64,000 nt of DNA from contig NZ_CP031165.1 of assembly GCF_003344865.1 (NCBI RefSeq), forward strand, positions 806,001-870,000, written 5' to 3'. Both the position numbers and the translations under genes were made by a program. Source of the DNA: Euzebya pacifica. GTDB lineage: Bacteria > Actinomycetota > Nitriliruptoria > Euzebyales > Euzebyaceae. Below the pieces are notes generated by a model. That model was not told where the DNA came from, searched no databases, and worked only from the letters and a program-made list of their open reading frames with translations. Shown one piece after another: positions 1 through 64,000 of this stretch. How positions within the stretch are numbered: position 1 is the first letter of the stretch; each line of letters opens with the position of its first letter.

Positions 1-363
1 GATCAGCAGGACGTCCTTGATGCCGGGTGCGGCCTGCGTGGCGAACTCCACCGCCGGGGTCCTGGCCACCAGCTTGGTGATCCGCTGGGCGCCGTAGAAC
101 ATCGACAGGTACTCCGTGAGCGATGCCTCCGGGTCGATGGACAGCCCGTAGAGGCTCGGCCGGAACTCACGCTCCTCGAAGTCCCAGGGTGCAGTGGAGA
201 AGATCGAGGAGAACGCCTGGCGTCCCTCCACCTCCACCAAGCAGGTACGGCGTCCCAGACGCGAGCCGGCAAGGGCCAGCGACGCGGCGAGGGTCGACTT
301 GCCGACGCCCCCCTTGCCGGTGACCAGCAGCAGGCGGCGCGACAACAGCTGTGAGGCGTCCAC
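1..363 (-). CDS. ArsA-type P-loop ATPase, N-terminal part (truncated by window edge)
   Basis: The first 121 codons of a minus-strand gene that runs off the left edge. The protein opens with a P-loop of the deviant Walker A type (LLLVTGKGGVGKST) used by ArsA/Get3/MinD ATPases, then a run that reads like ArsA-family proteins of actinobacteria (VEVEGRQAFSSIF, later SIDPEASLTEYL). In actinobacteria two such ATPases usually lie next to whiB-type genes, and a whiB gene is indeed 4 kb away. The start is taken as GTG at 363; GTG codons in another frame nearby make it uncertain. Role: ATP-driven chaperone or targeting ATPase; arsenite transport should not be assumed because no ars genes are visible. 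The C-terminus, which would show metal-binding cysteines, is outside the window. Confidence 0.8.
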   Translation of the reverse strand, partial: MDASQLLSRRLLLVTGKGGVGKSTLAASLALAGSRLGRRTCLVEVEGRQAFSSIFSTAPWDFEEREFRPSLYGLSIDPEASLTEYLSMFYGAQRITKLVARTPAVEFATQAAPGIKDVLLI

Positions 364-462
364 GGGGTCACTATTACCCCGATCAGCGGACCGTGCACAT
401 CCCTGTCCTCGGCGGGGGGTGGCCCGAACGGCCCCCGTTGGGGCCGTCGTGGGTTCACCGCC

Positions 463-468
463 TACACT
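463..468 (+). promoter_or_regulatory. -10-like hexamer of a leaderless start (NfeD-like gene)
   Basis: TACACT ends 7 bases before the ATG at 476, and there is no Shine-Dalgarno sequence. This is the spacing expected when transcription begins at the start codon. Inference from position and motif only. Confidence 0.45.
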
Positions 469-475
469 CTCCCGG

Positions 476-1885
476 ATGGCCCTTCACCGAATCGCGGGCG
501 GAGTGCTGCTCCTCGTCGGCCTTCTCGCCGCGCTGGCCGCCCCCGCGAGCGCCCAAGCTTCATCCACCTCCACCGTCGACGTCGTGGAGGCGGTGGGCGT
601 GCTCGATGATCCGCTGACCGACTTCGTGATCGGGGCGATCGAGCAGTCCAACCTCGACGGCTCGCAGGCCGTGGTGATCCGGCTGGACACCGACGGCGCG
701 CTCGGTGGTGACATCGACCGGCTGGTCGACACCATCGAGTCCTCCGACGTGCCCGTCGTGGTCTACGTGGGCACCGCAGGTGCACGCGCCACCGGTGCGG
801 GCGTCCGCGTCGCGGCTGCCGCACACGTGCTTGCCCTGGCCCCGACCGGCCTCTACGGCGTGGCCCACCCGGCTGACCTGGGCGACCCCGGGGCGCGGAC
901 CGTGGGCGAGGTTGCCTCCGACCTGGAGGCCCTTGCCGACGCCCGCGGCCGCGATGCTGACTTCCTCGTCGACGCCGCCGAGAGCGGCGCGGCCGTGATC
1001 GCGGTCCCCGACGGCGAGACCGGCGCCCCGATCGCCGACGGCACCGAGCTGCCCGAGGGCACCGACCCGACGGTGGTCCGCACGCTGGACGAGTCGGCCC
1101 TCGCCGAGGCGGGCATCGCCGACATCGTCGCCCCGACCATCCAGCAGGTCCTCGCCGCGCTGGGCGGCCGCGAGGTCGTCACCAACGCCGGTGACGTCGT
1201 GCTCGACGTCGACCCGGTAACCGCCAACGTGCGGTTCGTCAACCTCGACCTGGTGCAGCGGATCCTCCACACGGCGTCCAGCCCGACGCTGGCCTACCTC
1301 CTGCTGCTCGCCGGCGCCCTGACCCTCTTCTTCGAGGTGTTCCAGCCGGGCTTCGGCGTGTCCGGGTTCTCCGCCATCGGGGTCCTGGCGCTGGGTGTCT
1401 ACTCCGTCGCCGTCCTGCCCATCCAGCCGCTGTGGGCGGTGATCGCGGTGATCGGCCTGCTGCTGCTCGCCTACGACCTGGCCATCGCCGGGTTGTCGTG
1501 GCCCAGCGCCGTCGGCACCCTCGCGCTCGGAGCCGGATCGATCAACATGTGGCAGATCCCCCAGCTCGCCCCCCCGACGTGGTTGATCGTCGTCGGGACC
1601 CTCTCCGCCGCCGTGTTCTTCATCATGATGATGACGTCGGTCCTGCGTGCCCAGGGCAACCAGGCGCTGCTCGGCGCCAAGGCTGTCGAGGGCAAGGTCG
1701 GCATCGTCCGTTCGGCGCTCGGCCCCGAGGGACACATCTTCGTCGGCGGTGCGCTGTGGCGCGCCCGTGCCCCGCAGGGCTCGGGCAAGGTGCGGACCGG
1801 GACCAAGGTGCGGGTGCTCGGGCTCAACGACAGCCTGACGCTCGACGTCGAGATCGTCGACGACACCAGCACCACGAAGGTGTGA
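476..1885 (+). CDS. NfeD-like membrane protein with degenerate ClpP-class protease domain
   Basis: A 469-residue protein: signal peptide (about residues 1-25), a ClpP-class (clan SK) domain to about residue 250, four or five membrane segments (about 275-400), then a C-terminal OB-fold NfeD domain (EGKVGIVRSALGPEG, then GTKVRVLGL). This is the long NfeD architecture (membrane-bound serine protease class, STOMP family) that usually works with stomatin-like proteins in membrane quality control. In active members the nucleophile sits in an A-S-A-G context; here the segment reads GARATGAGVRV, so the catalytic serine seems replaced by Gly/Thr, and the Gly-Ala-x-His-Pro element that follows is kept as YGVAHP. 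It may therefore be a pseudoprotease. No stomatin gene is adjacent. The start was chosen because the signal peptide begins there; the upstream open frame overlaps the ArsA gene. Confidence 0.85.
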   Translation: MALHRIAGGVLLLVGLLAALAAPASAQASSTSTVDVVEAVGVLDDPLTDFVIGAIEQSNLDGSQAVVIRLDTDGALGGDIDRLVDTIESSDVPVVVYVGTAGARATGAGVRVAAAAHVLALAPTGLYGVAHPADLGDPGARTVGEVASDLEALADARGRDADFLVDAAESGAAVIAVPDGETGAPIADGTELPEGTDPTVVRTLDESALAEAGIADIVAPTIQQVLAALGGREVVTNAGDVVLDVDPVTANVRFVNLDLVQRILHTASSPTLAYLLLLAGALTLFFEVFQPGFGVSGFSAIGVLALGVYSVAVLPIQPLWAVIAVIGLLLLAYDLAIAGLSWPSAVGTLALGAGSINMWQIPQLAPPTWLIVVGTLSAAVFFIMMMTSVLRAQGNQALLGAKAVEGKVGIVRSALGPEGHIFVGGALWRARAPQGSGKVRTGTKVRVLGLNDSLTLDVEIVDDTSTTKV

Positions 1886-1924
1886 CGACGGGTCGTGGCC
1901 TCCAACCACGAAGGCGGAACGGTG

Positions 1925-3961
1925 GTGCCCGGGCCGCCCGACGCGACTGACCCGACACCGCCCCCGACCCCGCTGCCCCCGACCCCACCGCCGAGCCGAT
2001 CGACGGCCGCCGCCCTGCAGGTCTACGACCGCCACGCCGACCGGCTGTACGACTTCGTGGTCGCCGTCACCCGTGACGCCGGCGCGGCCGCCGAGCTGGT
2101 CCGCGACGTCGTGGTCGCCGCTCGCGCGCCGGGGCACCCGACGGAGCCGCACGAGCTGCGGATGTGGCTGTACGCCACGATCCGCAGCGAGGCATTCGAC
2201 TGGCTGGCGGCCCGGGGCAGGCTGAGCCCCGAGGACCGCGTCGTCGAGCTGCCACACGTCAGGGAGGACCACACCACCGGTGACCTCGGCGCGGTCGTGT
2301 GGGAGGCGCTCGCCGCCTGCAGCGAACGTGACCAGGCGCTGATGACCCTCCACCTCCGTCACGGCCTGTCGGGGGCCGACCTGGCCGGCGCGATGGGGCT
2401 GTCGGAGGCGGCCTCCGACCGGCTGCTGGACCGGGCGCTGGAACGAGCGCACGAGGAGATCGGGGCGCTGCTGTCGCTGCTCGGCGTGGGGCCGGCCTGG
2501 CCCGGGCTGTCGGAGCTGCAGGAGGAGTGGGACGGCACCTACTCACCGTGGGTCCGCCGCATCGTGACCGCACAGCAGCACGCGCAGGCGATCACCGGTG
2601 CCGTCCCCATGCCACCGGGCGCGCCCGATCCGCTGCAGCTGCTGCAGGCGGTTCCGCTGGCGCCCGCCCCGCCGCAGCTGCGCGACGCGGTCAGCACACG
2701 GCTCGAGGCCGTGGACGCGGTGGCGATGCCGTCCCCCGTGGCGGACCCCGAGGACCTCGACGACACCATCCCTCCCGAGGCGGCGATCCCGCTCGTCACC
2801 CGCGACGACGACCCGACCATCCCCCCGGAGCAGGCAGTCCCGTGGTCCGCCCCGGACGACGACGCCACCATCCCGCCCGAGCACGCGATGCCCCTGGCGG
2901 CCCCGCCGATGGACCTCGAGGGTGCAGCGACGACCGGCCCGGTGGGGCCGGTCTCCTCCCCGAGCGACCCGCCTGCCCCAGCCACCGTGACGGTCCCGGA
3001 CGGCGACGGCGCTGCGACGGACCCCAAGCGGCACCGACGCGTGCCGTTGGTCCTGAGCGTGGCGCTCGGCGCGGCGATCGCGCTGGTCGTGGCCGGAATC
3101 CTGGCCCGTGCGCTCTTCGGCGACGAGGCCGGTGAACCCGCGGCCCTCACCACCGAGTCGGTGCCGGAGCTGCCCGATCAGTCCAACCCTCCCGTCATCC
3201 CGTCCACCAACGCGTCGGGAACCCCCTCACCGTCCTCCGACGTGGGGAGCGCGGGAGCGGTCGCTGCGGCCTCCGACGGGGTGCCGACCGTGCCGGAGGC
3301 GGTGGACGCGGAGCCCTCGGACTCCGCCTCCGAAGCGGACCGTGGCCAGCTGCTCGTCCCGGCCGACCCCGTCGTCGTGGATGACGACGGCGGCACCGTC
3401 CAGCTGGGCAACGGGGGAGGTGCGCCGCTGGAGTGGCAGATCACCGGCGGTCCCGAATGGGCCACGTTCGAGCCCGCGAGCGGCACCATCGGGCCGGGGT
3501 CGACGGTGCAGGTGGGCGTCAGCCGGCTCGGCGACATGCCCGAGGGGGACCACGAGGGCATCGTCCGCATCGAGACCGCGGTCGGCACCGTTCGCGAGGT
3601 CGTCGTCACCACCGCCGTCGAGCGCCCACCCGAGCTGCAGGAGGTCCAGTTCGGCACCCGACTGCTGATCCAGCAGGGCTGTGGCCTGGATTCCTCCGAG
3701 GTTGCCGTGACCGTCGCCGACGAGTCCGGGATCGACGCGGTGGTGCTGACCGTGGACGGTCCGGGTGCTGGACGGCAGTCCCAGGTCGATCTCCGACCCG
3801 ACCCGACCAGTCCCGGCCAGTTCGTCGGGGTCGTCGGGCCCTTCGACTCGCCGGGGACCGCCGCCGTGACCGTGACCGCCACGGACACGCGTGGCAACGA
3901 GTCGATGGCCGACGGCGGCATGCTCACGATCGCCCCGTGTCCCGGCAACTCCGCTGGGTAG
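1925..3961 (+). CDS. Membrane-anchored sigma-factor-like protein with extracellular Ig/BACON-like C-terminus
   Basis: About 678 residues. After a Pro-rich start, residues about 31-100 resemble sigma-70 region 2 (VYDRHADRLYDFV, then RMWLYATIRSEAFDWL) and residues about 134-175 resemble region 4 (ERDQALMTLHLRHGLSGADLA). A linker carries three copies of a D-D-x-T-I-P-P-E-x-A-x-P repeat (about 278-325). A single membrane segment lies at about 373-398 after a basic stretch, and the remaining 280 residues are acidic, Ser/Thr/Pro-rich and end in beta-rich modules (PLEWQITGGPEWATFEPASG is typical of BACON-type domains). So an ECF-like domain would be cytoplasmic and the C-terminus outside. GTG at 1925 is preferred because AAGGCGG lies 7 bases before it; GTG at 1895 and 1922 are alternatives in the same frame. 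Promoter recognition ability is not proven; it could be a sigma-derived anti-sigma or scaffold. Confidence 0.7.
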   Translation: MPGPPDATDPTPPPTPLPPTPPPSRSTAAALQVYDRHADRLYDFVVAVTRDAGAAAELVRDVVVAARAPGHPTEPHELRMWLYATIRSEAFDWLAARGRLSPEDRVVELPHVREDHTTGDLGAVVWEALAACSERDQALMTLHLRHGLSGADLAGAMGLSEAASDRLLDRALERAHEEIGALLSLLGVGPAWPGLSELQEEWDGTYSPWVRRIVTAQQHAQAITGAVPMPPGAPDPLQLLQAVPLAPAPPQLRDAVSTRLEAVDAVAMPSPVADPEDLDDTIPPEAAIPLVTRDDDPTIPPEQAVPWSAPDDDATIPPEHAMPLAAPPMDLEGAATTGPVGPVSSPSDPPAPATVTVPDGDGAATDPKRHRRVPLVLSVALGAAIALVVAGILARALFGDEAGEPAALTTESVPELPDQSNPPVIPSTNASGTPSPSSDVGSAGAVAAASDGVPTVPEAVDAEPSDSASEADRGQLLVPADPVVVDDDGGTVQLGNGGGAPLEWQITGGPEWATFEPASGTIGPGSTVQVGVSRLGDMPEGDHEGIVRIETAVGTVREVVVTTAVERPPELQEVQFGTRLLIQQGCGLDSSEVAVTVADESGIDAVVLTVDGPGAGRQSQVDLRPDPTSPGQFVGVVGPFDSPGTAAVTVTATDTRGNESMADGGMLTIAPCPGNSAG

Positions 3962-4184
3962 CGTGCGCGTTTCCCCGCGGCGCCAACCTGACGTTCGGTA
4001 GCCAACTGCGACCGTTCTGGGGGTCCTACGACTCCGAAGCGGCAGGATCCGGTCACAACGAGTCATTCGGGCCTAGTCACTCGTGATAGGTCGAGATTGG
4101 GCCTTCCGCTGTGCGGCCAGCGCGCATAGGCTCCCGACACTGTCCAGTTGACCAACCACTCGCTACAGCATGGAGTCCGCCCAC

Positions 4185-4472
4185 ATGGCCACCCTGCCGT
4201 TGCTGACTTCGGCCCCCAGCACCTCCTGGCAAGCCCACGGACTGTGCCGCAGTGTCGACGCCGGTGTTTTCTTCCCCCCAGCCCAGTTCGAGCACAAGCC
4301 AGAACGCGAGGCCCGCGAGAAGCGCGCCAAGGCGATCTGCAACGAGTGCCCCGTGCGTGGTGAATGCCTCGAGTGGGCGCTGTCCACCAAGGAGCCACAC
4401 GGCGTCTGGGGCGGCTACGCCGAGGGCGAGCGCAAGCAGATCCTCCAGGGCAAGGTCAAGATCAGCGCCTGA
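4185..4472 (+). CDS. WhiB-family iron-sulfur transcriptional regulator
   Basis: A 95-residue protein with every WhiB hallmark: four cysteines at residues 21, 52, 55 and 61 (C-x30-C-x2-C-x5-C) that ligate a 4Fe-4S cluster, the WQxxGLC entry motif, the GVWGG turn, and a basic C-terminal tail (ERKQILQGKVK) that contacts DNA. WhiB-like proteins are specific to Actinomycetota and act with the primary sigma factor in redox and developmental control. The ATG at 4185 has GGAG nine bases upstream; an in-frame ATG at 4170 would add five residues. The 200 bases before it contain no gene and probably its promoter, but no convincing -35/-10 pair was seen. The subtype (WhiB1/2/7) cannot be assigned. Confidence 0.95.
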   Translation: MATLPLLTSAPSTSWQAHGLCRSVDAGVFFPPAQFEHKPEREAREKRAKAICNECPVRGECLEWALSTKEPHGVWGGYAEGERKQILQGKVKISA

Positions 4473-4501
4473 CCGGGTTGGGCAGCGGGCCCCTCGACAG
4501 G

Positions 4502-4507
4502 TAGCGT
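4502..4507 (+). promoter_or_regulatory. -10-like hexamer of a leaderless start (DUF4177-like gene)
   Basis: TAGCGT ends 7 bases before the ATG at 4515. No Shine-Dalgarno sequence is present. Confidence 0.35.
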
Positions 4508-4514
4508 GCGCGCC

Positions 4515-4670
4515 ATGACGAAGTGGGAGTATTTCACCGCACCCCTCCTGGACCACGCGTTGCAGGAGATCCTGAACAACTTCGGCGATGACGGGTGGGA
4601 GCTCGTGACCGTCGTGGCGTTCAATCCGCAGCAGCAGATCGGCTACTTCAAGCGGCCGAAGGCGGGCTGA
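4515..4670 (+). CDS. DUF4177-like small conserved protein
   Basis: A 51-residue protein beginning MTKWEY and containing the GDDGWELV core followed by a hydrophobic strand (TVVAF) and a basic end (YFKRPKAG). This is the pattern of DUF4177-type proteins, which form a small two-stranded sheet plus helix. In many actinobacteria such a gene sits directly before a RidA-family gene, as here (three bases between stop and next ATG), so the two are probably co-transcribed. Function unknown. The start is supported by the family-typical KWEY opening and an upstream -10-like TAGCGT. Confidence 0.85.
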   Translation: MTKWEYFTAPLLDHALQEILNNFGDDGWELVTVVAFNPQQQIGYFKRPKAG

Positions 4671-4673
4671 CCC

Positions 4674-5141
4674 ATGGGCGCTGTCGACGACCGCCTGGCG
4701 GCTGCCGGGATCGAGCTGCCCGAGGCACCGCCCCCGGCTGCGGCCTACGTGCCGTGGACGCGGACGGGCAACCTGGTCTTCACCGCTGGGCAGATCCCGG
4801 TGAAGGACGGCAGTCCGATCAGCGCCGGCAAGGTCGGTGCCGACGTGTCGCTGGAGGAGGGGCAGGCCGCTGCTCGCCAGTGCGCGATCAACGTGCTGGC
4901 CCAGCTGAAGGCCGCGACCGACGGCGACCTCGACCGCATCGCACGGATCGTCAAGATCACCGTCTTCGTGGCCAGCGCGCCCGACTTCGCCCAGCAGCAC
5001 CTGGTGGCCAACGGCGCCTCCGAGCTGCTCGGCGAGATCCTCGGCGACGAGGTCGGCCGCCACGCCCGGTCCGCGGTGGGCACAGCGGTGCTGCCGCTGG
5101 ACGTCCCGGTCGAGGTTGAGGCCGTGGCCGAACTCAGGTGA
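4674..5141 (+). CDS. RidA-family (YjgF/UK114) enamine/imine deaminase-like protein
   Basis: 155 residues, the longer RidA subgroup common in bacteria and distinct from the 128-residue E. coli type. Family motifs visible: TGNLVFTAGQIPV (strand with Gly-Gln), the central helix ARQCAINVLAQLKAA, IVKITVFVAS, and the C-terminal R-x-A-V-G-T-A-V-L-P-L-D-V-P-V-E-V-E segment containing the arginine that binds the carboxylate of enamine substrates. RidA proteins form trimers and hydrolyse reactive 2-aminoacrylate-type intermediates released by PLP enzymes. Members of this subgroup are not always catalytically tested. It is cotranscribed with the DUF4177-like gene upstream and convergent with selB; its stop codon lies inside a 26-bp tandem repeat. 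Confidence 0.9.
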   Translation: MGAVDDRLAAAGIELPEAPPPAAAYVPWTRTGNLVFTAGQIPVKDGSPISAGKVGADVSLEEGQAAARQCAINVLAQLKAATDGDLDRIARIVKITVFVASAPDFAQQHLVANGASELLGEILGDEVGRHARSAVGTAVLPLDVPVEVEAVAELR

Positions 5142-5195
5142 AACGGGCGATAGCCGAACTCGGGTGAAACGGGCTGTGGCCGAGGTCAGGTGAGG
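5128..5195. repeat. 26-bp tandem repeat spanning the convergent ridA and selB 3' ends
   Basis: Two full 26-base units begin at 5128 and 5154 (shared core CCGAACTC-G/A-GGTGAAACGGGC) and a third, more diverged, begins at 5180 (CCGAGGTCAGGTGAGG). The array contains the stop codon of ridA (5139-5141) and the stop codon of selB (5186-5188). The unit is not a multiple of three, so it does not look like a coding repeat. Possible roles are a bidirectional termination region or a simple slippage expansion; no strong hairpin was found. Confidence 0.75.
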
Positions 5196-7036
5196 TGTCG
5201 TAGGTCGCCATCGCGGGTCGTGACCCCGGTGGTGTCCAGCAGCTCCAGCAGTGGCAGGGCGAACCGACGGGTCGTGTCGAGCGCCTCTCGTGCCTGTGAC
5301 GCCGTGAACGGTCCGCTGTCGGCCTGCAGGGCCGCCAGCCTGGCAGTCGCCCGCTCCAGGGCGCTGGCCGTCATGGCCGCGTCCAGTCCGGGCAGGTCCA
5401 CGAGCTGACCGGTCGACCGCAGGACCGTCAGCAGGTCGTCGTCGGCGCACACGGCCTCGGCGACCTCGGCGAGGGGCGCAGGGCTGGCCCCCTCGGCGTC
5501 CAGCCGTTCCAGCAACGCCACCCTGGCTGACTGCTGGGCCACCGTCAGCCGGGGCTCGTGGCCGGGGGCGGCAACCCCGCCCGGGACGCTGGTCAGCCGG
5601 TCGCGCTCGACGAGCAGGCCGAGCAGCGGGCGGATGACGTCGAGGGGACAGCCGGCTTCCCGCAGCCGCCGTCGGGGAACCTCCGGGTCGACGGCGGGCA
5701 GGGCCGGACGTCGCTGGTGGAACGACACGACGGCGCTGACGGCCAGCCCGCTCCACAGCGCGAACTCCTCCGGGTGCACCAAGTGGTCACCGACCACGAT
5801 TGCGTCACCCGCCGCGATCGCGTCGGGGCCGGCGTTGGCGTCGGCCAGGACGGCCGCGGTCGGGGCGGCCCGTCGTGCCTCGACCAGCAGGCGCACCCGG
5901 TCGGCTGGGGCGTCCACGGAGCCGGCGCGCTCCAGCCGCTGTGCACGGGACCGCCGGGCCGTGGCGCCTCGGACCCGCGGGCCGGGGGCCGGGTCGATGA
6001 CCGTCCCACCTCCCGCGGTCACCCCACGGCCGGACTCGCGCAGCACCACCCGGTCGCCGACGGCCAACGGCAGGGGTCGGTCCATCTCCAGCCGGACCGC
6101 GCCCACGTCGAGGAGGTCCTGGCCGGCCACGGGATGGACGTGCACGCCCACCGCGGCGGTGCCGACGTGTGCGGTCCATGCGCCCCGCCGGCCGACGACC
6201 TGCCCGTCGACGGGGCTCACCAGTGCCTCGACCACCTCGGTGGTTTGCCAGCCGCCGCCCACCACCGCGTCGCCGCGTCCCACCTCGTCGGCATCGACGC
6301 CGGAGAGGTTCATCGCCACACGCCAGCCGGGCCGCACCTCCTCCACGTCCTGCTCGAGCGCCTGCAGCCCCCGCACCCGCACCTCGCGGTCCAGCGGCAG
6401 GACGTGCAGGCGATCACCCACGGCCACCGCGCCACCCTGGAGGGTGCCGGTGACGACGGTCCCGGCCCCGCGGATGCTGAAGGCACGGTCCAGCCACATC
6501 CGCGGACGCCCGTCGTCGGGGACGGCCGGTGCGGCGGACAGCATTGCCGTCAGGGCCACGCGGAGCTCCTCCAGGCCGGCGCCGGTCGTGCTGGACACCG
6601 GCACGATGGGGGCGTCGGCCAGCGCGGTGTCCTGCAGCTGGTCGGCCAGCAGCTCGGCGGCGATCCAGGCGGTCTCCTCGTCGACCAGATCGACGCGTGT
6701 CAGGGCCACGACGGCGTGGGTGGTGCCGAGCAGCTCGAGGATGGCCAGGTGCTCGGCGGACTGCGGCATCCACCCCTCGTCGGCGGCCACGACGAACAGG
6801 GCCGTCCGAACCGGCCCCGCCCCGGCCAGCATCGTCGGCACGAACCGTTCGTGTCCCGGTAGGTCCACGAAGGCGACATCGCCGACGTCGGGCAGCGTGG
6901 TCCACGCGAAGCCCAGGTCGATGGTCAGCCCCCGACGCTTCTCCTCCGCCAGCCGGTCGGGATCGCGCCCGGTCAGGGCGGTCACCAGGGTGGACTTGCC
7001 GTGGTCGACGTGCCCGGCGGTGCAGATGACCCTCAC
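5186..7036 (-). CDS. selB: Selenocysteine-specific translation elongation factor SelB
   Basis: 616 residues, the usual SelB length. N-terminal GTPase: G1 GHVDHGKST, effector region RRGLTIDLGFAW (the GLTID-LG signature separates SelB from EF-Tu), G3 DLPGHERF, G4 TRVD (SelB normally has TKxD), then EF-Tu-like domains II-III with FSIRGAGTVVTGTL. The C-terminal half is Arg/Leu-rich and fits the winged-helix repeats that bind the SECIS hairpin. SelB delivers Sec-tRNA to in-frame UGA codons on the ribosome. The GTG start at 7036 overlaps the clcA stop by four bases (GTGA), so it is translationally coupled to clcA; the open frame upstream of this GTG is not SelB-like. The presence of selB and selA commits the genome to selenoprotein synthesis, and a candidate target gene lies at 59.4 kb. 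Confidence 0.97.
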   Translation of the reverse strand: MRVICTAGHVDHGKSTLVTALTGRDPDRLAEEKRRGLTIDLGFAWTTLPDVGDVAFVDLPGHERFVPTMLAGAGPVRTALFVVAADEGWMPQSAEHLAILELLGTTHAVVALTRVDLVDEETAWIAAELLADQLQDTALADAPIVPVSSTTGAGLEELRVALTAMLSAAPAVPDDGRPRMWLDRAFSIRGAGTVVTGTLQGGAVAVGDRLHVLPLDREVRVRGLQALEQDVEEVRPGWRVAMNLSGVDADEVGRGDAVVGGGWQTTEVVEALVSPVDGQVVGRRGAWTAHVGTAAVGVHVHPVAGQDLLDVGAVRLEMDRPLPLAVGDRVVLRESGRGVTAGGGTVIDPAPGPRVRGATARRSRAQRLERAGSVDAPADRVRLLVEARRAAPTAAVLADANAGPDAIAAGDAIVVGDHLVHPEEFALWSGLAVSAVVSFHQRRPALPAVDPEVPRRRLREAGCPLDVIRPLLGLLVERDRLTSVPGGVAAPGHEPRLTVAQQSARVALLERLDAEGASPAPLAEVAEAVCADDDLLTVLRSTGQLVDLPGLDAAMTASALERATARLAALQADSGPFTASQAREALDTTRRFALPLLELLDTTGVTTRDGDLRHLT

Positions 7037-9135
7037 GCGGTCTCCTCGGGCACCGTTGCCGGGTCGGCCAGGATCACGCGGACGTCCTCGATGGACTCCG
7101 ACCCGGTGAGGAACACGACCTCGTCGCCGGCATGCAGGCGGGTCGTGCCCGACGGGGTCAACGACTCGCCGCCGCGTCGGATACCAGTGACCAGGGTTCG
7201 TTCGGGCCACTCGATGTGCTGGATCTGGCGACCGTCGGCCAACGAGGCGGGCGCAACGACGACCTCGGCGAACCGGGTGTCGGCCAGCTCCCGCAGCCGT
7301 GAACGGTCCTTTCGTTGCTGCACACCCATGCTGCGGGTGATCGCCCGCTGGTAGGCCTGCACGAGGTCGCTGCGGCGGATCAGGCCGACCAGCTTCCCCC
7401 GGTCGTCGGCGGCGACCACGGGGATGCGGCCGACGTTGAGCGCAGCCATGCGGCGCACGGCGCGGAAGACCGGGTCGTCCGGTGTCACGGTGGACACGGT
7501 CGTGGTCGCGATGTCGCCGACCGTCAGGTCACCGGGGTCGGCGTCGCCCAGCCGGGCATCGACGTCGGAGCGGGTAACGATCCCCGCCAGCCGACCGTGG
7601 GCATCCACGACCGGGTAGCCGTGGTGGCCGGTCGCGACGAAGCGCTCGGCGAGCTCCACCACCGGCAGGTCGGCGGTGACGGTGTCGGGATCAGTGGTCA
7701 TGACCTCGCCCACGGAGACGGTCTGCATGACGTCGATGTCGTCGGGTTCGGCGTAGACCACGCCGTCGCGCCGCAGCTGGCGCGTGTAGACCGACCCCTC
7801 CCACAGGCGGTCGGCAAGGAAGGTCGCCAGGCCGGTGGCCAGCATCAGGGGCAGGACGAGCCCGTAGTCGCTGGTCAGCTCGAACACGATCAGGATGCCG
7901 GTCAGCGGGGCCTTGCCCGATGCGCCGAACGCGGCGGCCATGCCGACCAGGGCGTAGGCGCCGGGCTCGATGCCGGTGCCGGGCAGCACGACGGTGGCGA
8001 CGTGGCCCAGCGCACCACCGAGGCTCGCCCCGATGAAGAGGGTGGGTGCGAGCTCGCCCACGGGGTGGCCGCTGGCGATGGAGCTGTTGGCGGCGAGGAT
8101 CTTGCCGACCATCAGCACCAGCAGGAATCCGGCGGCTGCCAGGCCGGTCCCCGGACCGCCCTCGATGAAGGAGCGGACGGGGTCGGTCCCGACCGCCGGG
8201 GACAGCAGCGGCAGCGGGGGGTTGTCGTGCCCGGTCCCGAGGACCTCCGGCAGCCCGAGCGCGAGCACGCCGACCATCAGCCCGCCGATCGCCGGCTGGA
8301 TCCAGTCGGGCAGCGGGCTGCTGGTGAACCGGCGCTTCATCGCCTCCTCCGTGGCCATCGAGGTCCGGGCCACCAGGACGGCGAGGACGCCGAGCGCGGC
8401 GTAGAGCAGCAGCTCGCGGGGGTCCTCCAGGACGTAGTCGCGCTCGACGGCGTAGATCAGCTCGCCGCCGAGCAGCTGACGGCTGATCACCGACGACAGC
8501 ACGGCGGCGATGACGACGACCTGCAACGAGCGCACCTTGAACCCGCCGATGATCACCTCCATCGCGAAGAGCATCCCGCCGATCGGCGCGTTGAAGGACG
8601 CGGCGATGCCGCTGGCTGCGCCGGCCGCGATGAGGGACCGGCTGCGTTCCTCGTCCAGGGCCAGCCACCGTCCACACGTCGACCCGACCATCGAGCCGAG
8701 CAGCACCATGGGGCCCTCGCGGCCGCCCGCAGCGCCGGTGCCGATCGACACCACCGTGCCGACCCCCTTGACAAGCGTGCGCAGCACGGGGATGTGGCCG
8801 GCATGGATGGCGATGGCCCGCATGGTGGCCGTGACACCGGAGTCGTGGCTCTGCGATCCGCTGAGGACCCTGAGCCCACCGACGACGAACCCACCGAGGA
8901 CCGGGACGGCGATCACCTGCCAGCGGACGGGGCTCGGCCCCCAGACGAACCCCTTGACCAGCACGATGAGGGTGACCAGCAGCACGGCGAGGAGTCCGGT
9001 GCCGATACCGACGGACGCGGCGATCGCGAGCATGGCGCCGTCGTTGCGGCTGCGGTCGAGGATGGAAGAGCGCAGCGCAGCGCGACCGGTCCGCGTCAGC
9101 GGGTTCCAGTCGCGCATCGTCGTGGCGGCGCGCAT
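7033..9135 (-). CDS. CLC-family chloride channel/antiporter with CBS pair and RCK_C domain
   Basis: 700 residues from ATG at 9135 (a GTG 63 bases upstream is possible). The first about 430 residues are the CLC membrane domain: GGREGPM carries the gating glutamate, GSGKAPLTGILIVFE follows, and the anion-filter serine is in DSGVT rather than the classical GSGIP. Two CBS domains follow (EVMTTDPDTV to SDVDARL, then GDIATTTVSTV to RRSDLVQAY), which bind adenine nucleotides, and the last about 85 residues resemble the TrkA/RCK C-terminal ligand-binding domain (GTTRLHAGDEVVFL). The chain thus combines transport with two kinds of cytosolic sensor. It overlaps selB by four bases and probably shares its mRNA, an odd pairing that may be fortuitous. 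Confidence 0.93.
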   Translation of the reverse strand: MRAATTMRDWNPLTRTGRAALRSSILDRSRNDGAMLAIAASVGIGTGLLAVLLVTLIVLVKGFVWGPSPVRWQVIAVPVLGGFVVGGLRVLSGSQSHDSGVTATMRAIAIHAGHIPVLRTLVKGVGTVVSIGTGAAGGREGPMVLLGSMVGSTCGRWLALDEERSRSLIAAGAASGIAASFNAPIGGMLFAMEVIIGGFKVRSLQVVVIAAVLSSVISRQLLGGELIYAVERDYVLEDPRELLLYAALGVLAVLVARTSMATEEAMKRRFTSSPLPDWIQPAIGGLMVGVLALGLPEVLGTGHDNPPLPLLSPAVGTDPVRSFIEGGPGTGLAAAGFLLVLMVGKILAANSSIASGHPVGELAPTLFIGASLGGALGHVATVVLPGTGIEPGAYALVGMAAAFGASGKAPLTGILIVFELTSDYGLVLPLMLATGLATFLADRLWEGSVYTRQLRRDGVVYAEPDDIDVMQTVSVGEVMTTDPDTVTADLPVVELAERFVATGHHGYPVVDAHGRLAGIVTRSDVDARLGDADPGDLTVGDIATTTVSTVTPDDPVFRAVRRMAALNVGRIPVVAADDRGKLVGLIRRSDLVQAYQRAITRSMGVQQRKDRSRLRELADTRFAEVVVAPASLADGRQIQHIEWPERTLVTGIRRGGESLTPSGTTRLHAGDEVVFLTGSESIEDVRVILADPATVPEETA

Positions 9136-9329
9136 CAGCAGCTGTCCAGGGCTCGTCCGGGGGGTGGGGCTAGTTGCAGAAGGTAGGGCGAATACCACCC
9201 GTTGTGGTCATGCGCGGTGGGTGGTGGACCTGTCAACGTACTCGTTGGACAATCACGGCCGGGAGCCGCGAGAGACGCGGTCCATCGCCCCGAACGGGCA
9301 CGGTCGAGCTGCCACTGGAGGCGATCGTG

Positions 9330-10268
9330 ATGACGGAGTCCACTGCCCGTCTGCTCCTCGTCGCGGTCGATGCCGACGCACAGCGCCGGTTCCACGAGCT
9401 CCACGCCGACGCCGATCGGCTGACGTGGGAGATCGCAGTCGCCGACGACATCGATGCGGCCAGCCGGCACCTCGGCACCGCGCCCGTCGACGCGGTCGTT
9501 CTGCCGGCGGTGATCGCCGACGCGATGTGCTTGGCACGGATCAGGCGTGCGGGCAGCGATGCGGCGGTCGTCGTGCTGCGCGAGGACGTCGCCGACGACG
9601 TGCCCCTCGAGCCGCAGGACGTCGGGATCCAGAGCACCCTCGACCTGTGGACGCTGGACTCCCGCACGCTGGCGCTGACCGTCCAGCTGGCCATCGAACG
9701 TCACCGCCTGGCGCTGGAACAGGCGCGGACGCGTCGACAGGCCGAGCAGCTGGCCGCGGTGGCCTCGTCGCAGGACCCCCTGACGGGGCTGCCCGTGGGC
9801 GAACCGCTGCTGCAGGCCGCCGACCGGGTGCTGGCCGACGCGATCAGGTTCGGCCGACCGCTGACCATGGGGCTGCTGGAGGTCCACGGACTCGACGGGC
9901 TGCGGGCAACGCACGGCGACGGGGTCGGGGACGGCGTGATGATCCACGTGACCGGTCTGCTCGTCGCCTGCCTGCGCACCAGCGACCTGTTGGGTCGCCT
10001 CGCCGGTGACCAGCTGCTGGTCGCCATGCCCGGGACCGACGCCGCGTCGGCGATGCATGCGGCGCGACGGATCCAGGACGCGCTGCACGAGCAGCCCTGC
10101 GCGGTGGGTGAGGCTCCGCGGACGCTCGAGGTCACCATCGGACTGGCCGCGCTGGCGGGCCTGATGGCCGTCGACGAGCTGGTCTTCCGCGCCGACTCCG
10201 CGCTGATGGCAGCCCGGGTCAAGGGGCCGTCGGGCCTGCACCTGATGCCCGAGCCCGCGGTCCATTGA
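9330..10268 (+). CDS. Degenerate GGDEF-domain signalling protein
   Basis: 312 residues. N-terminal about 120 residues look like a response-regulator receiver (LLLVAVDADAQRRF, then PVDAVVLPAVIADAM, VVVLREDVADD), but the acidic pocket and phosphoacceptor Asp are absent. A helical linker (ERHRLALEQARTRRQAEQLAA) leads into a GGDEF domain starting with the typical DPLTGLP. The catalytic signature is AGDQL (residues 225-229) instead of GGDEF/GGEEF, so cyclic di-GMP synthesis is unlikely; it may be a binding or scaffold protein. TGGAGG at 9316-9321 serves as ribosome site for ATG 9330 (or GTG 9327). It is divergent from clcA across about 190 bases without other recognisable features, and convergent with selA. 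Confidence 0.8.
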   Translation: MTESTARLLLVAVDADAQRRFHELHADADRLTWEIAVADDIDAASRHLGTAPVDAVVLPAVIADAMCLARIRRAGSDAAVVVLREDVADDVPLEPQDVGIQSTLDLWTLDSRTLALTVQLAIERHRLALEQARTRRQAEQLAAVASSQDPLTGLPVGEPLLQAADRVLADAIRFGRPLTMGLLEVHGLDGLRATHGDGVGDGVMIHVTGLLVACLRTSDLLGRLAGDQLLVAMPGTDAASAMHAARRIQDALHEQPCAVGEAPRTLEVTIGLAALAGLMAVDELVFRADSALMAARVKGPSGLHLMPEPAVH

Positions 10269-10291
10269 CAACGTCGCAGGACTGACCGCGC

Positions 10292-11665
10292 TCACCGGTC
10301 AGGACCACCGGTCGGGTCGCCCGTGGCCGTCGGCAGGGTCGCGCGGAGGGCGTCGACCACCAGAGGGTCGTCCTCGGGCGCGACGGTGCGCAGGTCCACC
10401 AGCACCGCCTCGTCGGCGACCCGCACGATCACGGGCGGGTCGGTGTGGCGAAGCGCCTCGGCGACCCGGAGCGGGTGGTCGAGGTCCAGGCGCAGCACGG
10501 GGCCGGTGACGCCGACACCGGGGGCCGAGCCACCGCCCACCATCGTCGTCGCCTCCACGACGGTCCCCCCGACCCGGCCGCGGAGGGCGTCCACACGGGC
10601 ACGGAGGTCGTCCTCGTCGAGGGCGAGCAGCGCATCGACCGTGCCGCCTGCGCCCCGCCGATGCGCGTCGAGGGTCGCCACGAGCGCGGCCAGCCGGAGC
10701 TTGTCCAGGCGCAGCGCCCGGGCCAGCGGATGACGTCGACAGCGTTCGACGAGGTCGGCGCGACCCACGACAAGGCCCGCCTGGGGTCCGCCGAGCAGCT
10801 TGTCGCCGCTGGCCAGGACCAGGTCGGCGCCCTCGTCGATGGCGGCGCGCATGGAGGGTTCGTCGGCCAGCGCCGGATGCTCGACGGGCGCGAGCAGGCC
10901 CGAGCCGGCGTCGTGCACCAGCGGCACACCGCGGTCCCGGGCCACGTCGGCGACATCGGCCAGCCGCGGTTGGGTGACGAAGCCGTCCTGGGTGAAGTTG
11001 GAGGGGTGGACGGTCAGCAACACGGCCACGTCGTCACCCTGCCGGTAGTCCGCGGCGCGGGTGCGGTTGGTGGTGCCGACCTCGAGGAGGCGCGCGCCCG
11101 AGGAGGCCATGACGTCGGGCAGGCGGAACGACCCGCCGATCTCCACGAGGTGCCCCCGGCTGACCACGACCTCGGCGCCGGCGGCCAGGGCGGCCAGGAC
11201 CAGGACGAGCGCCGCCGCGCAGTTGTTGACGACAAGGGCGTCCTCCGCACCGGTCAGCTCGGCCAACAGGCCATCGACGTGGGTACCGCGGGAGCCGCGC
11301 CGGCCCGTGTCGAGGTCGTACTCCAGGTCGCAGTACCCGGCGGCGTCGGTCATCGCCTGCACCGCGGCCGCGGACAGGGGGGCGCGGCCGAGGTTGGTGT
11401 GCACGACCACCCCGGCGGCGTTGAGGACCCGACGTGGTCCCGGCCGGGGTGCGGTGTCCAGGGCATCGGTTGCACGACAGATGATCGCCTTCGCGTCGTC
11501 GGCCGGACGCCCCTCGGCGATCCGGGCCCGGCTGCGGTCCATCTCGGCGCGCAGCCGCTCGACCACGGGTGTGCGGCCGTGCCGCTCGATCAGCGCCGCC
11601 GAAGCGGTCAGCAGGTCGTCCATCCGTGGCAGGTCGGCGTAGGGGTTGGCTGACGCGTGGGCCAT
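10292..11665 (-). CDS. selA: L-seryl-tRNA(Sec) selenium transferase SelA
   Basis: 457 residues, close to E. coli SelA (463). PLP-dependent fold-type I enzyme that converts Ser-tRNA(Sec) to Sec-tRNA(Sec) using selenophosphate. Seen: AGVVVHTNLGRAPLS near residue 90, the V-V-N-N-C-A-A-A-L segment, and the PLP lysine K289 in LASGDKLLGGPQAG. Start ATG at 11665 (MAHASANPYADLPRMDDLL) matches the SelA N-terminal helix region; the longer open frame upstream is not family-like and crosses a large palindrome. selA is 3 kb from selB on the same strand but separated by the GGDEF gene on the other strand, so they are not one operon. No selD or selC (tRNA-Sec) gene was found in the window. Confidence 0.97.
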   Translation of the reverse strand: MAHASANPYADLPRMDDLLTASAALIERHGRTPVVERLRAEMDRSRARIAEGRPADDAKAIICRATDALDTAPRPGPRRVLNAAGVVVHTNLGRAPLSAAAVQAMTDAAGYCDLEYDLDTGRRGSRGTHVDGLLAELTGAEDALVVNNCAAALVLVLAALAAGAEVVVSRGHLVEIGGSFRLPDVMASSGARLLEVGTTNRTRAADYRQGDDVAVLLTVHPSNFTQDGFVTQPRLADVADVARDRGVPLVHDAGSGLLAPVEHPALADEPSMRAAIDEGADLVLASGDKLLGGPQAGLVVGRADLVERCRRHPLARALRLDKLRLAALVATLDAHRRGAGGTVDALLALDEDDLRARVDALRGRVGGTVVEATTMVGGGSAPGVGVTGPVLRLDLDHPLRVAEALRHTDPPVIVRVADEAVLVDLRTVAPEDDPLVVDALRATLPTATGDPTGGPDR

Positions 11666-11690
11666 GGCGCCGGCCAGCCTCGCACACCTG

Positions 11691-11758
11691 CCCCGTCCGG
11701 CACGATCGGGGCCTCCCTCGCCCATGCCCGACGCAGGCCCCGATCGCGCCCGACGGGG
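11691..11758. repeat. Large interrupted palindrome upstream of selA
   Basis: A perfect 12-bp inverted repeat (CGATCGGGGCCT at 11703-11714 with AGGCCCCGATCG at 11735-11746) is nested inside a 7-bp outer pair (CCCCGTC 11691-11697 with GACGGGG 11752-11758). It sits in the divergent spacer between selA (starts 26 bases away) and the hypothetical gene at 11834. On the selA side the whole structure would be in the 5' leader, so it could act as an operator for a dimeric regulator or as an RNA hairpin affecting selA expression. Confidence 0.8.
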
Positions 11759-11821
11759 GAGGGGGAACGCGACCGAACGCAGCGATTCGTGGGTGGTCCG
11801 TCGTCGCCGGAGCGCGCCTGC

Positions 11822-11827
11822 GACACT
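11822..11827 (+). promoter_or_regulatory. -10-like hexamer of a leaderless start
   Basis: GACACT ends 6 bases before the GTG start at 11834; no Shine-Dalgarno sequence. Confidence 0.35.
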
Positions 11828-11833
11828 GGCCGG

Positions 11834-12535
11834 GTGACGGAGCGGACGTGGGTGCTGGTCGCCGAACGGGGGCTCGAGGACGGCGGGACCGATCTCGTGT
11901 TCCGCGCGCTGCCGGGGCGCAGGCCCCGTGTGCGCTACCACGTGGGGGAGGAGGGGCCGGTCGCATCGATCGTCGAGGGATCACTCGAGGATGCCGTCGA
12001 CGGGGTCCCGCAGGCCGAACGGCCGCTGTCGGCCGAACCCGGCGGCGACGTGGTCGTCGTCGAGGGGGCTGGTCCCCGCACCGACGCCGAGCTGCCCACC
12101 AAGCCGGGCAGCGACGCGCTGGAGCGGCTGCAGCGCGGTCGGGACGCGGTGTGGGACCGCACGACCGTCGATCCACAGGTCCGCGGCCTGCTCGACGCCA
12201 CCTTGTCCGACGGCGACGGGGTGATCGTGCCGTGCATCGGGCGGCACGTCCGCCGGATCGTGGTCACCGACGACAACCGTCTGCTGGTCCTCACCGAGCT
12301 GGCCGACCAGCCCCGCGGCCAGCAGGTCCGTGGCGATGACCTCATCACGGTCGGTGAGGCGCTGTGGCTGACCCCCCGCGAGACCACCGACTCGCGCATC
12401 ACCGTCTATCCCGAGGCCTCGGTCCGCGCCGCCTACGAGGACGGCCGCTGGATGGTGCGGGCGGACCACCCCGAGCAACGCATCACCCTCGCGCTCGCGC
12501 TGGACTTCCCCGCCGAACGGTTCCGCGACGCCTGA
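11834..12535 (+). CDS. Hypothetical protein (233 aa)
   Basis: I do not recognise a family. The protein is soluble-looking, acidic, with no signal peptide or membrane segment. It has an N-terminal part rich in Glu/Val (TERTWVLVAERGLEDGG, RVRYHVGEEGP), a middle containing one cysteine (VIVPCIGRHVRRIVV) and a C-terminal half with alternating hydrophobic strands (ITVYPEASVRAAYEDGRWMV). Codon use is like the neighbours and the frame shows strong third-position GC bias. GTG 11834 is chosen because it follows a -10-like GACACT and begins the regular coding pattern. It is divergent from selA and shares the palindromic spacer with it; there is no evidence that it has a selenium role. Confidence 0.7.
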   Translation: MTERTWVLVAERGLEDGGTDLVFRALPGRRPRVRYHVGEEGPVASIVEGSLEDAVDGVPQAERPLSAEPGGDVVVVEGAGPRTDAELPTKPGSDALERLQRGRDAVWDRTTVDPQVRGLLDATLSDGDGVIVPCIGRHVRRIVVTDDNRLLVLTELADQPRGQQVRGDDLITVGEALWLTPRETTDSRITVYPEASVRAAYEDGRWMVRADHPEQRITLALALDFPAERFRDA

Positions 12536-12594
12536 ACGAATTCGTCGGATCAAACAACATTCGTGCAGGAGTGTCAGCGGTCGGCGTCGAAATG

Positions 12595-12628
12595 GCATGG
12601 CAGAGCCGACGACCAGGAGTTGCCATGC
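12595..12628 (+). promoter_or_regulatory. Inverted repeat enclosing the sulfatase ribosome site and covering its ATG
   Basis: GCATGGCA (12595-12602) pairs perfectly with TGCCATGC (12621-12628). The right arm contains the sulfatase start codon (ATG 12625-12627), and the 18-base loop holds the Shine-Dalgarno CAGGAG (12614-12619). If transcribed, this hairpin would bury the start codon, or it may be an operator in DNA form. Confidence 0.5.
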
Positions 12629-14304
12629 ACCCGCGCGTTCCTGCGCCAACCACCCCGCGAACCGACAGCCACGGGGTCACCCGACGTCGCGTCCTGACCG
12701 CCGCAGCCGGTGTTGCCGGCGCCGCCGCGGTCGGGGGCCTGCCGATCCCCGGCGTGTCCACCGCACGGCCCGCGAACGCGGCAGCCCGGCCGACCGGCGA
12801 CCGGCCGAACATCGTCGTTGTCCTGGCCGACGACACCGGCTGGGGGGCGTTCGGCGCCTACGGCCAGCAGCACGTGGTGTCGCCCAACCTCGACGAGATG
12901 GCCCACGACGGCATCGCGTTCACCGACACCTACGCCGGCGCCCCGATCTGTGCGCCGTCGCGCTGCTCGCTGCTGACCGGCATGCACACCGGGCATGCCC
13001 GCGTCCGCGACAACAACTTCACCGTGACCGGCGACGAGCCCACCCTCCTGCCCGAGGACACGACCTTCGCGCAGGTCCTGAAGCGGGCGGGGTACGCCAC
13101 CGGGGCGTTCGGCAAGTGGGGCTTCGGTCCCGACGACTGCTACGTCCCCATCGGGGCAGGGGTGGCCCCGGGCATCGCGGCACCTTCCGAAGGAGGTGGC
13201 GGCCCCGTCGGTGACCTCGAGCAGAACGTCGGCCACGACAGCCACCCCCTGCAGAAGGGCTTCGACGAGTTCTACGGACTGGTCCGGCACCACCACGCGA
13301 CCGAGGGGTACTGGCCCAGCTACCTCTGGGACGGCAACCAGCGCGTGATCATCGAGGAGAACGAGGGGGGCGAGGTCGAGGAGGTCTACGCGCCCACGGC
13401 CTACGTCGAGCGCACGCTGGACTTCATCGAGCGCAACGCCGACCAGCCGTTCGTCGCCTACGTCGGCCTGCAGAACGCCCACTGGCCCAACCACGTGCCG
13501 TCCACCGAGCCCTACACCGACCGGGTCGGCTGGACCGAGGAGATGAAGCGCTACGCCGCCCAGATCACCCTCATCGACACCTACACCGGGATGATCCGCG
13601 ACAAGCTGGTCGAGCTGGGACTGGACGACAACACCATCGTCTTCGTGTCCTCCGACAACGGCCCGACGGAGGAGCGGGCGGCTGTCGGCGGGGGCGACGA
13701 GGCCCGGCACACCACGCCGTCGGTGGACTCCGCAATCGCCGACATCGCCTGGGACATGACCGGCGGCCTGCGGTCCAAGAAGCACTCGATGTACGACGGC
13801 GGCCTGCGGGTGCCCATGATCGTGTGGGGGCCCGGACTGGTACGCACCGACGGCGCGACGGTGGGCGCAACACCCTGGCAGTTCGCCGACCTCCTGCCCA
13901 CGCTGGCTGACTTCGCCGGGGCCGACATCCCGCCCGACATCGACGGCGCGAGCGTCAGGGCCTGGATCACCGGGGAGTCCGACGGTGAGATGCGGCCGCT
14001 GTACTTCGAGCGCCCGCCCTACGCCGGCCTCAACGTGGACGGCAAGCAGAACGCAAGCAACACCTACGTCCAGGTCGTCCGCGAGGGCAAGTGGAAGTGC
14101 CTGCGGCACGCGCTCGGCCACACCGACCCCAACGCGCCCGACGAGCGGTGGGAGGTCGAGCTGTTCGACATGCACGCCGACCGTGGGGAGACGGTCAACC
14201 TCGCACTGCTCAACCGCGACGTCGTGGGCCGGATGGTCACCACGATGAAGGCCAGCCACGCCCCCCAACCCTTCGCGCGCGAGCCGTGGCCGCCGGCGCA
14301 GTGA
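12625..14304 (+). CDS. Tat-exported type I sulfatase
   Basis: 559 residues, alkaline-phosphatase fold. A twin-arginine signal (TRRRVLTAAAGVAGAAAVGG, residues 19-38) sends the folded enzyme out of the cell. Metal ligands are in NIVVVLADDTGWG (residues 62-74); the sulfatase signature CAPSR puts the formylglycine-precursor cysteine at residue 109 (PICAPSRCSLLTG). Later motifs include GKWGFG, SSDNGPTEE and a GLRVPMIVWGPG segment. Such enzymes hydrolyse sulfate esters, often of algal polysaccharides in marine bacteria; the substrate cannot be told. The Cys form needs a formylglycine-generating enzyme, and one is encoded 3.8 kb downstream. ATG chosen from CAGGAG spaced 5 bases upstream. The stop abuts the marR stop. 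Confidence 0.94.
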   Translation: MHPRVPAPTTPRTDSHGVTRRRVLTAAAGVAGAAAVGGLPIPGVSTARPANAAARPTGDRPNIVVVLADDTGWGAFGAYGQQHVVSPNLDEMAHDGIAFTDTYAGAPICAPSRCSLLTGMHTGHARVRDNNFTVTGDEPTLLPEDTTFAQVLKRAGYATGAFGKWGFGPDDCYVPIGAGVAPGIAAPSEGGGGPVGDLEQNVGHDSHPLQKGFDEFYGLVRHHHATEGYWPSYLWDGNQRVIIEENEGGEVEEVYAPTAYVERTLDFIERNADQPFVAYVGLQNAHWPNHVPSTEPYTDRVGWTEEMKRYAAQITLIDTYTGMIRDKLVELGLDDNTIVFVSSDNGPTEERAAVGGGDEARHTTPSVDSAIADIAWDMTGGLRSKKHSMYDGGLRVPMIVWGPGLVRTDGATVGATPWQFADLLPTLADFAGADIPPDIDGASVRAWITGESDGEMRPLYFERPPYAGLNVDGKQNASNTYVQVVREGKWKCLRHALGHTDPNAPDERWEVELFDMHADRGETVNLALLNRDVVGRMVTTMKASHAPQPFAREPWPPAQ

Positions 14305-14805
14305 TCACGCGGAGCCGGCGCGGTCCGGGAGGCCCTCGGCCGCCGCGACCCTCAGCAGCAGCCGTCGGAGGGTGCGCGCGTCCTCCTCGCCGAGGATCGC
14401 GGCGATCCGATCGTCGATTGCACGCATCGAGGCGTAGGCGTGTGGAGCGGACTCTCGACCGACGGGGCCCCAACGTATGAGCTTCGCGCGGCCGTCCCTG
14501 GGGTCGGGCACCCGTTCGAGGTACCCCTCCTCCTCGAGCTCGGTGACCATCTGGCCACACGATTGCTTTGTGACCCGGCAGCGTTCGGCGAGGGCCGTCA
14601 GGTGCACCCCGTCCGGAGGAATCATCCCCAGCAGGCGGCTCTTCGCCAGCGACTGCGGATAGCCCGCGGCCTCGAGACCGGCGAGGAACCGGTCGGTCAC
14701 GTTGGTGAAGAACAGCTCTGCCAGGGCCAACGTCGGTGGCTCGTCCCCCCCGTCGTAGGTGCCGGTGAGCACCGGGTTCGGCTCATCAGAGGGGGTTGAC
14801 GACAT
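14305..14805 (-). CDS. MarR-family transcriptional regulator
   Basis: 166 residues with a winged-helix core: VHLTALAERCRVTKQSCGQMVTELEEEGYLERVPDPRDGRAKLIRWGP spans helices 3-4 and the wing, with the D-P-R-D-x-R-x-K wing motif diagnostic of MarR. N- and C-terminal helices form the dimer interface. It is divergently transcribed from the glycosyltransferase gene, and a perfect palindrome lies in the 60-base spacer, so it most likely represses both genes and is released by a small molecule. The effector is unknown; two cysteines (in RCRVTKQSCG) next to the recognition helix would allow redox sensing but this is speculative. Confidence 0.93.
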   Translation of the reverse strand: MSSTPSDEPNPVLTGTYDGGDEPPTLALAELFFTNVTDRFLAGLEAAGYPQSLAKSRLLGMIPPDGVHLTALAERCRVTKQSCGQMVTELEEEGYLERVPDPRDGRAKLIRWGPVGRESAPHAYASMRAIDDRIAAILGEEDARTLRRLLLRVAAAEGLPDRAGSA

Positions 14806-14815
14806 GTCGTCAGTA

Positions 14816-14838
14816 TGCCTTACTAAAACCGTAAGGCA
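14816..14838. promoter_or_regulatory. MarR operator palindrome
   Basis: TGCCTTAC (14816-14823) and GTAAGGCA (14831-14838) form a perfect 8-bp inverted repeat with a 7-base AT-rich spacer, centre-to-centre 15 bases, between the divergent marR and glycosyltransferase genes. Size and position are those of a MarR dimer operator; it ends 28 bases before the glycosyltransferase start and begins 11 bases before the marR start. Confidence 0.8.
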
Positions 14839-14866
14839 GCCTGACTACCTTCCGAGGGGGCCCACC

Positions 14867-16048
14867 ATGGCGTCACGATTGCTCTTCAGCACCACGGCCG
14901 GCATCGGTCATCTCCACCCGCTGGTCCCGCTGGCGCGGGCGGCCCACGCGTCTGGTCACCACGTGCGCGTCGCGGCACCGGCCTCCCTCACCAGCCGCCT
15001 CACCGAGCTCGGTCTGGCACACGATGTGGTGCCCGATCGCTCGTCTGCCCAACTCGCGGACGCCAACGCGTGGTTCGCCCACGCCGCAGGACTGGACACC
15101 GAGGACGGCAACGCCGTGGTGCTGCGAGAGATCTTCGGGCGGATCAACACCGCCGCGACGCTGCCCCGGTTGCTCGCGCTCGTGGACGAGTGGGCGCCTG
15201 ACCTGGTGATCCACGAGGCGCTGGAGTTCAGCGGCCCGCTGGCCGCGGAAGCCGCGGGCGTCGCCCACGCAACGGTCGCGATGTCGACTCATGGGGTCCT
15301 GCGGCACTGGCGGCACGACGTGGCCAGCGGGCTCGCGGGACACCGTGCCTCGCTGGGCCTGGCGCCGGACGCCACCTGCGACCCGCTCCTCGCCGAGGCG
15401 CCGTACCTGACCAGCGTCCCAGCGTCAATCGAGGGTGACGGACCGCTCCCCCGAACGACCATTCGCTACCGCAGCGAAGACCTGCACGACGTGGGCCCGG
15501 CCCCAGGCGAGCGTGACCCGGGGAGGCCGCTGCTGTGGGCGACCTTCGGCACCGAGGCCGGACGGATGCCCGGGATGCTCGACCGGGTGGTGCTGCCCAT
15601 GGCGGACGCCGTCGGCGACCTCGACGTCGACGTGCTGCTCACCACCGGCCACGCCTACGAAGCGCCGCCGCTGCCGGCCAACGTCACGGTCGAGCGGTAC
15701 GTGCCCCAGGAGGACGTGCTCGCGCACGCGACCGCCGTGTGGTGTCACGGCGGGTTCAACACGACGTTGGCGGCGCTCCGTTTCGGGCGGCCCCTCGTGA
15801 TCAGTCCCCTCTTCGCCGGCGACACGTGGTTCAACGCCGAACGGGTGGCCGCCGTCGGGGCGGGAGTGGCGCTCCACGATCTCGACGCCGCCTCGATCCG
15901 CGCCGCCCTGGAGCGGGTGCTGGTCGAGCCCCGATTCAGGGCCCGCGCGGTCGATGTGGCCGCGGAGATGGCGGCCCACCCGCCCCCCGGCGAGGCCCTG
16001 GCCAGCATGCTCGACGTGGCCCTCGGTGTCGCGGCCGTGGCCGGTTGA
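14867..16048 (+). CDS. MGT/YjiC-type UDP-glycosyltransferase (GT1 family)
   Basis: 393 residues, GT-B fold. N-terminal acceptor domain opens RLLFSTTAGIGHLHPLVPLA, the typical start of macrolide/flavonoid glycosyltransferases. The C-terminal nucleotide-sugar site reads VERYVPQEDVLAHATAVWCHGGFNTTLAALRFGRPLVISPLFAGDTWFNAERV, where the HGG-N/S-T motif binds the sugar-nucleotide phosphates. Such enzymes glycosylate small hydrophobic molecules, for antibiotic inactivation or natural-product tailoring. Control by the divergent MarR repressor supports a xenobiotic-induced detoxification role (inference). ATG 14867 follows GAGGGGG. The acceptor is unknown. Confidence 0.92.
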   Translation: MASRLLFSTTAGIGHLHPLVPLARAAHASGHHVRVAAPASLTSRLTELGLAHDVVPDRSSAQLADANAWFAHAAGLDTEDGNAVVLREIFGRINTAATLPRLLALVDEWAPDLVIHEALEFSGPLAAEAAGVAHATVAMSTHGVLRHWRHDVASGLAGHRASLGLAPDATCDPLLAEAPYLTSVPASIEGDGPLPRTTIRYRSEDLHDVGPAPGERDPGRPLLWATFGTEAGRMPGMLDRVVLPMADAVGDLDVDVLLTTGHAYEAPPLPANVTVERYVPQEDVLAHATAVWCHGGFNTTLAALRFGRPLVISPLFAGDTWFNAERVAAVGAGVALHDLDAASIRAALERVLVEPRFRARAVDVAAEMAAHPPPGEALASMLDVALGVAAVAG

Positions 16049-16080
16049 TGGTCATGGACGCCCGAGGAGGGAGGAACGTC

Positions 16081-16509
16081 GTGCGACGCATCGCCATGCT
16101 CACGGTCGCCGTGCTCATCGCGTCGCCGGCCGCGGCGGCCAGCTCCAACGGCCAGGGCCCGACCGTTCGGGTCCATCACGCGCCCGTGATCGCGGCCATC
16201 GGCGGCCAGGACCTCGACCTGCACGTCGCCGCGTCCTCTGACTGCCTGCTCTTCTGCGGGCCCCTGGTGGCCACGGTGACCTGGACCAGCGACCAGCAGG
16301 TCACCGCGCGATCGCGGACCACGACCCTCGACGGGCCCCACGCGCTGGCGCACGGGGCGCTCACCATCCCCGGGCCGGCCGTCAGCGCTGGCCTGACCTA
16401 CCGGATCACCGTGACCCAAGCCCGCTGCCAGCTGCCCGGGTGGCGGTGCCACACCGGTGGCGCGTCCACAGGCCCTCACACCGTGCTCGTCGCCAGCGCG
16501 ACCGATTGA
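16081..16509 (+). CDS. Small secreted protein (142 aa)
   Basis: GTG 16081 is chosen because GAGGAGGGAGG lies 6 bases upstream and the translation then begins with a clean signal peptide (MRRIAMLTVAVLIASPAAA). Upstream in-frame ATGs at 16048 and 16054 overlap the glycosyltransferase stop but would put charged residues before the signal. The mature part, about 120 residues, has four cysteines (DCLLFCG and RCQLPGWRC), suggesting two disulfides, and beta-strand-like alternation (VRVHHAPVIAAI, TVTWTSDQQVTARS). No family recognised. It stands between the glycosyltransferase and the lysyl-oxidase-like gene, which has a nearly identical signal-peptide start (MRRIALL). Confidence 0.8.
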   Translation: MRRIAMLTVAVLIASPAAAASSNGQGPTVRVHHAPVIAAIGGQDLDLHVAASSDCLLFCGPLVATVTWTSDQQVTARSRTTTLDGPHALAHGALTIPGPAVSAGLTYRITVTQARCQLPGWRCHTGGASTGPHTVLVASATD

Positions 16510-16515
16510 GCAACC

Positions 16516-16552
16516 CGCAGTCCAACGACACCGCCACGCAGTCAAACGACAC
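16516..16552. repeat. 16-bp direct repeat, 21-bp period
   Basis: CGCAGTCCAACGACAC (16516-16531) and CGCAGTCAAACGACAC (16537-16552) differ at one base and are spaced by 21 bases, two helical turns, in the 59-base spacer before the lysyl-oxidase-like gene. This arrangement fits a tandem regulator-binding site. Confidence 0.55.
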
Positions 16553-16568
16553 ACGCAAAGGAACGACC

Positions 16569-18008
16569 ATGCGACGCATTGCCCTGCTCCCGACCGCCCT
16601 GCTCGTGATCGTCGCGCTCATCGCCGTGCCGGCGGTGGGTGATGACGACGGCCACGACGGTCACCGCCACCTCGGCGAGGTGGCGGGTGGCCCCCTCGGG
16701 GCGCTCGACGACGGTTCGGTGCTCTTCTGGGAGGCACCGCACATCGCTTGCTCGGGGGACCCGTCACCGGACGGCATCTCGGCGCCACCGACCTGCGACC
16801 AAGGCGAAGCCTTCTCCTGGACCTTGGTCGTCGTCGACGACGACGCCGACGTGCTGCGCGTGGACTTCGACCACGCCTACCGGCAGGACGACTTCACGCT
16901 GGTCGTCACCATGCCCGACGGGGAGACCGTGGAGAAGGCGTCGCACAACACCTACAGCGAAGGGGTCGTGATCTCCGATCCAGCCGAGGGCACCTACGAG
17001 GTGACCGTCCAGGTCGTGCGGACCGCGGGGGCCATCGTCAGGGTTCGCGCCGGCCTGCTCGAGGTCGACGACGACCGCGATGACGACGGCGGCGAGCCGC
17101 TCCTGCCGAACCTGCGGACCACCCCACCGTTCGAGATCGGCTTCGCGGCACCCATCAACCCGACCAACAGCACCTTCTTCGCTGGCGACGACCAGAACCC
17201 CGGCGTCATCGTTGGCGGACGGGCGCTGTACTCCTGCACACCCGACGAGGTCCAGGAGGTCGCCGACCCCACGCGCAACCCCGACCCGAGCGTGCTGACC
17301 CGTTGCCTGCGGTTCACCACGGGACCGCACAACGTCGGGCAGGGCCACTTCGACCTGCGATTCCCCATCCCCGACCGTCTGGTCGAGGACCGGGACCGGC
17401 TGGTCGAGATGACCCAGCACGTCCACCGCACCGACGGCACCACGTCCGAGCGGCCCGCCGGCACCTACGAGTACCACGCCACCCACGGCCACTGGCACTA
17501 CACCGACATCCTGTTCTACGAGCTGCTGTGGGTCGACCCCGCGACACGAACCACCACTCCTGTCGGGGTGGGCCACAAGTCGGGGTTCTGCCCGGGGGAC
17601 CAGGGCTACGGCGAATGGCGGTCCCTGGATCAGCAGCCGAACGGCGCGGTGAACGCGACGCGCAGCGGGTCCTGCATCATCGTCCGTAGCCAGCTCGACG
17701 GGGCCATGGGCCTCACCGCCGGGTGGGGCGACTACTACCGCTGGCAGCGACCCGGACAGTTCGTCGACTTCTCCGGTCAGCCCGACGGCGAGTACGTGAT
17801 CCGGGCCACCGTCGACGTCCTCGACAACGTGCTCGAATCAGACGAGTCCGACAACGCCAGCTACGCCCACGTCCGCGTGACGGGCGATCAGGTCGAGATC
17901 CTCGAGCGCGGCTACGGCGACTCGCCGTTCGACCCCGACAAGGTGCTGGCCGACGACCACCGCGGCCAGTACCCGATCGCGGCGCTCGACGACGCCGTCA
18001 TGCAATGA
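16569..18008 (+). CDS. Secreted lysyl-oxidase-like copper amine oxidase
   Basis: 479 residues. Signal peptide (about 1-24), then an acidic His-rich start (GDDDGHDGHRHLGE), a beta-rich domain resembling pre-peptidase/P-type folds (FTLVVTMPDGETVEKAS), and a C-terminal lysyl oxidase domain. Seen: the copper-ligand segment THGHWHYTDILFYELL, HKSGFCPGDQGYGEW supplying a candidate quinone-cofactor lysine and cysteine, CIIVRSQLDGAMGLTAGWGDYY with a Tyr matching the lysine tyrosylquinone partner, and GEYVIRATVDVLDNVLESDESDN, equivalent to the LOX end. Lysyl oxidases deaminate lysine side chains to cross-linking aldehydes; bacterial members are mainly actinobacterial and act outside the cell. AAAGGAA precedes the ATG. 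Confidence 0.88.
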   Translation: MRRIALLPTALLVIVALIAVPAVGDDDGHDGHRHLGEVAGGPLGALDDGSVLFWEAPHIACSGDPSPDGISAPPTCDQGEAFSWTLVVVDDDADVLRVDFDHAYRQDDFTLVVTMPDGETVEKASHNTYSEGVVISDPAEGTYEVTVQVVRTAGAIVRVRAGLLEVDDDRDDDGGEPLLPNLRTTPPFEIGFAAPINPTNSTFFAGDDQNPGVIVGGRALYSCTPDEVQEVADPTRNPDPSVLTRCLRFTTGPHNVGQGHFDLRFPIPDRLVEDRDRLVEMTQHVHRTDGTTSERPAGTYEYHATHGHWHYTDILFYELLWVDPATRTTTPVGVGHKSGFCPGDQGYGEWRSLDQQPNGAVNATRSGSCIIVRSQLDGAMGLTAGWGDYYRWQRPGQFVDFSGQPDGEYVIRATVDVLDNVLESDESDNASYAHVRVTGDQVEILERGYGDSPFDPDKVLADDHRGQYPIAALDDAVMQ

Positions 18009-18043
18009 CGGTCAGCCCCGGTCGCGACGGAGGACTGGGCTGC

Positions 18044-18049
18044 CACACT
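18044..18049 (+). promoter_or_regulatory. -10-like hexamer of a leaderless start (FGE gene)
   Basis: CACACT ends 7 bases before ATG 18057. The same CACACTGG string precedes the start of the gene at 33559 at the same distance. Confidence 0.35.
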
Positions 18050-18056
18050 GGCGGGC

Positions 18057-18962
18057 ATGAGCGATTCCAGCTGCTGCGCCCCGACCCGCGCGGGAACCGC
18101 TGCGCCTTCGCCTGCTCCTTCACCGGGCATCGGTGCGTACGACTGTCCGGTCGCCGATCTTCCCGGTGGGGCCTTCGCGATGGGCTACGAGGGACCGTTG
18201 GCCAACCCGGGGGAGGGGGAGGATCCCGTCCGCGAGGTCGAGGTGGCCCCGTTCGCCATCGGGACGACCACCGTCACACGGGCGGCGTTCGCGGCGTTCG
18301 TCGAGGCCACCGGGTACGTGACTGCGGCCGAAGAGGAGGGATGGTCGTTCGTGTTCGCCGACTTCGTCTCCCCCGACGCCAGCGTCCGCGGGCGGGTCGC
18401 TGGGGCTGAGTGGTGGGTGGCGGTCGACGGGGCGAACTGGCGTCATCCCCACGGACCCGGATCGTCGGTGCAGCCAGACGGGGACCACCCGGTGACGCAG
18501 GTCTCCTGGAACGACGCCGGCGCCTACGCCGGATGGGTCGGGGGCCGTTTGCCCACCGAAGCCGAGTGGGAGTACGCCGCCCGGGGCGGCCTGGAGCGCA
18601 AGGTGTTCCCCTGGGGTGACCGGTTCCGGGTCGCGGGCAAGGCTGGCGCGACCATCTGGCAGGGCGACTTCCCCTCCCACTCCAGGAAACGGTTGGCCAA
18701 CCGCGCCACGGTGTCGGTGACCATGCTGCCGCCCAACGGCTACGGCCTGCACCACGCCGTGGGCAACGTCTGGGAATGGACCGCGGACGCGTGGTCGGTG
18801 GCTGATCGGACCGATGGCAGCCGGCGCGTCCGCAAGGGTGGTTCCTACCTGTGCCACGACTCCTACTGCAACCGGTACCGCGTGGCTGCCAGGGACCACT
18901 CCGGGCCCGATGACGCCACCGCCAACATCGGCTTCCGCGTCGCGTTCGACCGGCCGCACTAG
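18057..18962 (+). CDS. Formylglycine-generating enzyme (sulfatase-modifying factor)
   Basis: 301 residues, FGE-sulfatase fold. Both catalytic cysteines of true FGE are present, C266 and C271 in GGSYLCHDSYCNRYR, which bind copper and activate oxygen to turn the Cys of CxPxR into formylglycine. Other family motifs: PGGAFAMGYEG, PVTQVSWNDAGAYAGWVGGRLPTEAEWEYAARGG, FPWGD, GNVWEWTAD and IGFRVAF. Many FGE-like proteins lack the cysteines and serve other roles; this one keeps them, so it most likely activates the sulfatase at 12.6 kb in the cytoplasm before Tat export. An N-terminal Cys pair (SDSSCCAP) is also seen. Separate transcription is likely (own -10-like element). Confidence 0.94.
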   Translation: MSDSSCCAPTRAGTAAPSPAPSPGIGAYDCPVADLPGGAFAMGYEGPLANPGEGEDPVREVEVAPFAIGTTTVTRAAFAAFVEATGYVTAAEEEGWSFVFADFVSPDASVRGRVAGAEWWVAVDGANWRHPHGPGSSVQPDGDHPVTQVSWNDAGAYAGWVGGRLPTEAEWEYAARGGLERKVFPWGDRFRVAGKAGATIWQGDFPSHSRKRLANRATVSVTMLPPNGYGLHHAVGNVWEWTADAWSVADRTDGSRRVRKGGSYLCHDSYCNRYRVAARDHSGPDDATANIGFRVAFDRPH

Positions 18963-18965
18963 GAT
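18960..18965 (+). promoter_or_regulatory. -10-like hexamer of a leaderless start (Nudix gene)
   Basis: TAGGAT, containing the FGE stop codon, ends 10 bases before ATG 18976; no Shine-Dalgarno sequence. Confidence 0.35.
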
Positions 18966-18975
18966 CAGCGGCCCC

Positions 18976-19806
18976 ATGACTGACCGCCACCGAGTTCCGT
19001 CCACGCCAGCCGAGGCGCCCCCCACTCGACCAGCTGCGACCGTCCTGCTGCTACGCCAGCACGAGCAGGACGGCATGCAGGTGCTGATGCTCCGACGACA
19101 CGCGCGCTCGGGGTTCGCCGCCAGCGCCTGGGTGTTCCCGGGTGGTGTGGTCGACGCCGGCGACGCCACGCTGCCGGAGGGGACATGGACGGGCATCGAT
19201 CCCGACGCGCTGGCCGACCGGTTCGGGCTCAGCCCGACGGCGACGCTCGCCATGCACGCCGCCGCCGTCCGCGAGACCTTCGAGGAGGCCGGCGTCCTGC
19301 TGGCCACCCACACCGACGGCAGTCCCGCCGACGTGCCGGCCGACGAGCTCGCCGCGATGCGCGATGCGCTCAACGACCGCACCGTCGAGGCCGACTGGCA
19401 CGGGTTCCTGCAGCGTCACGGCCTGGTGCTGGACCTGTCGGTCATGACGTACTGGTTGCGATGGGTCACCCCGATCCAGGAGCCCAAGCGGTACGACACC
19501 TGCTTCTTCCTCGCCCCCGTCCCCGCCGACGCCGAACCGGCACACGACGCGGTCGAGACCACCGAGTGTCGCTGGGTGGCCCCGGCCGACGTCGCGGCCG
19601 GAGACGAGCTGCCGGTCATCTTCCCCACGTGGAAGACGCTGATCTGGATGGCCGAGCACGGCACGGTCGAGGCGCTGCTCGCGGCGGCCGCCGGACAGGC
19701 CACGGTCGGACCGATCCAGCCGCACATCGAGATCGACGGCAACGGGTCCTACAGCGCCATCTTCCTCCCCGAGGACGACGAGTACCCCCACGAGCTCTAC
19801 GCGTGA
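18976..19806 (+). CDS. Nudix hydrolase with split Nudix box
   Basis: 276 residues. The Nudix box is present but interrupted: PGGVVDAGD is followed by a long insertion before AAAVRETFEEAGVLL, which supplies the metal-binding R-E-x-x-E-E-x-G-V. This split form is found in the long Nudix proteins of actinobacteria and eukaryotic NUDT19-like CoA hydrolases; NUDT19-like activity is possible but unproven. N-terminal AATVLLLRQHEQDGMQVLMLRRH gives the first strand and lysine/arginine contacts. The stop overlaps the next start (GTGA), so it is coupled to the metallo-hydrolase that follows. A pairing of Nudix with lactamase-fold hydrolase is common in actinobacteria. Confidence 0.9.
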   Translation: MTDRHRVPSTPAEAPPTRPAATVLLLRQHEQDGMQVLMLRRHARSGFAASAWVFPGGVVDAGDATLPEGTWTGIDPDALADRFGLSPTATLAMHAAAVRETFEEAGVLLATHTDGSPADVPADELAAMRDALNDRTVEADWHGFLQRHGLVLDLSVMTYWLRWVTPIQEPKRYDTCFFLAPVPADAEPAHDAVETTECRWVAPADVAAGDELPVIFPTWKTLIWMAEHGTVEALLAAAAGQATVGPIQPHIEIDGNGSYSAIFLPEDDEYPHELYA

Positions 19807-20690
19807 CCGAGGAGACGCCCCCGCCCGCCGTCCGGACCCTCGACGGGCTGACTCGTGTGGTGCTGGCGCCCAACGCCTCACCGATGACGTTGGAGGGCAC
19901 CAACACCTACCTGCTCGGCGACGCGTCCTCCGGCGGCCTCGTGGTCGTCGACCCGGGCCCGGACGATCCGGCCCACCTCGCACGGGTCGAGGCCGCCATC
20001 GACGGTGCCGACGTGGCTGCGGTGATCATCACCCACCACCACCACGACCACGCCGAGGCGGCCGGGTGGGCGGCCCGATGGGGCGCCGCGCTGCGGGCGT
20101 TCGACCCCGGCTTGATCCCCGAGGCGTCCACCATGGCCGACGGCGAGACGCTGTCGGCAGCCGGTATCGACCTGACCGCGCTGCACACCCCCGGCCACGC
20201 CTCGGACCACCTGTGCCTGCGGATCCACCAGACCGACGTCGTCCTGACGGGGGACCACGTGCTCGGCCGTGGGTCGACCGTCGTCAACTGGCCCGACGGC
20301 GACATGACCGCCTACATGGACTCGTTGCGCAGGCTGGCCGGTGCGCCCGGCGCGCGGATCTACCCGGGGCACGGCCCGGAAGTGGACCGCCCCGCCGACA
20401 AGATCGCGGAGTACCTCGCCCACCGCGAGGACCGCGAAGCCCAGATCCGCGCGGCGATCGACGACGGTGCCGACAGCCCTCCGGCGATCGTCCGAGCCGT
20501 CTACACCGACGTACCGGAGATCCTCCACCCGGCCGCCGAGCGCAGCGTGCGCGCCGTGCTGGCCATGCTGATCGACCGTGGCCAGGCCGACCCGGCGCTG
20601 ATGCAGGAGACGGGCGATCCGATCGAACCCTCCACCCTGGCCGGCCATGCCCCAGCTGGCACCGGCCCCGACGACGAGGAGCAGCGCTGA
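19803..20690 (+). CDS. MBL-fold metallo-hydrolase (LACTB2/glyoxalase II-like)
   Basis: 295 residues, metallo-beta-lactamase fold with the full dinuclear zinc site: THHHHDHAE (H-x-H-x-D-H), HTPGHASDH, LTGDHVLG and YPGHGPEV. The N-terminus (LAPNASPMTLEGTNTYLLG) and the C-terminal winged extension (HREDREAQIRAAIDDGA to VRAVYTDVP) match the LACTB2 endoribonuclease-like group rather than true glyoxalase II. The substrate is uncertain: RNA or a thioester/lactone. Overlaps the Nudix stop by four bases and its own stop overlaps the next ATG (TGATG), so three genes form one translationally coupled unit. Confidence 0.9.
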   Translation: MTEETPPPAVRTLDGLTRVVLAPNASPMTLEGTNTYLLGDASSGGLVVVDPGPDDPAHLARVEAAIDGADVAAVIITHHHHDHAEAAGWAARWGAALRAFDPGLIPEASTMADGETLSAAGIDLTALHTPGHASDHLCLRIHQTDVVLTGDHVLGRGSTVVNWPDGDMTAYMDSLRRLAGAPGARIYPGHGPEVDRPADKIAEYLAHREDREAQIRAAIDDGADSPPAIVRAVYTDVPEILHPAAERSVRAVLAMLIDRGQADPALMQETGDPIEPSTLAGHAPAGTGPDDEEQR

Positions 20691-21553
20691 TGGCGAACGA
20701 ACGACCCACGGACCCACGCGTGGTCGGGGTGATCACGGGCGTCGCCGTCGTCGTGCTCGTCCTCGTCGTTGTCGGGCTGGTGACGGCCGGCAACGACGGG
20801 GATCAGATCGCCATCGACGGGCAGCTGACCGCGACCCCCGTCACGTCGGCCACCGAAGCCACCGACGCGCCCACGACCGAGGCATCGACGGCACCCACGG
20901 CGCCCGAACCGGGTGAGGAGTCCGAGACCAGCAGCGGGACGGATCCGGCTGCCACCGACGAGCCCTCGGGCGACGACGGCTCCTCCACGGGCGCACCCGC
21001 CGACCCCACCGACGGCAGCGGCGAACCCACTGATGGCGACGCGGCGGCCTTCGTGGAGTCCCTCACCGCAGGGGAGATCGACTCCAGCGACGTGGTCCTG
21101 GCCGACCTCGACGCCGATGGCCGCAACGAGGTGGTCGTCGCCGGCCTGCTCGGGGGCCGGTCACGGATCGATGTGGCCCGCTGGAACGGCACCACGTACG
21201 TCCTCGCCGATTCGGGTGAGGGTGGGTCGGCGGAGGCCATCGAGTCGGTACGGGTGACCGACGTCAACGGGACCCCCGAGACCGTCGAGGTGGTCGTGCG
21301 GCAGACCAGCGGCGGGCAGGGCGAGAGCATCACCCTGTGGTCGCTCGTCGATGGCGAGGTCGTGCCGCTGCGTGCCGCGGGTGGTTGCTGGGACGGATCC
21401 AACACCTACGGCATCGTCGGCGCGGAGGTCAGCGGCGGACGGATCACCGCGACCTGCGACGGATCACCCGATCCGATCGTCGCGTGGCCATCGGATGTCT
21501 ACGAGTGGGCGCCGGAGGACGGGGTCTTCCTCTACGTGGAAACGTTGGGCTAA
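20690..21553 (+). CDS. Membrane-anchored protein with acidic linker and FG-GAP-like domain
   Basis: 287 residues. A short cytoplasmic start is followed by one membrane segment (about 11-32, GVITGVAVVVLVLVVVGLV), an 80-residue Ser/Thr/Pro/Glu/Asp-rich linker (low complexity), and a C-terminal domain of about 165 residues. That domain contains DVVLADLDADGRNEVVVAG, the calcium-binding Asp loop of FG-GAP/VCBS repeats, and two cysteines (GGCWDGSN, TATCDGS) likely disulfide-bonded outside the membrane. Function unknown; third gene of the coupled Nudix/MBL unit (1-base overlap). Confidence 0.75.
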   Translation: MANERPTDPRVVGVITGVAVVVLVLVVVGLVTAGNDGDQIAIDGQLTATPVTSATEATDAPTTEASTAPTAPEPGEESETSSGTDPAATDEPSGDDGSSTGAPADPTDGSGEPTDGDAAAFVESLTAGEIDSSDVVLADLDADGRNEVVVAGLLGGRSRIDVARWNGTTYVLADSGEGGSAEAIESVRVTDVNGTPETVEVVVRQTSGGQGESITLWSLVDGEVVPLRAAGGCWDGSNTYGIVGAEVSGGRITATCDGSPDPIVAWPSDVYEWAPEDGVFLYVETLG

Positions 21554-21568
21554 ACCACAAATAGTCGA

Positions 21569-21599
21569 TTGTCAAGGGGCTAGTCCAACCGGGTAGATT
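21569..21599 (+). promoter_or_regulatory. Candidate sigma-70-type promoter of pckA
   Basis: TTGTCA (21569-21574) and TAGATT (21594-21599) are separated by 19 bases in the only AT-richer stretch before pckA. Both boxes match the vegetative consensus in four of six or more positions; the spacing is long. The resulting leader would be about 95 bases and contain the two overlapping hairpins. Confidence 0.5.
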
Positions 21600-21639
21600 C
21601 ACTGCCACAACCGCGGCGTAACGTTGCGTTTCCACAGAG

Positions 21640-21669
21640 CTCGTGAGCGGGTTCACGAGTTCGAACCCG
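21640..21669 (+). promoter_or_regulatory. Two mutually exclusive hairpins in the pckA leader
   Basis: Stem A pairs CTCGTGA (21640-21646) with TCACGAG (21653-21659). Stem B pairs CGGGTTC (21648-21654) with GAACCCG (21663-21669). The arms overlap, so only one can form at a time. This resembles attenuator/antiterminator logic, but no U-tract follows and no ligand domain is recognised. The structure ends 20 bases before the AGGAG ribosome site. Confidence 0.45.
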
Positions 21670-21700
21670 TCGGCCACCGTCGCCCGTCAGGAGAACCCCC

Positions 21701-23242
21701 TTGAGCATCCAGCTGCCCCAGGCAAAGTCCGTTCTGCGAAATCCGAGCCAGGAGGAGCTTCGCGAGCTCGTGGCGAAGATGCCCAACGCCGAGCTCACGG
21801 AATACGGCAACTACAACGTGACCGTTCGTGTCACGTCGCGGTCCGCCGGCTCGACCTTCCTGGTCACCGACGACCCCGACTCGACCCAGGTCCAGACGAT
21901 GTCGACCGCGGACTACGCCAAGGAAGCGGCACGGCAGGACGCCTACATCGCCGAGCAGGACATGGTCCTGGTCGAGGGCTACATCGGCCCGGAGAACTCC
22001 CCGATGCGTCGCGCTGCACGCGTGTACATCGAGGCGTCCAACTCCAACATCCCCGCGATGCAGCAGCAGCTGTACTTCGACAAGGACGCGGAGTGGAACG
22101 AGGACGACGCCCTCACGATCATCTACACGCCCAACTGCCCCGCTGACGGGTTCCCGGGCGACAAGCTGGTCACCATCGACCTCCCCAACGAGGTGACCCG
22201 CGTGTTCAACATCGACTACTTCGGTGAGTCGAAGATGGGCGGCCTGCGGATGTGGATGGACTGGGTGTACGAGCAGGGCGCCCTGGCCATGCACTCCGGC
22301 GCCAAGGTCATCCCCACCGACGACGGTGACAAGGTCGCCCTGATCGTCGGCCTGTCCGGCACGGGCAAGACCACCACCACCTTCCAGCAGCAGAACAACT
22401 CCCTCCCCGTGCAGGACGACATCGTCGCGCTGGTCGAGGGCGGCGACGTGTACTCCACCGAGGACGGCTGCTTCGCCAAGACCATCGGCCTGGACCCGGC
22501 CTACGAGCCCACCATCCACGGTGCGCTGACCAAGCAGGAGTCCTGGCTGGAGAACGTCGCGGTCACCGACGGCAAGGTCGACTTCTTCGACGACTCCTAC
22601 ACCGCCAACGGCCGCGGCACCTTCCCGCTGAAGGACATCCCGCACTTCGACCCGCGCAAGCTGGGCAAGGCCAACTTCCTGCTGATCCTCAACCGCAACG
22701 AGTCGATCATTCCGGGCGTGGCGCGCATGACCTCGCCGGAGCAGGCCGCGGCCTACTTCATGCTCGGTGAGACCAAGGGCACCTCCGCCGGTGGTGCTGC
22801 CGAGGCCGGCAAGTTCCTCCGCGTGCCGGGCACCAACCCGTTCTTCATGCGGTTCGACTACATGCAGGGCAACCGCCTGGTCGAGATGATCGAGTCCATG
22901 GACTACGACTTCGGCGTCTACCTGATGTCGACCGGTCGTGTCGGCGGCGGCGACGACGTCGAGGGTTCCAAGAAGATCAAGATCCCCCACTCCTCCGCCA
23001 TCGTGAAGGGCATCGCCGAGGGCACCATCGAGTGGGAGGTCGACCCCGAGTTCGGCTACGAGATCGCCACGTCCGTGCCGGGCATCGACGACATCGAGAT
23101 CCTGCAGCCACGCAAGCTGTACGAGGCCCAGGGTCGCAGCGAGGAGTACGCCGAGCTCGTCGCCCGCGTCAAGGCCGAGCGCGACGAGTTCATGGCCAAG
23201 CACGAGGGCCTTCGCCCCGAGATCGTGAAGGCGCTGGGCTAG
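21701..23242 (+). CDS. pckA: Phosphoenolpyruvate carboxykinase, ATP type
   Basis: 513 residues from a TTG start with AGGAG at 21689-21693. Seen: the P-loop GLSGTGKTTTT typical of ATP-PEPCK kinase-1a, PVQDDIVAL (kinase-2), GCFAKTIGLD and VDFFDDSYTANGRGTFPL, matching the EGGCYAKTI and FDDTSLTENTR regions of PckA, and ARMTSPEQAAAYFMLGETKGTSAGG at the adenine region. GTP-type PEPCK has a different P-loop and is about 600 residues, so this is ATP-type, though several motifs are diverged (ESKMGGLRMWMDWVY, MHSGAKVI). It makes PEP from oxaloacetate at the entry to gluconeogenesis. Monocistronic: promoter and leader upstream, strong terminator downstream. Codon choice is especially uniform, suggesting high expression. 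Confidence 0.92.
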   Translation: MSIQLPQAKSVLRNPSQEELRELVAKMPNAELTEYGNYNVTVRVTSRSAGSTFLVTDDPDSTQVQTMSTADYAKEAARQDAYIAEQDMVLVEGYIGPENSPMRRAARVYIEASNSNIPAMQQQLYFDKDAEWNEDDALTIIYTPNCPADGFPGDKLVTIDLPNEVTRVFNIDYFGESKMGGLRMWMDWVYEQGALAMHSGAKVIPTDDGDKVALIVGLSGTGKTTTTFQQQNNSLPVQDDIVALVEGGDVYSTEDGCFAKTIGLDPAYEPTIHGALTKQESWLENVAVTDGKVDFFDDSYTANGRGTFPLKDIPHFDPRKLGKANFLLILNRNESIIPGVARMTSPEQAAAYFMLGETKGTSAGGAAEAGKFLRVPGTNPFFMRFDYMQGNRLVEMIESMDYDFGVYLMSTGRVGGGDDVEGSKKIKIPHSSAIVKGIAEGTIEWEVDPEFGYEIATSVPGIDDIEILQPRKLYEAQGRSEEYAELVARVKAERDEFMAKHEGLRPEIVKALG

Positions 23243-23264
23243 CCCCGCCGCCCACCGAGCACTC

Positions 23265-23295
23265 GCGAACGCCCCACCCCCGGTGGGGCGTTCGC
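23265..23295 (+). terminator. Strong hairpin terminator after pckA
   Basis: A perfect 14-bp stem (23265-23278 with 23282-23295; arms begin GCGAACGCCCC) with a three-base CCC loop starts 22 bases after the pckA stop. No U-tract follows, which is common in high-GC actinobacteria. Confidence 0.85.
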
Positions 23296-23323
23296 CGTTG
23301 CCGAACGGTTACCGTTGACCGAC

Positions 23324-24979
23324 ATGACCGACACGACCGGGTTCAGCCTGCGGGGGCTGCTGGCGGACACCACACCCGTGATCTGGCTGATCACCGCCGC
23401 CTGGACGTTGCTGCTGTGCCTGTGGTCGGTCCTGCCCCCCATCTTCTCCGCGCCGGACGAACCGCAGCACATCGACACCATCATCGACACGGTGGGACGG
23501 TCTCCACTGATGTGGGTCACGCCCGACGGCGACCGGATGAGCAACGCGATCCTCGAGGCGCAGGATCGGTTCGGCTACCGGACGCGTGATCCGCAGAACC
23601 CCGACCTGTTCCTCGACGACCGGCGGCTCGGGGGACGGGCAGCCGAGGAAGCCTTCCCGAGGGACGAACGCCCGAGCGTCGCCACGTTGTCGGCCGCCGA
23701 CCGGCTGCCGAGCAGCCGCCTGAACCAGATGTATCAGCACCCCCCGCTGTACTACCGCACCGCCGCGTGGGTGATCGGGGCGATTCCCGGGTGGGAGCGA
23801 GTGGGCCTCGATGTCCTCGTCGGCATCATGCGGCTGCTGTCAGTGGTCGTGGTTGCACCGCTCCCGGTCGTGATGGCGGGGCTCGCCAGGGTCCTCGACG
23901 GACGACGGTCCCTGGAGCTGTCGGCAGCGCTGTCCCCGTTGCTCGTCCCCCAGCTGGCCCACCTCGGATCGGTGACCAGCAACGACGGCCTGCTGTTCGT
24001 CCTGACCGCGTTCCTCGTGCTGCTGCTCGCCCGGGTGTACCGGGGCGACATCAGCCGTGCGACGGCGACGTGGGTCGGCGCGATTCTTCTCGCCGCGATG
24101 CTGACCAAGGGCTTCGCGCTCTTCATGCCGGTCGCGGTCGTGGCTGCCTACGGTGGGGCCGTCAGGGTGTCGGGCGTCGAACCACGGGCGGCGATGACGC
24201 GACTCCTGCGCAGCGCCGCCATCGCCGGCCTCTCCTTGTGGTGGTACGGGGAGAACCTGCTTCGCTTCGGCGGGGTGCAGCCCTCCGTTGCGGCCCCGCC
24301 GGCCGCAGACGAGCACGGCTCGGTCCTCGGGTGGCTCGGACGTGCGTGGATCACGCAGACCCAGACGTTCTGGGGTCGGTTCGGATGGGCCGAGACCGGG
24401 TTCGGCGAGGTCACGACCACGACGCTGTCGATCGTCGCGATCGTGCTCGTGCTGATCGCCGTCCGGAAACGGGAGGGAACCCTGCTGACCGTGCTCCTGC
24501 TGCCCGGGGTGCTCGCGATCGTCACCACCATCGGTCAGTCGTGGACCTCGTGGGACACCATCGGGACCATCCGGGCGGTCCACGGACGCTACTTCTTCGT
24601 CAGCCTCGCCGGGTTGTTGCTGCTGATGGTGATGGGCCTCCATCGACTCGTCGACCGCTGGCCGCCGCTGGCTCGGTGGACGTGGACGCCCGTGTTCGTC
24701 GCGGGTGTGTGGCTCCATGCGTCGTCCTGGCTGACGGCAGTGGAGTACTTCTGGACCACCCCCGACGCGCCTTCACTCAGCGACGGTGGCCGCGCCCTCC
24801 TGGCGTGGCAGCCGTGGCCGCCGTTGCTCGTCCAGATCACCGCCGTCGCGCTCGCCCTCCTCGGTATCGAGCTGCTCAGGCGCCTGGTCGTCCTCTCCCG
24901 CGCTGACGGGACCACGTCGGCCCACCCGTCGGAGGAGCAGCACGAGCCCGAGGACGAGGAAGACCACGTCCCCGCCTGA
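23324..24979 (+). CDS. DUF2142-type multi-pass membrane protein (GT-C-like)
   Basis: 551 residues with about 10-12 membrane segments. The first helix is followed by PIFSAPDEPQHIDTI, the acidic periplasmic loop motif (PDEPxH) of DUF2142 and related GT-C glycosyltransferases that use lipid-linked sugars; RLNQMYQHPPLYYRTAAWVIG and NDGLLFVLTAFLVLLLARVYRGD follow the family pattern. A role in exporting or glycosylating cell-surface polymers is likely but unspecific. The hydrophilic acidic C-terminal tail (HPSEEQHEPEDEEDHVPA) overlaps the end of the convergent CWB2 gene by 207 bases. ATG 23324 preferred over TTG 23315. Confidence 0.8.
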   Translation: MTDTTGFSLRGLLADTTPVIWLITAAWTLLLCLWSVLPPIFSAPDEPQHIDTIIDTVGRSPLMWVTPDGDRMSNAILEAQDRFGYRTRDPQNPDLFLDDRRLGGRAAEEAFPRDERPSVATLSAADRLPSSRLNQMYQHPPLYYRTAAWVIGAIPGWERVGLDVLVGIMRLLSVVVVAPLPVVMAGLARVLDGRRSLELSAALSPLLVPQLAHLGSVTSNDGLLFVLTAFLVLLLARVYRGDISRATATWVGAILLAAMLTKGFALFMPVAVVAAYGGAVRVSGVEPRAAMTRLLRSAAIAGLSLWWYGENLLRFGGVQPSVAAPPAADEHGSVLGWLGRAWITQTQTFWGRFGWAETGFGEVTTTTLSIVAIVLVLIAVRKREGTLLTVLLLPGVLAIVTTIGQSWTSWDTIGTIRAVHGRYFFVSLAGLLLLMVMGLHRLVDRWPPLARWTWTPVFVAGVWLHASSWLTAVEYFWTTPDAPSLSDGGRALLAWQPWPPLLVQITAVALALLGIELLRRLVVLSRADGTTSAHPSEEQHEPEDEEDHVPA

Positions 24980-26044
24980 CGTGCGCAGGGGTGGCGGCGC
25001 CGCTTTGGTCATCAGCAACGACCCGTGGACCGAGCGCGAGAGCTCGAGGGCCGCGTGCCGTGAAATGCCGCCGAACCCGCCGACCAGCAGGAGCTGCTCG
25101 ACGTCCTGGCCCGCGAGGAGCGACAGCGCCGGCACGTTGGCCGCCGAATCGTTGCGATCGACGAGCAGCAGGAGTCCGTCCACGGCCTGCGCCGCGGTGG
25201 CCGTGGGGATGGCGTCGGCGTACAGGCCCGTGCCCGCCACCAGCACCTGCTGTCCGCGGCCCTCGGGATACCGCCCGGCGACCGCGACCGCCATCTCGAC
25301 CGGTGTCTCGCCGGAGATCCGCTCCAGGGGGAGCCCCAGCTGCTGGACCTGTCGGGTCACCTCCCCGTCGATGGCGTTGACGTCCCCCACGACGAGGACC
25401 CGGTCGGGCTCGATGCGGCGCAGCACGCGGCGTGCCCGGTCGTCGAGCACGTCGGGCGGGGTGAGGAGCAAGGGGGCGTCCAGCGCAGCGGCCAGGCCGG
25501 CACCCAGGAGCGCGGCCTGCCAGTCCATGTCCGGCGTCCTGGGCATGGCCCCGACGAGCACCACCGTGTCGACGGTGTCGCCAGCGGCCTCGGCGAGGCG
25601 CGCGGCCGTGGCGTGGACGGTGCCGGCATCGAGCCGTTCGACGGCCATGCCGAAGTCCTCCAACGCAGCGACCACCTCGGGATCGATCTGCTCGGGAGAA
25701 CCCACGACGGTCACCGCTGACGCCTCGAGGCGGTCGAGCTCGGCCTCCACCTCCTCGGGCAGGCGGAGGCCGTCGGTCAGGAGGAGCGGCCGGCCGCTGA
25801 TCGCTGCGAGGTGTGTCCCGAGGATCATCGTTGCCGGGTGGCCCCCGGGGACCAGGACGACCTCGTCAGCCGTCGCGAACGCGTACTGCATGGTGTTCAC
25901 GGCCGTGTCGAACCGGTTCTCGCCGACGATACGAGTGACCGAGACGACCTCCTGCTTCTGGGCCGCGGCAGGACCGACCATGGTGCCCAGCAAGGCCCCG
26001 ACGGCCAGCAGGACCAGGAACACCGAACCGGCAGGACGAATCAC
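24773..26044 (-). CDS. Cell wall-binding repeat 2 (CWB2) family secreted protein
   Basis: 423 residues: signal peptide (MIRPAGSVFLVLLAVGALLG to AAA), then three CWB2 repeats (VTRIVGENRFDTAVNTM starts the first; VVLVPGGHPATMIL, AVTVVGSPEQIDPEVVAAL, VLVVGDVNAIDGEVTRQV and LLLVGGFGGISRHAALEL are the repeat cores). CWB2 triplets form a trimeric barrel that binds anionic wall polymers. A C-terminal membrane helix (GGDVVFLVLGLVLLLRRVGRRG) follows and then a charged 45-residue tail read from DNA that also encodes the end of the convergent DUF2142 gene. The GTG start lies inside a 12-bp hairpin stem. Whether the tail is real or the stop was recently lost is open. Confidence 0.85.
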   Translation of the reverse strand: MIRPAGSVFLVLLAVGALLGTMVGPAAAQKQEVVSVTRIVGENRFDTAVNTMQYAFATADEVVLVPGGHPATMILGTHLAAISGRPLLLTDGLRLPEEVEAELDRLEASAVTVVGSPEQIDPEVVAALEDFGMAVERLDAGTVHATAARLAEAAGDTVDTVVLVGAMPRTPDMDWQAALLGAGLAAALDAPLLLTPPDVLDDRARRVLRRIEPDRVLVVGDVNAIDGEVTRQVQQLGLPLERISGETPVEMAVAVAGRYPEGRGQQVLVAGTGLYADAIPTATAAQAVDGLLLLVDRNDSAANVPALSLLAGQDVEQLLLVGGFGGISRHAALELSRSVHGSLLMTKAAPPPLRTSGGDVVFLVLGLVLLLRRVGRRGPVSAGEDDQAPEQLDTEEGERDGGDLDEQRRPRLPRQEGAATVAE

Positions 26045-26071
26045 GGCCTCCGAGCGTACTCGGAGGCCGTG
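26042..26071 (-). terminator. 12-bp perfect hairpin between the two CWB2 genes, covering a start codon
   Basis: CACGGCCTCCGA (26042-26053) pairs with TCGGAGGCCGTG (26060-26071), loop of six. It lies 27 bases after the stop of the upstream minus-strand gene and would work as its terminator. The last three stem bases on the minus strand are the GTG start of the downstream CWB2 gene, and GGAGG is also within the stem, so any readthrough transcript would have its start sequestered. Confidence 0.7.
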
Positions 26072-26097
26072 GTGATCCGGGAGGACTGGCGTGCAGG

Positions 26098-29085
26098 TCA
26101 GTCCGCTCGGACGATGCGCCGGCGACGCTGGAGGGATGCGCCCAGCAGCGCCAGGATGCCGGCGGCGACGGCCCAGTCGGGGCCGCCGAACATGCCAGCG
26201 GTGTCGGTCCGGCGCTCCTCCTGCATGGCGATCGCGTCGGGGTCCACCTCGGCGATGAACTCCTCGTGCAGCACGTCGAGTGCCGCACGGCTCACCGAGT
26301 CGACGTCACCGACGACCCGCGCCTGCGACAGGCCGGCCGAGACCGCCGCGTAGACCTCCGTGCTCGTGTCGGGACCGTTGTCACCGTCCACGAGGGCCAT
26401 GATCTCGCCACGGATGGCTGCCACCGGTGCAGCGGCCAGCGCGTCGTGCCAGTCGGCGCCCGACGCCAGCCACAGCCGCTGGGTCGATGCGCCCGTCGAC
26501 AGCGACTCCTCCACGACCTCCAGGGAAGTCCCGAAACGCGAGTCGCCCGCCAGCCGTCGGGTGGTGAACCCGGCGTCGACGATGGCCTGCTCGGTCGCGG
26601 CGCTGACCGCGGCGGTCCCACCGACGACGACGACCTCCGACGGTGACAACGTGTTCAGCGCGGCCACCGTCTCCTCGGGCAGTCGGTCGCGGTTGACCAG
26701 CAGCACGGCGTCACCACGACGGCCGGCCTGCGCCGCCGCGGCGATCGGGTCGGGGAATCCGCGCAGGGCCTCGGCGTGCTCGCCCTCGGCCACGTACACG
26801 GTCCCGGTCGTCGACCCGACGCGGTTGGCCGCCAGCTGGGCGGTCGCGAACCGGTTGGACCCGGCGATGCGCTCGGTGGTCAGCCCCATCGTGCGGAGCT
26901 CGGCCAGCACGTCGTCGGACACCGCGGCCGTGCCACCCATCACGATGGCGCTGGTCGCACCGAGCCGCTCGATCTCCGCCGCAGTCTCGGGCGACAGCGA
27001 GTCGGTGGCGGTGTACAGCAGCGGGGCGTCCTCCATGGCCGCCACGACCCCACCGGTCAGGTTGTCGGCGTACACGTCGTCGCGGCCGATGACGACCGTG
27101 TCAGCGCTGCCCAGCTCGCGGCTGACCCGGGCTGCCGTCGCCGTGTAGCCGTCTCCCGAGATGCGCGCGAAGTCGGGGTCGAACGGGACCTGGTCGCCCA
27201 TCTGTGCGGGGGCAGGCAGGGTCACCTGGTAGACGTCGATGGACCCACGGCCCGCCAACGTGTCCGCCGAGACCCCGATGTAGGTGAAGGTGCCGTCACC
27301 GTTGTCGATGACGTCGAAGATCGCGGAGACCCACTGGTCGGTCGACGGCTGGATGAAGTAGCCCGTCTCGACCCACTCGAAGGTGCCGTCGGGGTACTCG
27401 ATGTAGTCCACCACGCGGGTGCCCTGCGTGTACCAGGCCATGAACACGCGGTTCTGGCCGGGGATCTGGTGGAAGACGTGGGCGGTGCAGAACGCCGCCT
27501 GGGGCTGGGTCTGCACCGACGTGCGGTAGACCGCACGTTCGCCTTCGGGAGTCAGCGCGTAGGCGGCCTGGGCCGCCTCGGGGCTGCCCGGGTTGACGCG
27601 GGTCAGGCCGTCCACTGAGTAGGCGTGCAGACCGCCGTTGCCCTCGGGGTTGTCGACCCCGGGTGCGCAGCTCGCGCCGGGCGGCACCACGCCGCCGCCG
27701 CGCTCGTCGGAGGCGATCAGGTGGCGACCCGAGTGGGTCAGCTCGGCCTCGTGGTCGAAGTCGATGTCCAGCGCGGAGCCGAACGGCGAGACACTCGCGG
27801 TCCCCGTGCGTCCCGAGTGGAAGATGGAGCCGAGGTGCTCGACGCCCTCCACACCGGGTGCGCCCATGGCCAGCCAGCTGGGGATCGTCAGGTCGACGTC
27901 GTCGACGCCGACGACGCAGTCGTACACCGTCGCGCCGGTGGCCAGGCCCGGGGGCAGTGGCGCACTGGTCGTCGTGGCACGCGCCGCACAGGGCAGGGCG
28001 TCGCCGTTGACGGTGTCGTCGGAGTAGTCGTCGGGCGTGCCGTTGTCGTCGAACGCGCCGGACATGTCGAACACGTGCAGCGCCTGCCCGGACCCGCAGG
28101 TCAAGCGGTCGTCGGGGTAGATCTCCAGCTCGTGGCAGCCGTAGACGGTGCCGGTGAGGCTGTGGCCGAGCTGGGTGTCGAGGTCACCGAAGCGGTAGCG
28201 GAAGGTCTCGGGCTGGCAGGCAGCGCGCTTGTCCTCCGTCGAGGTGCCCTCGGGGAAGTCCATGCACGACGACAGGTCGACGATCTCGAAGCCGTCGAGG
28301 TCGAAGGCGTCGGAGTCGCCCTCGCACTCGTTCTGGCGGATGAGCTCCTCGACGTCGCCGTCACCGTCGCAGTCGGTCTCGTCAGCGGCCACGGTGATCG
28401 CGTCGGAGGTCACCGAGAAGGCGATGTGCGGCCGCTTCGGGTCGATGTTGACGGTGTGGGACTCGCCGATGTGGCTGATCAGCGCCAGCTCGGTCGGCGC
28501 GGTGACGTCGGTGATGTCGACGATCTCCAGGCCGCCCTGCGGCACACCGGAAAGTCCACCCGCGCCCTGGTCGTGGCAGCGGCCCGGCGCATCCGTGGCG
28601 TCGATCAGCAGCTGCGCGTCGCTGGTGTCGGCCAGGGGGTTGGTCTCGTTGAGCAGCACGCTGCCCTTCGGGGTGGCCTCGACGTCGTGCTGGAGGCCCA
28701 GCGCCCCGGAGGCGTCGGTGACACACGACGCGGAGGGGAACGCCGACACGAACGTCGGCTCGATCGTCTCGCCGCCGTTGGTCAGCTGCACGATGGCCTG
28801 CCCACCGTCGTTGGCGCCGGCCGCGAGCGTGCCGACCGCGACGTAGGTCTCGCCGTTCTGGGTGAAGAAGTCGAGGTCGGTGTGGGTGTTGCCGGTCTCG
28901 ATGGTGGCCAGGGGTTCCCACGAGATCCCCTCGACCCCGCCGGAGACACCGGGGGTGCCGGGTCCGACGAGGGCGTCGAAGCTGGCTGGGTGGTCTGCCA
29001 TGGCCGGAGCCGGCAGGGCCAGCAGCAGCGCCAGCACGGTGAGGGGCACAAATGATCGTCGTGACACCGAGGAATCCTTCCGCAT
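26098..29085 (-). CDS. Large secreted LVIVD/beta-propeller-like protein with C-terminal CWB2 repeats
   Basis: 995 residues. Signal peptide (1-30, SRRSFVPLTVLALLLALPAPAMA). Residues about 50-640 form a beta-rich repeat region with LVIVD-type phrases (GGLEIVDITDVTAPTELALISHIGESHTVNI, DGFEIVDLSSC, LHVFDMSG), many cysteines, and a calcium-loop-like DCDGDGDVEE. Three CWB2 repeats follow (ARISGDGYTATAARVSRE, AIVMGGTAAVSDDVLAEL, TERIAGSNRFATAQLAANR, VVVVGGTAAVSAATEQAI, RLAGDSRFGTSLEVVEE). The end has one hydrophobic helix then an RRRRIVRAD tail, resembling a sorting-type anchor. It likely sits in the cell wall with an extracellular propeller for binding or enzyme activity. The hairpin at 26042 terminates it. 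Confidence 0.85.
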   Translation of the reverse strand: MRKDSSVSRRSFVPLTVLALLLALPAPAMADHPASFDALVGPGTPGVSGGVEGISWEPLATIETGNTHTDLDFFTQNGETYVAVGTLAAGANDGGQAIVQLTNGGETIEPTFVSAFPSASCVTDASGALGLQHDVEATPKGSVLLNETNPLADTSDAQLLIDATDAPGRCHDQGAGGLSGVPQGGLEIVDITDVTAPTELALISHIGESHTVNIDPKRPHIAFSVTSDAITVAADETDCDGDGDVEELIRQNECEGDSDAFDLDGFEIVDLSSCMDFPEGTSTEDKRAACQPETFRYRFGDLDTQLGHSLTGTVYGCHELEIYPDDRLTCGSGQALHVFDMSGAFDDNGTPDDYSDDTVNGDALPCAARATTTSAPLPPGLATGATVYDCVVGVDDVDLTIPSWLAMGAPGVEGVEHLGSIFHSGRTGTASVSPFGSALDIDFDHEAELTHSGRHLIASDERGGGVVPPGASCAPGVDNPEGNGGLHAYSVDGLTRVNPGSPEAAQAAYALTPEGERAVYRTSVQTQPQAAFCTAHVFHQIPGQNRVFMAWYTQGTRVVDYIEYPDGTFEWVETGYFIQPSTDQWVSAIFDVIDNGDGTFTYIGVSADTLAGRGSIDVYQVTLPAPAQMGDQVPFDPDFARISGDGYTATAARVSRELGSADTVVIGRDDVYADNLTGGVVAAMEDAPLLYTATDSLSPETAAEIERLGATSAIVMGGTAAVSDDVLAELRTMGLTTERIAGSNRFATAQLAANRVGSTTGTVYVAEGEHAEALRGFPDPIAAAAQAGRRGDAVLLVNRDRLPEETVAALNTLSPSEVVVVGGTAAVSAATEQAIVDAGFTTRRLAGDSRFGTSLEVVEESLSTGASTQRLWLASGADWHDALAAAPVAAIRGEIMALVDGDNGPDTSTEVYAAVSAGLSQARVVGDVDSVSRAALDVLHEEFIAEVDPDAIAMQEERRTDTAGMFGGPDWAVAAGILALLGASLQRRRRIVRAD

Positions 29086-29145
29086 CGAGGGTGGGTCCGC
29101 CCGGACCCGTCGTGACGTCCTACGTCCGGCGTGGCCGTACGGTTA

Positions 29146-29171
29146 CGGCTGATGCTCCCGCGCATCAGCCG
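29146..29171. promoter_or_regulatory. 10-bp perfect inverted repeat in divergent spacer
   Basis: CGGCTGATGC (29146-29155) and GCATCAGCCG (29162-29171), spacer six bases, between the CWB2/LVIVD gene and the membrane-protein gene. It could be an operator shared by both genes or a hairpin in the leader of the plus-strand gene (start 33 bases further). Confidence 0.6.
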
Positions 29172-29203
29172 ACTGATTCTGCCATCCAAGGTGCTCCGCC
29201 CAC

Positions 29204-30445
29204 GTGTCTCCCCTCGAAACCGTTGTTCTCGCCCACCCGCTGACCGAACCGGGCGGACTGGGGCTGCCGCCGCTGTTCCTGGCCACCGTGGTCGTGGCGA
29301 TCTCCACGGTCCTCGTCCTCCGCCTGCCGACCGGTGCGCCGCAGGTGACTCCGGAGGACGCGGCGGGCCACGGCACGCCCGGCGGGCGGCCCTCGATGGG
29401 CACCGGTGAACGGGTGGCACGCACGTTCGCCGTCGCGATCCTGCTGCTGGTCGTGATCGCCGGCCGCTTGGGGCAGGACTCCCAGCTCGACAACATCGCA
29501 CCGTCACTGGCGATCGGGCTGGCATGGCCGGGGCTGCTGGTCGTCGCGCTGGTCGGTCGCGGATGGTGGGACCGCATCAACCCCTTCGACACCCTCGCGA
29601 GGGGGCTGCAGGCGCTGGGCGGTCAGGGCGACCCGGTCGGTCCGGCACCGCTGAGGGGCGGGCGGTGGTGGGCGGTGCCCGCTGCACTCGCCTGGACCTA
29701 CTACCTCGGGGTGTACTCCCAGCCGCTGGAGCCAAGGGTGGTCGGCGCCGTGGTTGCCGGCTACACGATCCTGATGCTCGCCGGGTGCCTCGCCGTGGGT
29801 CGCCGCCGATGGCTCGAGGCCGGTGAGCTCCTCACCGTCCTCTTCGGGACCATCGACGGGATGCGCAACCGCCGGACGCGGCTGGCCTCGGACCGGGGAA
29901 CCACGGTCGTGATCGCCGTCCTGGCTGGCGGGCTGACCTTCGCAACGCTGCGGATCAGCACGCTGTGGATCCGCCAGCTACTGGGGTTGGGCATCGATCC
30001 GCTGGCAGCCACCACGACCGTGCCCGGGCTGATCGGTGTTGCCGCCCTGTCCGTCCTCGGCCTGCAGGCCTCGGAGCGCTGGGCCGTGCGGTCCGGCTCC
30101 CCCGCAGGTGTGGTGACGGGCGCCGTCGCGGTCGTGGTCGCCGGTATCGGCCTGGCCCAGGCCATGGTCCGCGAGCGGCTGCTCAAGGCCGCCGTGATCG
30201 TCGTGGCCCGGCTCAGCAACCCGTTGGGTGGCGATGTGGACATGTTCGGCACGGCATCGCTCGTACCGGCCAACGAGCTGATCGGCGAAACGCCGAAGGT
30301 GATCGTGCAGCTCTCGTTGCTCGTCGTGGCTGCAACCCTTGCGGGCCATGCAGTCCGACGGCGGTGCCCCCAGGCCCTTCGCCCTGCCCTGTGGGCGATC
30401 GGCACCTACACCGCCGTCGGTGTGCTGTCGGTCACAGCTGTCTAG
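29204..30445 (+). CDS. Multi-pass integral membrane protein, unknown function
   Basis: 413 residues with about 10 predicted helices (for example PPLFLATVVVAISTVLVL, TFAVAILLLVVIAGRLG, LAWPGLLVVALVGRGWWDRINPFDTL). The GRGWWDRINPFDTLARGL segment and overall layout resemble actinobacterial membrane proteins annotated as fenitrothion hydrolase, a name with little support; no catalytic metal site is visible. GTG 29204 start; an open frame begins nowhere earlier with a better ribosome site. Divergent from the large CWB2 protein. Function not assignable. Confidence 0.75.
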   Translation: MSPLETVVLAHPLTEPGGLGLPPLFLATVVVAISTVLVLRLPTGAPQVTPEDAAGHGTPGGRPSMGTGERVARTFAVAILLLVVIAGRLGQDSQLDNIAPSLAIGLAWPGLLVVALVGRGWWDRINPFDTLARGLQALGGQGDPVGPAPLRGGRWWAVPAALAWTYYLGVYSQPLEPRVVGAVVAGYTILMLAGCLAVGRRRWLEAGELLTVLFGTIDGMRNRRTRLASDRGTTVVIAVLAGGLTFATLRISTLWIRQLLGLGIDPLAATTTVPGLIGVAALSVLGLQASERWAVRSGSPAGVVTGAVAVVVAGIGLAQAMVRERLLKAAVIVVARLSNPLGGDVDMFGTASLVPANELIGETPKVIVQLSLLVVAATLAGHAVRRRCPQALRPALWAIGTYTAVGVLSVTAV

Positions 30446-30497
30446 ATCTCGATCGGCGTCGTTGCCGCCGAGGGTGTTGCGCTGGTGGGTGGACCGA

Positions 30498-31052
30498 TCA
30501 GGTCCTGCGATACAGCGTCGCGGCGCGACCGGGCCCGGAATGATCCGGGTCGGGCCCCGCGTCTGCAACGCGACCGGCCTCGATCTCGGCGTCGACGGCC
30601 TTTCGCACCACTGCGGGGGACCCGCCCGTCGCCTCGCGAAGCGACTTCAGGGTGAAGGACTTCGGCATCGCGTTGATGACGTCTTCCTGCGTCGTACGCG
30701 ACGAACGCTTGCGAGGTGTGCTGCTGGCGGCCCCGCGCTTGCGGCCCTTCGCGACGTCGAAGCCTGCGCGCCGAAGGGTGGCGCCGGGGACGCCCTCTGC
30801 CTCGAACGCCTTGCCGGTCAGCCCCGCCTCGTCGGCCCAGGCCTTGGCGTGGACGACGAACTCGTCCTCTATGGCGTTCATCGAGGGCGCGTTGAGCTCG
30901 GCGAGCTTCTGCTGCAACTTCAGGCGCTCGATGGGGTCACTCTCGTCGCCGAGCGCTGATTCTGCTTCCTGAATGGCGTCGTCGTCGCGGAGTGTCGACG
31001 GGTCCTTCAACGCAGTGAGGTATTTCCGGACGATGGTTTCTGGTTGGCTCAC
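30498..31052 (-). CDS. Hypothetical protein with C-terminal winged-helix-like domain
   Basis: 184 residues, rich in Lys, Asp, Glu and Ala and unlike its neighbours in being strongly charged. N-terminal about 75 residues are helical (TIVRKYLTALKDPSTLRDDDAIQEAESAL, PIERLKLQQKLAEL); a basic linker follows (KGRKRGAASSTPRKRSSRT), and the end (EDVINAMPKSFTLKSLREATGGSPAVVRKAVDAEIEAGRV) looks like a winged helix, so DNA binding is plausible. GTG 31052 has GGGAGC upstream. The 137 bases before it are AT-richer than the rest of the window. No family recognised. Confidence 0.7.
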   Translation of the reverse strand: MSQPETIVRKYLTALKDPSTLRDDDAIQEAESALGDESDPIERLKLQQKLAELNAPSMNAIEDEFVVHAKAWADEAGLTGKAFEAEGVPGATLRRAGFDVAKGRKRGAASSTPRKRSSRTTQEDVINAMPKSFTLKSLREATGGSPAVVRKAVDAEIEAGRVADAGPDPDHSGPGRAATLYRRT

Positions 31053-31189
31053 TCGGTGCTCCCTGGGGGTGGAAGATATGGAATTACCGAGTGAACTCTA
31101 CGTCATGCCCAGAAGTCGGCATCACAGGTGCCGAAAATTGTTGATGTGATGTGAAACCAAGTGACTCCGTGGGGAGTCTCATTGACGTG

Positions 31190-31402
31190 TTACGTCACAT
31201 TCACAGATCGTGCGACCTCGATCAGCTGCTCCGCGCGCTGCTCGAGCATCCTGGCCTCGCGAAGTTGTCCCCTTCGCCGGGCACGCCGTGCCTTCGCCGC
31301 TGCAGCGGCGGCACGTTGCAGCATCTCCGCCCGGAGGTCCCGCAACGACATCGCCGACGCCGGGGTGTAGTCCGGGGCAGTGGGGGAAGGGTCTGCGCTC
31401 AT
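31190..31402 (-). CDS. Small Ala/Arg-rich helical protein (70 aa)
   Basis: A 70-residue protein with a strong ribosome site (GGAGGA, 8 bases before the ATG). After a short Pro/Ser start, the rest is one amphipathic, very basic helix (LRDLRAEMLQRAAAAAAKARRARRRGQLREARMLEQRAEQLIEVA) that could form a coiled coil or bind nucleic acid. It precedes the winged-helix-like hypothetical on the same strand (137-base gap), so the two may be linked. Divergent from the ECF sigma gene. Function unknown. Confidence 0.6.
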   Translation of the reverse strand: MSADPSPTAPDYTPASAMSLRDLRAEMLQRAAAAAAKARRARRRGQLREARMLEQRAEQLIEVARSVNVT

Positions 31403-31530
31403 CGGTTCGGTCCTCCGGGCGGCACGGGATGTGGGGGGTCGCAGACCTGTGACGTTTCGTGGAAGCCCAATGATGCTGGCCGGACGGACAGTTATGGTCG
31501 TGACCGAAACGAGGATTCTGGATCGTACCG

Positions 31531-32190
31531 ATGACCCTGTTCAGTGAATCCGTCGCCGAGGGCGTGCGACGAGGTGACCCCGACGCTGTCGGTGAGGTGT
31601 ACGTGCACCTCGCTGATCGGCTTCTCGGCTACCTGATCGCGCGCGTCCGTGACCGAGCCACCGCCGAGGACCTCGTCGAGGCCACCTTCGTGGAGCTGCT
31701 CCGCAAGGGGAACACGATCAACGGTGGCGCCGCCGCCATCAAGGTCTGGCTGTTCCGGTCGGCCTACTTCAACGCCCTCGACCACATCAGGAAGGTCAAG
31801 CGCCGGGCCGAGGACACCCTCGACGATGTCGACCGGCTCGACGTGGAGGACGAATCCGCAGGTCCGGGCGAGCTGGCCATCCGGAACGAACGCCGCCGTA
31901 CGGTTCGTGCGGCGATGGCCCACCTGTCGGAGGACCAGCGTGCCGTCCTGCAGCTGCGCTACGTGGCCGAGCTCTCGGCCCCGGAGGTCGCCGACATCCT
32001 CGGCAAGACCGAGGGGGCCATCCGCAGCCTCCAGCACCGCGGGGAACGGGCGCTCGCGAGGCTGCTCGCCGACACCGAGATGGCTGCCGAGATGATCGCT
32101 GCCCGCGACCGCCGGCCTACGGACAGCCGAGAAAACCTTGGGGACGGTCGAGAAAAGGGCGCACGGGCAACGCCCCCCGAAACGTCCTAG
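31531..32190 (+). CDS. ECF-type RNA polymerase sigma factor
   Basis: 219 residues. Region 2: GDPDAVGEVYVHLADRLLGYLIARVRDRATAEDLVEATFVELLRK, with the helix contacting core and the -10; the usual WLFRxxxNxxxDxxR follows as VWLFRSAYFNALDHIRKVKRR. Region 4: LSEDQRAVLQLRYVAELSAPEVADILGKTEGAIRSLQHRGERALARLL, helix-turn-helix for the -35. A 25-residue charged tail follows. The next gene encodes a membrane protein with DUF5667, the actinobacterial partner that often accompanies ECF genes of this sort, so anti-sigma control is likely. No SigE/SigK-style assignment is possible. Confidence 0.93.
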   Translation: MTLFSESVAEGVRRGDPDAVGEVYVHLADRLLGYLIARVRDRATAEDLVEATFVELLRKGNTINGGAAAIKVWLFRSAYFNALDHIRKVKRRAEDTLDDVDRLDVEDESAGPGELAIRNERRRTVRAAMAHLSEDQRAVLQLRYVAELSAPEVADILGKTEGAIRSLQHRGERALARLLADTEMAAEMIAARDRRPTDSRENLGDGREKGARATPPETS

Positions 32191-32269
32191 CCACGGGTCG
32201 GCTCCGTACGCCGACTCCATCTGCGTGACCACTTCCCACTTCCCCACCTCCCCGAGACGACACCTGACG

Positions 32270-33514
32270 ATGGACTACACCGATCGCTCCGACCGCAACC
32301 CGGCGCTTGCCGAGCTGCTGGACGATGCGTTCGTCGAGCCGGTCGACCTCGACACGGCGTCGCGACACCTGTGGGTGATCCACTCGGAGGCGCAGCGGAT
32401 CGCGTCGGAAGCCGAAGACGAGGTCGATGCCCCGGTCTCGTTGGCCCATCGCCGGCTGCCCCGCGCTGCCGTCCCGGTGCTTGCGCTGGTCATGACGATG
32501 TCCATGTCGGGTGTGGCCGTTGCGGCGAGCCAGGGATCCCTTCCCGGTGATGCGCTCTACCACGTCAAGCGCGGGACCGAACGTGCACAGCTGATCTTCG
32601 TCCGGGACCCGGTGACCCGCGCCGAGCTCCAGCTGTCGTTCGCTCGCACCCGTCTGGACGAGATCCAGCAGATCGCCGTCAGCCGGCCGCAGCACGTGCC
32701 CGAGCTCGTGGAGCAGATCGCGGTGACCCTGGTCGAGGTCGAGCACGGTGCACCGGAGGTTGCGGCCCGCGTCCAGCCGGTGAGCGAGAGCATCAGGCGC
32801 GAGACCACGGAATCGATCGCCCAGCTCCAGCTGCCCGTCGACGTCGACCAGGCCGTGGAGGTCGCCATGACGCCGACCGTCGCGCCGGGTGCGGCGACCG
32901 CAACGCCGGTGCCCAGCACCAACTCGCCGGCGGCGGCGCCCTCGGAGTCCAAGACCCCGCAGTCGACGGCCGAACCCAAGGACACCGACGGGGACGGCAT
33001 CCCCGACACGCCCGTCGTGATCGTCGACCTCGACGGTGACGGCATCGCCGACGACGTCGCGACCGCCTTCCCGACCCCCACCGGCACGGCAACCCCCTCG
33101 GCGACCCCGCAGCCGACGGAATCCGGGTCCGCGACGCCCACCCCGACGCCGACCCCAACGGGCTCCGCCAGCGAACCGTCGCCGAGCAGCTCGCCCAACC
33201 CGTCGACCAGCCCCTCGGCAAGTCCCGGGCCGACCAGTCCGGCCACGGGCCAGCCCAGCTCCGGACCGAGCGCGCCCCCCAGCCAGCCTGCCGGGCCCGT
33301 CGTGACCGCCCGCCCGCAGCCCTCCGAAGGCGAGGCCGGCGACTCGCGGTCCGATGACGAGGACGCCGACACGCCCGACCCCCAGCCGTCGGCGACCCAG
33401 CCCGTCGAGCCCCAGCCCTCCGCGACCGCAGAACCGGAGCCGACAGCCGATCAGGACGACGCGGCGGCGCCGTCGGAGGTCATCGCCCGACGGACCGAGC
33501 ACCCCACCGAGTAA
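32270..33514 (+). CDS. DUF5667 membrane protein, putative anti-sigma partner
   Basis: 414 residues from ATG 32270 (GTG 32225 in frame is possible). A 60-residue cytoplasmic start contains NPALAELLDDAFVEPVDL and helices that could hold the sigma factor. One membrane segment (AAVPVLALVMTMSMSGVAVAAS) is followed by the DUF5667 signature LPGDALYHVKRGTERAQLIFVRDPVTRAELQLSFARTRLDEI. The rest is an extended Ser/Thr/Pro linker with two DxDGDG-I-x-D calcium loops (DTDGDGIPD, DLDGDGIADD) like thrombospondin type 3 repeats, ending acidic. It probably tethers the sigma factor and senses envelope state. Directly downstream of the sigma gene. Confidence 0.82.
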   Translation: MDYTDRSDRNPALAELLDDAFVEPVDLDTASRHLWVIHSEAQRIASEAEDEVDAPVSLAHRRLPRAAVPVLALVMTMSMSGVAVAASQGSLPGDALYHVKRGTERAQLIFVRDPVTRAELQLSFARTRLDEIQQIAVSRPQHVPELVEQIAVTLVEVEHGAPEVAARVQPVSESIRRETTESIAQLQLPVDVDQAVEVAMTPTVAPGAATATPVPSTNSPAAAPSESKTPQSTAEPKDTDGDGIPDTPVVIVDLDGDGIADDVATAFPTPTGTATPSATPQPTESGSATPTPTPTPTGSASEPSPSSSPNPSTSPSASPGPTSPATGQPSSGPSAPPSQPAGPVVTARPQPSEGEAGDSRSDDEDADTPDPQPSATQPVEPQPSATAEPEPTADQDDAAAPSEVIARRTEHPTE

Positions 33515-33545
33515 CAAGTGCCTCGTTCTCGGTGTGGGACAGTGC

Positions 33546-33551
33546 CACACT
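33546..33551 (+). promoter_or_regulatory. -10-like hexamer of a leaderless start
   Basis: CACACT ends 7 bases before ATG 33559 and overlaps a 6-bp inverted repeat (GTGTGG 33532-33537, CCACAC 33545-33550). Confidence 0.35.
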
Positions 33552-33558
33552 GGGGCCG

Positions 33559-33903
33559 ATGGACGGCATCGACGTCGGGTTGAGCGCGCTCACCTATCAG
33601 GTGTGGAAGGACGTGCTGGCGCGGCTGGACGTCGAGTGGGCGCGGTTGTCCAACGACAACGCCGACCACGGTTCCATCTGGGCGTGGGGGCACGAGGAGG
33701 TTGCCGAGCGGTTCCACCCGGCGATCCTCAGGCGCCTCGCCGAACGCGCGCTGGACGCCGGCCGCCCGATGGGTGAGGGTGCGGACTGGGCCGCGGTCGG
33801 CGGGGACAGCTCCCAGTGGCTCGAGCTTGAGGACCTGCTGCGGGCGCTCCGGGGACACCGAGAGATCGAGGAGTGCACCCTGCTGGTCAGGAAGCCGACA
33901 TGA
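33559..33903 (+). CDS. Hypothetical protein (114 aa) coupled to a histidine kinase
   Basis: 114 residues, soluble, Trp-rich (VWKDVL, VEWARL, IWAWGHEE, ADWAAV, SQWLELED), mostly helical, no membrane segment. No family recognised. Its stop overlaps the start of the histidine kinase (ATGA), so both are made together and a role as kinase partner is plausible. The start is supported by a -10-like CACACT. Confidence 0.65.
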   Translation: MDGIDVGLSALTYQVWKDVLARLDVEWARLSNDNADHGSIWAWGHEEVAERFHPAILRRLAERALDAGRPMGEGADWAAVGGDSSQWLELEDLLRALRGHREIEECTLLVRKPT

Positions 33904-35669
33904 GCGGGGCATCCACGCATCCGTCCTCGCGGATCGACATGGAACGCCGTGCGCTGGCCGCCAAGCCGGGCATGTTCCTCCTCCTGGCAGGGGCGATCGT
34001 GCTGCTCGTCGGTTGGGGGATGGGCGTCGACATCGTGACCCGTGTCGTCCCCGGCCTGGCCTCGATGAAGGTCAACACCGCACTCGGCGTGGCCGCCCTC
34101 GGTGGGGCGACGATGGCGCACGGCCGGGGTCGCCGGGGCCAGGTCATCGCGGTCGCGTGTGGGTTCCTGGTGCTGCTGCTGGGGGCGCTCACGCTGGTGC
34201 AGTACGTCTTCGGCGTCGACCTGGGCATCGACCAGCTGCTGGTCGTGGACACCGAGGCCGCCGAGCACCCCGGACGGATGGGGGCCAACACCGCCATCGC
34301 CTTCGTCTCCCTCGGACTCTCGTGGGTGGTCCTGGCCTGCCGTCCGTCCAACGGCGTCGTGCATGTCGCGGGGCAGGCGATCGCGTCCGTCGGTGGCTTC
34401 CTCTCCCTGTTCGCGCTCGTTGGCTACGCGCTGGAGTCCGCCAGCACCAGGGGGATCGGGCGGGCCACGGAGATGGCGGTGCACACGTCGGTGTCGCTCG
34501 TCGTGGCGACCGTCGGGCTGGCCATCGCCACGTCGGACCGTGGCCCCCTGCGCATCGGCTGGTCCAGCAGGGCCGGCGGTCGAGTGCTGCGTGGACTCCT
34601 CGCGCCCGTCACGGTCGTGGTCCTCGGGATCGGCGTCATCGTCGACCGGGTCGAGTCCGCCGGACTGCTGGCCGACCTCGACCTGCAGCTGGCGTTGGTG
34701 ACGACGCTCACGCTGGTCATGGTTGCCGCCCTCGTGCAGCTGATGGCCGGGAGGCTCGAGCGGGTGGCGGTCGCGGAGGAGGATGCGCTGGAGGCGCTCG
34801 AGCGGGCACACCTCCGGCTGGCCACCCTCAACGAGGACCTCGAACGTCGGGTCGCGCTGCGCACTGCGGAGCTCGCGACCACCAACGACGAGCTCGAACG
34901 CTCCAACGCCGACCTCGCGCAGTTCGCCTACGTCGCCTCCCACGACCTGAAGGAACCCCTGCGGATGGTGTCGGCGTACTGCACCCGGATCGGTGAGCGG
35001 TACCGCGACAAGCTCGACGATCGGGGCAGGACCTACGTCGACCTGGCCGTGGACGCCGCTGACCGGATGCAGGACATGATCGACGCCCTGCTGCGGTACA
35101 GCCGCGTCGGCCGCGAGGAGCTCGAGGTGGAACGCGTCGACCTCGTGGACATGGTCACGGAGGTCGTCCGACATCTCGGGGCGCCGCTCGGCGATGTCGA
35201 CGTGCAGGTCGCACCGGACCTCCCGGACGTGGTGGTGGACCCGGACCTGTTCGGCCACGTCCTGCAGAACCTGATCGGCAACGCCGGCAAGTTCCGCGAC
35301 CCCGAGCGGGCTCCGGTGATCGCCGTCCGTGGATGGGACAGCCCCCGCGGCACCGTGCTCGAGGTCGCCGACAACGGCATCGGTGTGCCGCCGAAGCACC
35401 GCGACCGCATCTTCCAGATGTTCCAGCGGCTGCACAAGCGAGACGCCTACGAGGGCACGGGCATAGGCTTGGCCCTCGTCGCCCGGATCGTCGGCCGACA
35501 CGGTGGCACGGTGGAGGTCGACGACAGTGACCTGGGCGGTGCCAGTTTCCGTATCACCCTGCCGAACGCATCCCTGCGGTCGGTCCCCAACCCGCAGGCA
35601 GCAGAGGACACCGATGGCCACGAAGGAACCACCGTTGCAGGTACTGCTGGTGGACGACAACCCCGGTGA
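33900..35669 (+). CDS. Membrane sensor histidine kinase (phytochrome-kinase type transmitter)
   Basis: 589 residues. Residues about 20-285 hold six to eight membrane helices arranged like a MASE-type sensor (MFLLLAGAIVLLVGWGMGV, VIAVACGFLVLLLGALTLVQYV), then a coiled coil (LATTNDELERSNADLAQFAYVAS), the HisKA dimerisation helix with phosphoacceptor H348 (ASHDLKEPLRMV), and an HATPase_c domain (N box LQNLIGNAGKF, G1 DNGIGVPP, G2 GTGIGLALV). The DLKEPLR H-box is the one used by bacteriophytochrome and LytS-like kinases that partner single-domain Rcp-type regulators; such a regulator is encoded next. No chromophore domain is seen. The signal is unknown. Confidence 0.9.
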   Translation: MSGASTHPSSRIDMERRALAAKPGMFLLLAGAIVLLVGWGMGVDIVTRVVPGLASMKVNTALGVAALGGATMAHGRGRRGQVIAVACGFLVLLLGALTLVQYVFGVDLGIDQLLVVDTEAAEHPGRMGANTAIAFVSLGLSWVVLACRPSNGVVHVAGQAIASVGGFLSLFALVGYALESASTRGIGRATEMAVHTSVSLVVATVGLAIATSDRGPLRIGWSSRAGGRVLRGLLAPVTVVVLGIGVIVDRVESAGLLADLDLQLALVTTLTLVMVAALVQLMAGRLERVAVAEEDALEALERAHLRLATLNEDLERRVALRTAELATTNDELERSNADLAQFAYVASHDLKEPLRMVSAYCTRIGERYRDKLDDRGRTYVDLAVDAADRMQDMIDALLRYSRVGREELEVERVDLVDMVTEVVRHLGAPLGDVDVQVAPDLPDVVVDPDLFGHVLQNLIGNAGKFRDPERAPVIAVRGWDSPRGTVLEVADNGIGVPPKHRDRIFQMFQRLHKRDAYEGTGIGLALVARIVGRHGGTVEVDDSDLGGASFRITLPNASLRSVPNPQAAEDTDGHEGTTVAGTAGGRQPR

Positions 35670-36048
35670 CGTGCTGCTGATGCAGGAGACGTTCGAGGAG
35701 CTGCACGTCGGCGTCGACGTCCTCACCGCCAGCGACGGCGCCGAGGCGTTGGCGACCCTCGATCGTGGGGTCACCAGCGGTCGGCTGCCCGACCTGGTGG
35801 TCCTGGACCTGAACATGCCCGGGATGAACGGGATCGAGGTCCTGCAGACCGTGCGTGCCAACGAGGACCTCCGGCATCTCCCCGTGATCATCATGACGTC
35901 AACGGCTGCAGAGGAGGAGGTCGTGGAGGCCTACCGTTCCTACGCGTCCAGCTTCGTCACCAAGCCACAGCGGCCGGGGGAGATGACCGAGGCCCTCCGC
36001 AGCCTGGACGCCTTCTGGCTGCGCATCGCCCAGCTCCCCAAGACGTGA
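35614..36048 (+). CDS. Single-domain response regulator (Rcp1-like)
   Basis: 144 residues, one receiver domain. Acidic pocket DDNPGD, phosphoacceptor D65 (LVVLDLNMPGMNG), Thr in IIMTSTAAEE, and Lys in FVTKPQRPGEM. The VLLVDDNPGDVLLMQETFEE start and the long insertion before the last helix are typical of Rcp1/phytochrome-partner regulators. It starts inside the kinase gene (56-base overlap) in another frame, so it is translationally coupled and should receive its phosphate from that kinase. Confidence 0.9.
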   Translation: MATKEPPLQVLLVDDNPGDVLLMQETFEELHVGVDVLTASDGAEALATLDRGVTSGRLPDLVVLDLNMPGMNGIEVLQTVRANEDLRHLPVIIMTSTAAEEEVVEAYRSYASSFVTKPQRPGEMTEALRSLDAFWLRIAQLPKT

Positions 36049-36052
36049 CCCC

Positions 36053-37153
36053 GTGACCAGGATCCTGCTGATCGAGGACAACCCCGGCGATGCGCTCATC
36101 GTCGAGGAAGCGCTGGAGGAGGGCGTGCACGGCGAGGTGACCTGCGTCGTCGCCGAGACCCTGGCCGAGGGGCTCGACGCCCTCGACGCCCACGACATCG
36201 CCTGCGTGCTCTGCGACCTCGGGCTGCCGGGGGTCCAGGGCACCGACGCGGTGGGCGCGCTGGTCGACGCGCATCCCGACGTGCCGGTGATCGTCCTCAC
36301 CGGCCAGCGTGGCGCAGAAGTTGCGGTGGAGGCGCTCGCCGCAGGGGCGCAGGACTACATCGTCAAGGCGGCCGACCTCGACCCCGACGCGCTGGCCCGT
36401 GCGATCCGTTACGCCATCGACCGCCACCGCATCCGGGGCGAGCTGCGGCGGGCCAACGAACGTCTCAGCGAGTTCGCCGGCGTGGTCGCACACGACCTGA
36501 AGGCGCCGTTGGCCGGACTCGTCGGGTACCTCAAGCTGGCCAGCCGACAGGCCGCTGACGACACGTTGACCATGATGCTGGACCGGGCGGGGGCGTCGGC
36601 CAACGAGCTGGCCAGCATCATCGACACGTTGCTGGACTTCGCCCGGTTCTCCTCCGCGGGTGTGCCCGAGCGCGTCCACATGGCGGCGTTGACGTCCGAC
36701 CTGGTCACCGCATTCGACCCGATCCTGCAGCAGCAGGGTGGCCGCATCGTCGTGTCCGACATCCCCGACGTGATGGCCGACGAGTCGGCCCTTCGGCATG
36801 CCATGCACAACCTCGTCGCCAACGCCCTGAAGTACGCCCATCCGGAGCGTCCGCCGATGGTGCGCATCGACGGGGCCATCCACGGTGATCGGGTTCGCGT
36901 GTCGGTCTCCGACAACGGCCTGGGCATCCCACTGGACGCACGCGAGCAGGTCTTCGAGATGGGCGTCCAGCTGACGCCGGGATCGCCGGGCATCGGTCTG
37001 GGCCTGCCCTCGGTGCGCAACGTGGTGCAGGCCAACGGCGGGCAGGTCTGGGTCGAAGACGGCCCCGACGGCGTCGGGACCACCATCGTGCTGTCCCTGC
37101 CCACCCCCGCCGACGTCCAGATCGCCCTGGACCAGCCCCACACCCACCGCTAG
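36053..37153 (+). CDS. Response regulator-histidine kinase hybrid
   Basis: 366 residues in reversed order: receiver first (DNPGDA pocket, D55 in CVLCDLGLPGVQG, T in IVLTGQRG, K in YIVKAAD), then HisKA with H147 (VVAHDLKAPLAGLVGYLKLA) and HATPase_c (NLVANALKYAH, DNGLGIP, GIGLGLPSV). No membrane segment. Such REC-HK proteins sit downstream of another kinase and let phosphorylation state control kinase output. It begins four bases after the Rcp-like regulator stop, giving a three-gene relay. GTG start. Its stop is followed by the convergent metH terminator. Confidence 0.9.
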   Translation: MTRILLIEDNPGDALIVEEALEEGVHGEVTCVVAETLAEGLDALDAHDIACVLCDLGLPGVQGTDAVGALVDAHPDVPVIVLTGQRGAEVAVEALAAGAQDYIVKAADLDPDALARAIRYAIDRHRIRGELRRANERLSEFAGVVAHDLKAPLAGLVGYLKLASRQAADDTLTMMLDRAGASANELASIIDTLLDFARFSSAGVPERVHMAALTSDLVTAFDPILQQQGGRIVVSDIPDVMADESALRHAMHNLVANALKYAHPERPPMVRIDGAIHGDRVRVSVSDNGLGIPLDAREQVFEMGVQLTPGSPGIGLGLPSVRNVVQANGGQVWVEDGPDGVGTTIVLSLPTPADVQIALDQPHTHR

Positions 37154-37214
37154 CTCAGCTACCGGGCGTTGAAGTCGTCCGTGCGGAGCACGGCAATGTG
37201 AAACGGAAATACGA

Positions 37215-37244
37215 AACGCGCAACCTCGCGCGTCAGCGCGCGTT
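37215..37244 (-). terminator. metH terminator overlapping the stop codon
   Basis: On the minus strand AACGCGC (37244-37238) pairs with GCGCGTT (37221-37215) across a 16-base loop with more GC complementarity, and a T-rich run (TTTCGTATTTCCGTTT) follows. The stem includes the last sense codons and the stop of metH. Confidence 0.6.
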
Positions 37245-40200
37245 GAAGTATTTCGCCTCGGGGTGGTGGACGATGAGGGCGTCGGTGGACTGCTCGGGGA
37301 CCAGCTGGAACTCCTCCGACAGCTCCAGGCCGATGCGTTCGGCCCCGAGCAGCTCGAAGAGCGGCTTGCGCGACTCCAGGTCCGGGCAGGCGGCGTAGCC
37401 GAAGGAGTAGCGCGAGCCCTGGTAGCCCTGCTTGAACAGGCCGGTGACCTCGGTCGCGTCGTCGCCGTCGATGCCCAGCTCGCGACGGATGCGGGTGTGC
37501 CACATCTCCGCCAGCGCCTCGGCCATCTCCACGCCGAGCCCGTGCAGGTACAGGTAGTCGGTGTAGGCGTCGGCGGCGAACAGCTCGGCGGCGCGCTCGC
37601 TGACCCGGCGGCCCATCGTGACCGCGTGGAAGGCGATGACGTCGCGTTCGCCGGAGGCCACCGAACGGAAGAAGTCGGGGATGCACAACCGCCGTCCGCG
37701 GGTCTGGCGGGGGAAGGTGAACCGCGCGGCGACCTCGTCGCCGTCGGGGTCGGCGTACACGACGAGGTCGTTGCCGTCGGACTGGCAGGCGAAGTAGCCG
37801 TGCACCGCTTCGGGGACGAGCAGTGACTCGGCGCGCGCCATGGCCATGACGTTGCGCAACGCCTCCTCCCCCTTCTCGGCCTGGTCACGATCGAAGCCCC
37901 ACTGGTTGCGGAACAACGTCGTCCTGTTCAGGTAACCGGCGATCTCGTCGAGGGAGATGCCCCTGGTCACCCGGCTGCCCCAGAACGGTGGGGTGGGGAC
38001 CGGTACATCGGTGGCGACGGTGGGGGCGACGACCTCGCTGGTGTCGGGCTCCTCGATGTCCCCGCCGGTGGACTTGACGCGACGTTCGCCGACCTCACGG
38101 CCCCACGCGGGCCCGGGGTCCTCGCCCTTCTTGCGAGCGGCGACCTCGTCCATGACCCGCAGGCCGCTGAAGGCGTCCTTGCAGTAGAACAACGGACCCT
38201 CGTAGCGCTCCCGCAGGTCGATCTCGACGTAGTTGCGGGTCAGGGCGGCGCCACCGAGGAGGACGGGGTAGTGGTCCAGCCGCCGGCGGGCGAGCTCGTC
38301 GAGGTCGTCGCGCATGACGACGGTGGACTTCACCAGCAGGCCGGACAGGCCGATCGCGTCGGCACCGAACTCCTCGGCTGCGGTGATGATCGCGTCGATC
38401 GGCTGCTTGATGCCGATGTTGCGGACCTCGAACCCGTTGTTGGTCAGGATGATGTCGACCAGGTTCTTGCCGATGTCGTGCACGTCGCCCTTCACGGTGG
38501 CCAGCACGACGCGGGCCTTGCCGGTGGCGTCGGCGCTGTCCATGAACGGTTCGAGGTGGGCGACGGCGGCCTTCATCGTCTCGGCGGACTGCAGCACGAA
38601 CGGCAGCTGCATCTCGCCCGATCCGAAGCGCTCGCCGACGACCTTCATGCCCGCGAGCAGGTGCACGTTGATGATGTCGAGCGGCACGATTCCCTCGGCC
38701 ATGGCGGCGTCGAGGTCGGCGGGCAGGCCGTCTCGCTCGCCGTCGATGATGCGCTGCTCGAGGCGTTCGGTCAGCGGCAGCTCGGCCAGCGACTCCTTGG
38801 TCGATTGCGTGCCGGTGACCCCCTCGAACAGGGCCATGAGGCGGTGCAGCGGGTCGTAGTCGGCGCCGCCGGTGCCGTTCAGGCCCGCCTTGCCGCGACG
38901 GTCGTACACGAGGTCGGTGCAGACGATCCGCGCTTCCTCCTCGATGCGGGACAGCGGCAGGATCTTGCTGGCGTGCACGATGGCGGAGTCGAGGCCCCGC
39001 TCGACGGCCTCGTGGAGGAAGACGCTGTTGAGCGCCTGCCGGGCGGCCGGTGACAGCCCGAAGGAGACGTTGGAGACGCCGAGGGTGGTGAAGCAGCCCG
39101 GGATCTCGGCCTTGACCCGTTCGATGGCCTCCAGCGTGGCCAGCCCGTCCTTGCGGAGGTCCTCCTGGCCGGAGCCGAGCGGGAAGGTGAGGGTGTCGAA
39201 GATCAGGTCGGAGGCCTCGAGCCCGAACTCGCCGATGCCGATGTCGGCGATCCGCTTGCAGACGTCGACCTTCCAGTCGGCGGTGCGGGCCTGGCCCTCC
39301 TCGTCGATGGCCAGCGCGATGAGCGCCGATCCGTAGCGCTTGGCCATCGGGAACAGCACGTCGGCCTTGCGACGACCGTCCTCGAGGTTGACGGAGTTGA
39401 TGACCGCCCGGCCGCCGAGGCGCTTGAGGGCCGACTCGACGACCTCGATCTCGGTGGAGTCCACCACCAGCGGCAGCGTCGACTTGGTCGCCAGGTGGCT
39501 GACGAGGTTGACCATGTCGGCGGTGCCGTCGCGCCCGACGTAGTCCACGCAGACGTCCAGGGAGTTGGCGCCCTCCGCGGTCTGGGTCTTGGCGATCGTC
39601 AACATCTGCTCGAGGTCGCCGTCGAGCATCGTTTCCTTGAACTTGCGCGACCCGTTGGCGTTCAGCCGTTCGCCGATGATGTGGAAGCTGAGCTCCTGCT
39701 CGATCGGCACGGCGCTGTACAGCGACGACAGGGCCGGTGTCCACGTGACCTGCCGCGGGGCCGGTGTCAGGTCGCGGACCGCGTCGACGACATGGCGAAG
39801 GTGCTCCGGTGTGGTCCCACAGCATCCGCCGACGAGCTGGACGCCGAGGTCCTGCACGAACTCCACGTGGGCGGCCGCCAGCGCCTCGGGGGACAGCGGG
39901 TAGCAGGTCTCGCCGTCGATCATCTCGGGGATGCCGGCGTTGGGGATGACCGAGATCGGCTTGCGCGAGTTGGCCGAGAGGTAGCGGACCTGTTCCCGCA
40001 TGTCGTCGGGGCCGGTCGCGCAGTTCAGGCCGATGACGTCGATGCCGAGGGGGTCCAGCGCCGTGACGGCGGCGCTGATCTCCGAGCCGAGCAACATCGT
40101 GTTGATGCCCTGCTCGATGGTGACCGAGGCGATGATGGGGACGGTGACGCCCTCGGCCTGCATCGCGTCGTGAGACGCGGCAACGGCCGCCTTGACCTGC

Positions 40201-40706
40201 AGCAGGTCGAACGCCGTCTCGATGATCAGCACGTCGCTGCCACCGGCGAGCAGGCCACGTACCTGGCGGATGTAGCCAGCGACCATCGTGTCGAAGTCGA
40301 TCCAGTCGCCTGCCTCGGGCCCCTTGGTCAGCGACAGGGTGGGGGAACGGGTACCGGGGCCGATCGAGCCGATGACCCACCGCTGTCCGGAGGCCTCGTC
40401 ACAGGCCCGGCGGGCGACCTCCGCCGACAGCCGGTTGAGCTCCTCGGTGTCCTCGCCCAGGTCGTACTCGTCGAGGACCCACGGGGCCCCGCCGAAGCTG
40501 TCGGTCTCCACGGCGTCGACCCCGACGTCGAGGAACGCCGCGTGGAGGTCCTGCAGGACGTCGGGACGCGTGCGCACGAGGATCTCGTTGCACCCCTCCA
40601 GCCCGTCGAAGTCCTCGAGGGTGAGGTTGCGTTCCTGCAGCGAGACACCCATCGCGCCGTCGAAGACGAGGACGCGGCGGGCGAGTTCATCGAGGAAGCT
40701 GCTCAT
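37233..40706 (-). CDS. metH: Cobalamin-dependent methionine synthase
   Basis: 1157 residues, four modules in order: homocysteine methyltransferase (zinc cysteines in GLNCATG and GGCCGTT, start FDGAMGVSLQERNL), pterin/methyl-THF domain (FHIIGERLNANGSRKF), B12 domain (DVHDIGKNLVDIILTNNGF supplies the His lower ligand; SGLLVKSTVVM), and AdoMet reactivation domain (FTFPRQTRGRRLCIPDFF, GYQGSRYSFGYAACPDLE). It methylates homocysteine from 5-methyl-THF. The ATG has a -10-like TACGCT nine bases upstream and no room for a B12 riboswitch (77 bases to the next gene). The last codons repeat as a relic further downstream. Confidence 0.97.
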   Translation of the reverse strand: MSSFLDELARRVLVFDGAMGVSLQERNLTLEDFDGLEGCNEILVRTRPDVLQDLHAAFLDVGVDAVETDSFGGAPWVLDEYDLGEDTEELNRLSAEVARRACDEASGQRWVIGSIGPGTRSPTLSLTKGPEAGDWIDFDTMVAGYIRQVRGLLAGGSDVLIIETAFDLLQVKAAVAASHDAMQAEGVTVPIIASVTIEQGINTMLLGSEISAAVTALDPLGIDVIGLNCATGPDDMREQVRYLSANSRKPISVIPNAGIPEMIDGETCYPLSPEALAAAHVEFVQDLGVQLVGGCCGTTPEHLRHVVDAVRDLTPAPRQVTWTPALSSLYSAVPIEQELSFHIIGERLNANGSRKFKETMLDGDLEQMLTIAKTQTAEGANSLDVCVDYVGRDGTADMVNLVSHLATKSTLPLVVDSTEIEVVESALKRLGGRAVINSVNLEDGRRKADVLFPMAKRYGSALIALAIDEEGQARTADWKVDVCKRIADIGIGEFGLEASDLIFDTLTFPLGSGQEDLRKDGLATLEAIERVKAEIPGCFTTLGVSNVSFGLSPAARQALNSVFLHEAVERGLDSAIVHASKILPLSRIEEEARIVCTDLVYDRRGKAGLNGTGGADYDPLHRLMALFEGVTGTQSTKESLAELPLTERLEQRIIDGERDGLPADLDAAMAEGIVPLDIINVHLLAGMKVVGERFGSGEMQLPFVLQSAETMKAAVAHLEPFMDSADATGKARVVLATVKGDVHDIGKNLVDIILTNNGFEVRNIGIKQPIDAIITAAEEFGADAIGLSGLLVKSTVVMRDDLDELARRRLDHYPVLLGGAALTRNYVEIDLRERYEGPLFYCKDAFSGLRVMDEVAARKKGEDPGPAWGREVGERRVKSTGGDIEEPDTSEVVAPTVATDVPVPTPPFWGSRVTRGISLDEIAGYLNRTTLFRNQWGFDRDQAEKGEEALRNVMAMARAESLLVPEAVHGYFACQSDGNDLVVYADPDGDEVAARFTFPRQTRGRRLCIPDFFRSVASGERDVIAFHAVTMGRRVSERAAELFAADAYTDYLYLHGLGVEMAEALAEMWHTRIRRELGIDGDDATEVTGLFKQGYQGSRYSFGYAACPDLESRKPLFELLGAERIGLELSEEFQLVPEQSTDALIVHHPEAKYFNAR

Positions 40707-40715
40707 GACCTGCCA

Positions 40716-40721
40716 AGCGTA
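40716..40721 (-). promoter_or_regulatory. -10-like hexamer of a leaderless start (metH)
   Basis: Minus-strand TACGCT ends 9 bases before the metH ATG; no Shine-Dalgarno sequence between them. Confidence 0.4.
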
Positions 40722-40783
40722 CGCACACCTGCAGCGCTTTCACGATGTCCGGACGGTGCAAATGCGGCCCGACGGGTGTCGGG

Positions 40784-41170
40784 TCAGGTGTCCTCGACGA
40801 GCCGGGCGATGGCGTCGGGTATCTCGTTCATGCGTTCCTTCGACAGGAACCGGTCGATACCGGCCGCCCGCGCCTCGGCCTCCAGGGTCGGATCACCGAA
40901 CGCCGAGCACAGGATGATGCGGGCGTTGGGACGGGTCTCGCGGATTCGCAGCGCGGTCTCGATGCCGTTGAGGCCGGGCATCATCCAGTCGATCACGATC
41001 ACCTGGGGGTCGTGCAACGGGAGGTCCTCGAGCACCTTCAGGCAGGTCTCACCGTCCTCGGCCTCGGCGACGACCTCGAGGTTCCCGTCGGAGAGCTCGA
41101 TCAGGTGGCGGATCAGGAAACGGATGTCCTCTTGGTCGTCGACGACGATGGTCGTGGTGGCAGGTGACAT
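40784..41170 (-). CDS. Single-domain response regulator
   Basis: 128 residues: receiver domain with DDQED pocket, phosphoacceptor D61 (VIVIDWMMPGLNG), S in LCSAFGD, and K in FLSKERM. No output domain. Last gene of a four-gene minus-strand signalling operon (kinase, membrane protein, two receivers). ATG 41170 follows CTCCTGATCGAGAA with weak GGAG-like pairing; an 11-base gap separates it from the preceding receiver gene. Confidence 0.9.
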   Translation of the reverse strand: MSPATTTIVVDDQEDIRFLIRHLIELSDGNLEVVAEAEDGETCLKVLEDLPLHDPQVIVIDWMMPGLNGIETALRIRETRPNARIILCSAFGDPTLEAEARAAGIDRFLSKERMNEIPDAIARLVEDT

Positions 41171-41181
41171 CGAGTTCTCGA

Positions 41182-41616
41182 TCAGGAGTGCTGGCTGGAG
41201 GCGAGTGCCTTCAGCTCGTCGTGGCGGCGTGCGACGCGGGTCTGGAGGTCGCTGGCGTGCAGGGCCTGGACGGTGTTGGTGAGGGCGTCGAGGTCGAAGG
41301 GCTTGTTGAGGTAGCCGTCGCAGCCCAGCGTCCACGCGTGCACGAGGTCCTCGTGGGAGAACTTCACCGTGCACATCAGCACGGGAACGTGCTGGTGGAA
41401 CGGATGGTTGCGGACGGCTTCGAGCACGTGCCACCCGTCGACGGCCGGCATCTGGACGTCGAGCACGATCACGTCGATGTCGTCGAGCTCGCCGAGCAGC
41501 TGCAGCGCGGCGATCCCGCCGTCCGCGGTGGTCACCCGATGTCCGCTCGACTCCAGCGTGATCTGCATCAGCAGCCGGAGGTCGGCCGCATCGTCGCAGA
41601 CGAGGACATGGGTCAT
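41182..41616 (-). CDS. Single-domain response regulator
   Basis: 144 residues: receiver with DDAAD pocket, phosphoacceptor D53 (VIVLDVQMPAVDGW), T in LMCTVKF, K in YLNKPFD, and a C-terminal helical extension (VARRHDELKALASSQHS). Start ATG overlaps the stop of the membrane-protein gene (ATGA), proving coupling within the operon. Likely partner of the PAS kinase upstream. Confidence 0.9.
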   Translation of the reverse strand: MTHVLVCDDAADLRLLMQITLESSGHRVTTADGGIAALQLLGELDDIDVIVLDVQMPAVDGWHVLEAVRNHPFHQHVPVLMCTVKFSHEDLVHAWTLGCDGYLNKPFDLDALTNTVQALHASDLQTRVARRHDELKALASSQHS

Positions 41617-42428
41617 CGGATGGCCTCCTCGAGGACGGGTCCGTCGGGCGCCGCGTCGGCCGACGACGCGGCTGCACGGTCCCCGAGGTCCTCGATGGAT
41701 TCGAACCGCTCGTTCCAGTCCTTCACCGTGCCAGTCTCCAACCCACGAACGACCCAGAAGAAGTACAGGGCCGCCGGGACACCCAACCAGTCGACCCACA
41801 GGCCGTGGAAGTCGGGTGCGAACAGCGCGGACCCTGCGTACACAACATACGAGGCATGCATGACCGCACACGTCGGGAAGATCATCATCAGCGAGAGGCC
41901 CGACAGCGACCAGCCCCCGTGCTCGCGACGGTTGTGCAGCTGGCCGCGCATGAGCGCGGCGCCGATACCGAGGTAGAGGCCGACGAGCAGGATGTTGGGG
42001 ATCAACCGCGTGTCGAGGTCCGTCGCCCCGGTGAGCAGGCGCAGGCCGACGACGAGTGTGGCACCGGCGGCCACGAGGTGGGCGCCGGCCACGACCCGCA
42101 GCCAGGTCGGGGTCCCCCGGACGTACCGGTCGCCACGGCCGCCGCGGCTGGCCTCGATCCGCAACAGCGCCCAGAGGCCGCCTGCCGGGATGCCCATGGC
42201 CACCGCGACGAGGTCGGCCGGACCGACCTCTCGACCCTCGGCGAGCACGTGGATGCCGTGGACCAGGTGGTGGGCCCCGCAGGTGTACATGATGCTCAGC
42301 CAGGCCACGCCGAAATGGGACCAGCCACGACGCCTGATGGCGCGTTCGAGGTCCATGGCGATCATGGTGCCGATCGCCATGTAGATGACGGCCATCAGCA
42401 GGTTCAGCAGCGCGGTTGCGACGATCAT
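41613..42428 (-). CDS. Seven-helix membrane protein in a kinase operon
   Basis: 271 residues, about seven helices (IVATALLNLLMAVIYMAIGT, FGVAWLSIMYTCGAHHLVHGIHV, DLVAVAMGIPAGGLWALL, LRVVAGAHLVAAGATLVVG, LIPNILLVGLYLGIGAALM, LSLMMIFPTCAVMHASYVVY, GVPAALYFFWVV) and an acidic tail. Histidines lie in or near helices (CGAHHLVHGIHV, TCAVMHASYVV), so metal or heme binding is possible. It overlaps the kinase stop and the next receiver start by four bases each, so it may be the sensing partner of the kinase. No family name known to me. Confidence 0.7.
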   Translation of the reverse strand: MIVATALLNLLMAVIYMAIGTMIAMDLERAIRRRGWSHFGVAWLSIMYTCGAHHLVHGIHVLAEGREVGPADLVAVAMGIPAGGLWALLRIEASRGGRGDRYVRGTPTWLRVVAGAHLVAAGATLVVGLRLLTGATDLDTRLIPNILLVGLYLGIGAALMRGQLHNRREHGGWSLSGLSLMMIFPTCAVMHASYVVYAGSALFAPDFHGLWVDWLGVPAALYFFWVVRGLETGTVKDWNERFESIEDLGDRAAASSADAAPDGPVLEEAIR

Positions 42429-44098
42429 CCGGTGCTCCGTGCCGGCAGGCCGAGCTGGCGCATGAACTCGTCGACGCTGGAGTGGGCCGATGCGGCCGTG
42501 CCGGAGATGTCGACGACGTGGTCGGGACCGTCAGCGACGGGCAGGACCACGGTGAACGTCGTGCCCTGCCCCAGGGTGGAGGTGGCCTCGACCCGTCCGT
42601 TCATGCCGTTGACCAGGGACTCGACGATGTACAGGCCGATCCCGGTGCCGCCGAATCGTCGAACGTCCGTCGCCTCGGCCTGCCAGAAGCGGTCGAAGCA
42701 CTGGTCGAGCTGCTCCTGGGTCATGCCGATGCCCCGATCGGTGACGGCGATGGCGATTCCCCCGTCGGCGCGGGCGGCGGTGATCTCCAGGTCCTGTCCG
42801 CCGGGGGAGTACTTGGCCGCGTTGTCCAGGAGGTGGTCCAGGGCGGTGATCAGCGCGTCGCTGCTCGCCAGCGCGAGCAGGTCGTCCTCGACGTCGACGT
42901 GGATGGTCCGACCGAGCGAGTTGCTGAGGCCGCGCATCCGCGTCCGCAGGATGTCGCTGACGTCGATGGGTTCGATCTCCAGGTCCACGCGTCCGGACTC
43001 GATGCGCGAGCTGAGCAGCAGGCGGTCCACGATGTTCGCCAGCTCTGCGCTGCGGGTCTCGATGGCCTCGAGTGCGATCTGCGCGTCGGTGTCCGGCACG
43101 GTCCGTCGCAGGACCTGGGCGAACCCGCGGATCACCGTCAGCGGGGTCTTCAGCTCGTGGGAGGCGGTGGCCAGGAACATCGTCTTGGCCTCGTCGGCCT
43201 GCCGGAGCCGGGTGATGTCGCGGAACGAGTGCAGGAACTGGGTCTCCTCGCCCTGGCCGGACAGTCGCGAGGCGGTTGCCAGCAGGGGTTGCCTGACGCC
43301 GTCCATGTCGCGCCAGACCTGCACTCCCTGGTCGTCATGGCACATCGCCGCCAGCGCACAGGTCCGACGACAGTCCAGCGCGTCGCTGTCCTGGTGCAAC
43401 GACAGCCGCTCGTTGCAGGTGCCACCGACGAGTTCGTTGGCGTGCTTCACCCCGAGGGAGCGTTCCGCCGCGGGATTGACCTGGCGGATGACGCCGCCGC
43501 TGCCGGTCACGACGATGCCCTCGCTGGACCGTTCGAGGATGTGGTCGGACCGCTGGGCGGACTCGGCCACGCTGCGAGCGTCACGCTTCTGCACGGTCAG
43601 CGCGCGGCCGACCACGAGCAGCACCCCGATCAGGGCCAGGGTGTCGACGACCTCGACCAGCGGGTCGATGGGTCCGCTGTCGGCAAGGATCGCAACTCCC
43701 CATCGCACCGCGAGCAGCGCCGTCCCGAAGGCTGCGCCGGGGACCACACCGGAGCGGTAGGCCACGCCGGCCGCGAACGGCACCAGCATCACCATCACCG
43801 TGGATGCCGAGGCCGGGGCGATGCCCATCAGGCAGCCCGCCACGACCAGGTCCAGGACGATGCCGATCCACAGCGTTCGGGTCCGGGCGGGGCCTTCCTC
43901 GGCGAACCAGAGGCCCGCGGCCGTCGGCAGCCAGATCAGGCCTGCCCCCCACGCCACCAGCTCCGGGGCAGCGATCGTGTCGATCGACAGCAGCGCGGTG
44001 ACCACCAGTGCCGTGAGGACCCGGATGAACGCAAGGATGCGCCGCGCAGCGAGGTCACCGACGGGAACCGGCAGCGAGGTGGACGTGGGATAGGACAT
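42425..44098 (-). CDS. Membrane PAS-domain sensor histidine kinase with cysteine-rich PAS insert
   Basis: 557 residues: five or six membrane helices (about 25-165), a PAS domain (DHILERSSEGIVVTGSGGVIRQVNPAAERSLG), HisKA with H314 (TASHELKTPLTVIRGF) and HATPase_c (HLLDNAAKYSP, DRGIGMT, GGTGIGLYIV). The PAS domain carries four cysteines in C-x15-C-x3-C-x5-C (CNERLSL, DCRRTCALAAMC), a layout seen in PAS domains that may bind a metal or sense redox. First gene of the operon ending with two receivers. ATG 44098; the upstream 148 bases hold a 7-bp hairpin and no gene. Confidence 0.9.
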   Translation of the reverse strand: MSYPTSTSLPVPVGDLAARRILAFIRVLTALVVTALLSIDTIAAPELVAWGAGLIWLPTAAGLWFAEEGPARTRTLWIGIVLDLVVAGCLMGIAPASASTVMVMLVPFAAGVAYRSGVVPGAAFGTALLAVRWGVAILADSGPIDPLVEVVDTLALIGVLLVVGRALTVQKRDARSVAESAQRSDHILERSSEGIVVTGSGGVIRQVNPAAERSLGVKHANELVGGTCNERLSLHQDSDALDCRRTCALAAMCHDDQGVQVWRDMDGVRQPLLATASRLSGQGEETQFLHSFRDITRLRQADEAKTMFLATASHELKTPLTVIRGFAQVLRRTVPDTDAQIALEAIETRSAELANIVDRLLLSSRIESGRVDLEIEPIDVSDILRTRMRGLSNSLGRTIHVDVEDDLLALASSDALITALDHLLDNAAKYSPGGQDLEITAARADGGIAIAVTDRGIGMTQEQLDQCFDRFWQAEATDVRRFGGTGIGLYIVESLVNGMNGRVEATSTLGQGTTFTVVLPVADGPDHVVDISGTAASAHSSVDEFMRQLGLPARSTG

Positions 44099-44123
44099 GC
44101 GGATCCGTGGGGGGAGACGGGCG

Positions 44124-44144
44124 TGCCTGCTTGATCGGCAGGCA
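44124..44144 (-). terminator. Hairpin between acyltransferase gene and kinase operon
   Basis: TGCCTGC (44124-44130) and GCAGGCA (44138-44144) form a 7-bp stem with a TTGATCG loop, 103 bases after the stop of the upstream minus-strand gene and 26 bases before the kinase start. Either a terminator or a leader hairpin. Confidence 0.4.
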
Positions 44145-44246
44145 GCGGCCGTCCGAGAGCGGTTCCATGGTCACGGTCCCGAGTCGTCGGCGCCATGGCC
44201 GGTCGTGATCATTTCTGCATGGCCCGATGCGTACGCCCGACGGTGC

Positions 44247-46883
44247 TCAGCGCCGGGACAGCCCTGGCGCGCGCAGGTGGACTCGCGCGTCGACCACGCT
44301 GGTGCCGTGCCGTCGGACGAACACCGGATTGAGCTCCAGCTCCACGATCTCGGGGTGCGCCTCGGCCATGGCCCCCAGCCGCAGCAGGACCGTTCGCAGC
44401 GCCCCCACGTCGACCGGACTCGAACCCCGGTACCCCGTGAGCAGGGGAAACCCGCGCATGCGCTGCAGCATGTCGTCGACGTCGAGGTCGGTGAGCGGCA
44501 ACACCTTGACAGTGCGGTCGGCCAGCAGCTCGGCCAGGGTGCCGCCCATGCCGAGCTGCAGGGTCGGACCGAACGTGGGGTCGGAGACGATGGCGATCGT
44601 CGTCTCGACCCCGTCGGGGATCATCTGCTGGACCAGCCAGCCCTCGGCCAGGGCATCCTCTCGTCCGCGACGCCGCAGGTCGCGTTCCATGGCTGCGACC
44701 GCGTCGGCGATCTGTCCGGGCCGGGAGAGCCCCAGCCTGACCACGCCGAGCTCGGTCTTCTCAACGGGCGCAGCTGGCTTGACGACAACCGGTCCCCCCA
44801 GCTCCTCCTGGGCAGCTGCGGCAGCGGCACCGTCGGCCACGATACGATGCTCGGCGCAGGGAATGGCGTGGGCGCGCAGCAGGGCGTTGGCCTGCCCGGC
44901 CGGCAGCCAGACGTCATCGGTCGAGGCCAGCGCGTCGCCGACGATCGCGGTGGCCGTGTCGATGTCGGCGTCGTCGAACGTCACCACGTTGCCCAGCGGC
45001 TGACGTCGCCAGTGGGCGTGGTCGGCCACGTGGGCCAGCGCCTCGGCTGCGCCTTCCGGGAATGGCACTGTCGGCAGGCCAGCCCGGCGCAGGGCCGTCG
45101 GCGTCTGGTCGGTGCTCATCAACACCGTGATCATCGGCACGGTCACCTCCGCCGACGCCTCGGCCAGCTCCTCCGCCAGGACCGACTGTCCACGACGGAG
45201 TGGTGGCGCGTCGATCACCAGCAGCGCATCGACGGCACCCGAGGTGCCGAGGAGGCGCACGGCAGCGGCCATGTCGGCGGGGGTGGCGTCGCCCCGCAGC
45301 ACCAAGGGGTTGGACGGGTCGCCGAGGACCGACAGCTCGTCGGCGAGCCGTTGCACGACATCGGGGTCCGGGACGGCGACCTCCAGGCCGTTGGCCTCGC
45401 AGGCGTCGGCGGCGAGGATCGCGGGCCCGACGCCGTTGGACACGATGCCGACCCGGTGTCCCGACGGCAGGGGCTGGCTGGCCAGCAACGACGTGACAGC
45501 GAACATCTGGTCCAGGGTCGGCACCCGTACCACCCCGGTCTGGTCGAACATGGCCTGGACGATGGCGTCGTCGCTGCCGCGGCGGTCCGCCTTGACCACG
45601 ACCACGGGCTTGCGGCGGCCGATGCGTCGGGCGATGCGGGCGAACGTGCGGGGATTGCCGAAGGACTCCAGGTACAGCACGATCACGTCGGTGGCGTCGT
45701 CGGCTTCCCAGTACTGCAGCAGGTCGTTGGAGGAGATGTCGCTCTTGTTGCCGATGGAGGCGAAGGTCGACAGGCCCAGCCCCAACCGGTCGCTGGCGTC
45801 GAGGATGGCCATGCCGAGGGTGCCGGACTGGCTGGACACCCCGACCCGGCCCGCCGGGGGCAACGACGGCGCGAAGGTGCCGTTGAGGCGGATGTCCTCC
45901 GCGGCGTTGAGGACGCCCATGCAGTTCGGGCCGATCAGGCGGATCCCGTGGCGCCGTGCCGTGCGCAGGACCTCGGCCTCCATCGCGGCGCCCTGGTCGC
46001 CGGACTCCGAGAACCCCGTCCCGATCAGGACGGCGGCACGGACACCCAGCTCGCCGGCCTGGTCGACCACGGATTCCACCAGCGGGGCGGGCACACAGAC
46101 GAAGACGGTGTCGGGGACCGTGGGGCAGGCCTCCAGGGTCGGGTACGCCGCGACGGACTGGACGTGGGGGGTGTGGGGGTTGACCGGGTAGACCGGACCG
46201 CTGTACCCGCCGTGGAGCAGGCTGGACAACACCACGCCGCCGATGGACCCGGGGTCGCGGCTGGCCCCGATGACCGCCACCGCGGCGGGGCTGAAGACCG
46301 CTTCGAGGGCCTTGCGGGCCGCACGACGGTCCAGCTCACCAGCCTTCTCGAGGAGCGCTTCGGTCGGCGTCGTGGTGAACGTGGCCGTCACGACGTCGCC
46401 GTAGTCCTTGAACGCCGGCTCGAACCCCGCGGCCTTCATGACCGCCATCATCGACCGGTTGAGCTTCAGGATCTCGCCGTGGAACTGGGTGATGCCGCGG
46501 TCACGCGCGGGCTGGAGCAGCTGGCGCAGCAACGCCGTGCCGAGCCCACGGCCCTGTTCGGCGTCCTCGACGGTGACGGCGAACTCCGCGCTGTCGGGTG
46601 CCTCGGGCAACCGATCGAAGCGGGCCACGGCGATGATGCGGTCGCGCACCTCGGCCACCAGCGCGAAACGATCGTGCCCGTCGACATCGGTCAGGTACCT
46701 GATCTGGGCGTCGCTCAGCTGCTGCGGGGCGAAGAACCGCAGCCGGATGGTCTCCGGCGACAGTCGCTGCCACATCGCGGTCATCGCCTCGAAGTCATCG
46801 TGCCGGATCGGGCGAACGCGGACCGTCTGCCCGTCGGTCAGGACGATGTCGCCGGTGTAGTCGACGGGGTCCGGGACGCTCAC
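44247..46883 (-). CDS. GNAT acetyltransferase fused to ADP-forming acyl-CoA synthetase-like domains (Pat type)
   Basis: 878 residues. N-terminal GNAT domain (VRVRPIRHDDFEAMTAMWQRLS, with acetyl-CoA loop EQGRGLGTALL), then CoA-binding Rossmann domain (VAVIGASRDPGSIGGVVLSS), succinyl-CoA-ligase-like domain (VGVSSQSGTLGMAILDAS) and an ATP-grasp end (GGPVVVKPAAPVEKTELGVVRLGL). This is the protein lysine acetyltransferase Pat architecture, here with GNAT first. These enzymes acetylate acetyl-CoA synthetase and other proteins; the synthetase half is often inactive and sensory. GTG 46883 overlaps the flavin-reductase stop by four bases. A long open frame upstream is not family-like. Confidence 0.9.
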   Translation of the reverse strand: MSVPDPVDYTGDIVLTDGQTVRVRPIRHDDFEAMTAMWQRLSPETIRLRFFAPQQLSDAQIRYLTDVDGHDRFALVAEVRDRIIAVARFDRLPEAPDSAEFAVTVEDAEQGRGLGTALLRQLLQPARDRGITQFHGEILKLNRSMMAVMKAAGFEPAFKDYGDVVTATFTTTPTEALLEKAGELDRRAARKALEAVFSPAAVAVIGASRDPGSIGGVVLSSLLHGGYSGPVYPVNPHTPHVQSVAAYPTLEACPTVPDTVFVCVPAPLVESVVDQAGELGVRAAVLIGTGFSESGDQGAAMEAEVLRTARRHGIRLIGPNCMGVLNAAEDIRLNGTFAPSLPPAGRVGVSSQSGTLGMAILDASDRLGLGLSTFASIGNKSDISSNDLLQYWEADDATDVIVLYLESFGNPRTFARIARRIGRRKPVVVVKADRRGSDDAIVQAMFDQTGVVRVPTLDQMFAVTSLLASQPLPSGHRVGIVSNGVGPAILAADACEANGLEVAVPDPDVVQRLADELSVLGDPSNPLVLRGDATPADMAAAVRLLGTSGAVDALLVIDAPPLRRGQSVLAEELAEASAEVTVPMITVLMSTDQTPTALRRAGLPTVPFPEGAAEALAHVADHAHWRRQPLGNVVTFDDADIDTATAIVGDALASTDDVWLPAGQANALLRAHAIPCAEHRIVADGAAAAAAQEELGGPVVVKPAAPVEKTELGVVRLGLSRPGQIADAVAAMERDLRRRGREDALAEGWLVQQMIPDGVETTIAIVSDPTFGPTLQLGMGGTLAELLADRTVKVLPLTDLDVDDMLQRMRGFPLLTGYRGSSPVDVGALRTVLLRLGAMAEAHPEIVELELNPVFVRRHGTSVVDARVHLRAPGLSRR

Positions 46884-47488
46884 GACGTGCCGGCCTCGAG
46901 GTCCGCCCATGACGGACGCTTCAGCTCCCTGATCGTGCCCGGCATCGCATAGCGACTGCCGCTGAGCCGGCCGACCGGCGCCAGCACCTCGTGGTCGACC
47001 CGTCCGTCGCGCCACACCGCGTCGTCGACGTGCAGATGGGTGACGTCGCCGAAGACCATGTGCCCGCTGCCCATCGACAGGACCGTGCGGACGGTGCACT
47101 CCAGCGCTGCGGGGGAGGCGGCGACGCGGGGCGGGGCGACCGTGACGGACTCGGCGGGCTCGAGGCCGGCGAGGGCGAACTCGTCCTCGCCGGGTGGGGC
47201 GGCGACAGCCGTCGTGTTCATGGCGGCAAGCAGGTCGGACGTGACCAGGGAGACCGTGAACTCCGGGTGCGCGCGGATGTTGGTCAACGTGTCCTTGGTT
47301 CCCGATGACGTGAAGTGCACGATCGGGGGATCGTTGGACACGACGTTGAAGAACGAGTGGGGCGCCAGGTTCGCAACGCCGTCCCGACCGATGCTGCCGA
47401 CCCAGGCGATGGGCCGTGGAACGACGAGGGCGCTCAACAGGTGGTAGGTGGCGTCCGGCGACAGGTCCGCAGGGTCGAAGGTCGGCAT
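46880..47488 (-). CDS. Flavin reductase-like (FMN-binding split barrel) protein
   Basis: 202 residues with the FMN-binding split-barrel pattern: LLSALVVPRPIAWVGSIGRDGVANLAPHSFFNVVSNDPPIVHF (FMN contacts) and SGTKDTLTNIRAHPEFTVSLV, as in DIM6/NTAB flavin reductases. It could supply reduced flavin or be a ligand-binding flavoprotein. Coupled by four-base overlap to the Pat-type gene downstream. A -10-like TACCAT lies 8 bases before the ATG. Confidence 0.9.
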   Translation of the reverse strand: MPTFDPADLSPDATYHLLSALVVPRPIAWVGSIGRDGVANLAPHSFFNVVSNDPPIVHFTSSGTKDTLTNIRAHPEFTVSLVTSDLLAAMNTTAVAAPPGEDEFALAGLEPAESVTVAPPRVAASPAALECTVRTVLSMGSGHMVFGDVTHLHVDDAVWRDGRVDHEVLAPVGRLSGSRYAMPGTIRELKRPSWADLEAGTS

Positions 47489-47496
47489 CGCGACGG

Positions 47497-47502
47497 ATGG
47501 TA
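47497..47502 (-). promoter_or_regulatory. -10-like hexamer of a leaderless start
   Basis: Minus-strand TACCAT ends 8 bases before the flavin-reductase-like ATG at 47488. Confidence 0.4.
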
Positions 47503-47586
47503 GACGCGGGGTGCGTGCAGGGGTGGGGGTCGAGCCGAGAACTCCTCGCTGTGCAACCAGGGCCGTTGTTGGCATCATCGGCCGTC

Positions 47587-47991
47587 GTGATCTTCCGCCG
47601 CAAACGACTGCCCGACGAGCTGGTCGAACCCCGCAGGGCGTTCGACGACCAGGTCGAGCGGCTCGAGGCCGCCCGTGGGGCGCTGATGTCCTGCCTGCCA
47701 GTCGGCCGAGTGGACCCGGCGCCGGTCGAGGTCGGCCTCGACCTCGTGGCCGACACCCTCGCCGAGCTGTCCGTGGAGCTGGACGCGTGGCGGTGCCCAC
47801 CCCTGGAGGAGGCCTGGCAGGGCTGCGTCGACGCGATCGCCGAGTCGCGCGGAACGATCGCCGAGGCACACCGGGTGGCCCGCGAGTCCACGGAGCTGGA
47901 GGAGCTGCTCGGGGCGGTCGAGGACGTCGACGAACCCCTGGGTCACGCCTTCGGACAGGCCGAACGAGCCTTCAACGCCCAACGACGCTGA
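47587..47991 (+). CDS. Hypothetical helical protein (134 aa)
   Basis: 134 residues from GTG 47587. A basic start (MIFRRKRLPDELVEPRRAFDDQ) is followed by long amphipathic helices (VERLEAARGALMSCL, VEVGLDLVADTLAELSVELDAW, ESTELEELLGAVEDVDE). Soluble, acidic; no family recognised. It is convergent with the chemotaxis operon (6-base gap to the CheC/X-like gene end). Confidence 0.65.
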   Translation: MIFRRKRLPDELVEPRRAFDDQVERLEAARGALMSCLPVGRVDPAPVEVGLDLVADTLAELSVELDAWRCPPLEEAWQGCVDAIAESRGTIAEAHRVARESTELEELLGAVEDVDEPLGHAFGQAERAFNAQRR

Positions 47992-47997
47992 CGGTGG

Positions 47998-48510
47998 TCA
48001 GGCGGCGGCGGCGACGTCGATCTCTGCTCGGGAGACCACCGTCAGCACGCCCGTGCCGTACTCCTCGATGTCCACGGTGAAGTGACGGCGGCGGTCGCCG
48101 TCCTGCAGCAGCGTGCGAACCCCGCCGGGCAGCAGCTCGCCGACCCGGTACATGCCGCGCAGCTTGACGTGGGGGCTGTCAGGGGAGTTGAGGACCCGCG
48201 ACAGGACGTTCACCACTTCCTTGAAGCAGTCGAACATGTCCCCGTCGATCTCGGCGGCCTCGAGGGCCTCGTCGGCGACCGTCGGCGGCATCATGACCAG
48301 CGCGGAGCCCGACCGGCACGCGAAGGGCAGGTCAGCGATCGCTGCGCCGGCGGCCTCGCCGTCGGCGTCGACGTACTCGGCGATGACGGCCACGGTGCCG
48401 GGGGACAGCGCCACGCCGTCATCGATCCGCTCGACCGCACAGGTCTTGGACAGCAGGTCGGAGAAGAGGTCGCGGAGCGCCTCTCGGTCGGGCAGGGGAA
48501 CGTCGGCCAT
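47998..48510 (-). CDS. CheC/CheX-like protein, last gene of the chemotaxis cluster
   Basis: 170 residues. The middle reads AEIDGDMFDCFKEVVNVLSRVLNSPD, containing the E-V-V-N-V-L-S pattern equivalent to the E-x-x-N phosphatase helix of CheC/CheX, and the flanking alpha/beta pattern (TVAVIAEYVDADGEAAGAAIADL, ALVMMPPTVADEA) fits the family. It may dephosphorylate a CheY protein, but similarity is weak and only half of the usual duplicated helix pair is seen. ATG 48510; separated from cheY by a 15-bp tandem repeat. Confidence 0.6.
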   Translation of the reverse strand: MADVPLPDREALRDLFSDLLSKTCAVERIDDGVALSPGTVAVIAEYVDADGEAAGAAIADLPFACRSGSALVMMPPTVADEALEAAEIDGDMFDCFKEVVNVLSRVLNSPDSPHVKLRGMYRVGELLPGGVRTLLQDGDRRRHFTVDIEEYGTGVLTVVSRAEIDVAAAA

Positions 48511-48540
48511 GGGATCACGCGGTCTCTCGTCGACTGTTGC

Positions 48541-48609
48541 TCAGGACACTGGTGGTCAGGAAACTGGTGGTCAGGAAACTGGTGGTCAGGAAACTGGTGG
48601 TCAGGAAAG
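48541..48609 (-). repeat. 15-bp tandem repeat with an in-frame TGA in every unit
   Basis: Four full 15-base units plus a 9-base partial (plus-strand unit TCAGGAAACTGGTGG; the unit at 48541 has one change). The partial unit at 48601 contains the cheY stop codon. On the minus strand each unit reads TGA-CCA-CCA-GTT-TCC, in phase with cheY, so five stop codons follow each other at 15-base spacing. It fills the spacer between cheY and the CheC/X-like gene and is probably variable in copy number. Confidence 0.9.
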
Positions 48610-48963
48610 GGCACCGGACAGCACGCTGGTGAACGTCTCTGCGGTGAAGGGCTTGGCGATCGTGAACGACGCGCCGTTGATGATGGCCACCTCGCGCATG
48701 TCCGGGGTGGTCTCGGAGGTGACGAACCCGAACGTGGTCGTGTTGCCCTCCGCGCGCAGGGCCTGCAGGAACTCGATACCCGACATGTTCGGCATGTTCC
48801 AGTCCGACACGATCAGATCGGGTTCGTGTTCGCGCACGGCCGCGAGGCCCTGTGCACCGTCCTCGGCCTGGACGAACTCGGCGTCGGCGAACTCGGTCTG
48901 CTTCAGCATGCGCATGACGATCATGCGCATCGCCTTCGAGTCGTCGCACACAACGATCTTCAT
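48601..48963 (-). CDS. cheY: CheY-type chemotaxis response regulator
   Basis: 120 residues, CheY length. D7-D8 acidic pocket (VVCDDSKAMR), phosphoacceptor D54 (LIVSDWNMPNMSGIEFL), T in GFVTSETT, K in TIAKPFT. The DWNMP motif is that of true CheY proteins acting on the flagellar switch or other motor. Sixth gene of the chemotaxis operon. Its stop codon lies in the first unit of the TGA repeat. Confidence 0.92.
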   Translation of the reverse strand: MKIVVCDDSKAMRMIVMRMLKQTEFADAEFVQAEDGAQGLAAVREHEPDLIVSDWNMPNMSGIEFLQALRAEGNTTTFGFVTSETTPDMREVAIINGASFTIAKPFTAETFTSVLSGALS

Positions 48964-49084
48964 CTCGGGGTGGTCTCCTGGGTCTCGTGGTTCGTGTTCT
49001 CAGTCGGCTCGCACAGGCGGGAGTTGAGCAGCGACTGCCGACCCCGCCGCGAGTCGGAGGCGTTCGGGGGTGGGCCGACCGGGT

Positions 49085-49549
49085 TCAGGCGAAGGCAGGT
49101 ACGTCCGCCGACGCGCGCTGCAGGACACGCACGGCCAACGGGTGGCCGGCCGAGGCGAACCACGACTCGTTGAGCACCGTGGACCCCGGGACGGTCAGCG
49201 TGTACTGCGTGCCGCCGATGACGGTCGGCAGCGACAGGCTGCACGGACCGTCGACCAGCGCCTTCACGCTGCCCCCGAGCATGTTGGCGATCTCGCCGAA
49301 CGCGTCGCCGATGTCGTCCTCCGACAGCTCGTCTGCCTCCATGCCGAACATGGCCGCGGCAACCGACGCCGCCAGCGCCTGCGGACCGTGCAGGACGATC
49401 GTTCCCTCCCACGCCCCGTGGACATGGATGAGGCTCGACAGCGACGGTGCGTCGTCGGTCCGCGGGCTGCTCTCGCCGATGTCCATGCCGAGCACCGAGT
49501 GCCAGATCTCGGCCACGAGGGCCTCGATGTCGTGATGACTCAGTTCCAT
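49085..49549 (-). CDS. cheX: CheX-type CheY-P phosphatase
   Basis: 154 residues. CheX/CheC signature helix DDIGDAFGEIANMLGGSVKALV (E-x-x-N with following Gly) supplies the glutamate and asparagine that attack CheY-phosphate. The remaining pattern (LIHVHGAWEGTIVLHGPQALAASVAAAMFGM) fits the alpha/beta fold of CheX. It should switch off the CheY signal; no CheZ exists in this type of bacterium. AGGAAGAG precedes the ATG. A 121-base gap to cheY holds no gene. Confidence 0.85.
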   Translation of the reverse strand: MELSHHDIEALVAEIWHSVLGMDIGESSPRTDDAPSLSSLIHVHGAWEGTIVLHGPQALAASVAAAMFGMEADELSEDDIGDAFGEIANMLGGSVKALVDGPCSLSLPTVIGGTQYTLTVPGSTVLNESWFASAGHPLAVRVLQRASADVPAFA

Positions 49550-49580
49550 CTCTTCCTCCTGGAAGGTCGTGCGCAGCCCG

Positions 49581-50441
49581 TCACAGCGGGGGTTCCTGCA
49601 GCGTGCGGAACCACACGGAACGTCCGAGGGTCACGCGGTCGTAGTCGGTTGGCGCGCCGACAGTCGTCTCCGTGCCGCCGAGGCCGAGGTAGCCCCCCGG
49701 GACGAGCGTCTGCCGCATCCGATGCAGGATGTCGTTCCTCGTGGCGTCGTCGAAGTAGATGAGGACGTTCCGCAGCAGCACGACGTCGGTCCCGCGCGGT
49801 GCGGCCCAGGGGCCGATGAGGTTGGTGTGCTCGAACCGAACCATCCGTCGGATGTCGTCGCTGATGCGCCATCGGGCCCCCTGCCGGTGGAAGTGCTTGA
49901 CCAGCATCGACGCCGGGAGGCCTCGGTTGACGTCGAGATGGGAGAACTCGCCGTGTGCAGCCCTGGCCAGCACGGCGCGGGAGATGTCGGTGGCCAGGAT
50001 CTGCAGGTCCCAGCCGAGCAACGCCGGCAGGTGCTCGTGGATCGCCATCGCAACGGAGTAGGGCTCCTGGCCGGAGGACGCGGCGGCACACCAGATGCGC
50101 ATCCGGCGGGTGGCCGCGTTGGCGCGCATCAGCTCGGGGAGGACGTCGGTGACCAGCGTCCGGAACGGGTGCACGTCGCGGAAGAAGGACGTCTCGTTGA
50201 TGGTCAGCGCGTCGATGACGTCGACCGACAGCCGGCCCCTCGGTTGTGCCCTCACGCGTTCCACGAGCTGCCCGAGGTCGCTGATGTCGTGCGCGGCGGC
50301 CACCGGACCGAGGCGCGAGACCACCAGGTACTCCTTGCCCTCGTCGATCCTGATCGCGGACTCGCGGCGCACGAAGTCCTGTATCCACGAGAAGTCGGCT
50401 GCGGAGATACCGGCCGCAGGCGTGGTGGTCGGGGGGCTCAT
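49581..50441 (-). CDS. cheR: CheR chemoreceptor methyltransferase
   Basis: 286 residues: N-terminal helical domain (FSWIQDFVRRESAIRIDEGKEYLVVSRL), the N-E-T-S-F-F-R-D linker motif (TINETSFFRDVHPF), and a SAM-binding Rossmann domain (RIWCAAASSGQEPYSVAMAI, ILATDISRAVL, DVVLLRNVLIYF). It methylates glutamates of chemoreceptors. No cheB or receptor gene is in the window, so these must lie elsewhere. 28 bases after cheY. Confidence 0.95.
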   Translation of the reverse strand: MSPPTTTPAAGISAADFSWIQDFVRRESAIRIDEGKEYLVVSRLGPVAAAHDISDLGQLVERVRAQPRGRLSVDVIDALTINETSFFRDVHPFRTLVTDVLPELMRANAATRRMRIWCAAASSGQEPYSVAMAIHEHLPALLGWDLQILATDISRAVLARAAHGEFSHLDVNRGLPASMLVKHFHRQGARWRISDDIRRMVRFEHTNLIGPWAAPRGTDVVLLRNVLIYFDDATRNDILHRMRQTLVPGGYLGLGGTETTVGAPTDYDRVTLGRSVWFRTLQEPPL

Positions 50442-50469
50442 CGCGGCCCCCGCGGGGGTCGGGCGACGG

Positions 50470-50865
50470 TCATGCGTCGGCTCCGGAGACGGCCGGCAGC
50501 GGGACGCCCATCAGGCTCATCTTGCTCGCGACGGCGTCGGCGGTCACGGGCTTGATGGCGTACTCGTCGGCACCGGCCTTCATCGCCTCGTAGACGTTGC
50601 GGGGGCTGGCCTCGGAGGTGACCACGAGCAGCTTGACCCGGTCCCACCGGCGGTCGCTGCGCACGGTCCGGATGAACGTCAGGCCATCCATGACGGGCAT
50701 GTTCCAGTCGACGAGGGCAACGTCGAAGGGCCCGTCGGACTCCAGCACGTCGAGCCCCGCACGGCCGTGTTCGGCGCCGGTGGTGTCGAAGCCGAGGCCT
50801 GTCAGCAGACGGGACAGCAGGCTTCGCATCGCGCGGGAGTCGTCGATCACGAGGGAACGGGGCAT
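50470..50865 (-). CDS. CheY-type chemotaxis response regulator (second copy)
   Basis: 131 residues with DDSRAMR pocket, D53 (VALVDWNMPVMDGLTFI), T/S in VVTSEAS, K in YAIKPVT. The DWNMP motif again marks CheY. It differs from the other CheY in the alpha4-beta5 face and has an Ala/Pro tail. Placed between cheW and cheR, with AGGAG-like GGAGACC before the ATG. One of the two CheYs may act as a phosphate sink. Confidence 0.9.
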   Translation of the reverse strand: MPRSLVIDDSRAMRSLLSRLLTGLGFDTTGAEHGRAGLDVLESDGPFDVALVDWNMPVMDGLTFIRTVRSDRRWDRVKLLVVTSEASPRNVYEAMKAGADEYAIKPVTADAVASKMSLMGVPLPAVSGADA

Positions 50866-50880
50866 GGTGGTCTCCAGGAG

Positions 50881-51369
50881 TCAGGATCCCAACCGCAGCA
50901 CCGCGGTCAGGTCCAGTGCCAGCAACAGCCGGCCGTCGAGCTTGTAGATCCCCTCGATGACCGAGGATGCGCTGGCAGGCAACGTCGCCGGCGGCTCCTC
51001 GAGCAGGTCGCGGGTGACGTCGGTCACGTCGCCGATGGCGTCCACGAGCAGGCTCGTGGGACCGTTCGGGGTGCGGACGACCACGTTGAGCGATCGGTCA
51101 CACGGGGTTCGGTCCGTGTCGGCAGTTCGTGCGGACAGGCCGAGCCGCGACCTGAGGTCGACCGCGGTGACGATCTGTCCGCGAAGGTTGATCAGGCCCC
51201 GGACCTCCCCGGGTGCCAGCGGCACGGGGGTCATGTCCTGGTGGCGGATGACCTCCTGGACATCGAGCACGTCGACGCCGAGGAAGAGGTCGTCCACCGA
51301 GAAGGTGCACAGCTGGCGGACGGGGGCATGGTCGCGAGGACGTCGGTCGATCAGGGCGTTCGTGGCCAT
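50881..51369 (-). CDS. cheW: CheW coupling protein
   Basis: 162 residues of CheW fold: QLCTFSVDDLFLGVDVLDVQEVIRHQDMTPVPLAPGEVRGLINLRGQIVTAVDLRSRLGL is the classic stretch with G-L-I-N-L-R-G that contacts CheA P5 and receptors. The ATG overlaps the cheA stop by one base (TGATG), so it is coupled to cheA. It links receptors to the kinase. Confidence 0.95.
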   Translation of the reverse strand: MATNALIDRRPRDHAPVRQLCTFSVDDLFLGVDVLDVQEVIRHQDMTPVPLAPGEVRGLINLRGQIVTAVDLRSRLGLSARTADTDRTPCDRSLNVVVRTPNGPTSLLVDAIGDVTDVTRDLLEEPPATLPASASSVIEGIYKLDGRLLLALDLTAVLRLGS

Positions 51370-53576
51370 CAGGCGGTCACCAGCTCGTGGTCGAGCATCT
51401 CGGGGGCAACGGTTGCGATGACGGCCTGGACGTCCAGCACGTCGGTGACCCGGTCCCCGACGACGGCGGAGCCGAGCACACCGTGGCGCGGTGACGAACC
51501 CCGCAGCACCAGGGGTTCGTCGAGCACGTCGTGGATGCGGTGCACGACCAGGCCCACGCGATGGGCTCCGCGTTCGTGGACGATGACCTGCAGCGTCGGG
51601 GACGCGTGCTCCGGCTGTCCCAGTCCGAGGACTCGGGACAGGTCGACCAGGGGGAGGATGGCGTTGCGGTACTGCACGACCGGTTGCCCTGACGCGTACT
51701 CGACGAGTGAGCCGTCGATCTCCTCCAGCCGCGCGACCTGGCGGAGCGGGAGGACCATCCGGACGTCGTTGCCGTGCTGGCCGGTGCCGAGGCCGAAGAC
51801 GAGGAGGGATTCGACGTCGGACCCGCTGAGGGTGGCGTCGTGGTCGTCGCTGGGCTGCGCCCGGTCGGGCGTCGACCCGATCCCGACGCTGTCGGCGATC
51901 CCCATCACGTCGAGGATGAGCGCAACGCGGCCATCGCCCATGATGGTCGCGCCCGCGTAGACCGACAGGTCGTGGAGGGCCTGCCCGAGCGGCTTGACCA
52001 CGATCTCGGCGGTGTCGTCGACGGCATCGACGACGAGCCCGAACTGCTGCGTGTCGGCCTGGAGCACGACGATGTTGGACGCCGCCGTCGGTGGGGTGTC
52101 GAGGCCCAGCACATCGGCGAGCCCGACCAGCGGCAGCAGCGTGTCGCGAAGCCGGTACACCGGGGTGCCGTGGACGTGTTCGATGGCGGTGGTCGCCTCG
52201 TCGGCCTCCACGCGGACGAGCTCGAGGAGGCTGACCTGTGGGATCGCGAAGCGCTGCCCGCCCGAGGTGACGATCAGGGCCGGGATGATGGCGAGCGTCA
52301 ACGGGATCTTCAGCTTGGTGATCGTGCCCGCGCCGGGGGTGGAGGTCAGGTCGACGCTGCCACCGATGCGCTCGATGGCGGTTCGCACCACGTCCATGCC
52401 GACGCCGCGTCCGGACAGGTTGGACACCGATTCCACCGTGGAGAAGCCAGGGGCGAAGACCAGGTCGACGATCTGGCGGTCGGTCATCGCCTGCGCCTGC
52501 TCGGCGGTCACGATCCCCTTGGTGACCGCCTTCACCGCAACCGCCCCGGGGTCGATGCCCGCGCCGTCATCGGCGATCTCGATGTTGACCTGACCTCCCT
52601 CGTGGTAGGCGCGAAGGGTGACGCGGCCGGTCTCGGGCTTGCCCGCTGCCCGGCGCATCTCCGGTGTCTCGATGCCGTGGTCCACGGAGTTGCGGACCAT
52701 GTGGGTCAGCGGGTCCTTGATGGCCTCGATGATGGTCTTGTCGAGCTCGGTGTCCTTGCCCTCCAGCTCGACGGTCACCTGCTTGCCCAGCGATACGGCG
52801 ATGTCGCGCACGACGCGCGGGAACTTGCCGAAGACGTTGCCGATGGGCTGCATGCGCGTCTTCATGACGCCTTCCTGCAGCTCGGTCGTGATCAGGTTGA
52901 GGCGCTGGGAGGTGTCGGCCAGCGTGGAGGACCCGCTTCGGGCCGCGACCTGCACGAGCTGGTTGCGGGCGAGGACCAGCTCGCCGACCAGGTTCATCAG
53001 GTTGTCCAGCAGGTCGACGTCGACGCGGATGGTGGAGTCACTCGTGGTCCCGGCCACGTCCCGAGGCTCGTCGACCGGACCCGCTTCTGTCCCTGTGGGT
53101 GCTGCCACCGGGGCGTCTGCCACGGTGGGGGCCACGAGGTCGGGGGCGTCCTGCGCTGCCGCGTCCAGACGGGCGACGAGGGGGCCGTACTCGCCGGGGC
53201 CCTCGGTGCCGTCGGCCGCGATCGAGGCCAGGATCTCGCGAAGCGCATCGACCATGGCGAGCAGCACGCTGGTGCGGGCGGCGTCCAGCTGCAGCTCGCG
53301 GTCGCGGAGCCTGGCGAGGAGGCTCTCGCCGACGTGGGCAACGGACTCGAGCTTGCCGTAGCCGAGGAAGCCGGACGTGCCCTTGATCGTGTGGACGTCG
53401 CGGAAGATGCCGGCGAGGACGTCGACGTCGTCCGGGTCGTCCTCGAGCCGGACGAGGTCCACGTCGAGCCGATCGAGGTTCTCGTGGCTCTCCACGAGGA
53501 ACTCCTCGATGATCTCGTCCATCTCGTCCACGTGCGAGGCCTTCCGGGCGTTCCGTGCTGCTGACGGATCTCCCAT
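51369..53576 (-). CDS. cheA: CheA chemotaxis histidine kinase with duplicated CheW-like domain
   Basis: 735 residues. HPt domain with phosphoacceptor H62 (DVHTIKGTSGFLGYGKLE), a short linker with no recognisable P2 CheY-binding domain, P3 dimerisation (DLLDNLMNLVGELVLARNQLV), P4 ATPase (HMVRNSVDHGIE, DDGAGIDP, GRGVGMDVVRTAIE), P5 CheW-like (LAIIPALIVTSGGQRFAIPQ), then a second CheW-like domain of about 150 residues (SLLVFGLGTGQHGNDVRMVLPLRQVARLEEI, AILPLVDLSRVLG). The extra domain could bind receptors without separate CheW. First gene of the operon; GAGGCG precedes the ATG. Confidence 0.95.
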   Translation of the reverse strand: MGDPSAARNARKASHVDEMDEIIEEFLVESHENLDRLDVDLVRLEDDPDDVDVLAGIFRDVHTIKGTSGFLGYGKLESVAHVGESLLARLRDRELQLDAARTSVLLAMVDALREILASIAADGTEGPGEYGPLVARLDAAAQDAPDLVAPTVADAPVAAPTGTEAGPVDEPRDVAGTTSDSTIRVDVDLLDNLMNLVGELVLARNQLVQVAARSGSSTLADTSQRLNLITTELQEGVMKTRMQPIGNVFGKFPRVVRDIAVSLGKQVTVELEGKDTELDKTIIEAIKDPLTHMVRNSVDHGIETPEMRRAAGKPETGRVTLRAYHEGGQVNIEIADDGAGIDPGAVAVKAVTKGIVTAEQAQAMTDRQIVDLVFAPGFSTVESVSNLSGRGVGMDVVRTAIERIGGSVDLTSTPGAGTITKLKIPLTLAIIPALIVTSGGQRFAIPQVSLLELVRVEADEATTAIEHVHGTPVYRLRDTLLPLVGLADVLGLDTPPTAASNIVVLQADTQQFGLVVDAVDDTAEIVVKPLGQALHDLSVYAGATIMGDGRVALILDVMGIADSVGIGSTPDRAQPSDDHDATLSGSDVESLLVFGLGTGQHGNDVRMVLPLRQVARLEEIDGSLVEYASGQPVVQYRNAILPLVDLSRVLGLGQPEHASPTLQVIVHERGAHRVGLVVHRIHDVLDEPLVLRGSSPRHGVLGSAVVGDRVTDVLDVQAVIATVAPEMLDHELVTA

Positions 53577-53624
53577 CGGCGCCTCGCCGACCGACCTGAG
53601 CGGGCGGCCGGTGCAACCACGCGG

Positions 53625-54059
53625 TCAGCGCCAGTCGGGCTCCTGGCGGGTGCGCTTGAGCTCGCCACGCCGCTTCTTGTTGTCCAGCCGGCGCTGCCGC
53701 GCACGACGCGACGGCTTGGTCGGACGACGGGGCTTGGCCGGTGGCGACGTGGCCTCCACCAGCAGGTCCCTGAGCCTCGTGAGCGCCACCTGCCGGTTGC
53801 GGGTCTGCGACCGGGTCTCGGCGACCTGCACGATCACCTCGCCGGAGGTGGTCAGGCGGTCGGCGAGCCGCCGGGTGAGGCGTTCCTTGAGGCGGTCCGG
53901 CAGGGCCTGGGAGGCGCCGATGTCGAACCGCAGCTCGACGGCCGTGTTGGACCTGTTGGCATGCTGACCTCCCGGTCCGCCGGAAGTGACGAACCGCCAG
54001 TCGAGCTCGGCGTCGGGGATGTGCACCCCTCGCACGTGGAGGCCGTCCTGCATCGGCAT
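53625..54059 (-). CDS. arfB: ArfB (YaeJ) ribosome-rescue peptidyl-tRNA hydrolase
   Basis: 144 residues from ATG 54059 (a longer frame to 54125 is possible but not family-like). The GGQ motif of class I release factors is in FVTSGGPGGQHANRSNTAVELRF, followed by the basic unstructured tail (RRPTKPSRRARQRRLDNKKRRGELKR) that enters the empty mRNA channel of stalled ribosomes. Without tmRNA-dependent rescue it frees nonstop complexes. Divergent from the MATE gene, 68 bases. Confidence 0.93.
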   Translation of the reverse strand: MPMQDGLHVRGVHIPDAELDWRFVTSGGPGGQHANRSNTAVELRFDIGASQALPDRLKERLTRRLADRLTTSGEVIVQVAETRSQTRNRQVALTRLRDLLVEATSPPAKPRRPTKPSRRARQRRLDNKKRRGELKRTRQEPDWR

Positions 54060-54127
54060 CGACCGTAGCGTGCCGGCCGGCGGACGAACGTGCGATCCGC
54101 CGTCCCGAGTGGTCTGCTTGGTCACCC

Positions 54128-55444
54128 ATGGACACCGCCGGACGACGCAGGGAGATCCTCGGGCTGGCGCTGCCGGCCACGGTTGCGCTGGCCGCCGACC
54201 CGCTGCTCGGCCTCGTCGACACCGCGCTCGTGGGGCGCCTCGGCACCGACGAGCTGGCGGCGCTCGGCGTGGCCACCGCCGTCTTCACGACCGCGTTCGT
54301 GGTCTTCAACGTGCTGACCTACGGGACCACCGCCCGGGTGGCCCAGCTGGTCGGGGCGCGGCGGCCCGACGACGCGGCAACGTTCACGGTCCAGGCCATC
54401 TGGGCGTCGCTGGCTGCCGGCCTGCTGGTCACCACGGTCCTGGTCATCGCGACCGGTCCCATCCTCGACCTGATGGGTGCCAGCGGTGGCATGACCGAAC
54501 CGGCGACGACGTACCTGCGAATCCGGGCGTTCGCCGCCGTGCCGGTCCTGCTGGTCCAGGTCGGCCACGGGGCGTTGCGGGGCCTGAAGGACACCCGCAC
54601 GCCCTTGGTGGTCACGGTCGCGGCCAACGTCGTCAACGCCATCCTCAGCGTCATCCTGATCCATCCCGTCGGGCTGGGCGTGGCCGGTGCGGCACTGGGC
54701 ACCGTGATCGCCCAGAGCCTGGCGGCCGTCACCTTCATGGTGATCGTGCGGCGACGGTTGCCCGCCCCGTCCCTGCGGCCGGTGCCGTCACAGCTGGCCA
54801 CGCTGGCACGGATCAGCCGGGACCTCTTCGTCCGCACCGTCTCACTGGTGGTCGGCCTCGCGGTGCTGACCGCCGCAGCCGCACGGATCGACACCGTCGC
54901 CGTTGCCGGGCACCAGGTGGCCCGGGAGCTGTGGCTGCTGTCGACCCTGATGCTCGACGGCTTCGCGATCGCCGGGCAGGCGATGGTCGGGACGGCCCTG
55001 GGGGAGGGGGACCGGGAACGGGCACGCGCCGACGCGTGGTCCCTGACGCGCTGGGGGCTCGGCGCCGGGGTGGTGGCCATGCTGGTCTACCTGCCGCTCG
55101 GCGACGTCCTGCCGGGCGTCTTCACCACCGACCCGGCCGTGATCGAGACCGTCGGCAGCGTGTGGCTGCTCGTGGCGTTCCTGCAGCCGATCGGGGGGGT
55201 CACGTTCGTGCTCGACGGGGTCTTCATGGGCGCCGGCGACTTCACCTTCCTCATGGGGTCCACCGTCACCGCGGTCGTGGTGGGCCTCCTGCCGGTCATC
55301 GCGTTGGCCCTGTCGCGGGGCTGGGGGCTGCCCGGGTTGTGGTGGTCGGTCGTGGCGCTGATGGTCATCCGCGTGGCCGCCCAGCTCTGGCGCCTCCGCG
55401 GGGTGGCCTGGACCGAGGTCGCCGAAGGACAGGCGACACCGTGA
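54128..55444 (+). CDS. MATE-family efflux transporter (DinF branch)
   Basis: 438 residues, twelve membrane helices in two six-helix halves. The first half opens EILGLALPATVALAADPLLGLVDTALVGRLGTDELAALGVAT, the typical MATE/DinF start with a helix-1 Asp. Such pumps export cationic drugs by sodium or proton exchange; DinF members protect against oxidative or bile stress. The stop overlaps the next GTG (GTGA), coupling it to two fluoride-channel genes. Confidence 0.92.
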   Translation: MDTAGRRREILGLALPATVALAADPLLGLVDTALVGRLGTDELAALGVATAVFTTAFVVFNVLTYGTTARVAQLVGARRPDDAATFTVQAIWASLAAGLLVTTVLVIATGPILDLMGASGGMTEPATTYLRIRAFAAVPVLLVQVGHGALRGLKDTRTPLVVTVAANVVNAILSVILIHPVGLGVAGAALGTVIAQSLAAVTFMVIVRRRLPAPSLRPVPSQLATLARISRDLFVRTVSLVVGLAVLTAAAARIDTVAVAGHQVARELWLLSTLMLDGFAIAGQAMVGTALGEGDRERARADAWSLTRWGLGAGVVAMLVYLPLGDVLPGVFTTDPAVIETVGSVWLLVAFLQPIGGVTFVLDGVFMGAGDFTFLMGSTVTAVVVGLLPVIALALSRGWGLPGLWWSVVALMVIRVAAQLWRLRGVAWTEVAEGQATP

Positions 55445-55881
55445 CCACGACGATCGGCGCCCCGTCGGCACGCCGAACGGCGATGGTGGTCGCCGCTGGT
55501 GGTGCCGTCGGCGCGCTCCTGCGCTGGCAGCTGGCAGGCGGGCTCAACGACCTGGTGGTCGGCGACTGCCCCGGCACCGTGAACTGCCTGCCGAGCCAGC
55601 CTGCGTTTCCGTGGGGCACCCTGCTGGTGAACGTGGTCGGGGCGTTGCTGCTGGGATGGCTTGCCAGCCGGCAGGTCGATCCGCTGCGCCGGGCGTTCCT
55701 CGGCACCGGCGTGCTCGGCGCCTTCACGACGTTCAGCGCCTTCGCCGTCGAGGCGGTGCTGGTCGGTCGTCGCAGTCCGCTCGAGGGCATCGCCTACGTC
55801 GTGGTGACCCTGGCGGTCGGACTGGGGGCGGCACGGCTGGGCCAACGCGCATCCGCGTCCGGGCCGGAGGATCCCGCGTGA
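55441..55881 (+). CDS. crcB: CrcB/Fluc fluoride channel subunit 1
   Basis: 146 residues, four helices. Family motifs: GGAVGALLRWQL, FPWGTLLVNVVGALLLG (the N that lines the pore), and GVLGAFTTFSAFAVEAVL (Phe box and Ser/Thr track). Fluc channels let fluoride leave by passive flow and are antiparallel dimers. A loop with two cysteines (DCPGTVNCLP) lies between helices 1 and 2. Encoded in tandem with a second subunit, so the pair should form an asymmetric heterodimer. Confidence 0.93.
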   Translation: MTTTIGAPSARRTAMVVAAGGAVGALLRWQLAGGLNDLVVGDCPGTVNCLPSQPAFPWGTLLVNVVGALLLGWLASRQVDPLRRAFLGTGVLGAFTTFSAFAVEAVLVGRRSPLEGIAYVVVTLAVGLGAARLGQRASASGPEDPA

Positions 55882-56222
55882 CCGCGCTGGCGGTCGCGGT
55901 CGGTGGCGGGCTCGGCGCGGTGCTGCGCTTGTGGCTGGCCCGGTTCAACGGGTCGTGGCCATGGGGGACGTTCGTGGCCAACATGATCGGCTGCCTCGCG
56001 CTGGGCCTGGTCCTGGCCGCAGATCCCGCCGGGATGCTGCTGGCACCCGAGCCCTTCTCCACCGGAATCGCCGCTGGGGTCCTGGGAGGGCTGACCACCT
56101 TCTCGACCTTCGCGGTCGAGGCGGTGTCGCCGCGTCGCGTCCGCCTCGGGTACGTCGTCGCCACGGTCCTGTGCGGGCTGGCGCTGGCATGGGTTGGCGC
56201 CCACCTCCACCCACCCTTCTGA
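55878..56222 (+). CDS. crcB: CrcB/Fluc fluoride channel subunit 2
   Basis: 114 residues with four helices: VGGGLGAVLRLWLARF, WPWGTFVANMIGCLALGLVL, GVLGGLTTFSTFAVEAV and a C-terminal helix. GTG 55878 overlaps the stop of subunit 1 by four bases. Paired fluc genes make heterodimers with opposite membrane orientation. No fluoride riboswitch is present before this operon. The stop codon is inside a 16-bp palindrome. Confidence 0.92.
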   Translation: MTALAVAVGGGLGAVLRLWLARFNGSWPWGTFVANMIGCLALGLVLAADPAGMLLAPEPFSTGIAAGVLGGLTTFSTFAVEAVSPRRVRLGYVVATVLCGLALAWVGAHLHPPF

Positions 56223-56233
56223 GGTACCTCAGA
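56218..56233. repeat. 16-bp perfect palindrome at the end of the fluc operon
   Basis: TCTGAGGTACCTCAGA is self-complementary over all 16 bases and includes the crcB stop codon. With no loop it is a better DNA site than an RNA hairpin. Confidence 0.8.
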
Positions 56234-56312
56234 CGGACGCCTCCACATGGGTGACAGGAGATACGGCACCCTCCCGATGTGGCAGGGCGGGTCTCGGGCG
56301 CATGGTCGAGCC

Positions 56313-56477
56313 ATGAACGACTACGAGCACCTGACCCTGATCCATCTCCAGGACCGCATCCGTGCTGCCGATCGTCGCCATCACCACGACGGCGCACGCG
56401 ATCGCACCCTGGTGTCCCACCGCATGGCGGCCGTCCACCGGCTGCTGTCGGTCCTTGCTGTTCGCGGGGCGCGCTGA
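56313..56477 (+). CDS. Possible small His/Arg-rich protein (54 aa)
   Basis: ATG 56313 opens a 54-residue frame ([26 protein letters not shown]) that ends nine bases before the LuxR-type gene. The sequence looks protein-like (amphipathic helix, then a His cluster), and it fills the gap before the regulator, but no ribosome site or family supports it. An upstream ATG at 56247 is in the same frame. Confidence 0.35.
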
Positions 56478-56485
56478 CCGCCACA

Positions 56486-59389
56486 ATGGCGTCCGTGACC
56501 CTGCCCCGTCATCCCGAACCCCCTGTCGGCCGGGCCGACGACCTGGCCGTGCTCAACCGGCTTGCCGCGGCGGCCCGGCGCGACACCGACCTGCGGGTCG
56601 CGCTGGTCTCGGGGGATGCGGGCATGGGCAAGTCGCACCTCGTGGCTGCCTTCGCCGCCGAACTCGAGGATGCCCTCGTCCTGGTCGGTGAATGCCTCGA
56701 CCTCGACGGGGCGGCACGGCCGTGGGCGCCGCTGGTGCAGGCGCTTCGTCCCGTCCTCAGGGATCCGGCGTCCGAGGCAGCCGCAGCGCTGGACGACCCC
56801 GCCCGGGCCGCGTTGAGCAGGCTGGTCCCGGAGCTCGGCGTCCGGCCGGAGCGGGCGCAGGGGCTCGCCGACATCGACGTCGGCCAGACCCAGCTCTACG
56901 AACACCTCCTGGCACTGCTCGAACGCCTCGGTCGCGGGGCGGGCCTGCTGGTCCTCGTGATCGAGGACCTGCACTTCAGCGAGCCGTCCACACGCGACCT
57001 GCTGGCCTTCCTGAGCCAGAACCTGACCGGCGCGCCGGTCCTCCTCGTCGCCACCGTCCGCGGCGACGAGATCACCCGACGGCATCCCGCGGCTCGGTTG
57101 CTGACCGCGTTGCGCCGGGGCACCCGGACCACCGAGCTCGTGCTCGGCCCCCTCGGCCCCGTGGCCATGACGCAGCTGTTGCGACCCCTCTGCGAGCACC
57201 TGCCCGACCAGCACGCGATCGACGAAGTGCTCGACCGGGCCGACGGCAACCCCTTCTTCGGACTCGAGCTGGCGCGGTCGGGCCGTCAAATCCCCGACCA
57301 CCTCGGCGACCTGCTGCTGGACCGCTTCGACGAGCTCGCCGAGCCGACCCGTGAGGTGCTCCGGCTCGTCGCCGCGGCGGGGGACTCCATCGGTCACGAC
57401 CTGCTGCGTCGCATCACCGGGATGGACGAAACGGCTGCCACACGGGCGTTGCGCGAGGCCATCGACCACCGCCTGCTGGTGGTCACCAGCGACGGCACGT
57501 ACCGCTTTCGCCACGCGCTGCTGCAGGAGGTCGTGCACGACCTCCTGCTGCCCGGCGAGGCCACCCGGCTCCACCAGGCGCTCGCGGCGGCGCTCGAGGC
57601 GGACGGCGGTCTCCGGGGCCGGCACGCCGCGGCCATCGCCCGCCACCACCAGGTCGCCGGCGACGCTGCCCGCGGACTCGAGGCATCCTTCGCGGCCGGT
57701 GTGGCGGCCCTCGACGCGGTGGCCTACGTCGAGGCGCAGCGCCACTTCGAGCGGGTGGCCCAGCTGTGGCCGGACGTGCCCGATGCGGACGCGCGGACCG
57801 GCACCGACCTGGCGGAGGTGCTGAAGAAGGCTGCCCTGTGCGCGATCTCCGGCGACGACGGTCGGCGCGGCTTGCTGCTGGCCCGGCAGGCGCTGACGCA
57901 CCTCGACCCCGACGCGGACCCCCGCCGACGCGCCCTGATCCAGATGTGGATCGGCCACGGCATGCAGCACTTCGGCGAGCCGAGCGGGGTCGATGCCTAC
58001 CGCACCGCCGTTGCGATGGTCGGCGAGGAACCGTCCTCGGAGCGCGCCCGGGTGCTGGCGGCGCTCGCGAAGGGGCTGATGGTCACCAACGACACGGTGG
58101 AGGCCGAGCAGGTCGCGACGGAGTCGATCGCGGTCGCCCGGGCGGTCGGCTCCTCCCGCGACGAGGCCTACTCGCTGATCACCCTCGGCACGATCGAGAT
58201 GGAGCGAGGGGACCTCGAGGCCGGACGGGACCATCTCGAGGAGGGCAAGCGGCTCGCCGCCGACCTCGGTCGGATCGACTACGTGCTGCGGGCTCACACG
58301 AACCTCTCGCACAGCCTGATGCTCGCGGGGCAGCTCGAGGGCTCCGTCGCCGTCGCACAGCGAGGGGTCGCGCTTGCCCGCGCGAACGGGTTGCTTCGCA
58401 CCCATGGCGTCTACCAGCAGGGGAACATGGTCGAGGCGTTGGTCCCCCTCGGCCGGCTGGCGGAAGCCGTGGAGCTTGCGGAGGAGAACGTCGCGCTGGC
58501 ACCGGACGGCCTGTCGGGATCCCATGCCTACCTCGGCCAGGCCGAGGCCCGTCTGCTCCTCGGTGACGTCGACGCGGCCGCAGCTGCGGTGGCATCGGCC
58601 AAGCGTCACGCCCGGGCATCGGCCGAGCCGCAGTTCACCTCGAGGGCAGCGGTGGTGTCGGCGGGCGTCCAGCAGGCCCTCGGCAACCACGGGGCCGCGT
58701 TGGCGGAGGCGCGAACAGCGCTTGCCGACCTCGTCGATGGCGAGGGCCCAGCCGGATACGAGGCGGCGCTGGCCGTCCTCGTGCTGGAGGCCGCCCTGGC
58801 GCTGGCGTCGACCGAACCCGTCCCCGAGGAGGTCATCGCAGAGGTCATCGCCACGGTGGACGCGGCCACGGTTCGTGGTCAGACCATGCTGCACGTGGCG
58901 CACGCCGCGCGACTCTCGGCGCTGGCAGCACAGCTCGAGGGGGCCGATGCACGCGAGGCCTGGCGAGCGGCTGCGGCGGTCCACGACGAGATGGGCCTCG
59001 CGCCAGGACAGGCCCGCTGCCTGCTGTCGCTGGCCGAGGCCGCGCTGGATGCCGGGGATCGTGCCGAGGCGCAGGAGGCTTGGAAGGCCGCGACGCGCGT
59101 CGCCGAGGACATCGGCGCCGGCCGGCTCGCCATGGCTGCGGTCATCCTCGGCCGCCGCGGTGGCTTCCTCGACCCCGACCGGGTCGAGGATCCCTACGGG
59201 TTGACCAACCGGGAGATGGAGGTGCTCCGACTGGTCGCCGACGGGATGTCCAACGCCCAGATCGGCGCCGAGCTGTTCATCACCGGCAAGACGGCCAGCG
59301 TCCACGTCTCCAACATCCTGGCCAAGATGGGGGTCGCCAGCCGTGGACAGGCAGCAGCAGAAGCGCACCGAGCGGGGCTGTTCGGCTGA
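56486..59389 (+). CDS. Large AAA-type LuxR-family regulator (LAL type)
   Basis: 967 residues. N-terminal P-loop NTPase: Walker [12 protein letters not shown] (about residue 44), Walker [11 protein letters not shown], arginine-rich STAND/AAA_16 features ([20 protein letters not shown]). A long middle of TPR-like helical repeats (for example [33 protein letters not shown]) binds effectors. The C-terminus is a LuxR helix-turn-helix: [45 protein letters not shown]. These MalT-like regulators activate genes after ATP and inducer binding. ATG 56486 chosen because the P-loop domain begins soon after it. The selenoprotein gene lies 43 bases downstream but has its own -10-like element. Confidence 0.93.
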
Positions 59390-59419
59390 ATCCGCCTCGT
59401 GGCGGCACCAGCACCGCGC

Positions 59420-59425
59420 TAGGCT
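59420..59425 (+). promoter_or_regulatory. -10-like hexamer of a leaderless start (selenoprotein gene)
   Basis: TAGGCT ends 7 bases before GTG 59433 and is followed by CGCGGTC. The same TAGGCTCGC string precedes the DUF480 gene at 62141. Confidence 0.45.
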
Positions 59426-59432
59426 CGCGGTC

Positions 59433-60008
59433 GTGTCAAGGATCTCCCGACTGCTGCTGGTGGCCGTGGTGCTGCTGGCCGTGGCCTGTGGATCATCTGG
59501 CTCGGAGTCCACGGCCACGGGTTCCGTGGCCACGCCCGCGCCGGCCTCGACCGCGGGGTTCTCGACCGCCGGGCCGGTGGCACCGGGGAACGACGTCCCC
59601 GAGGCGCTGGCCTTCAGCGGGGCGACGCTGGGTGGCGGAACCTTCGAGGGGCCGAGCGTGGTCGGCAACGACCTGTTGCTGTGGTTCTGGGCCCCGTGGT
59701 GAAGCACGTGCAACCGGGAGGCTCCCGAGGTTGCGCAGGTTGCGCAGCTGCTTGACGAGGACCAGCGCATCGTCGGCGTTGCCGGACGCGATTCCATCGA
59801 GGAGATGGAGGCGTTCGTCGACCGCCACGAGCTGTCCGACGTGGTCAACATCGCTGACCCCGACAACGAGGTCTGGGAGCGCTTCGGCGTGTTCGGCCAG
59901 CCAACATGGGTCTTCGTGAACGGCGAGACCGGCGAGACGACCACTCGGTTCGGCGCGCTCGGACAGCAGGGCATCCAGGCCGTCTTCGAATCAGGCGGGT
60001 TCGCCTAG
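59433..60008 (+). CDS. Selenoprotein: thioredoxin-fold lipoprotein (MPT53/DsbE-like) with UxxC active site
   Basis: 191 residues if the single in-frame TGA at 59700-59702 is read as selenocysteine (residue 90). Lipoprotein signal ends L-A-V-A-C with lipidated Cys19; a Ser/Thr/Pro/Ala linker follows to about residue 60. The thioredoxin fold then reads VGNDLLLWFWAPW-U-S-T-C-NREAPEVAQVAQLL, continues (RIVGVAGRDSIEEMEAFVDRH, DPDNEVWERFGV) and has the cis-Pro loop FGQPTWVFVN. This is the pattern of mycobacterial MPT53 and TlpA/DsbE oxidoreductases, where the U position is the nucleophilic Cys of CxxC. Reading on in the same frame for 101 codons after TGA keeps the fold and codon bias. It would act outside the membrane in disulfide or sulfenic-acid chemistry. 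A stop-terminated reading would lack the active site and half the fold. Confidence 0.88.
59700..59735 (+). promoter_or_regulatory. Sec UGA codon with SECIS-like hairpin
   Basis: TGA at 59700-59702. Downstream, CGGGA (59715-59719) pairs with TCCCG (59723-59727) around the loop GGC (59720-59722), and TGCAAC (59709-59714) pairs with GTTGCG (59730-59735, one T-G wobble) with a two-base AG bulge at 59728-59729. The result is an 11-bp stem, 3-base apical loop starting with GG, 17 bases between the UGA and the loop. From memory, bacterial SECIS elements have a small loop with G in the first two positions, 16-37 bases from the UGA; this fits. SelB would bind the loop. Confidence 0.8.
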
Positions 60009-60018
60009 TTCGTGAACA

Positions 60019-60039
60019 CCCGGGAACGAACATCCCGGG
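60019..60039 (+). terminator. Hairpin after the selenoprotein gene
   Basis: CCCGGG at 60019-60024 and 60034-60039 pair across a nine-base loop, 10 bases after the stop. CCCGGGAAC is also a direct repeat. Weak terminator candidate or leader element of the next gene. Confidence 0.4.
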
Positions 60040-60110
60040 AACTTGGTGAGTGTGGAAGGCTTCCCGTCGCGCCGCACCGGCGACCGATCGTCCGAGGGGA
60101 CCCCCACACC

Positions 60111-60635
60111 ATGCTTCGCCCATCCGCCACCCGCGCAGCCGTCGTGATGCTGCTCGCCGTCGTCGCCTCCGCGTGCTCGTTCAGCTTCTCCATCGGGGGA
60201 CTGGACTACGAGGCGCTCGAGGAGGGGATCGCCGAGGAGCTGAACGCCAGCTACGCCTCGATCGACCGCAGCGTGGAGGGGGTCGACTGCCCCGAGCCCG
60301 ACGAGGACCCCGAGGTCGGCGACCAGCTGGTGTGCACGGCGACGCTGGAGGGCCAGGCCGTCCGGGTGCAGGCCACCGTCGAGGACGAGGACTTCAACGT
60401 CACCTTCAACACCCTCGACGTGGTCTACGAGCTGACCGACACCGCCGAGCTGCTGGCGGCCGACATCTCCGAAGCCGTCGGCGTACCGGTGAACCTCAAC
60501 TGCGGCGAGGGCATCACCGTGGTGCCGATCGGCGAGGGCTTCCAGTGCTCGGCAACCGACGCCGGCGGCGGCACGGCCACCATCCAGGTGACGGCCAACG
60601 ACATCGAGGACACCTCCTGGGAGATCCTCGAGTAG
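60111..60635 (+). CDS. DUF4333-like lipoprotein
   Basis: 174 residues. Lipoprotein signal (MLRPSATRAAVVMLLAVVASAC, lipidated Cys22) then two similar modules of about 70 residues: DYEALEEGIAEELNASYASIDRSVEGVDCPEPDEDPEVGDQLVCTATLEGQAVRVQATV and a second with TAELLAADISEAVGVPVNLNCGEGITVVPIGEGFQCSA. Each has the C-P/G... C-T/S-A pair that is typical of DUF4333. Secreted membrane-bound; function unknown. Upstream in-frame starts would place the signal too far in. Next to the selenoprotein oxidoreductase, whose disulfide chemistry could act on its four cysteines (inference). Confidence 0.8.
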   Translation: MLRPSATRAAVVMLLAVVASACSFSFSIGGLDYEALEEGIAEELNASYASIDRSVEGVDCPEPDEDPEVGDQLVCTATLEGQAVRVQATVEDEDFNVTFNTLDVVYELTDTAELLAADISEAVGVPVNLNCGEGITVVPIGEGFQCSATDAGGGTATIQVTANDIEDTSWEILE

Positions 60636-60690
60636 ACCGGTGAAGCCGGGGGGTACAAGGCGTCGGGAACGGGGGACAATGGGCCCCACC

Positions 60691-62121
60691 ATGGCTGACT
60701 CCTCCCTTCCCCTCGGTGGTCGCGTCAAGCGCGCTGCATCCCTCGCCAAGCTCGGTGCGAAGGCCGGTTCCGGCCTGGTGGGCGCACGTCGGGCCGCTCG
60801 CCGCGGGGACGCAGCCGCGGTCGAGGCCGGACACGAGCAGGTTGCCGACGCCGTCTTCGAGACCCTCGGGTCGATGAAGGGGGCGGCCATGAAGCTCGGG
60901 CAGATGCTGGCGTTCGTGGACCTCGACATCGACGACTCGACCGGGGACATCTACCGCAGCCGGCTGACGGGGCTGCTCGACAGCGCACCGGCCACCGACA
61001 CCGCCGCGATCGAGGCCGCCATCGAGGAGCAGTACGGCGCCCCGGCGACGGAGGTCTTCGCGCGCTGGGACCGTGACCCCATCGCCGTGGCCTCCATCGG
61101 CCAGGTGCACCGGGCACAGCTGCCGGACGGCACCGAGGTCGCCGTCAAGGTCCAGCACCCGGGTATCGCCGAGGCCGTCCAGGCCGACATGGGCAACCTG
61201 TCGGCCCTGCGACCCGTGCTGTCCATGACGCACCCGAACCTGGACACCGGCCCGCTGATCGACGAGGTCCGCGAACGCATCCGTGACGAGCTGGACTACC
61301 AGAAGGAGGGCGCCTACCAGCAGGCGTTCCACGACCGCTTCGACGGGCACCCCGCGATCGCCGTGCCGAAGGTCTTCCACGAGTGGTGCCGCCCGCGCGT
61401 GCTGGTCAGCGAGTACGTCGAGGGCCGGCGCTTCGACGAGATCCTGGCCGCACCCCAGGCCGAACGCGACCGGTACGGCGAGGCCATCTTCCGCTTCGTG
61501 TTCTCCTCCCTCTACCGGTTCCGGATCTTCAACGCCGACCCGCACCCGGGGAACTTCATCTTCCCCCTGGAGCCTGGAGGGCCGGTGACGTTCATCGACT
61601 ACGGCTCGGCACGGACCTTCAGCACCGAGGTCCGTCGCAAGCTGCGAGCCCTGCACCTCGCCGTGGCCGCCGATGACGAGGGTGACCCGACGGGGGCCAC
61701 CGCGCTGGAGCACGCCATGCTCGACGCGGGCCTGCTGCCGGAGGACCGGAAGGACATCGACTTCGACGTCGTGCGTCGCTGGTTCGCCCTGGCCTACGAA
61801 CCGCTGGCCGGCGACCGCGAGTGGACCTACTCCACGGAGTACGCCCGTCGCCTGATCGGGGCGTCCACCGACCCGTCGCGTGGCATGGAGTCGACCCTCC
61901 GCAAGCTCACGATGCCGGCGGAGTACATCCTCCTCAACCGCATCCAGTTCGGGGTGAACAGCCTGCTTGCGCGCCTGCAGCCGACCGCCAACTGGAACCG
62001 GATCATGACCGAGATCGCGGAGGGCAGCGCGCCAACGACCCCGATGGGCCGGGAGGAGCAGCCGTGGTTGTCCCGCGTCGGGGAGTTCATCGACCCGGTG
62101 GCTCGTCCCACGGCTGCCTGA
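60691..62121 (+). CDS. ABC1/UbiB-family atypical kinase
   Basis: 476 residues. Family motifs: the KxGQ-type N-terminal [21 protein letters not shown], the Ala-rich nucleotide loop [30 protein letters not shown], catalytic [11 protein letters not shown] and metal-binding VTFIDYGSA. UbiB/COQ8 proteins are ATPases needed for quinone or lipid metabolism. No ubiquinone genes are nearby, so the role here (menaquinone or membrane lipid) is open. ATG 60691 or 60679 possible. Confidence 0.92.
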
Positions 62122-62126
62122 CCCGT

Positions 62127-62132
62127 TAGGCT
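62127..62132 (+). promoter_or_regulatory. -10-like hexamer of a leaderless start (DUF480 gene)
   Basis: TAGGCT ends 8 bases before ATG 62141, overlapping the spacer after the ABC1 gene stop. Confidence 0.4.
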
Positions 62133-62140
62133 CGCCGGCC

Positions 62141-62797
62141 ATGGAGCTCAGCCCGCCGGCCCAGCGCGTCCTCGGGGCGCTCATCGAGAAGGAGCTGGCC
62201 ACTCCCAACGGATATCCGCTGTCGCTGAACGCCCTGCGCAACGCGACCAACCAGTCGACGAACCGTGACCCGGTCACCGACTACGACGAACCGGTGCTGC
62301 GGGAGGCCCTGACCGAGCTGTCCGGTGGCGACCTCGTGGTCACCCGGTACGCGCACGGGTCCAACACCCCGAAGTACGCCCACACGCTCGACGACCACCT
62401 CGAGCTGGACACCAGCGGCGTGTCCCTCCTCGCGGTGCTGATGCTGCGTGGTCCCCAGACCGTCGGCGAGCTGCGGACCCGCACCGAACGCCTCCACCGC
62501 TTCCCCGAGCTGTCGGACGTGCACGAGGCGCTCGAGCGCCTGCGGACCCACCCCTTCGGGGCGCTCGTGGCCGAGGTGCCGCGTCAGCCCGGGCAGAAGG
62601 AGGGACGCTGGTGCCACCTGCTCGGTGGTGAGGCGGCCCCCGCTGCCCCTGCGACGGACGGTCCCCCAGTGGCAGCGTCAGCACCGATCGACGACGGTCG
62701 GGTTGCTGCGCTGCAGCAGGAGGTCGCCGAGCTCCGTGACGACGTGGAGACCCTGCAGCTGGAGCTCGAGCGCCTGCGACGGTTCGTGGGGGCCTGA
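62141..62797 (+). CDS. DUF480 (YceH) winged-helix protein
   Basis: 218 residues. Starts MELSPPAQRVLGALIEKELATPNGYPLSLNALRNATNQSTNRDP, the signature of YceH/DUF480, with two winged helices (second: LLAVLMLRGPQTVGELRTRTERLHRF) and a C-terminal coiled coil (RVAALQQEVAELRDDVETLQLELERLRRF). Role unknown; the E. coli relative is linked to swarming/flagellar phenotypes only loosely. Convergent with the hydrolase gene. Confidence 0.95.
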   Translation: MELSPPAQRVLGALIEKELATPNGYPLSLNALRNATNQSTNRDPVTDYDEPVLREALTELSGGDLVVTRYAHGSNTPKYAHTLDDHLELDTSGVSLLAVLMLRGPQTVGELRTRTERLHRFPELSDVHEALERLRTHPFGALVAEVPRQPGQKEGRWCHLLGGEAAPAAPATDGPPVAASAPIDDGRVAALQQEVAELRDDVETLQLELERLRRFVGA

Positions 62798-62806
62798 CGC
62801 GCTGGG

Positions 62807-63937
62807 CTACAGCCCGCCGAGGAACCGCTCCACCGCGGCCGTGTAGCGGGCCGCATCGGCGTTGTAGCCCTCGACGTGCCCCGCCGTCGGCAGCCGTTCG
62901 TAGGTCAGGCCCGTGGCGCGTGCCGCGGCCAGGCGGTCGCTGGGACCGACGGGGACGAAGTCGTCTCCCGGACCGTGGAACAGCAACACCGGAACCTCGC
63001 TGTCGGCGAACGTGTCGACGTGGTCGACGTCGGCCACCTCGAAGTCGGCGCGCAACCGCGCGACCTGCTGGGTGCCGAACAGGATCGGGGCGACGATCGC
63101 CCCGGGGATGTTGCGACGTCGAGCCTGCATGACCAGGGTCTCGGGGAGCGACAGCAGCGGGGAATCCAGCACCACCCCTGCGATGTGCTCGGGGCCGCGT
63201 TCCCGCAGGAGGTAGCCGATCAGCGACCCACCTTGGGAGAAGCCCACCAGCACGACATCGCGTGCACCACGAGCCAGCGCCCAGTCCACCGCGGCGGCCA
63301 GGTCCGGCCACTCGGTCCGGCCGTACCGGCCCGTGCCGTCAGCGGCCGACGGACCCCCCGCGAAGTCGTTCCGGTGGGTGATCACCAACGTGGGCAGGCC
63401 CTGCCCGGCCAACGTCGGAAGGATCCGCAACGACTCCTCCCTGGTCCCCGTGCGGCCGTGCACGACGATCGCCCAGCGGTCACCCGCGCCCGGCAGCAGC
63501 CACGCCGGCGCGTCGCCCCGTTCGGTCGGCACGACCACGTCCTCGAACGGCAACCCGACCCGCGACGGGACGCCGTGCCAGATGTACTCGTCGAACCGTG
63601 CGGGCTGGGTGACACCGATCGCTGGGTCGCCCTCGTCGACGGCCAGCACCTGCCGTTCCACGGTCCCCACGCCGTCGCAGGTGCCCTCGACGGTGCCGCC
63701 GACGCGGATGTAGCCATCGGGCAGCAGCAGGCCGACGTGTTCCAGGCATGCGCGCCGTTCGGCCGGCAGGCGAACGGTGCCGTCCTCGGTCAGGGTGGCC
63801 GTGGTGTCCAGCGTGCGGTCCCGCGCGACGGCGGGCAGCAGCTGGCCGGTGTACACCAACCCCCCGCCGACGACGACCGCGGTCGCCAGGGCCCCCATCG
63901 TGCTGCCGAGGCCCACCCACACACGGCGGGTTCCCAT
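62807..63937 (-). CDS. Membrane-anchored alpha/beta hydrolase
   Basis: 376 residues. One N-terminal membrane segment (STMGALATAVVVGGGLVY) anchors an alpha/beta-hydrolase outside: oxyanion region RWAIVVHGRTGTREES, nucleophile Ser in VLVGFSQGGSLIGYLL, Asp in LLFHGPGDDFVPV and His in PTAGHVEGY. Resembles the BAAT/DAP-peptidase-like hydrolases; substrate unknown. Its ATG overlaps the stop of the preceding gene by one base (TGATG). Confidence 0.88.
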   Translation of the reverse strand: MGTRRVWVGLGSTMGALATAVVVGGGLVYTGQLLPAVARDRTLDTTATLTEDGTVRLPAERRACLEHVGLLLPDGYIRVGGTVEGTCDGVGTVERQVLAVDEGDPAIGVTQPARFDEYIWHGVPSRVGLPFEDVVVPTERGDAPAWLLPGAGDRWAIVVHGRTGTREESLRILPTLAGQGLPTLVITHRNDFAGGPSAADGTGRYGRTEWPDLAAAVDWALARGARDVVLVGFSQGGSLIGYLLRERGPEHIAGVVLDSPLLSLPETLVMQARRRNIPGAIVAPILFGTQQVARLRADFEVADVDHVDTFADSEVPVLLFHGPGDDFVPVGPSDRLAAARATGLTYERLPTAGHVEGYNADAARYTAAVERFLGGL

Positions 63938-64000
63938 CAGGAGGGCTCGGGGACGTTCCGCATGAAGTGGGCGGCGCGCTCGACGTAGGCCCACAGCTCG
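63937..64000 (-). CDS. C-terminal 20 residues of a gene cut by the window edge
   Basis: Reading leftward from 64000 gives a frame ending ELWAYVERAAHFMRNVPEPS-stop (stop 63939-63937), coupled to the hydrolase start. Too short to identify. Confidence 0.6.
   Translation of the reverse strand, partial: ELWAYVERAAHFMRNVPEPS

Follow-up and report, generated by a model that had tools for sequence, protein, structure and literature searches.

Why does a 15-bp tandem repeat carrying a TGA in each unit follow the cheY gene of a che cluster, and does the repeat serve the cell? The window considered here is the whole stretch of DNA analyzed, 64,000 nucleotides in length, and an earlier note on it had suggested either a phase-variable spacer that alters how cheY is coupled to the gene after it or a backup terminator in a species that reads some UGA as selenocysteine. 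The array is in all likelihood a young, species-specific minisatellite, which would have been born by slippage on the stop codon and tolerated since every copy keeps a stop. The sister species lacks it at the corresponding position, other stop-straddling arrays recur in this genome, and it does not look like a dedicated switch or a safety stop.

The array and its setting

The locus comprises the following features, the che genes being arranged in the order cheA, cheW, receiver domain, cheR, cheX, cheY and a gene for a 170-aa protein, all on the minus strand:

48533-48608, minus strand: 15-bp tandem array, unit TTTCCTGACCACCAG (TRF and sequence)
48601-48603, minus strand: true cheY stop, TGA (ORF table and translation)
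48586-48588, 48571-48573, 48556-48558 and 48541-48543, minus strand: four extra in-phase TGAs (translation and sequence)
48511-48600, minus strand: spacer of 90 nt between the cheY stop and the downstream ATG
47998-48510, minus strand: downstream gene, 170 aa (homologues, alignment and profile comparison)
48601-48963, minus strand: cheY, a single receiver domain, 120 aa (PF00072, E 4.1e-23)
49085-49549, minus strand: cheX (Pfam)
49581-50441, minus strand: cheR (Pfam)
50470-50865, minus strand: receiver domain (Pfam)
50881-51369, minus strand: cheW (Pfam)
51369-53576, minus strand: cheA (Pfam)

TRF describes the array by a period of 15, 5.1 copies, 95% matches, 0% indels and a score of 131, and the first copy takes in the final 8 nt of cheY together with its stop. 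Four copies are exact 15-mers on the minus strand (48594-48608, 48579-48593, 48564-48578 and 48549-48563), followed by a divergent fifth copy at 48534-48548, TGTCCTGAGCAACAG. In the coding orientation, cheY ends in ...GGTGCCCTTTCCTGA, after which come three copies of CCACCAGTTTCCTGA, then CCACCAGTGTCCTGA and GCAACAGTCGACGAG..., and reading on from cheY gives the translation ...SGALS*PPVS*PPVS*PPVS*PPVS*ATVDERPRDPMADV. TRF, sequence and translation thus confirm the repeat with one TGA per unit that the earlier note had described after cheY, and translation through the array bears out its four extra stops in phase beyond the true one; the coordinates 48541-48609 were slightly off with respect to those from TRF.

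The array is not a chance repeat. Its units of 15 bp are adjacent and head to tail, as in a minisatellite (units of roughly 10 bp or more), and a score of at least 131 is reached by six other arrays with a period below 50 (among 32 listed non-coding arrays, with periods up to 60, in 2.06 Mb). With one mismatch allowed, a search of all 6.37 Mb of the genome finds the unit only at the cheY array; the letter-reversed control pattern gave two matches in the genome. GTGTCC precedes the last TGA of the array and likewise the end of cheY in the sister species, and the inner copies are mutually identical, which together fits a recent amplification. The phase of the TGAs carries no information, because any 15-bp array with a stop keeps that stop in phase.

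The ATG of the next gene lies in the frame of cheY, and after the last TGA no further stop intervenes before it. The earlier label of this gene as CheC/X-like was not corroborated by family searches, since Pfam yielded nothing at E<=5 and NCBIfam nothing at E<=1; among solved structures, no match lay below E 0.34. A profile comparison with CheX homologues gave a weak similarity, with the ExxN motifs aligned (probability 24%, pairwise E 0.00083), and the product is perhaps a divergent CheX/CheC-like protein. Homologues occur in 17 of the 61 genomes of the class, the own genome counted. The family, about 160 aa long and adjoining cheY, has invariant E98, V99, N101, N108, P113 and H114 in an eight-row alignment; alignment A1 comprised 8 of 17 sequences and A2 6 of 16. 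A scan of named genomes with CheY yielded at least 80 loci, the best identity among the matches listed being 64%, with near relatives possibly missing.

The comparison with relatives covered 61 genomes of the class including this one, one per species, several of them incomplete drafts. The nearest relative with both cheY and the downstream gene belongs to the same genus (G002, the sister species; 92% amino-acid identity in the downstream gene), and its spacer from cheY to the next gene is 45 nt long and free of repeats, against 90 nt here. TRF found no array at a score of at least 30 in the 3.5-kb locus of that species (L003), and the printed spacers of the other 15 loci contain no copy of the 15-bp unit. 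A dimer of the unit (25-nt pattern, up to three mismatches) occurs in one of the 61 genomes, namely that of the window and only in the cheY array; it is absent from 60 of 60 relatives at this stringency, several of these being incomplete drafts. Of the 15 remaining loci, L004-L018, 14 have a candidate start in frame at 0-20 nt past the cheY stop, the exception being L005 with 37 nt; L007 and L017 are ambiguous, with several candidates, and leaving them out gives 12 of 15. The variability that had been proposed for the spacer therefore exists on the evolutionary scale, as an array here with none at the sister site, and as a gap of 90 versus 45 nt.

Short-period arrays in this genome and its sister species

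Arrays were surveyed with TRF and a simple gene caller in 100 stretches of contig C1, each 20 kb long, together with the window, 2.064 Mb in all, which is about a third of the genome and includes no sequence from contig C2. The gene caller was home-made, relying on codon-position G+C and the longest ORF; start overlaps are therefore less reliable than stop overlaps. The strict filter, whose thresholds were chosen after a first look at the data, dropped arrays with a period below 7 or above 49, fewer than 2.5 copies, less than 80% match, a score below 70 or a position within 50 bases of the end of a stretch.

Under this filter 49 arrays remained: 23 inside genes, 11 between genes, 13 that cross a stop, and one each that crosses a start or both a stop and a start. 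Periods are divisible by three in 23 of 23 arrays within genes, in 2 of the 13 that straddle a stop and in 6 of the 11 intergenic ones. Random placement in non-coding DNA would put 25.7% across stops, 24.4% across starts, 7.6% across both and 42.3% between genes, while 13 of the 26 non-coding arrays observed cross a stop (p 0.011) and 1 of 26 a start (p 0.011; stop versus start, p 0.0019). Stops are thus over-represented and starts under-represented; 11 of the 26 lie clear of all called gene ends. When the filter was loosened to periods of up to 60 and a tolerance of 3 nt, 55 arrays were retained, with 23 in genes, 18 at stops, 1 at a start and 13 intergenic.

At least two stop triplets stand in register, within 1 nt, in 12 of the 14 stop-crossing arrays, and the remaining two have one triplet; the unit sequences, compared by eye, are unlike between arrays. 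Fourteen such arrays in 2.06 Mb would correspond to perhaps a few tens per genome. Examples include the following:

L125:13279: 14-bp unit, five TGAs
L144:11374: 25-bp unit, four TAGs, between convergent genes
L126:11685: 15-bp unit, three TGAs
5127-5193 of the window, minus strand: stop-straddling array, period 26, 2.6 copies (TRF)

The cheY array is therefore not special to cheY, and its kind recurs after other genes of this genome. The array at 5127-5193 lies between the 3' ends of selB, on the minus strand, and of a convergent called gene, and has two stop triplets in register. Two arrays touch called starts. At L195:8095-8270, the 15-bp unit CGGCCCAGTTGATGC is repeated 11.7 times with a score of 310, and this is the sole array at a called gene start only, the short ORF being possibly spurious. 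At L165:9488-9535, three copies of the 16-bp unit GATCACGCTGGGGTGA span the stop of one gene and the called start of the next.

Turnover was followed by comparing the flanks of 23 of the 32 non-coding arrays (looser filter) with 0.44 Mb of the sister genome. These comprised 15 of the 18 stop arrays and 8 of the 13 intergenic ones, but not the single start array; L127:7235, L195:8095, all five arrays of period 50 and one further intergenic array were excluded. Both flanks were matched for 4 of the 23 and no match was found for 17, while L200 and L148, which matched with one flank only, were dropped from the site comparison. The sister sample itself contains 15 arrays that pass the strict filter, 12 of them inside genes, 2 at a stop and 1 at both a stop and a start. 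In the reverse direction, the three non-coding ones were all set against the sampled part of the present genome: L257:10017 pairs with L126:3134, while a match was obtained for both flanks of L271:12852 and for the upstream flank only of L271:7389.

Six sites could thus be compared (window:48533, L126:11685, L126:3134, L218:16603, L271:7389 and L271:12852), and at none of the six is an identical array present in both species. With both flanks matched, an array exists in one species only at window:48533, L126:11685, whose downstream flank match begins 150 nt out, and L271:12852. The sister array L271:7389 follows a called gene with an 18-bp unit bearing a TAG per copy and has no counterpart in the present genome, one flank being matched. 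Copy number differs between L126:3134 (2.6) and L257:10017 (3.4), and at L218:16603, where the gene call is uncertain, repeats of different units are present in both species.

Origin of the array and competing readings

In the favored reading, a 15-bp stretch including the cheY stop would have been duplicated head to tail and then amplified to five copies, most likely through replication slippage or unequal recombination; slippage is suggested by general knowledge of tandem repeats. As the stop of the first copy still ends CheY, the protein is unchanged, and the array would survive because the start region of the next gene is intact as well, which is compatible with near-neutrality. The in-phase TGAs would be by-products of the 15-bp period rather than a selected series of stops. 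Within genes, such duplications would survive only if in frame, and a duplication over a start region would tend to harm the promoter or ribosome binding. The array counts in genes, at stops and at starts point to such a filter of selection, and slippage together with this filter would explain where the arrays lie, why their period is free, why most units hold a stop and why they turn over.

The bearing of the array on coupling is a separate matter. Translational coupling is reported to work best when the distance is short (PMC12548453), and since the gap here is 90 nt the array may loosen it; as a putative side effect, the longer spacer might couple cheY less tightly to its downstream neighbor. 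It could also be proposed that the spacer acts as a rheostat, in which the number of units, varying by cell or strain, sets re-initiation on the next gene relative to CheY. This would suit the near starts (0-20 nt) in 14 of the 15 other loci, compared with gaps of 45 nt (sister) and 90 nt (present species), the differences in such arrays between the two species, and the unusually unfolded RNA of this species' spacer, which folds worse than 199 of 200 shuffles (z +2.08), a property that could be selected or could come from composition, for which repetition of an A/C/U-rich unit suffices. However, the sister already has a spacer of 45 nt, the unit lacks conservation, and nothing singles out cheY because other genes bear arrays of like character, so that the rheostat is unlikely. 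As a 15-bp step cannot shift the frame, any such effect would be graded and not on/off; likewise, 15-bp steps after the stop preserve the frame and produce no frame switch of the phase-variable kind. As to a switch through promoter strength, a simple sigma-70 scan showed no promoter, a result of little weight in a genome of this kind. Comparably doubtful is the broader proposal that a process of this lineage seeds stop-codon arrays whose turnover between sister species resets spacing, the arrays, that of cheY among them, serving as evolvable rheostats of coupling. The direct repeats might alternatively be DNA or RNA sites for a putative regulator acting on the gene that closes the cluster, as their regular 15-bp spacing and the four exact 15-mers would allow. 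Against this, the unit is found at one locus only (up to one mismatch) and its dimer in 0 of 60 relatives, a simple scan, which is weak for such a genome, detected no promoter-like or terminator-like site at the array, and Rfam gave no match at the gathering score; binding sites are accordingly quite improbable.

The remaining readings concern the stops themselves. The hint of the earlier note about selenocysteine is well founded as regards the organism, since two components of the machinery are encoded above their family cut-offs:

5195-7030, minus strand: SelB (306 bits, cut-off 242)
G000:C1:5001686-5001777: tRNA-Sec (65 bits, cut-off 47)

With the next gene in the cheY frame, both here and in the sister, and with some UGA presumably decoded as selenocysteine, a backup stop could be of use, the extra TGAs catching ribosomes that read through the cheY stop. 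Across 1,469 called genes, no clear excess of in-frame stops was found: over codons 1-6 after the stop the in-frame rate is the lowest (0.0103 per codon versus 0.0109 and 0.0157 in the other frames), and over codons 1-25 it lies between those of the other frames (0.0135 versus 0.0118 and 0.0142). At least four stops within the next 25 codons follow 4 of the 1,469 genes in frame versus 2 and 0 in the other frames, a small difference in the direction of this reading. In eubacteria, Ho and Hurst report no evidence of selection for extra stops and a paucity of them (PMC6764699). Furthermore, the frame in the sister stays open between the cheY stop and the next ATG, RF2 is encoded, the extra stops are again TGA, the very codon whose leakiness would be at issue, and 11 of the 13 stop-straddling arrays have a period that is not divisible by three. 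The idea of a backup terminator is disfavored by the lack of clear in-frame enrichment, by the periods and by the lack of a stable predicted hairpin after any of the five TGAs (45-nt predicted folds of -4.3 to -5.7 kcal/mol, z -0.8 to +2.1), and is highly improbable. The opposite proposal, that the TGAs are decoded as selenocysteine or otherwise so that CheY is fused to the downstream protein, draws on the shared frame, open past the last TGA, and on the encoded machinery. It is scarcely credible, as all five UGAs would need decoding, the predicted folds after each TGA are weak, and the link in frame is lost in G001, where a GTG lies 2 nt past the stop, and in G004, where an in-frame TAA follows the cheY stop and the ATG lies at 37 nt. 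A selenocysteine recoding site at cheY was rejected on the same ground, the machinery being present but no stable hairpin being predicted 3' of the UGA.

With the array taken as a slippage-born minisatellite, the single locus is ordinary, and it is the wider pattern that shows selection filtering tandem duplication: stop-spanning arrays are far commoner than start-spanning ones, and within genes the periods are multiples of three only, whereas across stops other periods prevail. The arrays also constitute a small natural set of spacers for the effects of stop-to-start distance on coupling, and they are candidate typing markers for the genus.

Resemblance to known repeats

Like bacterial minisatellites or VNTRs, the cheY array consists of short head-to-tail units of high identity, and it is absent at the sister site, where other arrays are absent or differ in copy number (a comparison between species); unlike them, it is anchored on a stop codon. 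In the literature on tandem arrays at bacterial stop codons, drawn mostly from non-subscription journals, the nearest cases were the Borg and Beggiatoaceae papers, and under the presumed genus name nothing was found on the cheY array locus. Borg tandem repeats (PMC9879509) similarly form fast-changing arrays, with unit lengths divisible by three in ORFs and mostly not so intergenically; however, they are archaeal, extrachromosomal, perfect and A-enriched, whereas the present arrays are on a bacterial chromosome and their copies partly imperfect. The TAACTGA direct repeats of marine Beggiatoaceae also contain stop codons, and 13 sets overlap the stop of the upstream gene, yet they represent one heptamer in 169 sets of one genome, mostly just upstream of starts (PMC4679880), while the units here vary from array to array.

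The MIRUs of mycobacteria resemble the array in that they are repeats located where two genes meet and carry signals for translation; they are described as mobile elements whose insertion sites are start codons, with a spacing of -4 (PMC12548453). The cheY unit differs in its 15 bp, its single locus, its position at a stop and its longer gap. A MIRU or other dispersed element was ruled out, the unit occurring at one locus (up to one mismatch) and its dimer in 0 of 60 relatives.

A different class of repeat was noted in passing during the survey, namely dispersed intergenic repeats with a period of 50 bp and two to three copies per site:

L180:12468-12608, L165:15583-15725, L175:4923-5070 and L178:3602-3744: 50-bp-period sites
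L212:11607-11745, L177:11198-11316 and L134:4429-4533: 50-bp-period sites

Several of their units are of the form GCGTGTCG...CGACAC, and, judged by eye, they make up a putative family of palindromic repeats of this genome.

Follow-up and report, generated by a model that had tools for sequence, protein, structure and literature searches.

Can a reading frame that is interrupted by a stop codon in the middle of its catalytic motif encode a functional redox enzyme? The question is raised by a frame at 59433-60008 of a 64,000-nucleotide stretch of the Euzebya pacifica genome (referred to here as the window). Its translation spans 191 codons in one frame, and the sole stop is a TGA at codon 90, within WFWAPW-U-STC. 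The original prediction, made from the sequence alone, had placed this TGA exactly at the first active-site cysteine of a thioredoxin-like lipoprotein and proposed that it specifies selenocysteine (Sec), and the position proved correct. So did the codon bias it claimed for both halves: third-position GC is 0.89 upstream of the TGA and 0.86 downstream. GTG is a plausible start codon, and the N-terminus of the product combines a signal-like hydrophobic stretch with a lipobox cysteine. Overall, the frame very probably encodes a real selenoprotein with Sec at position 90 (rough probability 0.95). What we observe is a conserved in-frame TGA—one per homologue, in a shared column at which relatives have Cys—together with Sec machinery, a fold match, an RNA structure signal after the codon, and a contrast in gene neighbours. 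Feature coordinates are collected in Table 1.

Table 1 Features of the selenoprotein candidate locus and of the Sec genes in the window.
Feature	Position	Strand	Details
selB, Sec-specific elongation factor	5186..7210	-	TIGR00475, 309 bits
selA, Sec synthase	10292..11941	-	TIGR00474, 453 bits
CDS, predicted Sec-containing MPT53/DsbF-like lipoprotein thioredoxin	59433..60008	+	191 aa, UGA read as Sec (predicted)
Lipobox Cys19 (LLAVA-C), predicted lipidation site	59487..59489	+	From sequence; lipobox-like Cys in many relatives, by eye
TGA (UGA), predicted codon for Sec90, first UxxC position	59700..59702	+	Column shared by 20 aligned sequences and L021
Cys93, resolving cysteine of UxxC (predicted)	59709..59711	+	Invariant alignment column
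Hairpin A, candidate SECIS, CGGGA-GGC-UCCCG	59715..59727	+	Apical loop 17 nt past UGA
Hairpin B, candidate SECIS, GGUUGCGCAGGUUGCGCAGCU	59729..59749	+	Apical loop ~34-35 nt past UGA; best covariation support
cis-Pro157 of thioredoxin fold (GQPTW)	59901..59903	+	From alignment; column nearly invariant

The two halves of the frame make one protein, as had been proposed. Pfam matches to AhpC-TSA (8.8e-11) and Redoxin (3.2e-8) run across the TGA, Thioredoxin was matched as well, and a phmmer search against solved proteins returned Mycobacterium tuberculosis (Mtb) DsbF (3ios; 4.8e-28, residues 54-166) and MPT53 (1lu4; 2.8e-23), with the DsbF match likewise spanning the TGA. In both structures, a Cys aligns with the TGA position. 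An AlphaFold model built from the alignment reached a mean pLDDT of 93, and its top PDB matches were again 3ios (TM 0.90) and 1lu4 (TM 0.86, both by target length). The proposed lipoprotein with a thioredoxin fold and a UxxC motif is thus borne out. NCBIfam models gave no match over their own cut-offs for this protein. A PADLOC search gave no hit.

With similarity of sequence and fold over the whole domain, a WxWxPWCxxC motif carrying Sec for the first Cys, and the cis-Pro, the protein belongs to the MPT53/DsbF group. It shares with Mtb DsbF (Rv1677) and MPT53/DsbE (Rv2878c) the thioredoxin-fold family, the WxWxPWxxxC motif, the cis-Pro and an extracytoplasmic location, but differs in the first active-site position, which is Cys in both. 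The label 'MPT53/DsbE-like' given in the original prediction is better taken to mean the group of Mtb DsbE and DsbF than the E. coli protein named DsbE.

We searched 66 genomes of the class in six frames; 20 of them yielded a total of 21 matches scoring over 90 bits, and every such match contains one TGA and no more. The next score down was 59 bits, and stop codons were absent from the weaker matches listed. An alignment of 20 of these sequences—the window gene plus 19 more, one of them a paralogue from G022—places the TGA in one shared column that adjoins an invariant WxPWUxxCxREAP core. The 21st sequence (L021), compared separately, has the TGA at the same position, but NGEAP in the core. 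Homologues from Mycobacterium, Lentzea and others carry TGC or TGT there; relatives with either Cys or Sec at this site, within conserved flanks, were what the original prediction had asked for as confirmation. The in-frame UGA accordingly lies at a redox-active position for which Cys-containing homologues exist, as in bacterial selenoproteins. Further TGA forms, in several other families, came from a search of 396 genomes of the phylum. The prediction had also named a poorly conserved region after the TGA as evidence against itself; what we found was purifying selection, with a downstream dN/dS of 0.15 relative to the nearest relative and of 0.49 and 0.48 relative to two more distant ones. 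One genome of the same genus (G022:C4, L042:8852) harbors a second TGA-containing paralogue, whereas none was among the matches of the window genome.

The genome encodes the full set of Sec genes, selA, selB, selC and selD. The predicted presence of selA and selB in the window was borne out: the two lie on the minus strand, 48-54 kb from the 59433-60008 gene. Loss of selD or selC would have counted against the proposal; both are present elsewhere in the genome, as a tRNA-Sec (65 bits, anticodon TCA) and a selD match (385 bits) whose GCGCK motif marks the Cys form. The same genome contains a formate dehydrogenase-like frame (L198, G000:C1:4298414-4301257) in which the only TGA stands directly before a His codon (HSST) and is followed by a hairpin with a GGUCU loop. 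Within the window, we also noted an EgtB/SenA-like frame (18057-18962, formylglycine-generating type) that scores under all curated cut-offs.

Across the class, 16 of the 20 genomes with the TGA gene have selA over the cut-off and 19 have a tRNA-Sec match over the cut-off, that of G002 being marginal; these tallies, like those for the phylum, are hand counts in which TGA forms were taken from ~85 bits and Cys forms from ~110 bits. The three TGA genomes without a selA match (G006, G040, G044) have tRNA-Sec and assemblies in 340 to 590 contigs each. G011, a case that speaks against the Sec reading, gave no tRNA-Sec match, and its selA matches in two adjacent pieces (G011:C20:345521-346817), yet it retains the TGA gene; a frameshift, an assembly error or decay are candidate explanations for the split. 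Outside the class, selA was found in 16 of 18 genomes with TGA forms versus 5 of 11 with Cys forms only, and the two TGA genomes lacking it are 73% and 81% complete.

Bacterial SECIS elements have been modeled as hairpins whose loop lies 16-37 nt from the UGA and has a G in its first positions (PMC13188914). An Rfam gathering scan of the window returned no RNA family. We folded 35 TGA members and found their hairpins at differing positions, with a split by eye into a group B (n = 23) and a group G (n = 12). Folding was compared with that of synonymous-codon shuffles, and 84 Cys genes served as a comparison; an initial test pooled all loop positions, which were later separated into three ranges for the two groups. 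In group B, loops at 15-21 nt had a mean z of -1.53 and loops at 33-37 nt one of -2.82, while group G showed one hairpin with its loop at 24-28 nt (mean z -0.86). The Cys genes were near zero in all three ranges. The resulting Sec-versus-Cys p-values (5e-11 for hairpin B, 8e-8 for hairpin A, 1e-4 for the GGUC hairpin) are nominal and descriptive, since ranges and groups were picked after the folds had been seen, and they overstate independence because the sequences are related.

The same relatedness inflates the covariation counts, in which the second hairpin of group B is paired in 98.6% of cells, with two pairs changed on both sides, and the first in 74.6%; group G reaches 98.7%, again with two pairs changed on both sides, in 11 sequences, counted without L158, whose stem is weak although the GGUC letters are there. 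Exceptions in the group B scan were L015, without the second hairpin, and L153, L155, L156 and L159, without the first. Hairpin A has about the spacing of the hairpin in the formate dehydrogenase-like gene (18 nt), and the signal of hairpin B is stronger. Constrained, covarying hairpins thus follow the UGA as expected of a SECIS, and either one is a candidate for recognition by SelB. Like SECIS elements of the E. coli fdhF type, they lie inside the coding region, 3' of the UGA; unlike these, the clade of the window has two constrained hairpins in tandem, and other clades have one, at another spacing and with a GGUC loop. The sequences therefore suggest a putative SECIS placed differently by clade, with tandem loops at ~17 and 34-35 nt or a GGUC loop at 26 nt. 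Per-sequence folds and pair counts give different registers, which rules out one common SECIS register across the Sec members.

These data bear on two alternatives to Sec insertion. A lone stop codon usually marks a broken gene, and the TGA might genuinely end translation or stem from a sequencing or assembly error, with a dead downstream half. Yet 20 genomes within the class share this TGA and 18 beyond it have TGA forms, the frame is free of any further stop, and selection acts past the TGA at the dN/dS values given above; the conservation of the codon and the downstream selection rule this explanation out, leaving it a negligible chance. Hardly more probable is that read-through of the TGA yields some residue other than Sec, for instance Trp or Cys by suppression. 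Decoding of UGA by near-cognate tRNAs is known in bacteria, but here the TGA always takes the position of the catalytic Cys, the genomes encode Sec machinery, and the hairpins after the codon are constrained in TGA genes only.

Taking the gene as one for a selenoprotein, we asked how Sec and Cys forms relate to each other. In a tree of 35 Sec and 86 Cys rows—built from a short alignment, with many forks unresolved—4 label changes were enough as compared to ~31 in shuffles, and the Sec/Cys label is thus strongly clustered. One group gathers most of the Sec forms, together with two long-branched Cys rows. A second group (f27) includes a Sec/Cys pair from one genome (G208), whose two copies stand in tandem on one strand, ~750 bases apart (L150:859 and L150:1608).

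The Cys relatives sampled mostly adjoin a CcdA-like gene; the Sec forms sampled do not. Clustering of neighboring frames placed a DsbD_TM/CcdA-like family (PF02683) near most Cys homologues, and a profile from this cluster found a CcdA-like gene near 68 of 75 Cys loci but near none of the 31 TGA-form loci, among them that of the window, a contrast that is an association rather than proof of uncoupling, given phylogeny, unequal flanks, locus sampling, the fewer lineages contributing Sec loci, and five TGA-form loci (L157, L160, L161, L162, L163) in which the TGA follows WFWAP[TG] instead of WFWAPW. The sequences of these five are close to the Sec forms of f27. A CcdA-like neighbor is associated with Cys forms without strictly defining the MPT53/DsbF group. 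The window gene has no such neighbor: upstream of it lies a gene for a LuxR-type AAA ATPase, and downstream come genes of the DUF4333, ABC1 and DUF480 families. Three DsbD_TM genes lie elsewhere in the genome.

Sec insertion, lipidation, the redox partner and the redox direction are what we infer from this. The SelB pathway would place selenocysteine at UGA-59700, aided by one or both downstream hairpins, and the product would be exported and lipid-anchored via Cys19. Within a thioredoxin domain of the MPT53/DsbF type, Sec90 would attack and Cys93 resolve, the most likely catalysis being thiol-disulfide (selenenylsulfide) exchange outside the membrane, and it is reasonable to expect that Sec would raise the reactivity of such an extracytoplasmic active site. 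Whether the Sec form is reducing (toward a disulfide or a peroxide), and not an oxidant like Mtb DsbE/DsbF, is close to a coin toss; we lean toward a reducing role since Sec-Cys bonds are in general the more reducing ones and the Sec forms lack a CcdA-like gene nearby.

The opposite direction is compatible with the selenoprotein reading, as direction is all it concerns: the same protein would serve oxidative folding as Mtb DsbE/DsbF do, with Sec speeding exchange and a CcdA encoded elsewhere setting the redox state. This is a serious possibility, if one somewhat short of even. It sits poorly with the neighbor counts (0 of 31 versus 68 of 75) and, as general knowledge has it, a selenenylsulfide is expected to be the weaker oxidant. 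What speaks for it are the three DsbD_TM genes and the behavior of the nearest solved relatives, Mtb DsbE and DsbF, which oxidize hirudin and leave insulin unreduced (PMC3853704). The most far-reaching version of the reducing scenario—a lineage-wide Sec branch of MPT53/DsbF that gave up its CcdA partner, works as an extracytoplasmic reductase or peroxidase, and uses a tandem-hairpin SECIS shifted between clades—strikes us as rather unlikely in its entirety.

How new is such a protein? The original prediction spoke of a new-type selenoprotein, of which the selenoprotein part stands and the novelty stands in part. The selenoprotein inventories consulted (PMC13188914, PMC9312934, PMC2398784) do not name MPT53/DsbF proteins with Sec, and a search among open-licence papers found none that joins selenoprotein with MPT53 or with Euzebya. 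UxxC thioredoxin/TlpA-like selenoproteins as such, however, are already catalogued, as 'Thiol-disulfide isomerase-like' (cd02966), 'Redoxin family protein' (PF08534), 'Prx-like thiol:disulfide oxidoreductase' (PF00578) and the GOS 'Trx-like 1' (COG0526) (PMC13188914, PMC9312934, PMC2398784), the GOS survey having included both Trx-like and Prx-like UxxC families. Known from computational catalogues, these share a thioredoxin-like fold and Sec in place of a catalytic Cys; none is named MPT53/DsbF, and it is their descriptions that set them apart (representatives HEU0032618.1, MBA3499694.1). The window protein may thus be a Sec variant within the known UxxC thioredoxin-like selenoproteins, possibly identical with a catalogued entry.

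Since standard gene calling would cut or drop the TGA gene, a redox enzyme that the class keeps in at least 20 genomes may lack annotation. In this family, a single well-studied fold occurs naturally with Sec or with Cys and with or without a CcdA neighbor, so that the reason for keeping Sec at an extracytoplasmic active site can be tested directly, and its hairpins at differing positions form a natural series on what SelB recognition needs. Our searches also returned six TlpA-like frames whose one TGA lies in another context, NFWESWUxxCQxEQPxLNQ (L167, L168, L169, L171, L189, L190), apparently another Sec-containing thioredoxin group, and five TlpA-like frames in which the TGA is preceded by His, APHUxxCRRExP (L166, L170, L172, L187, L188).
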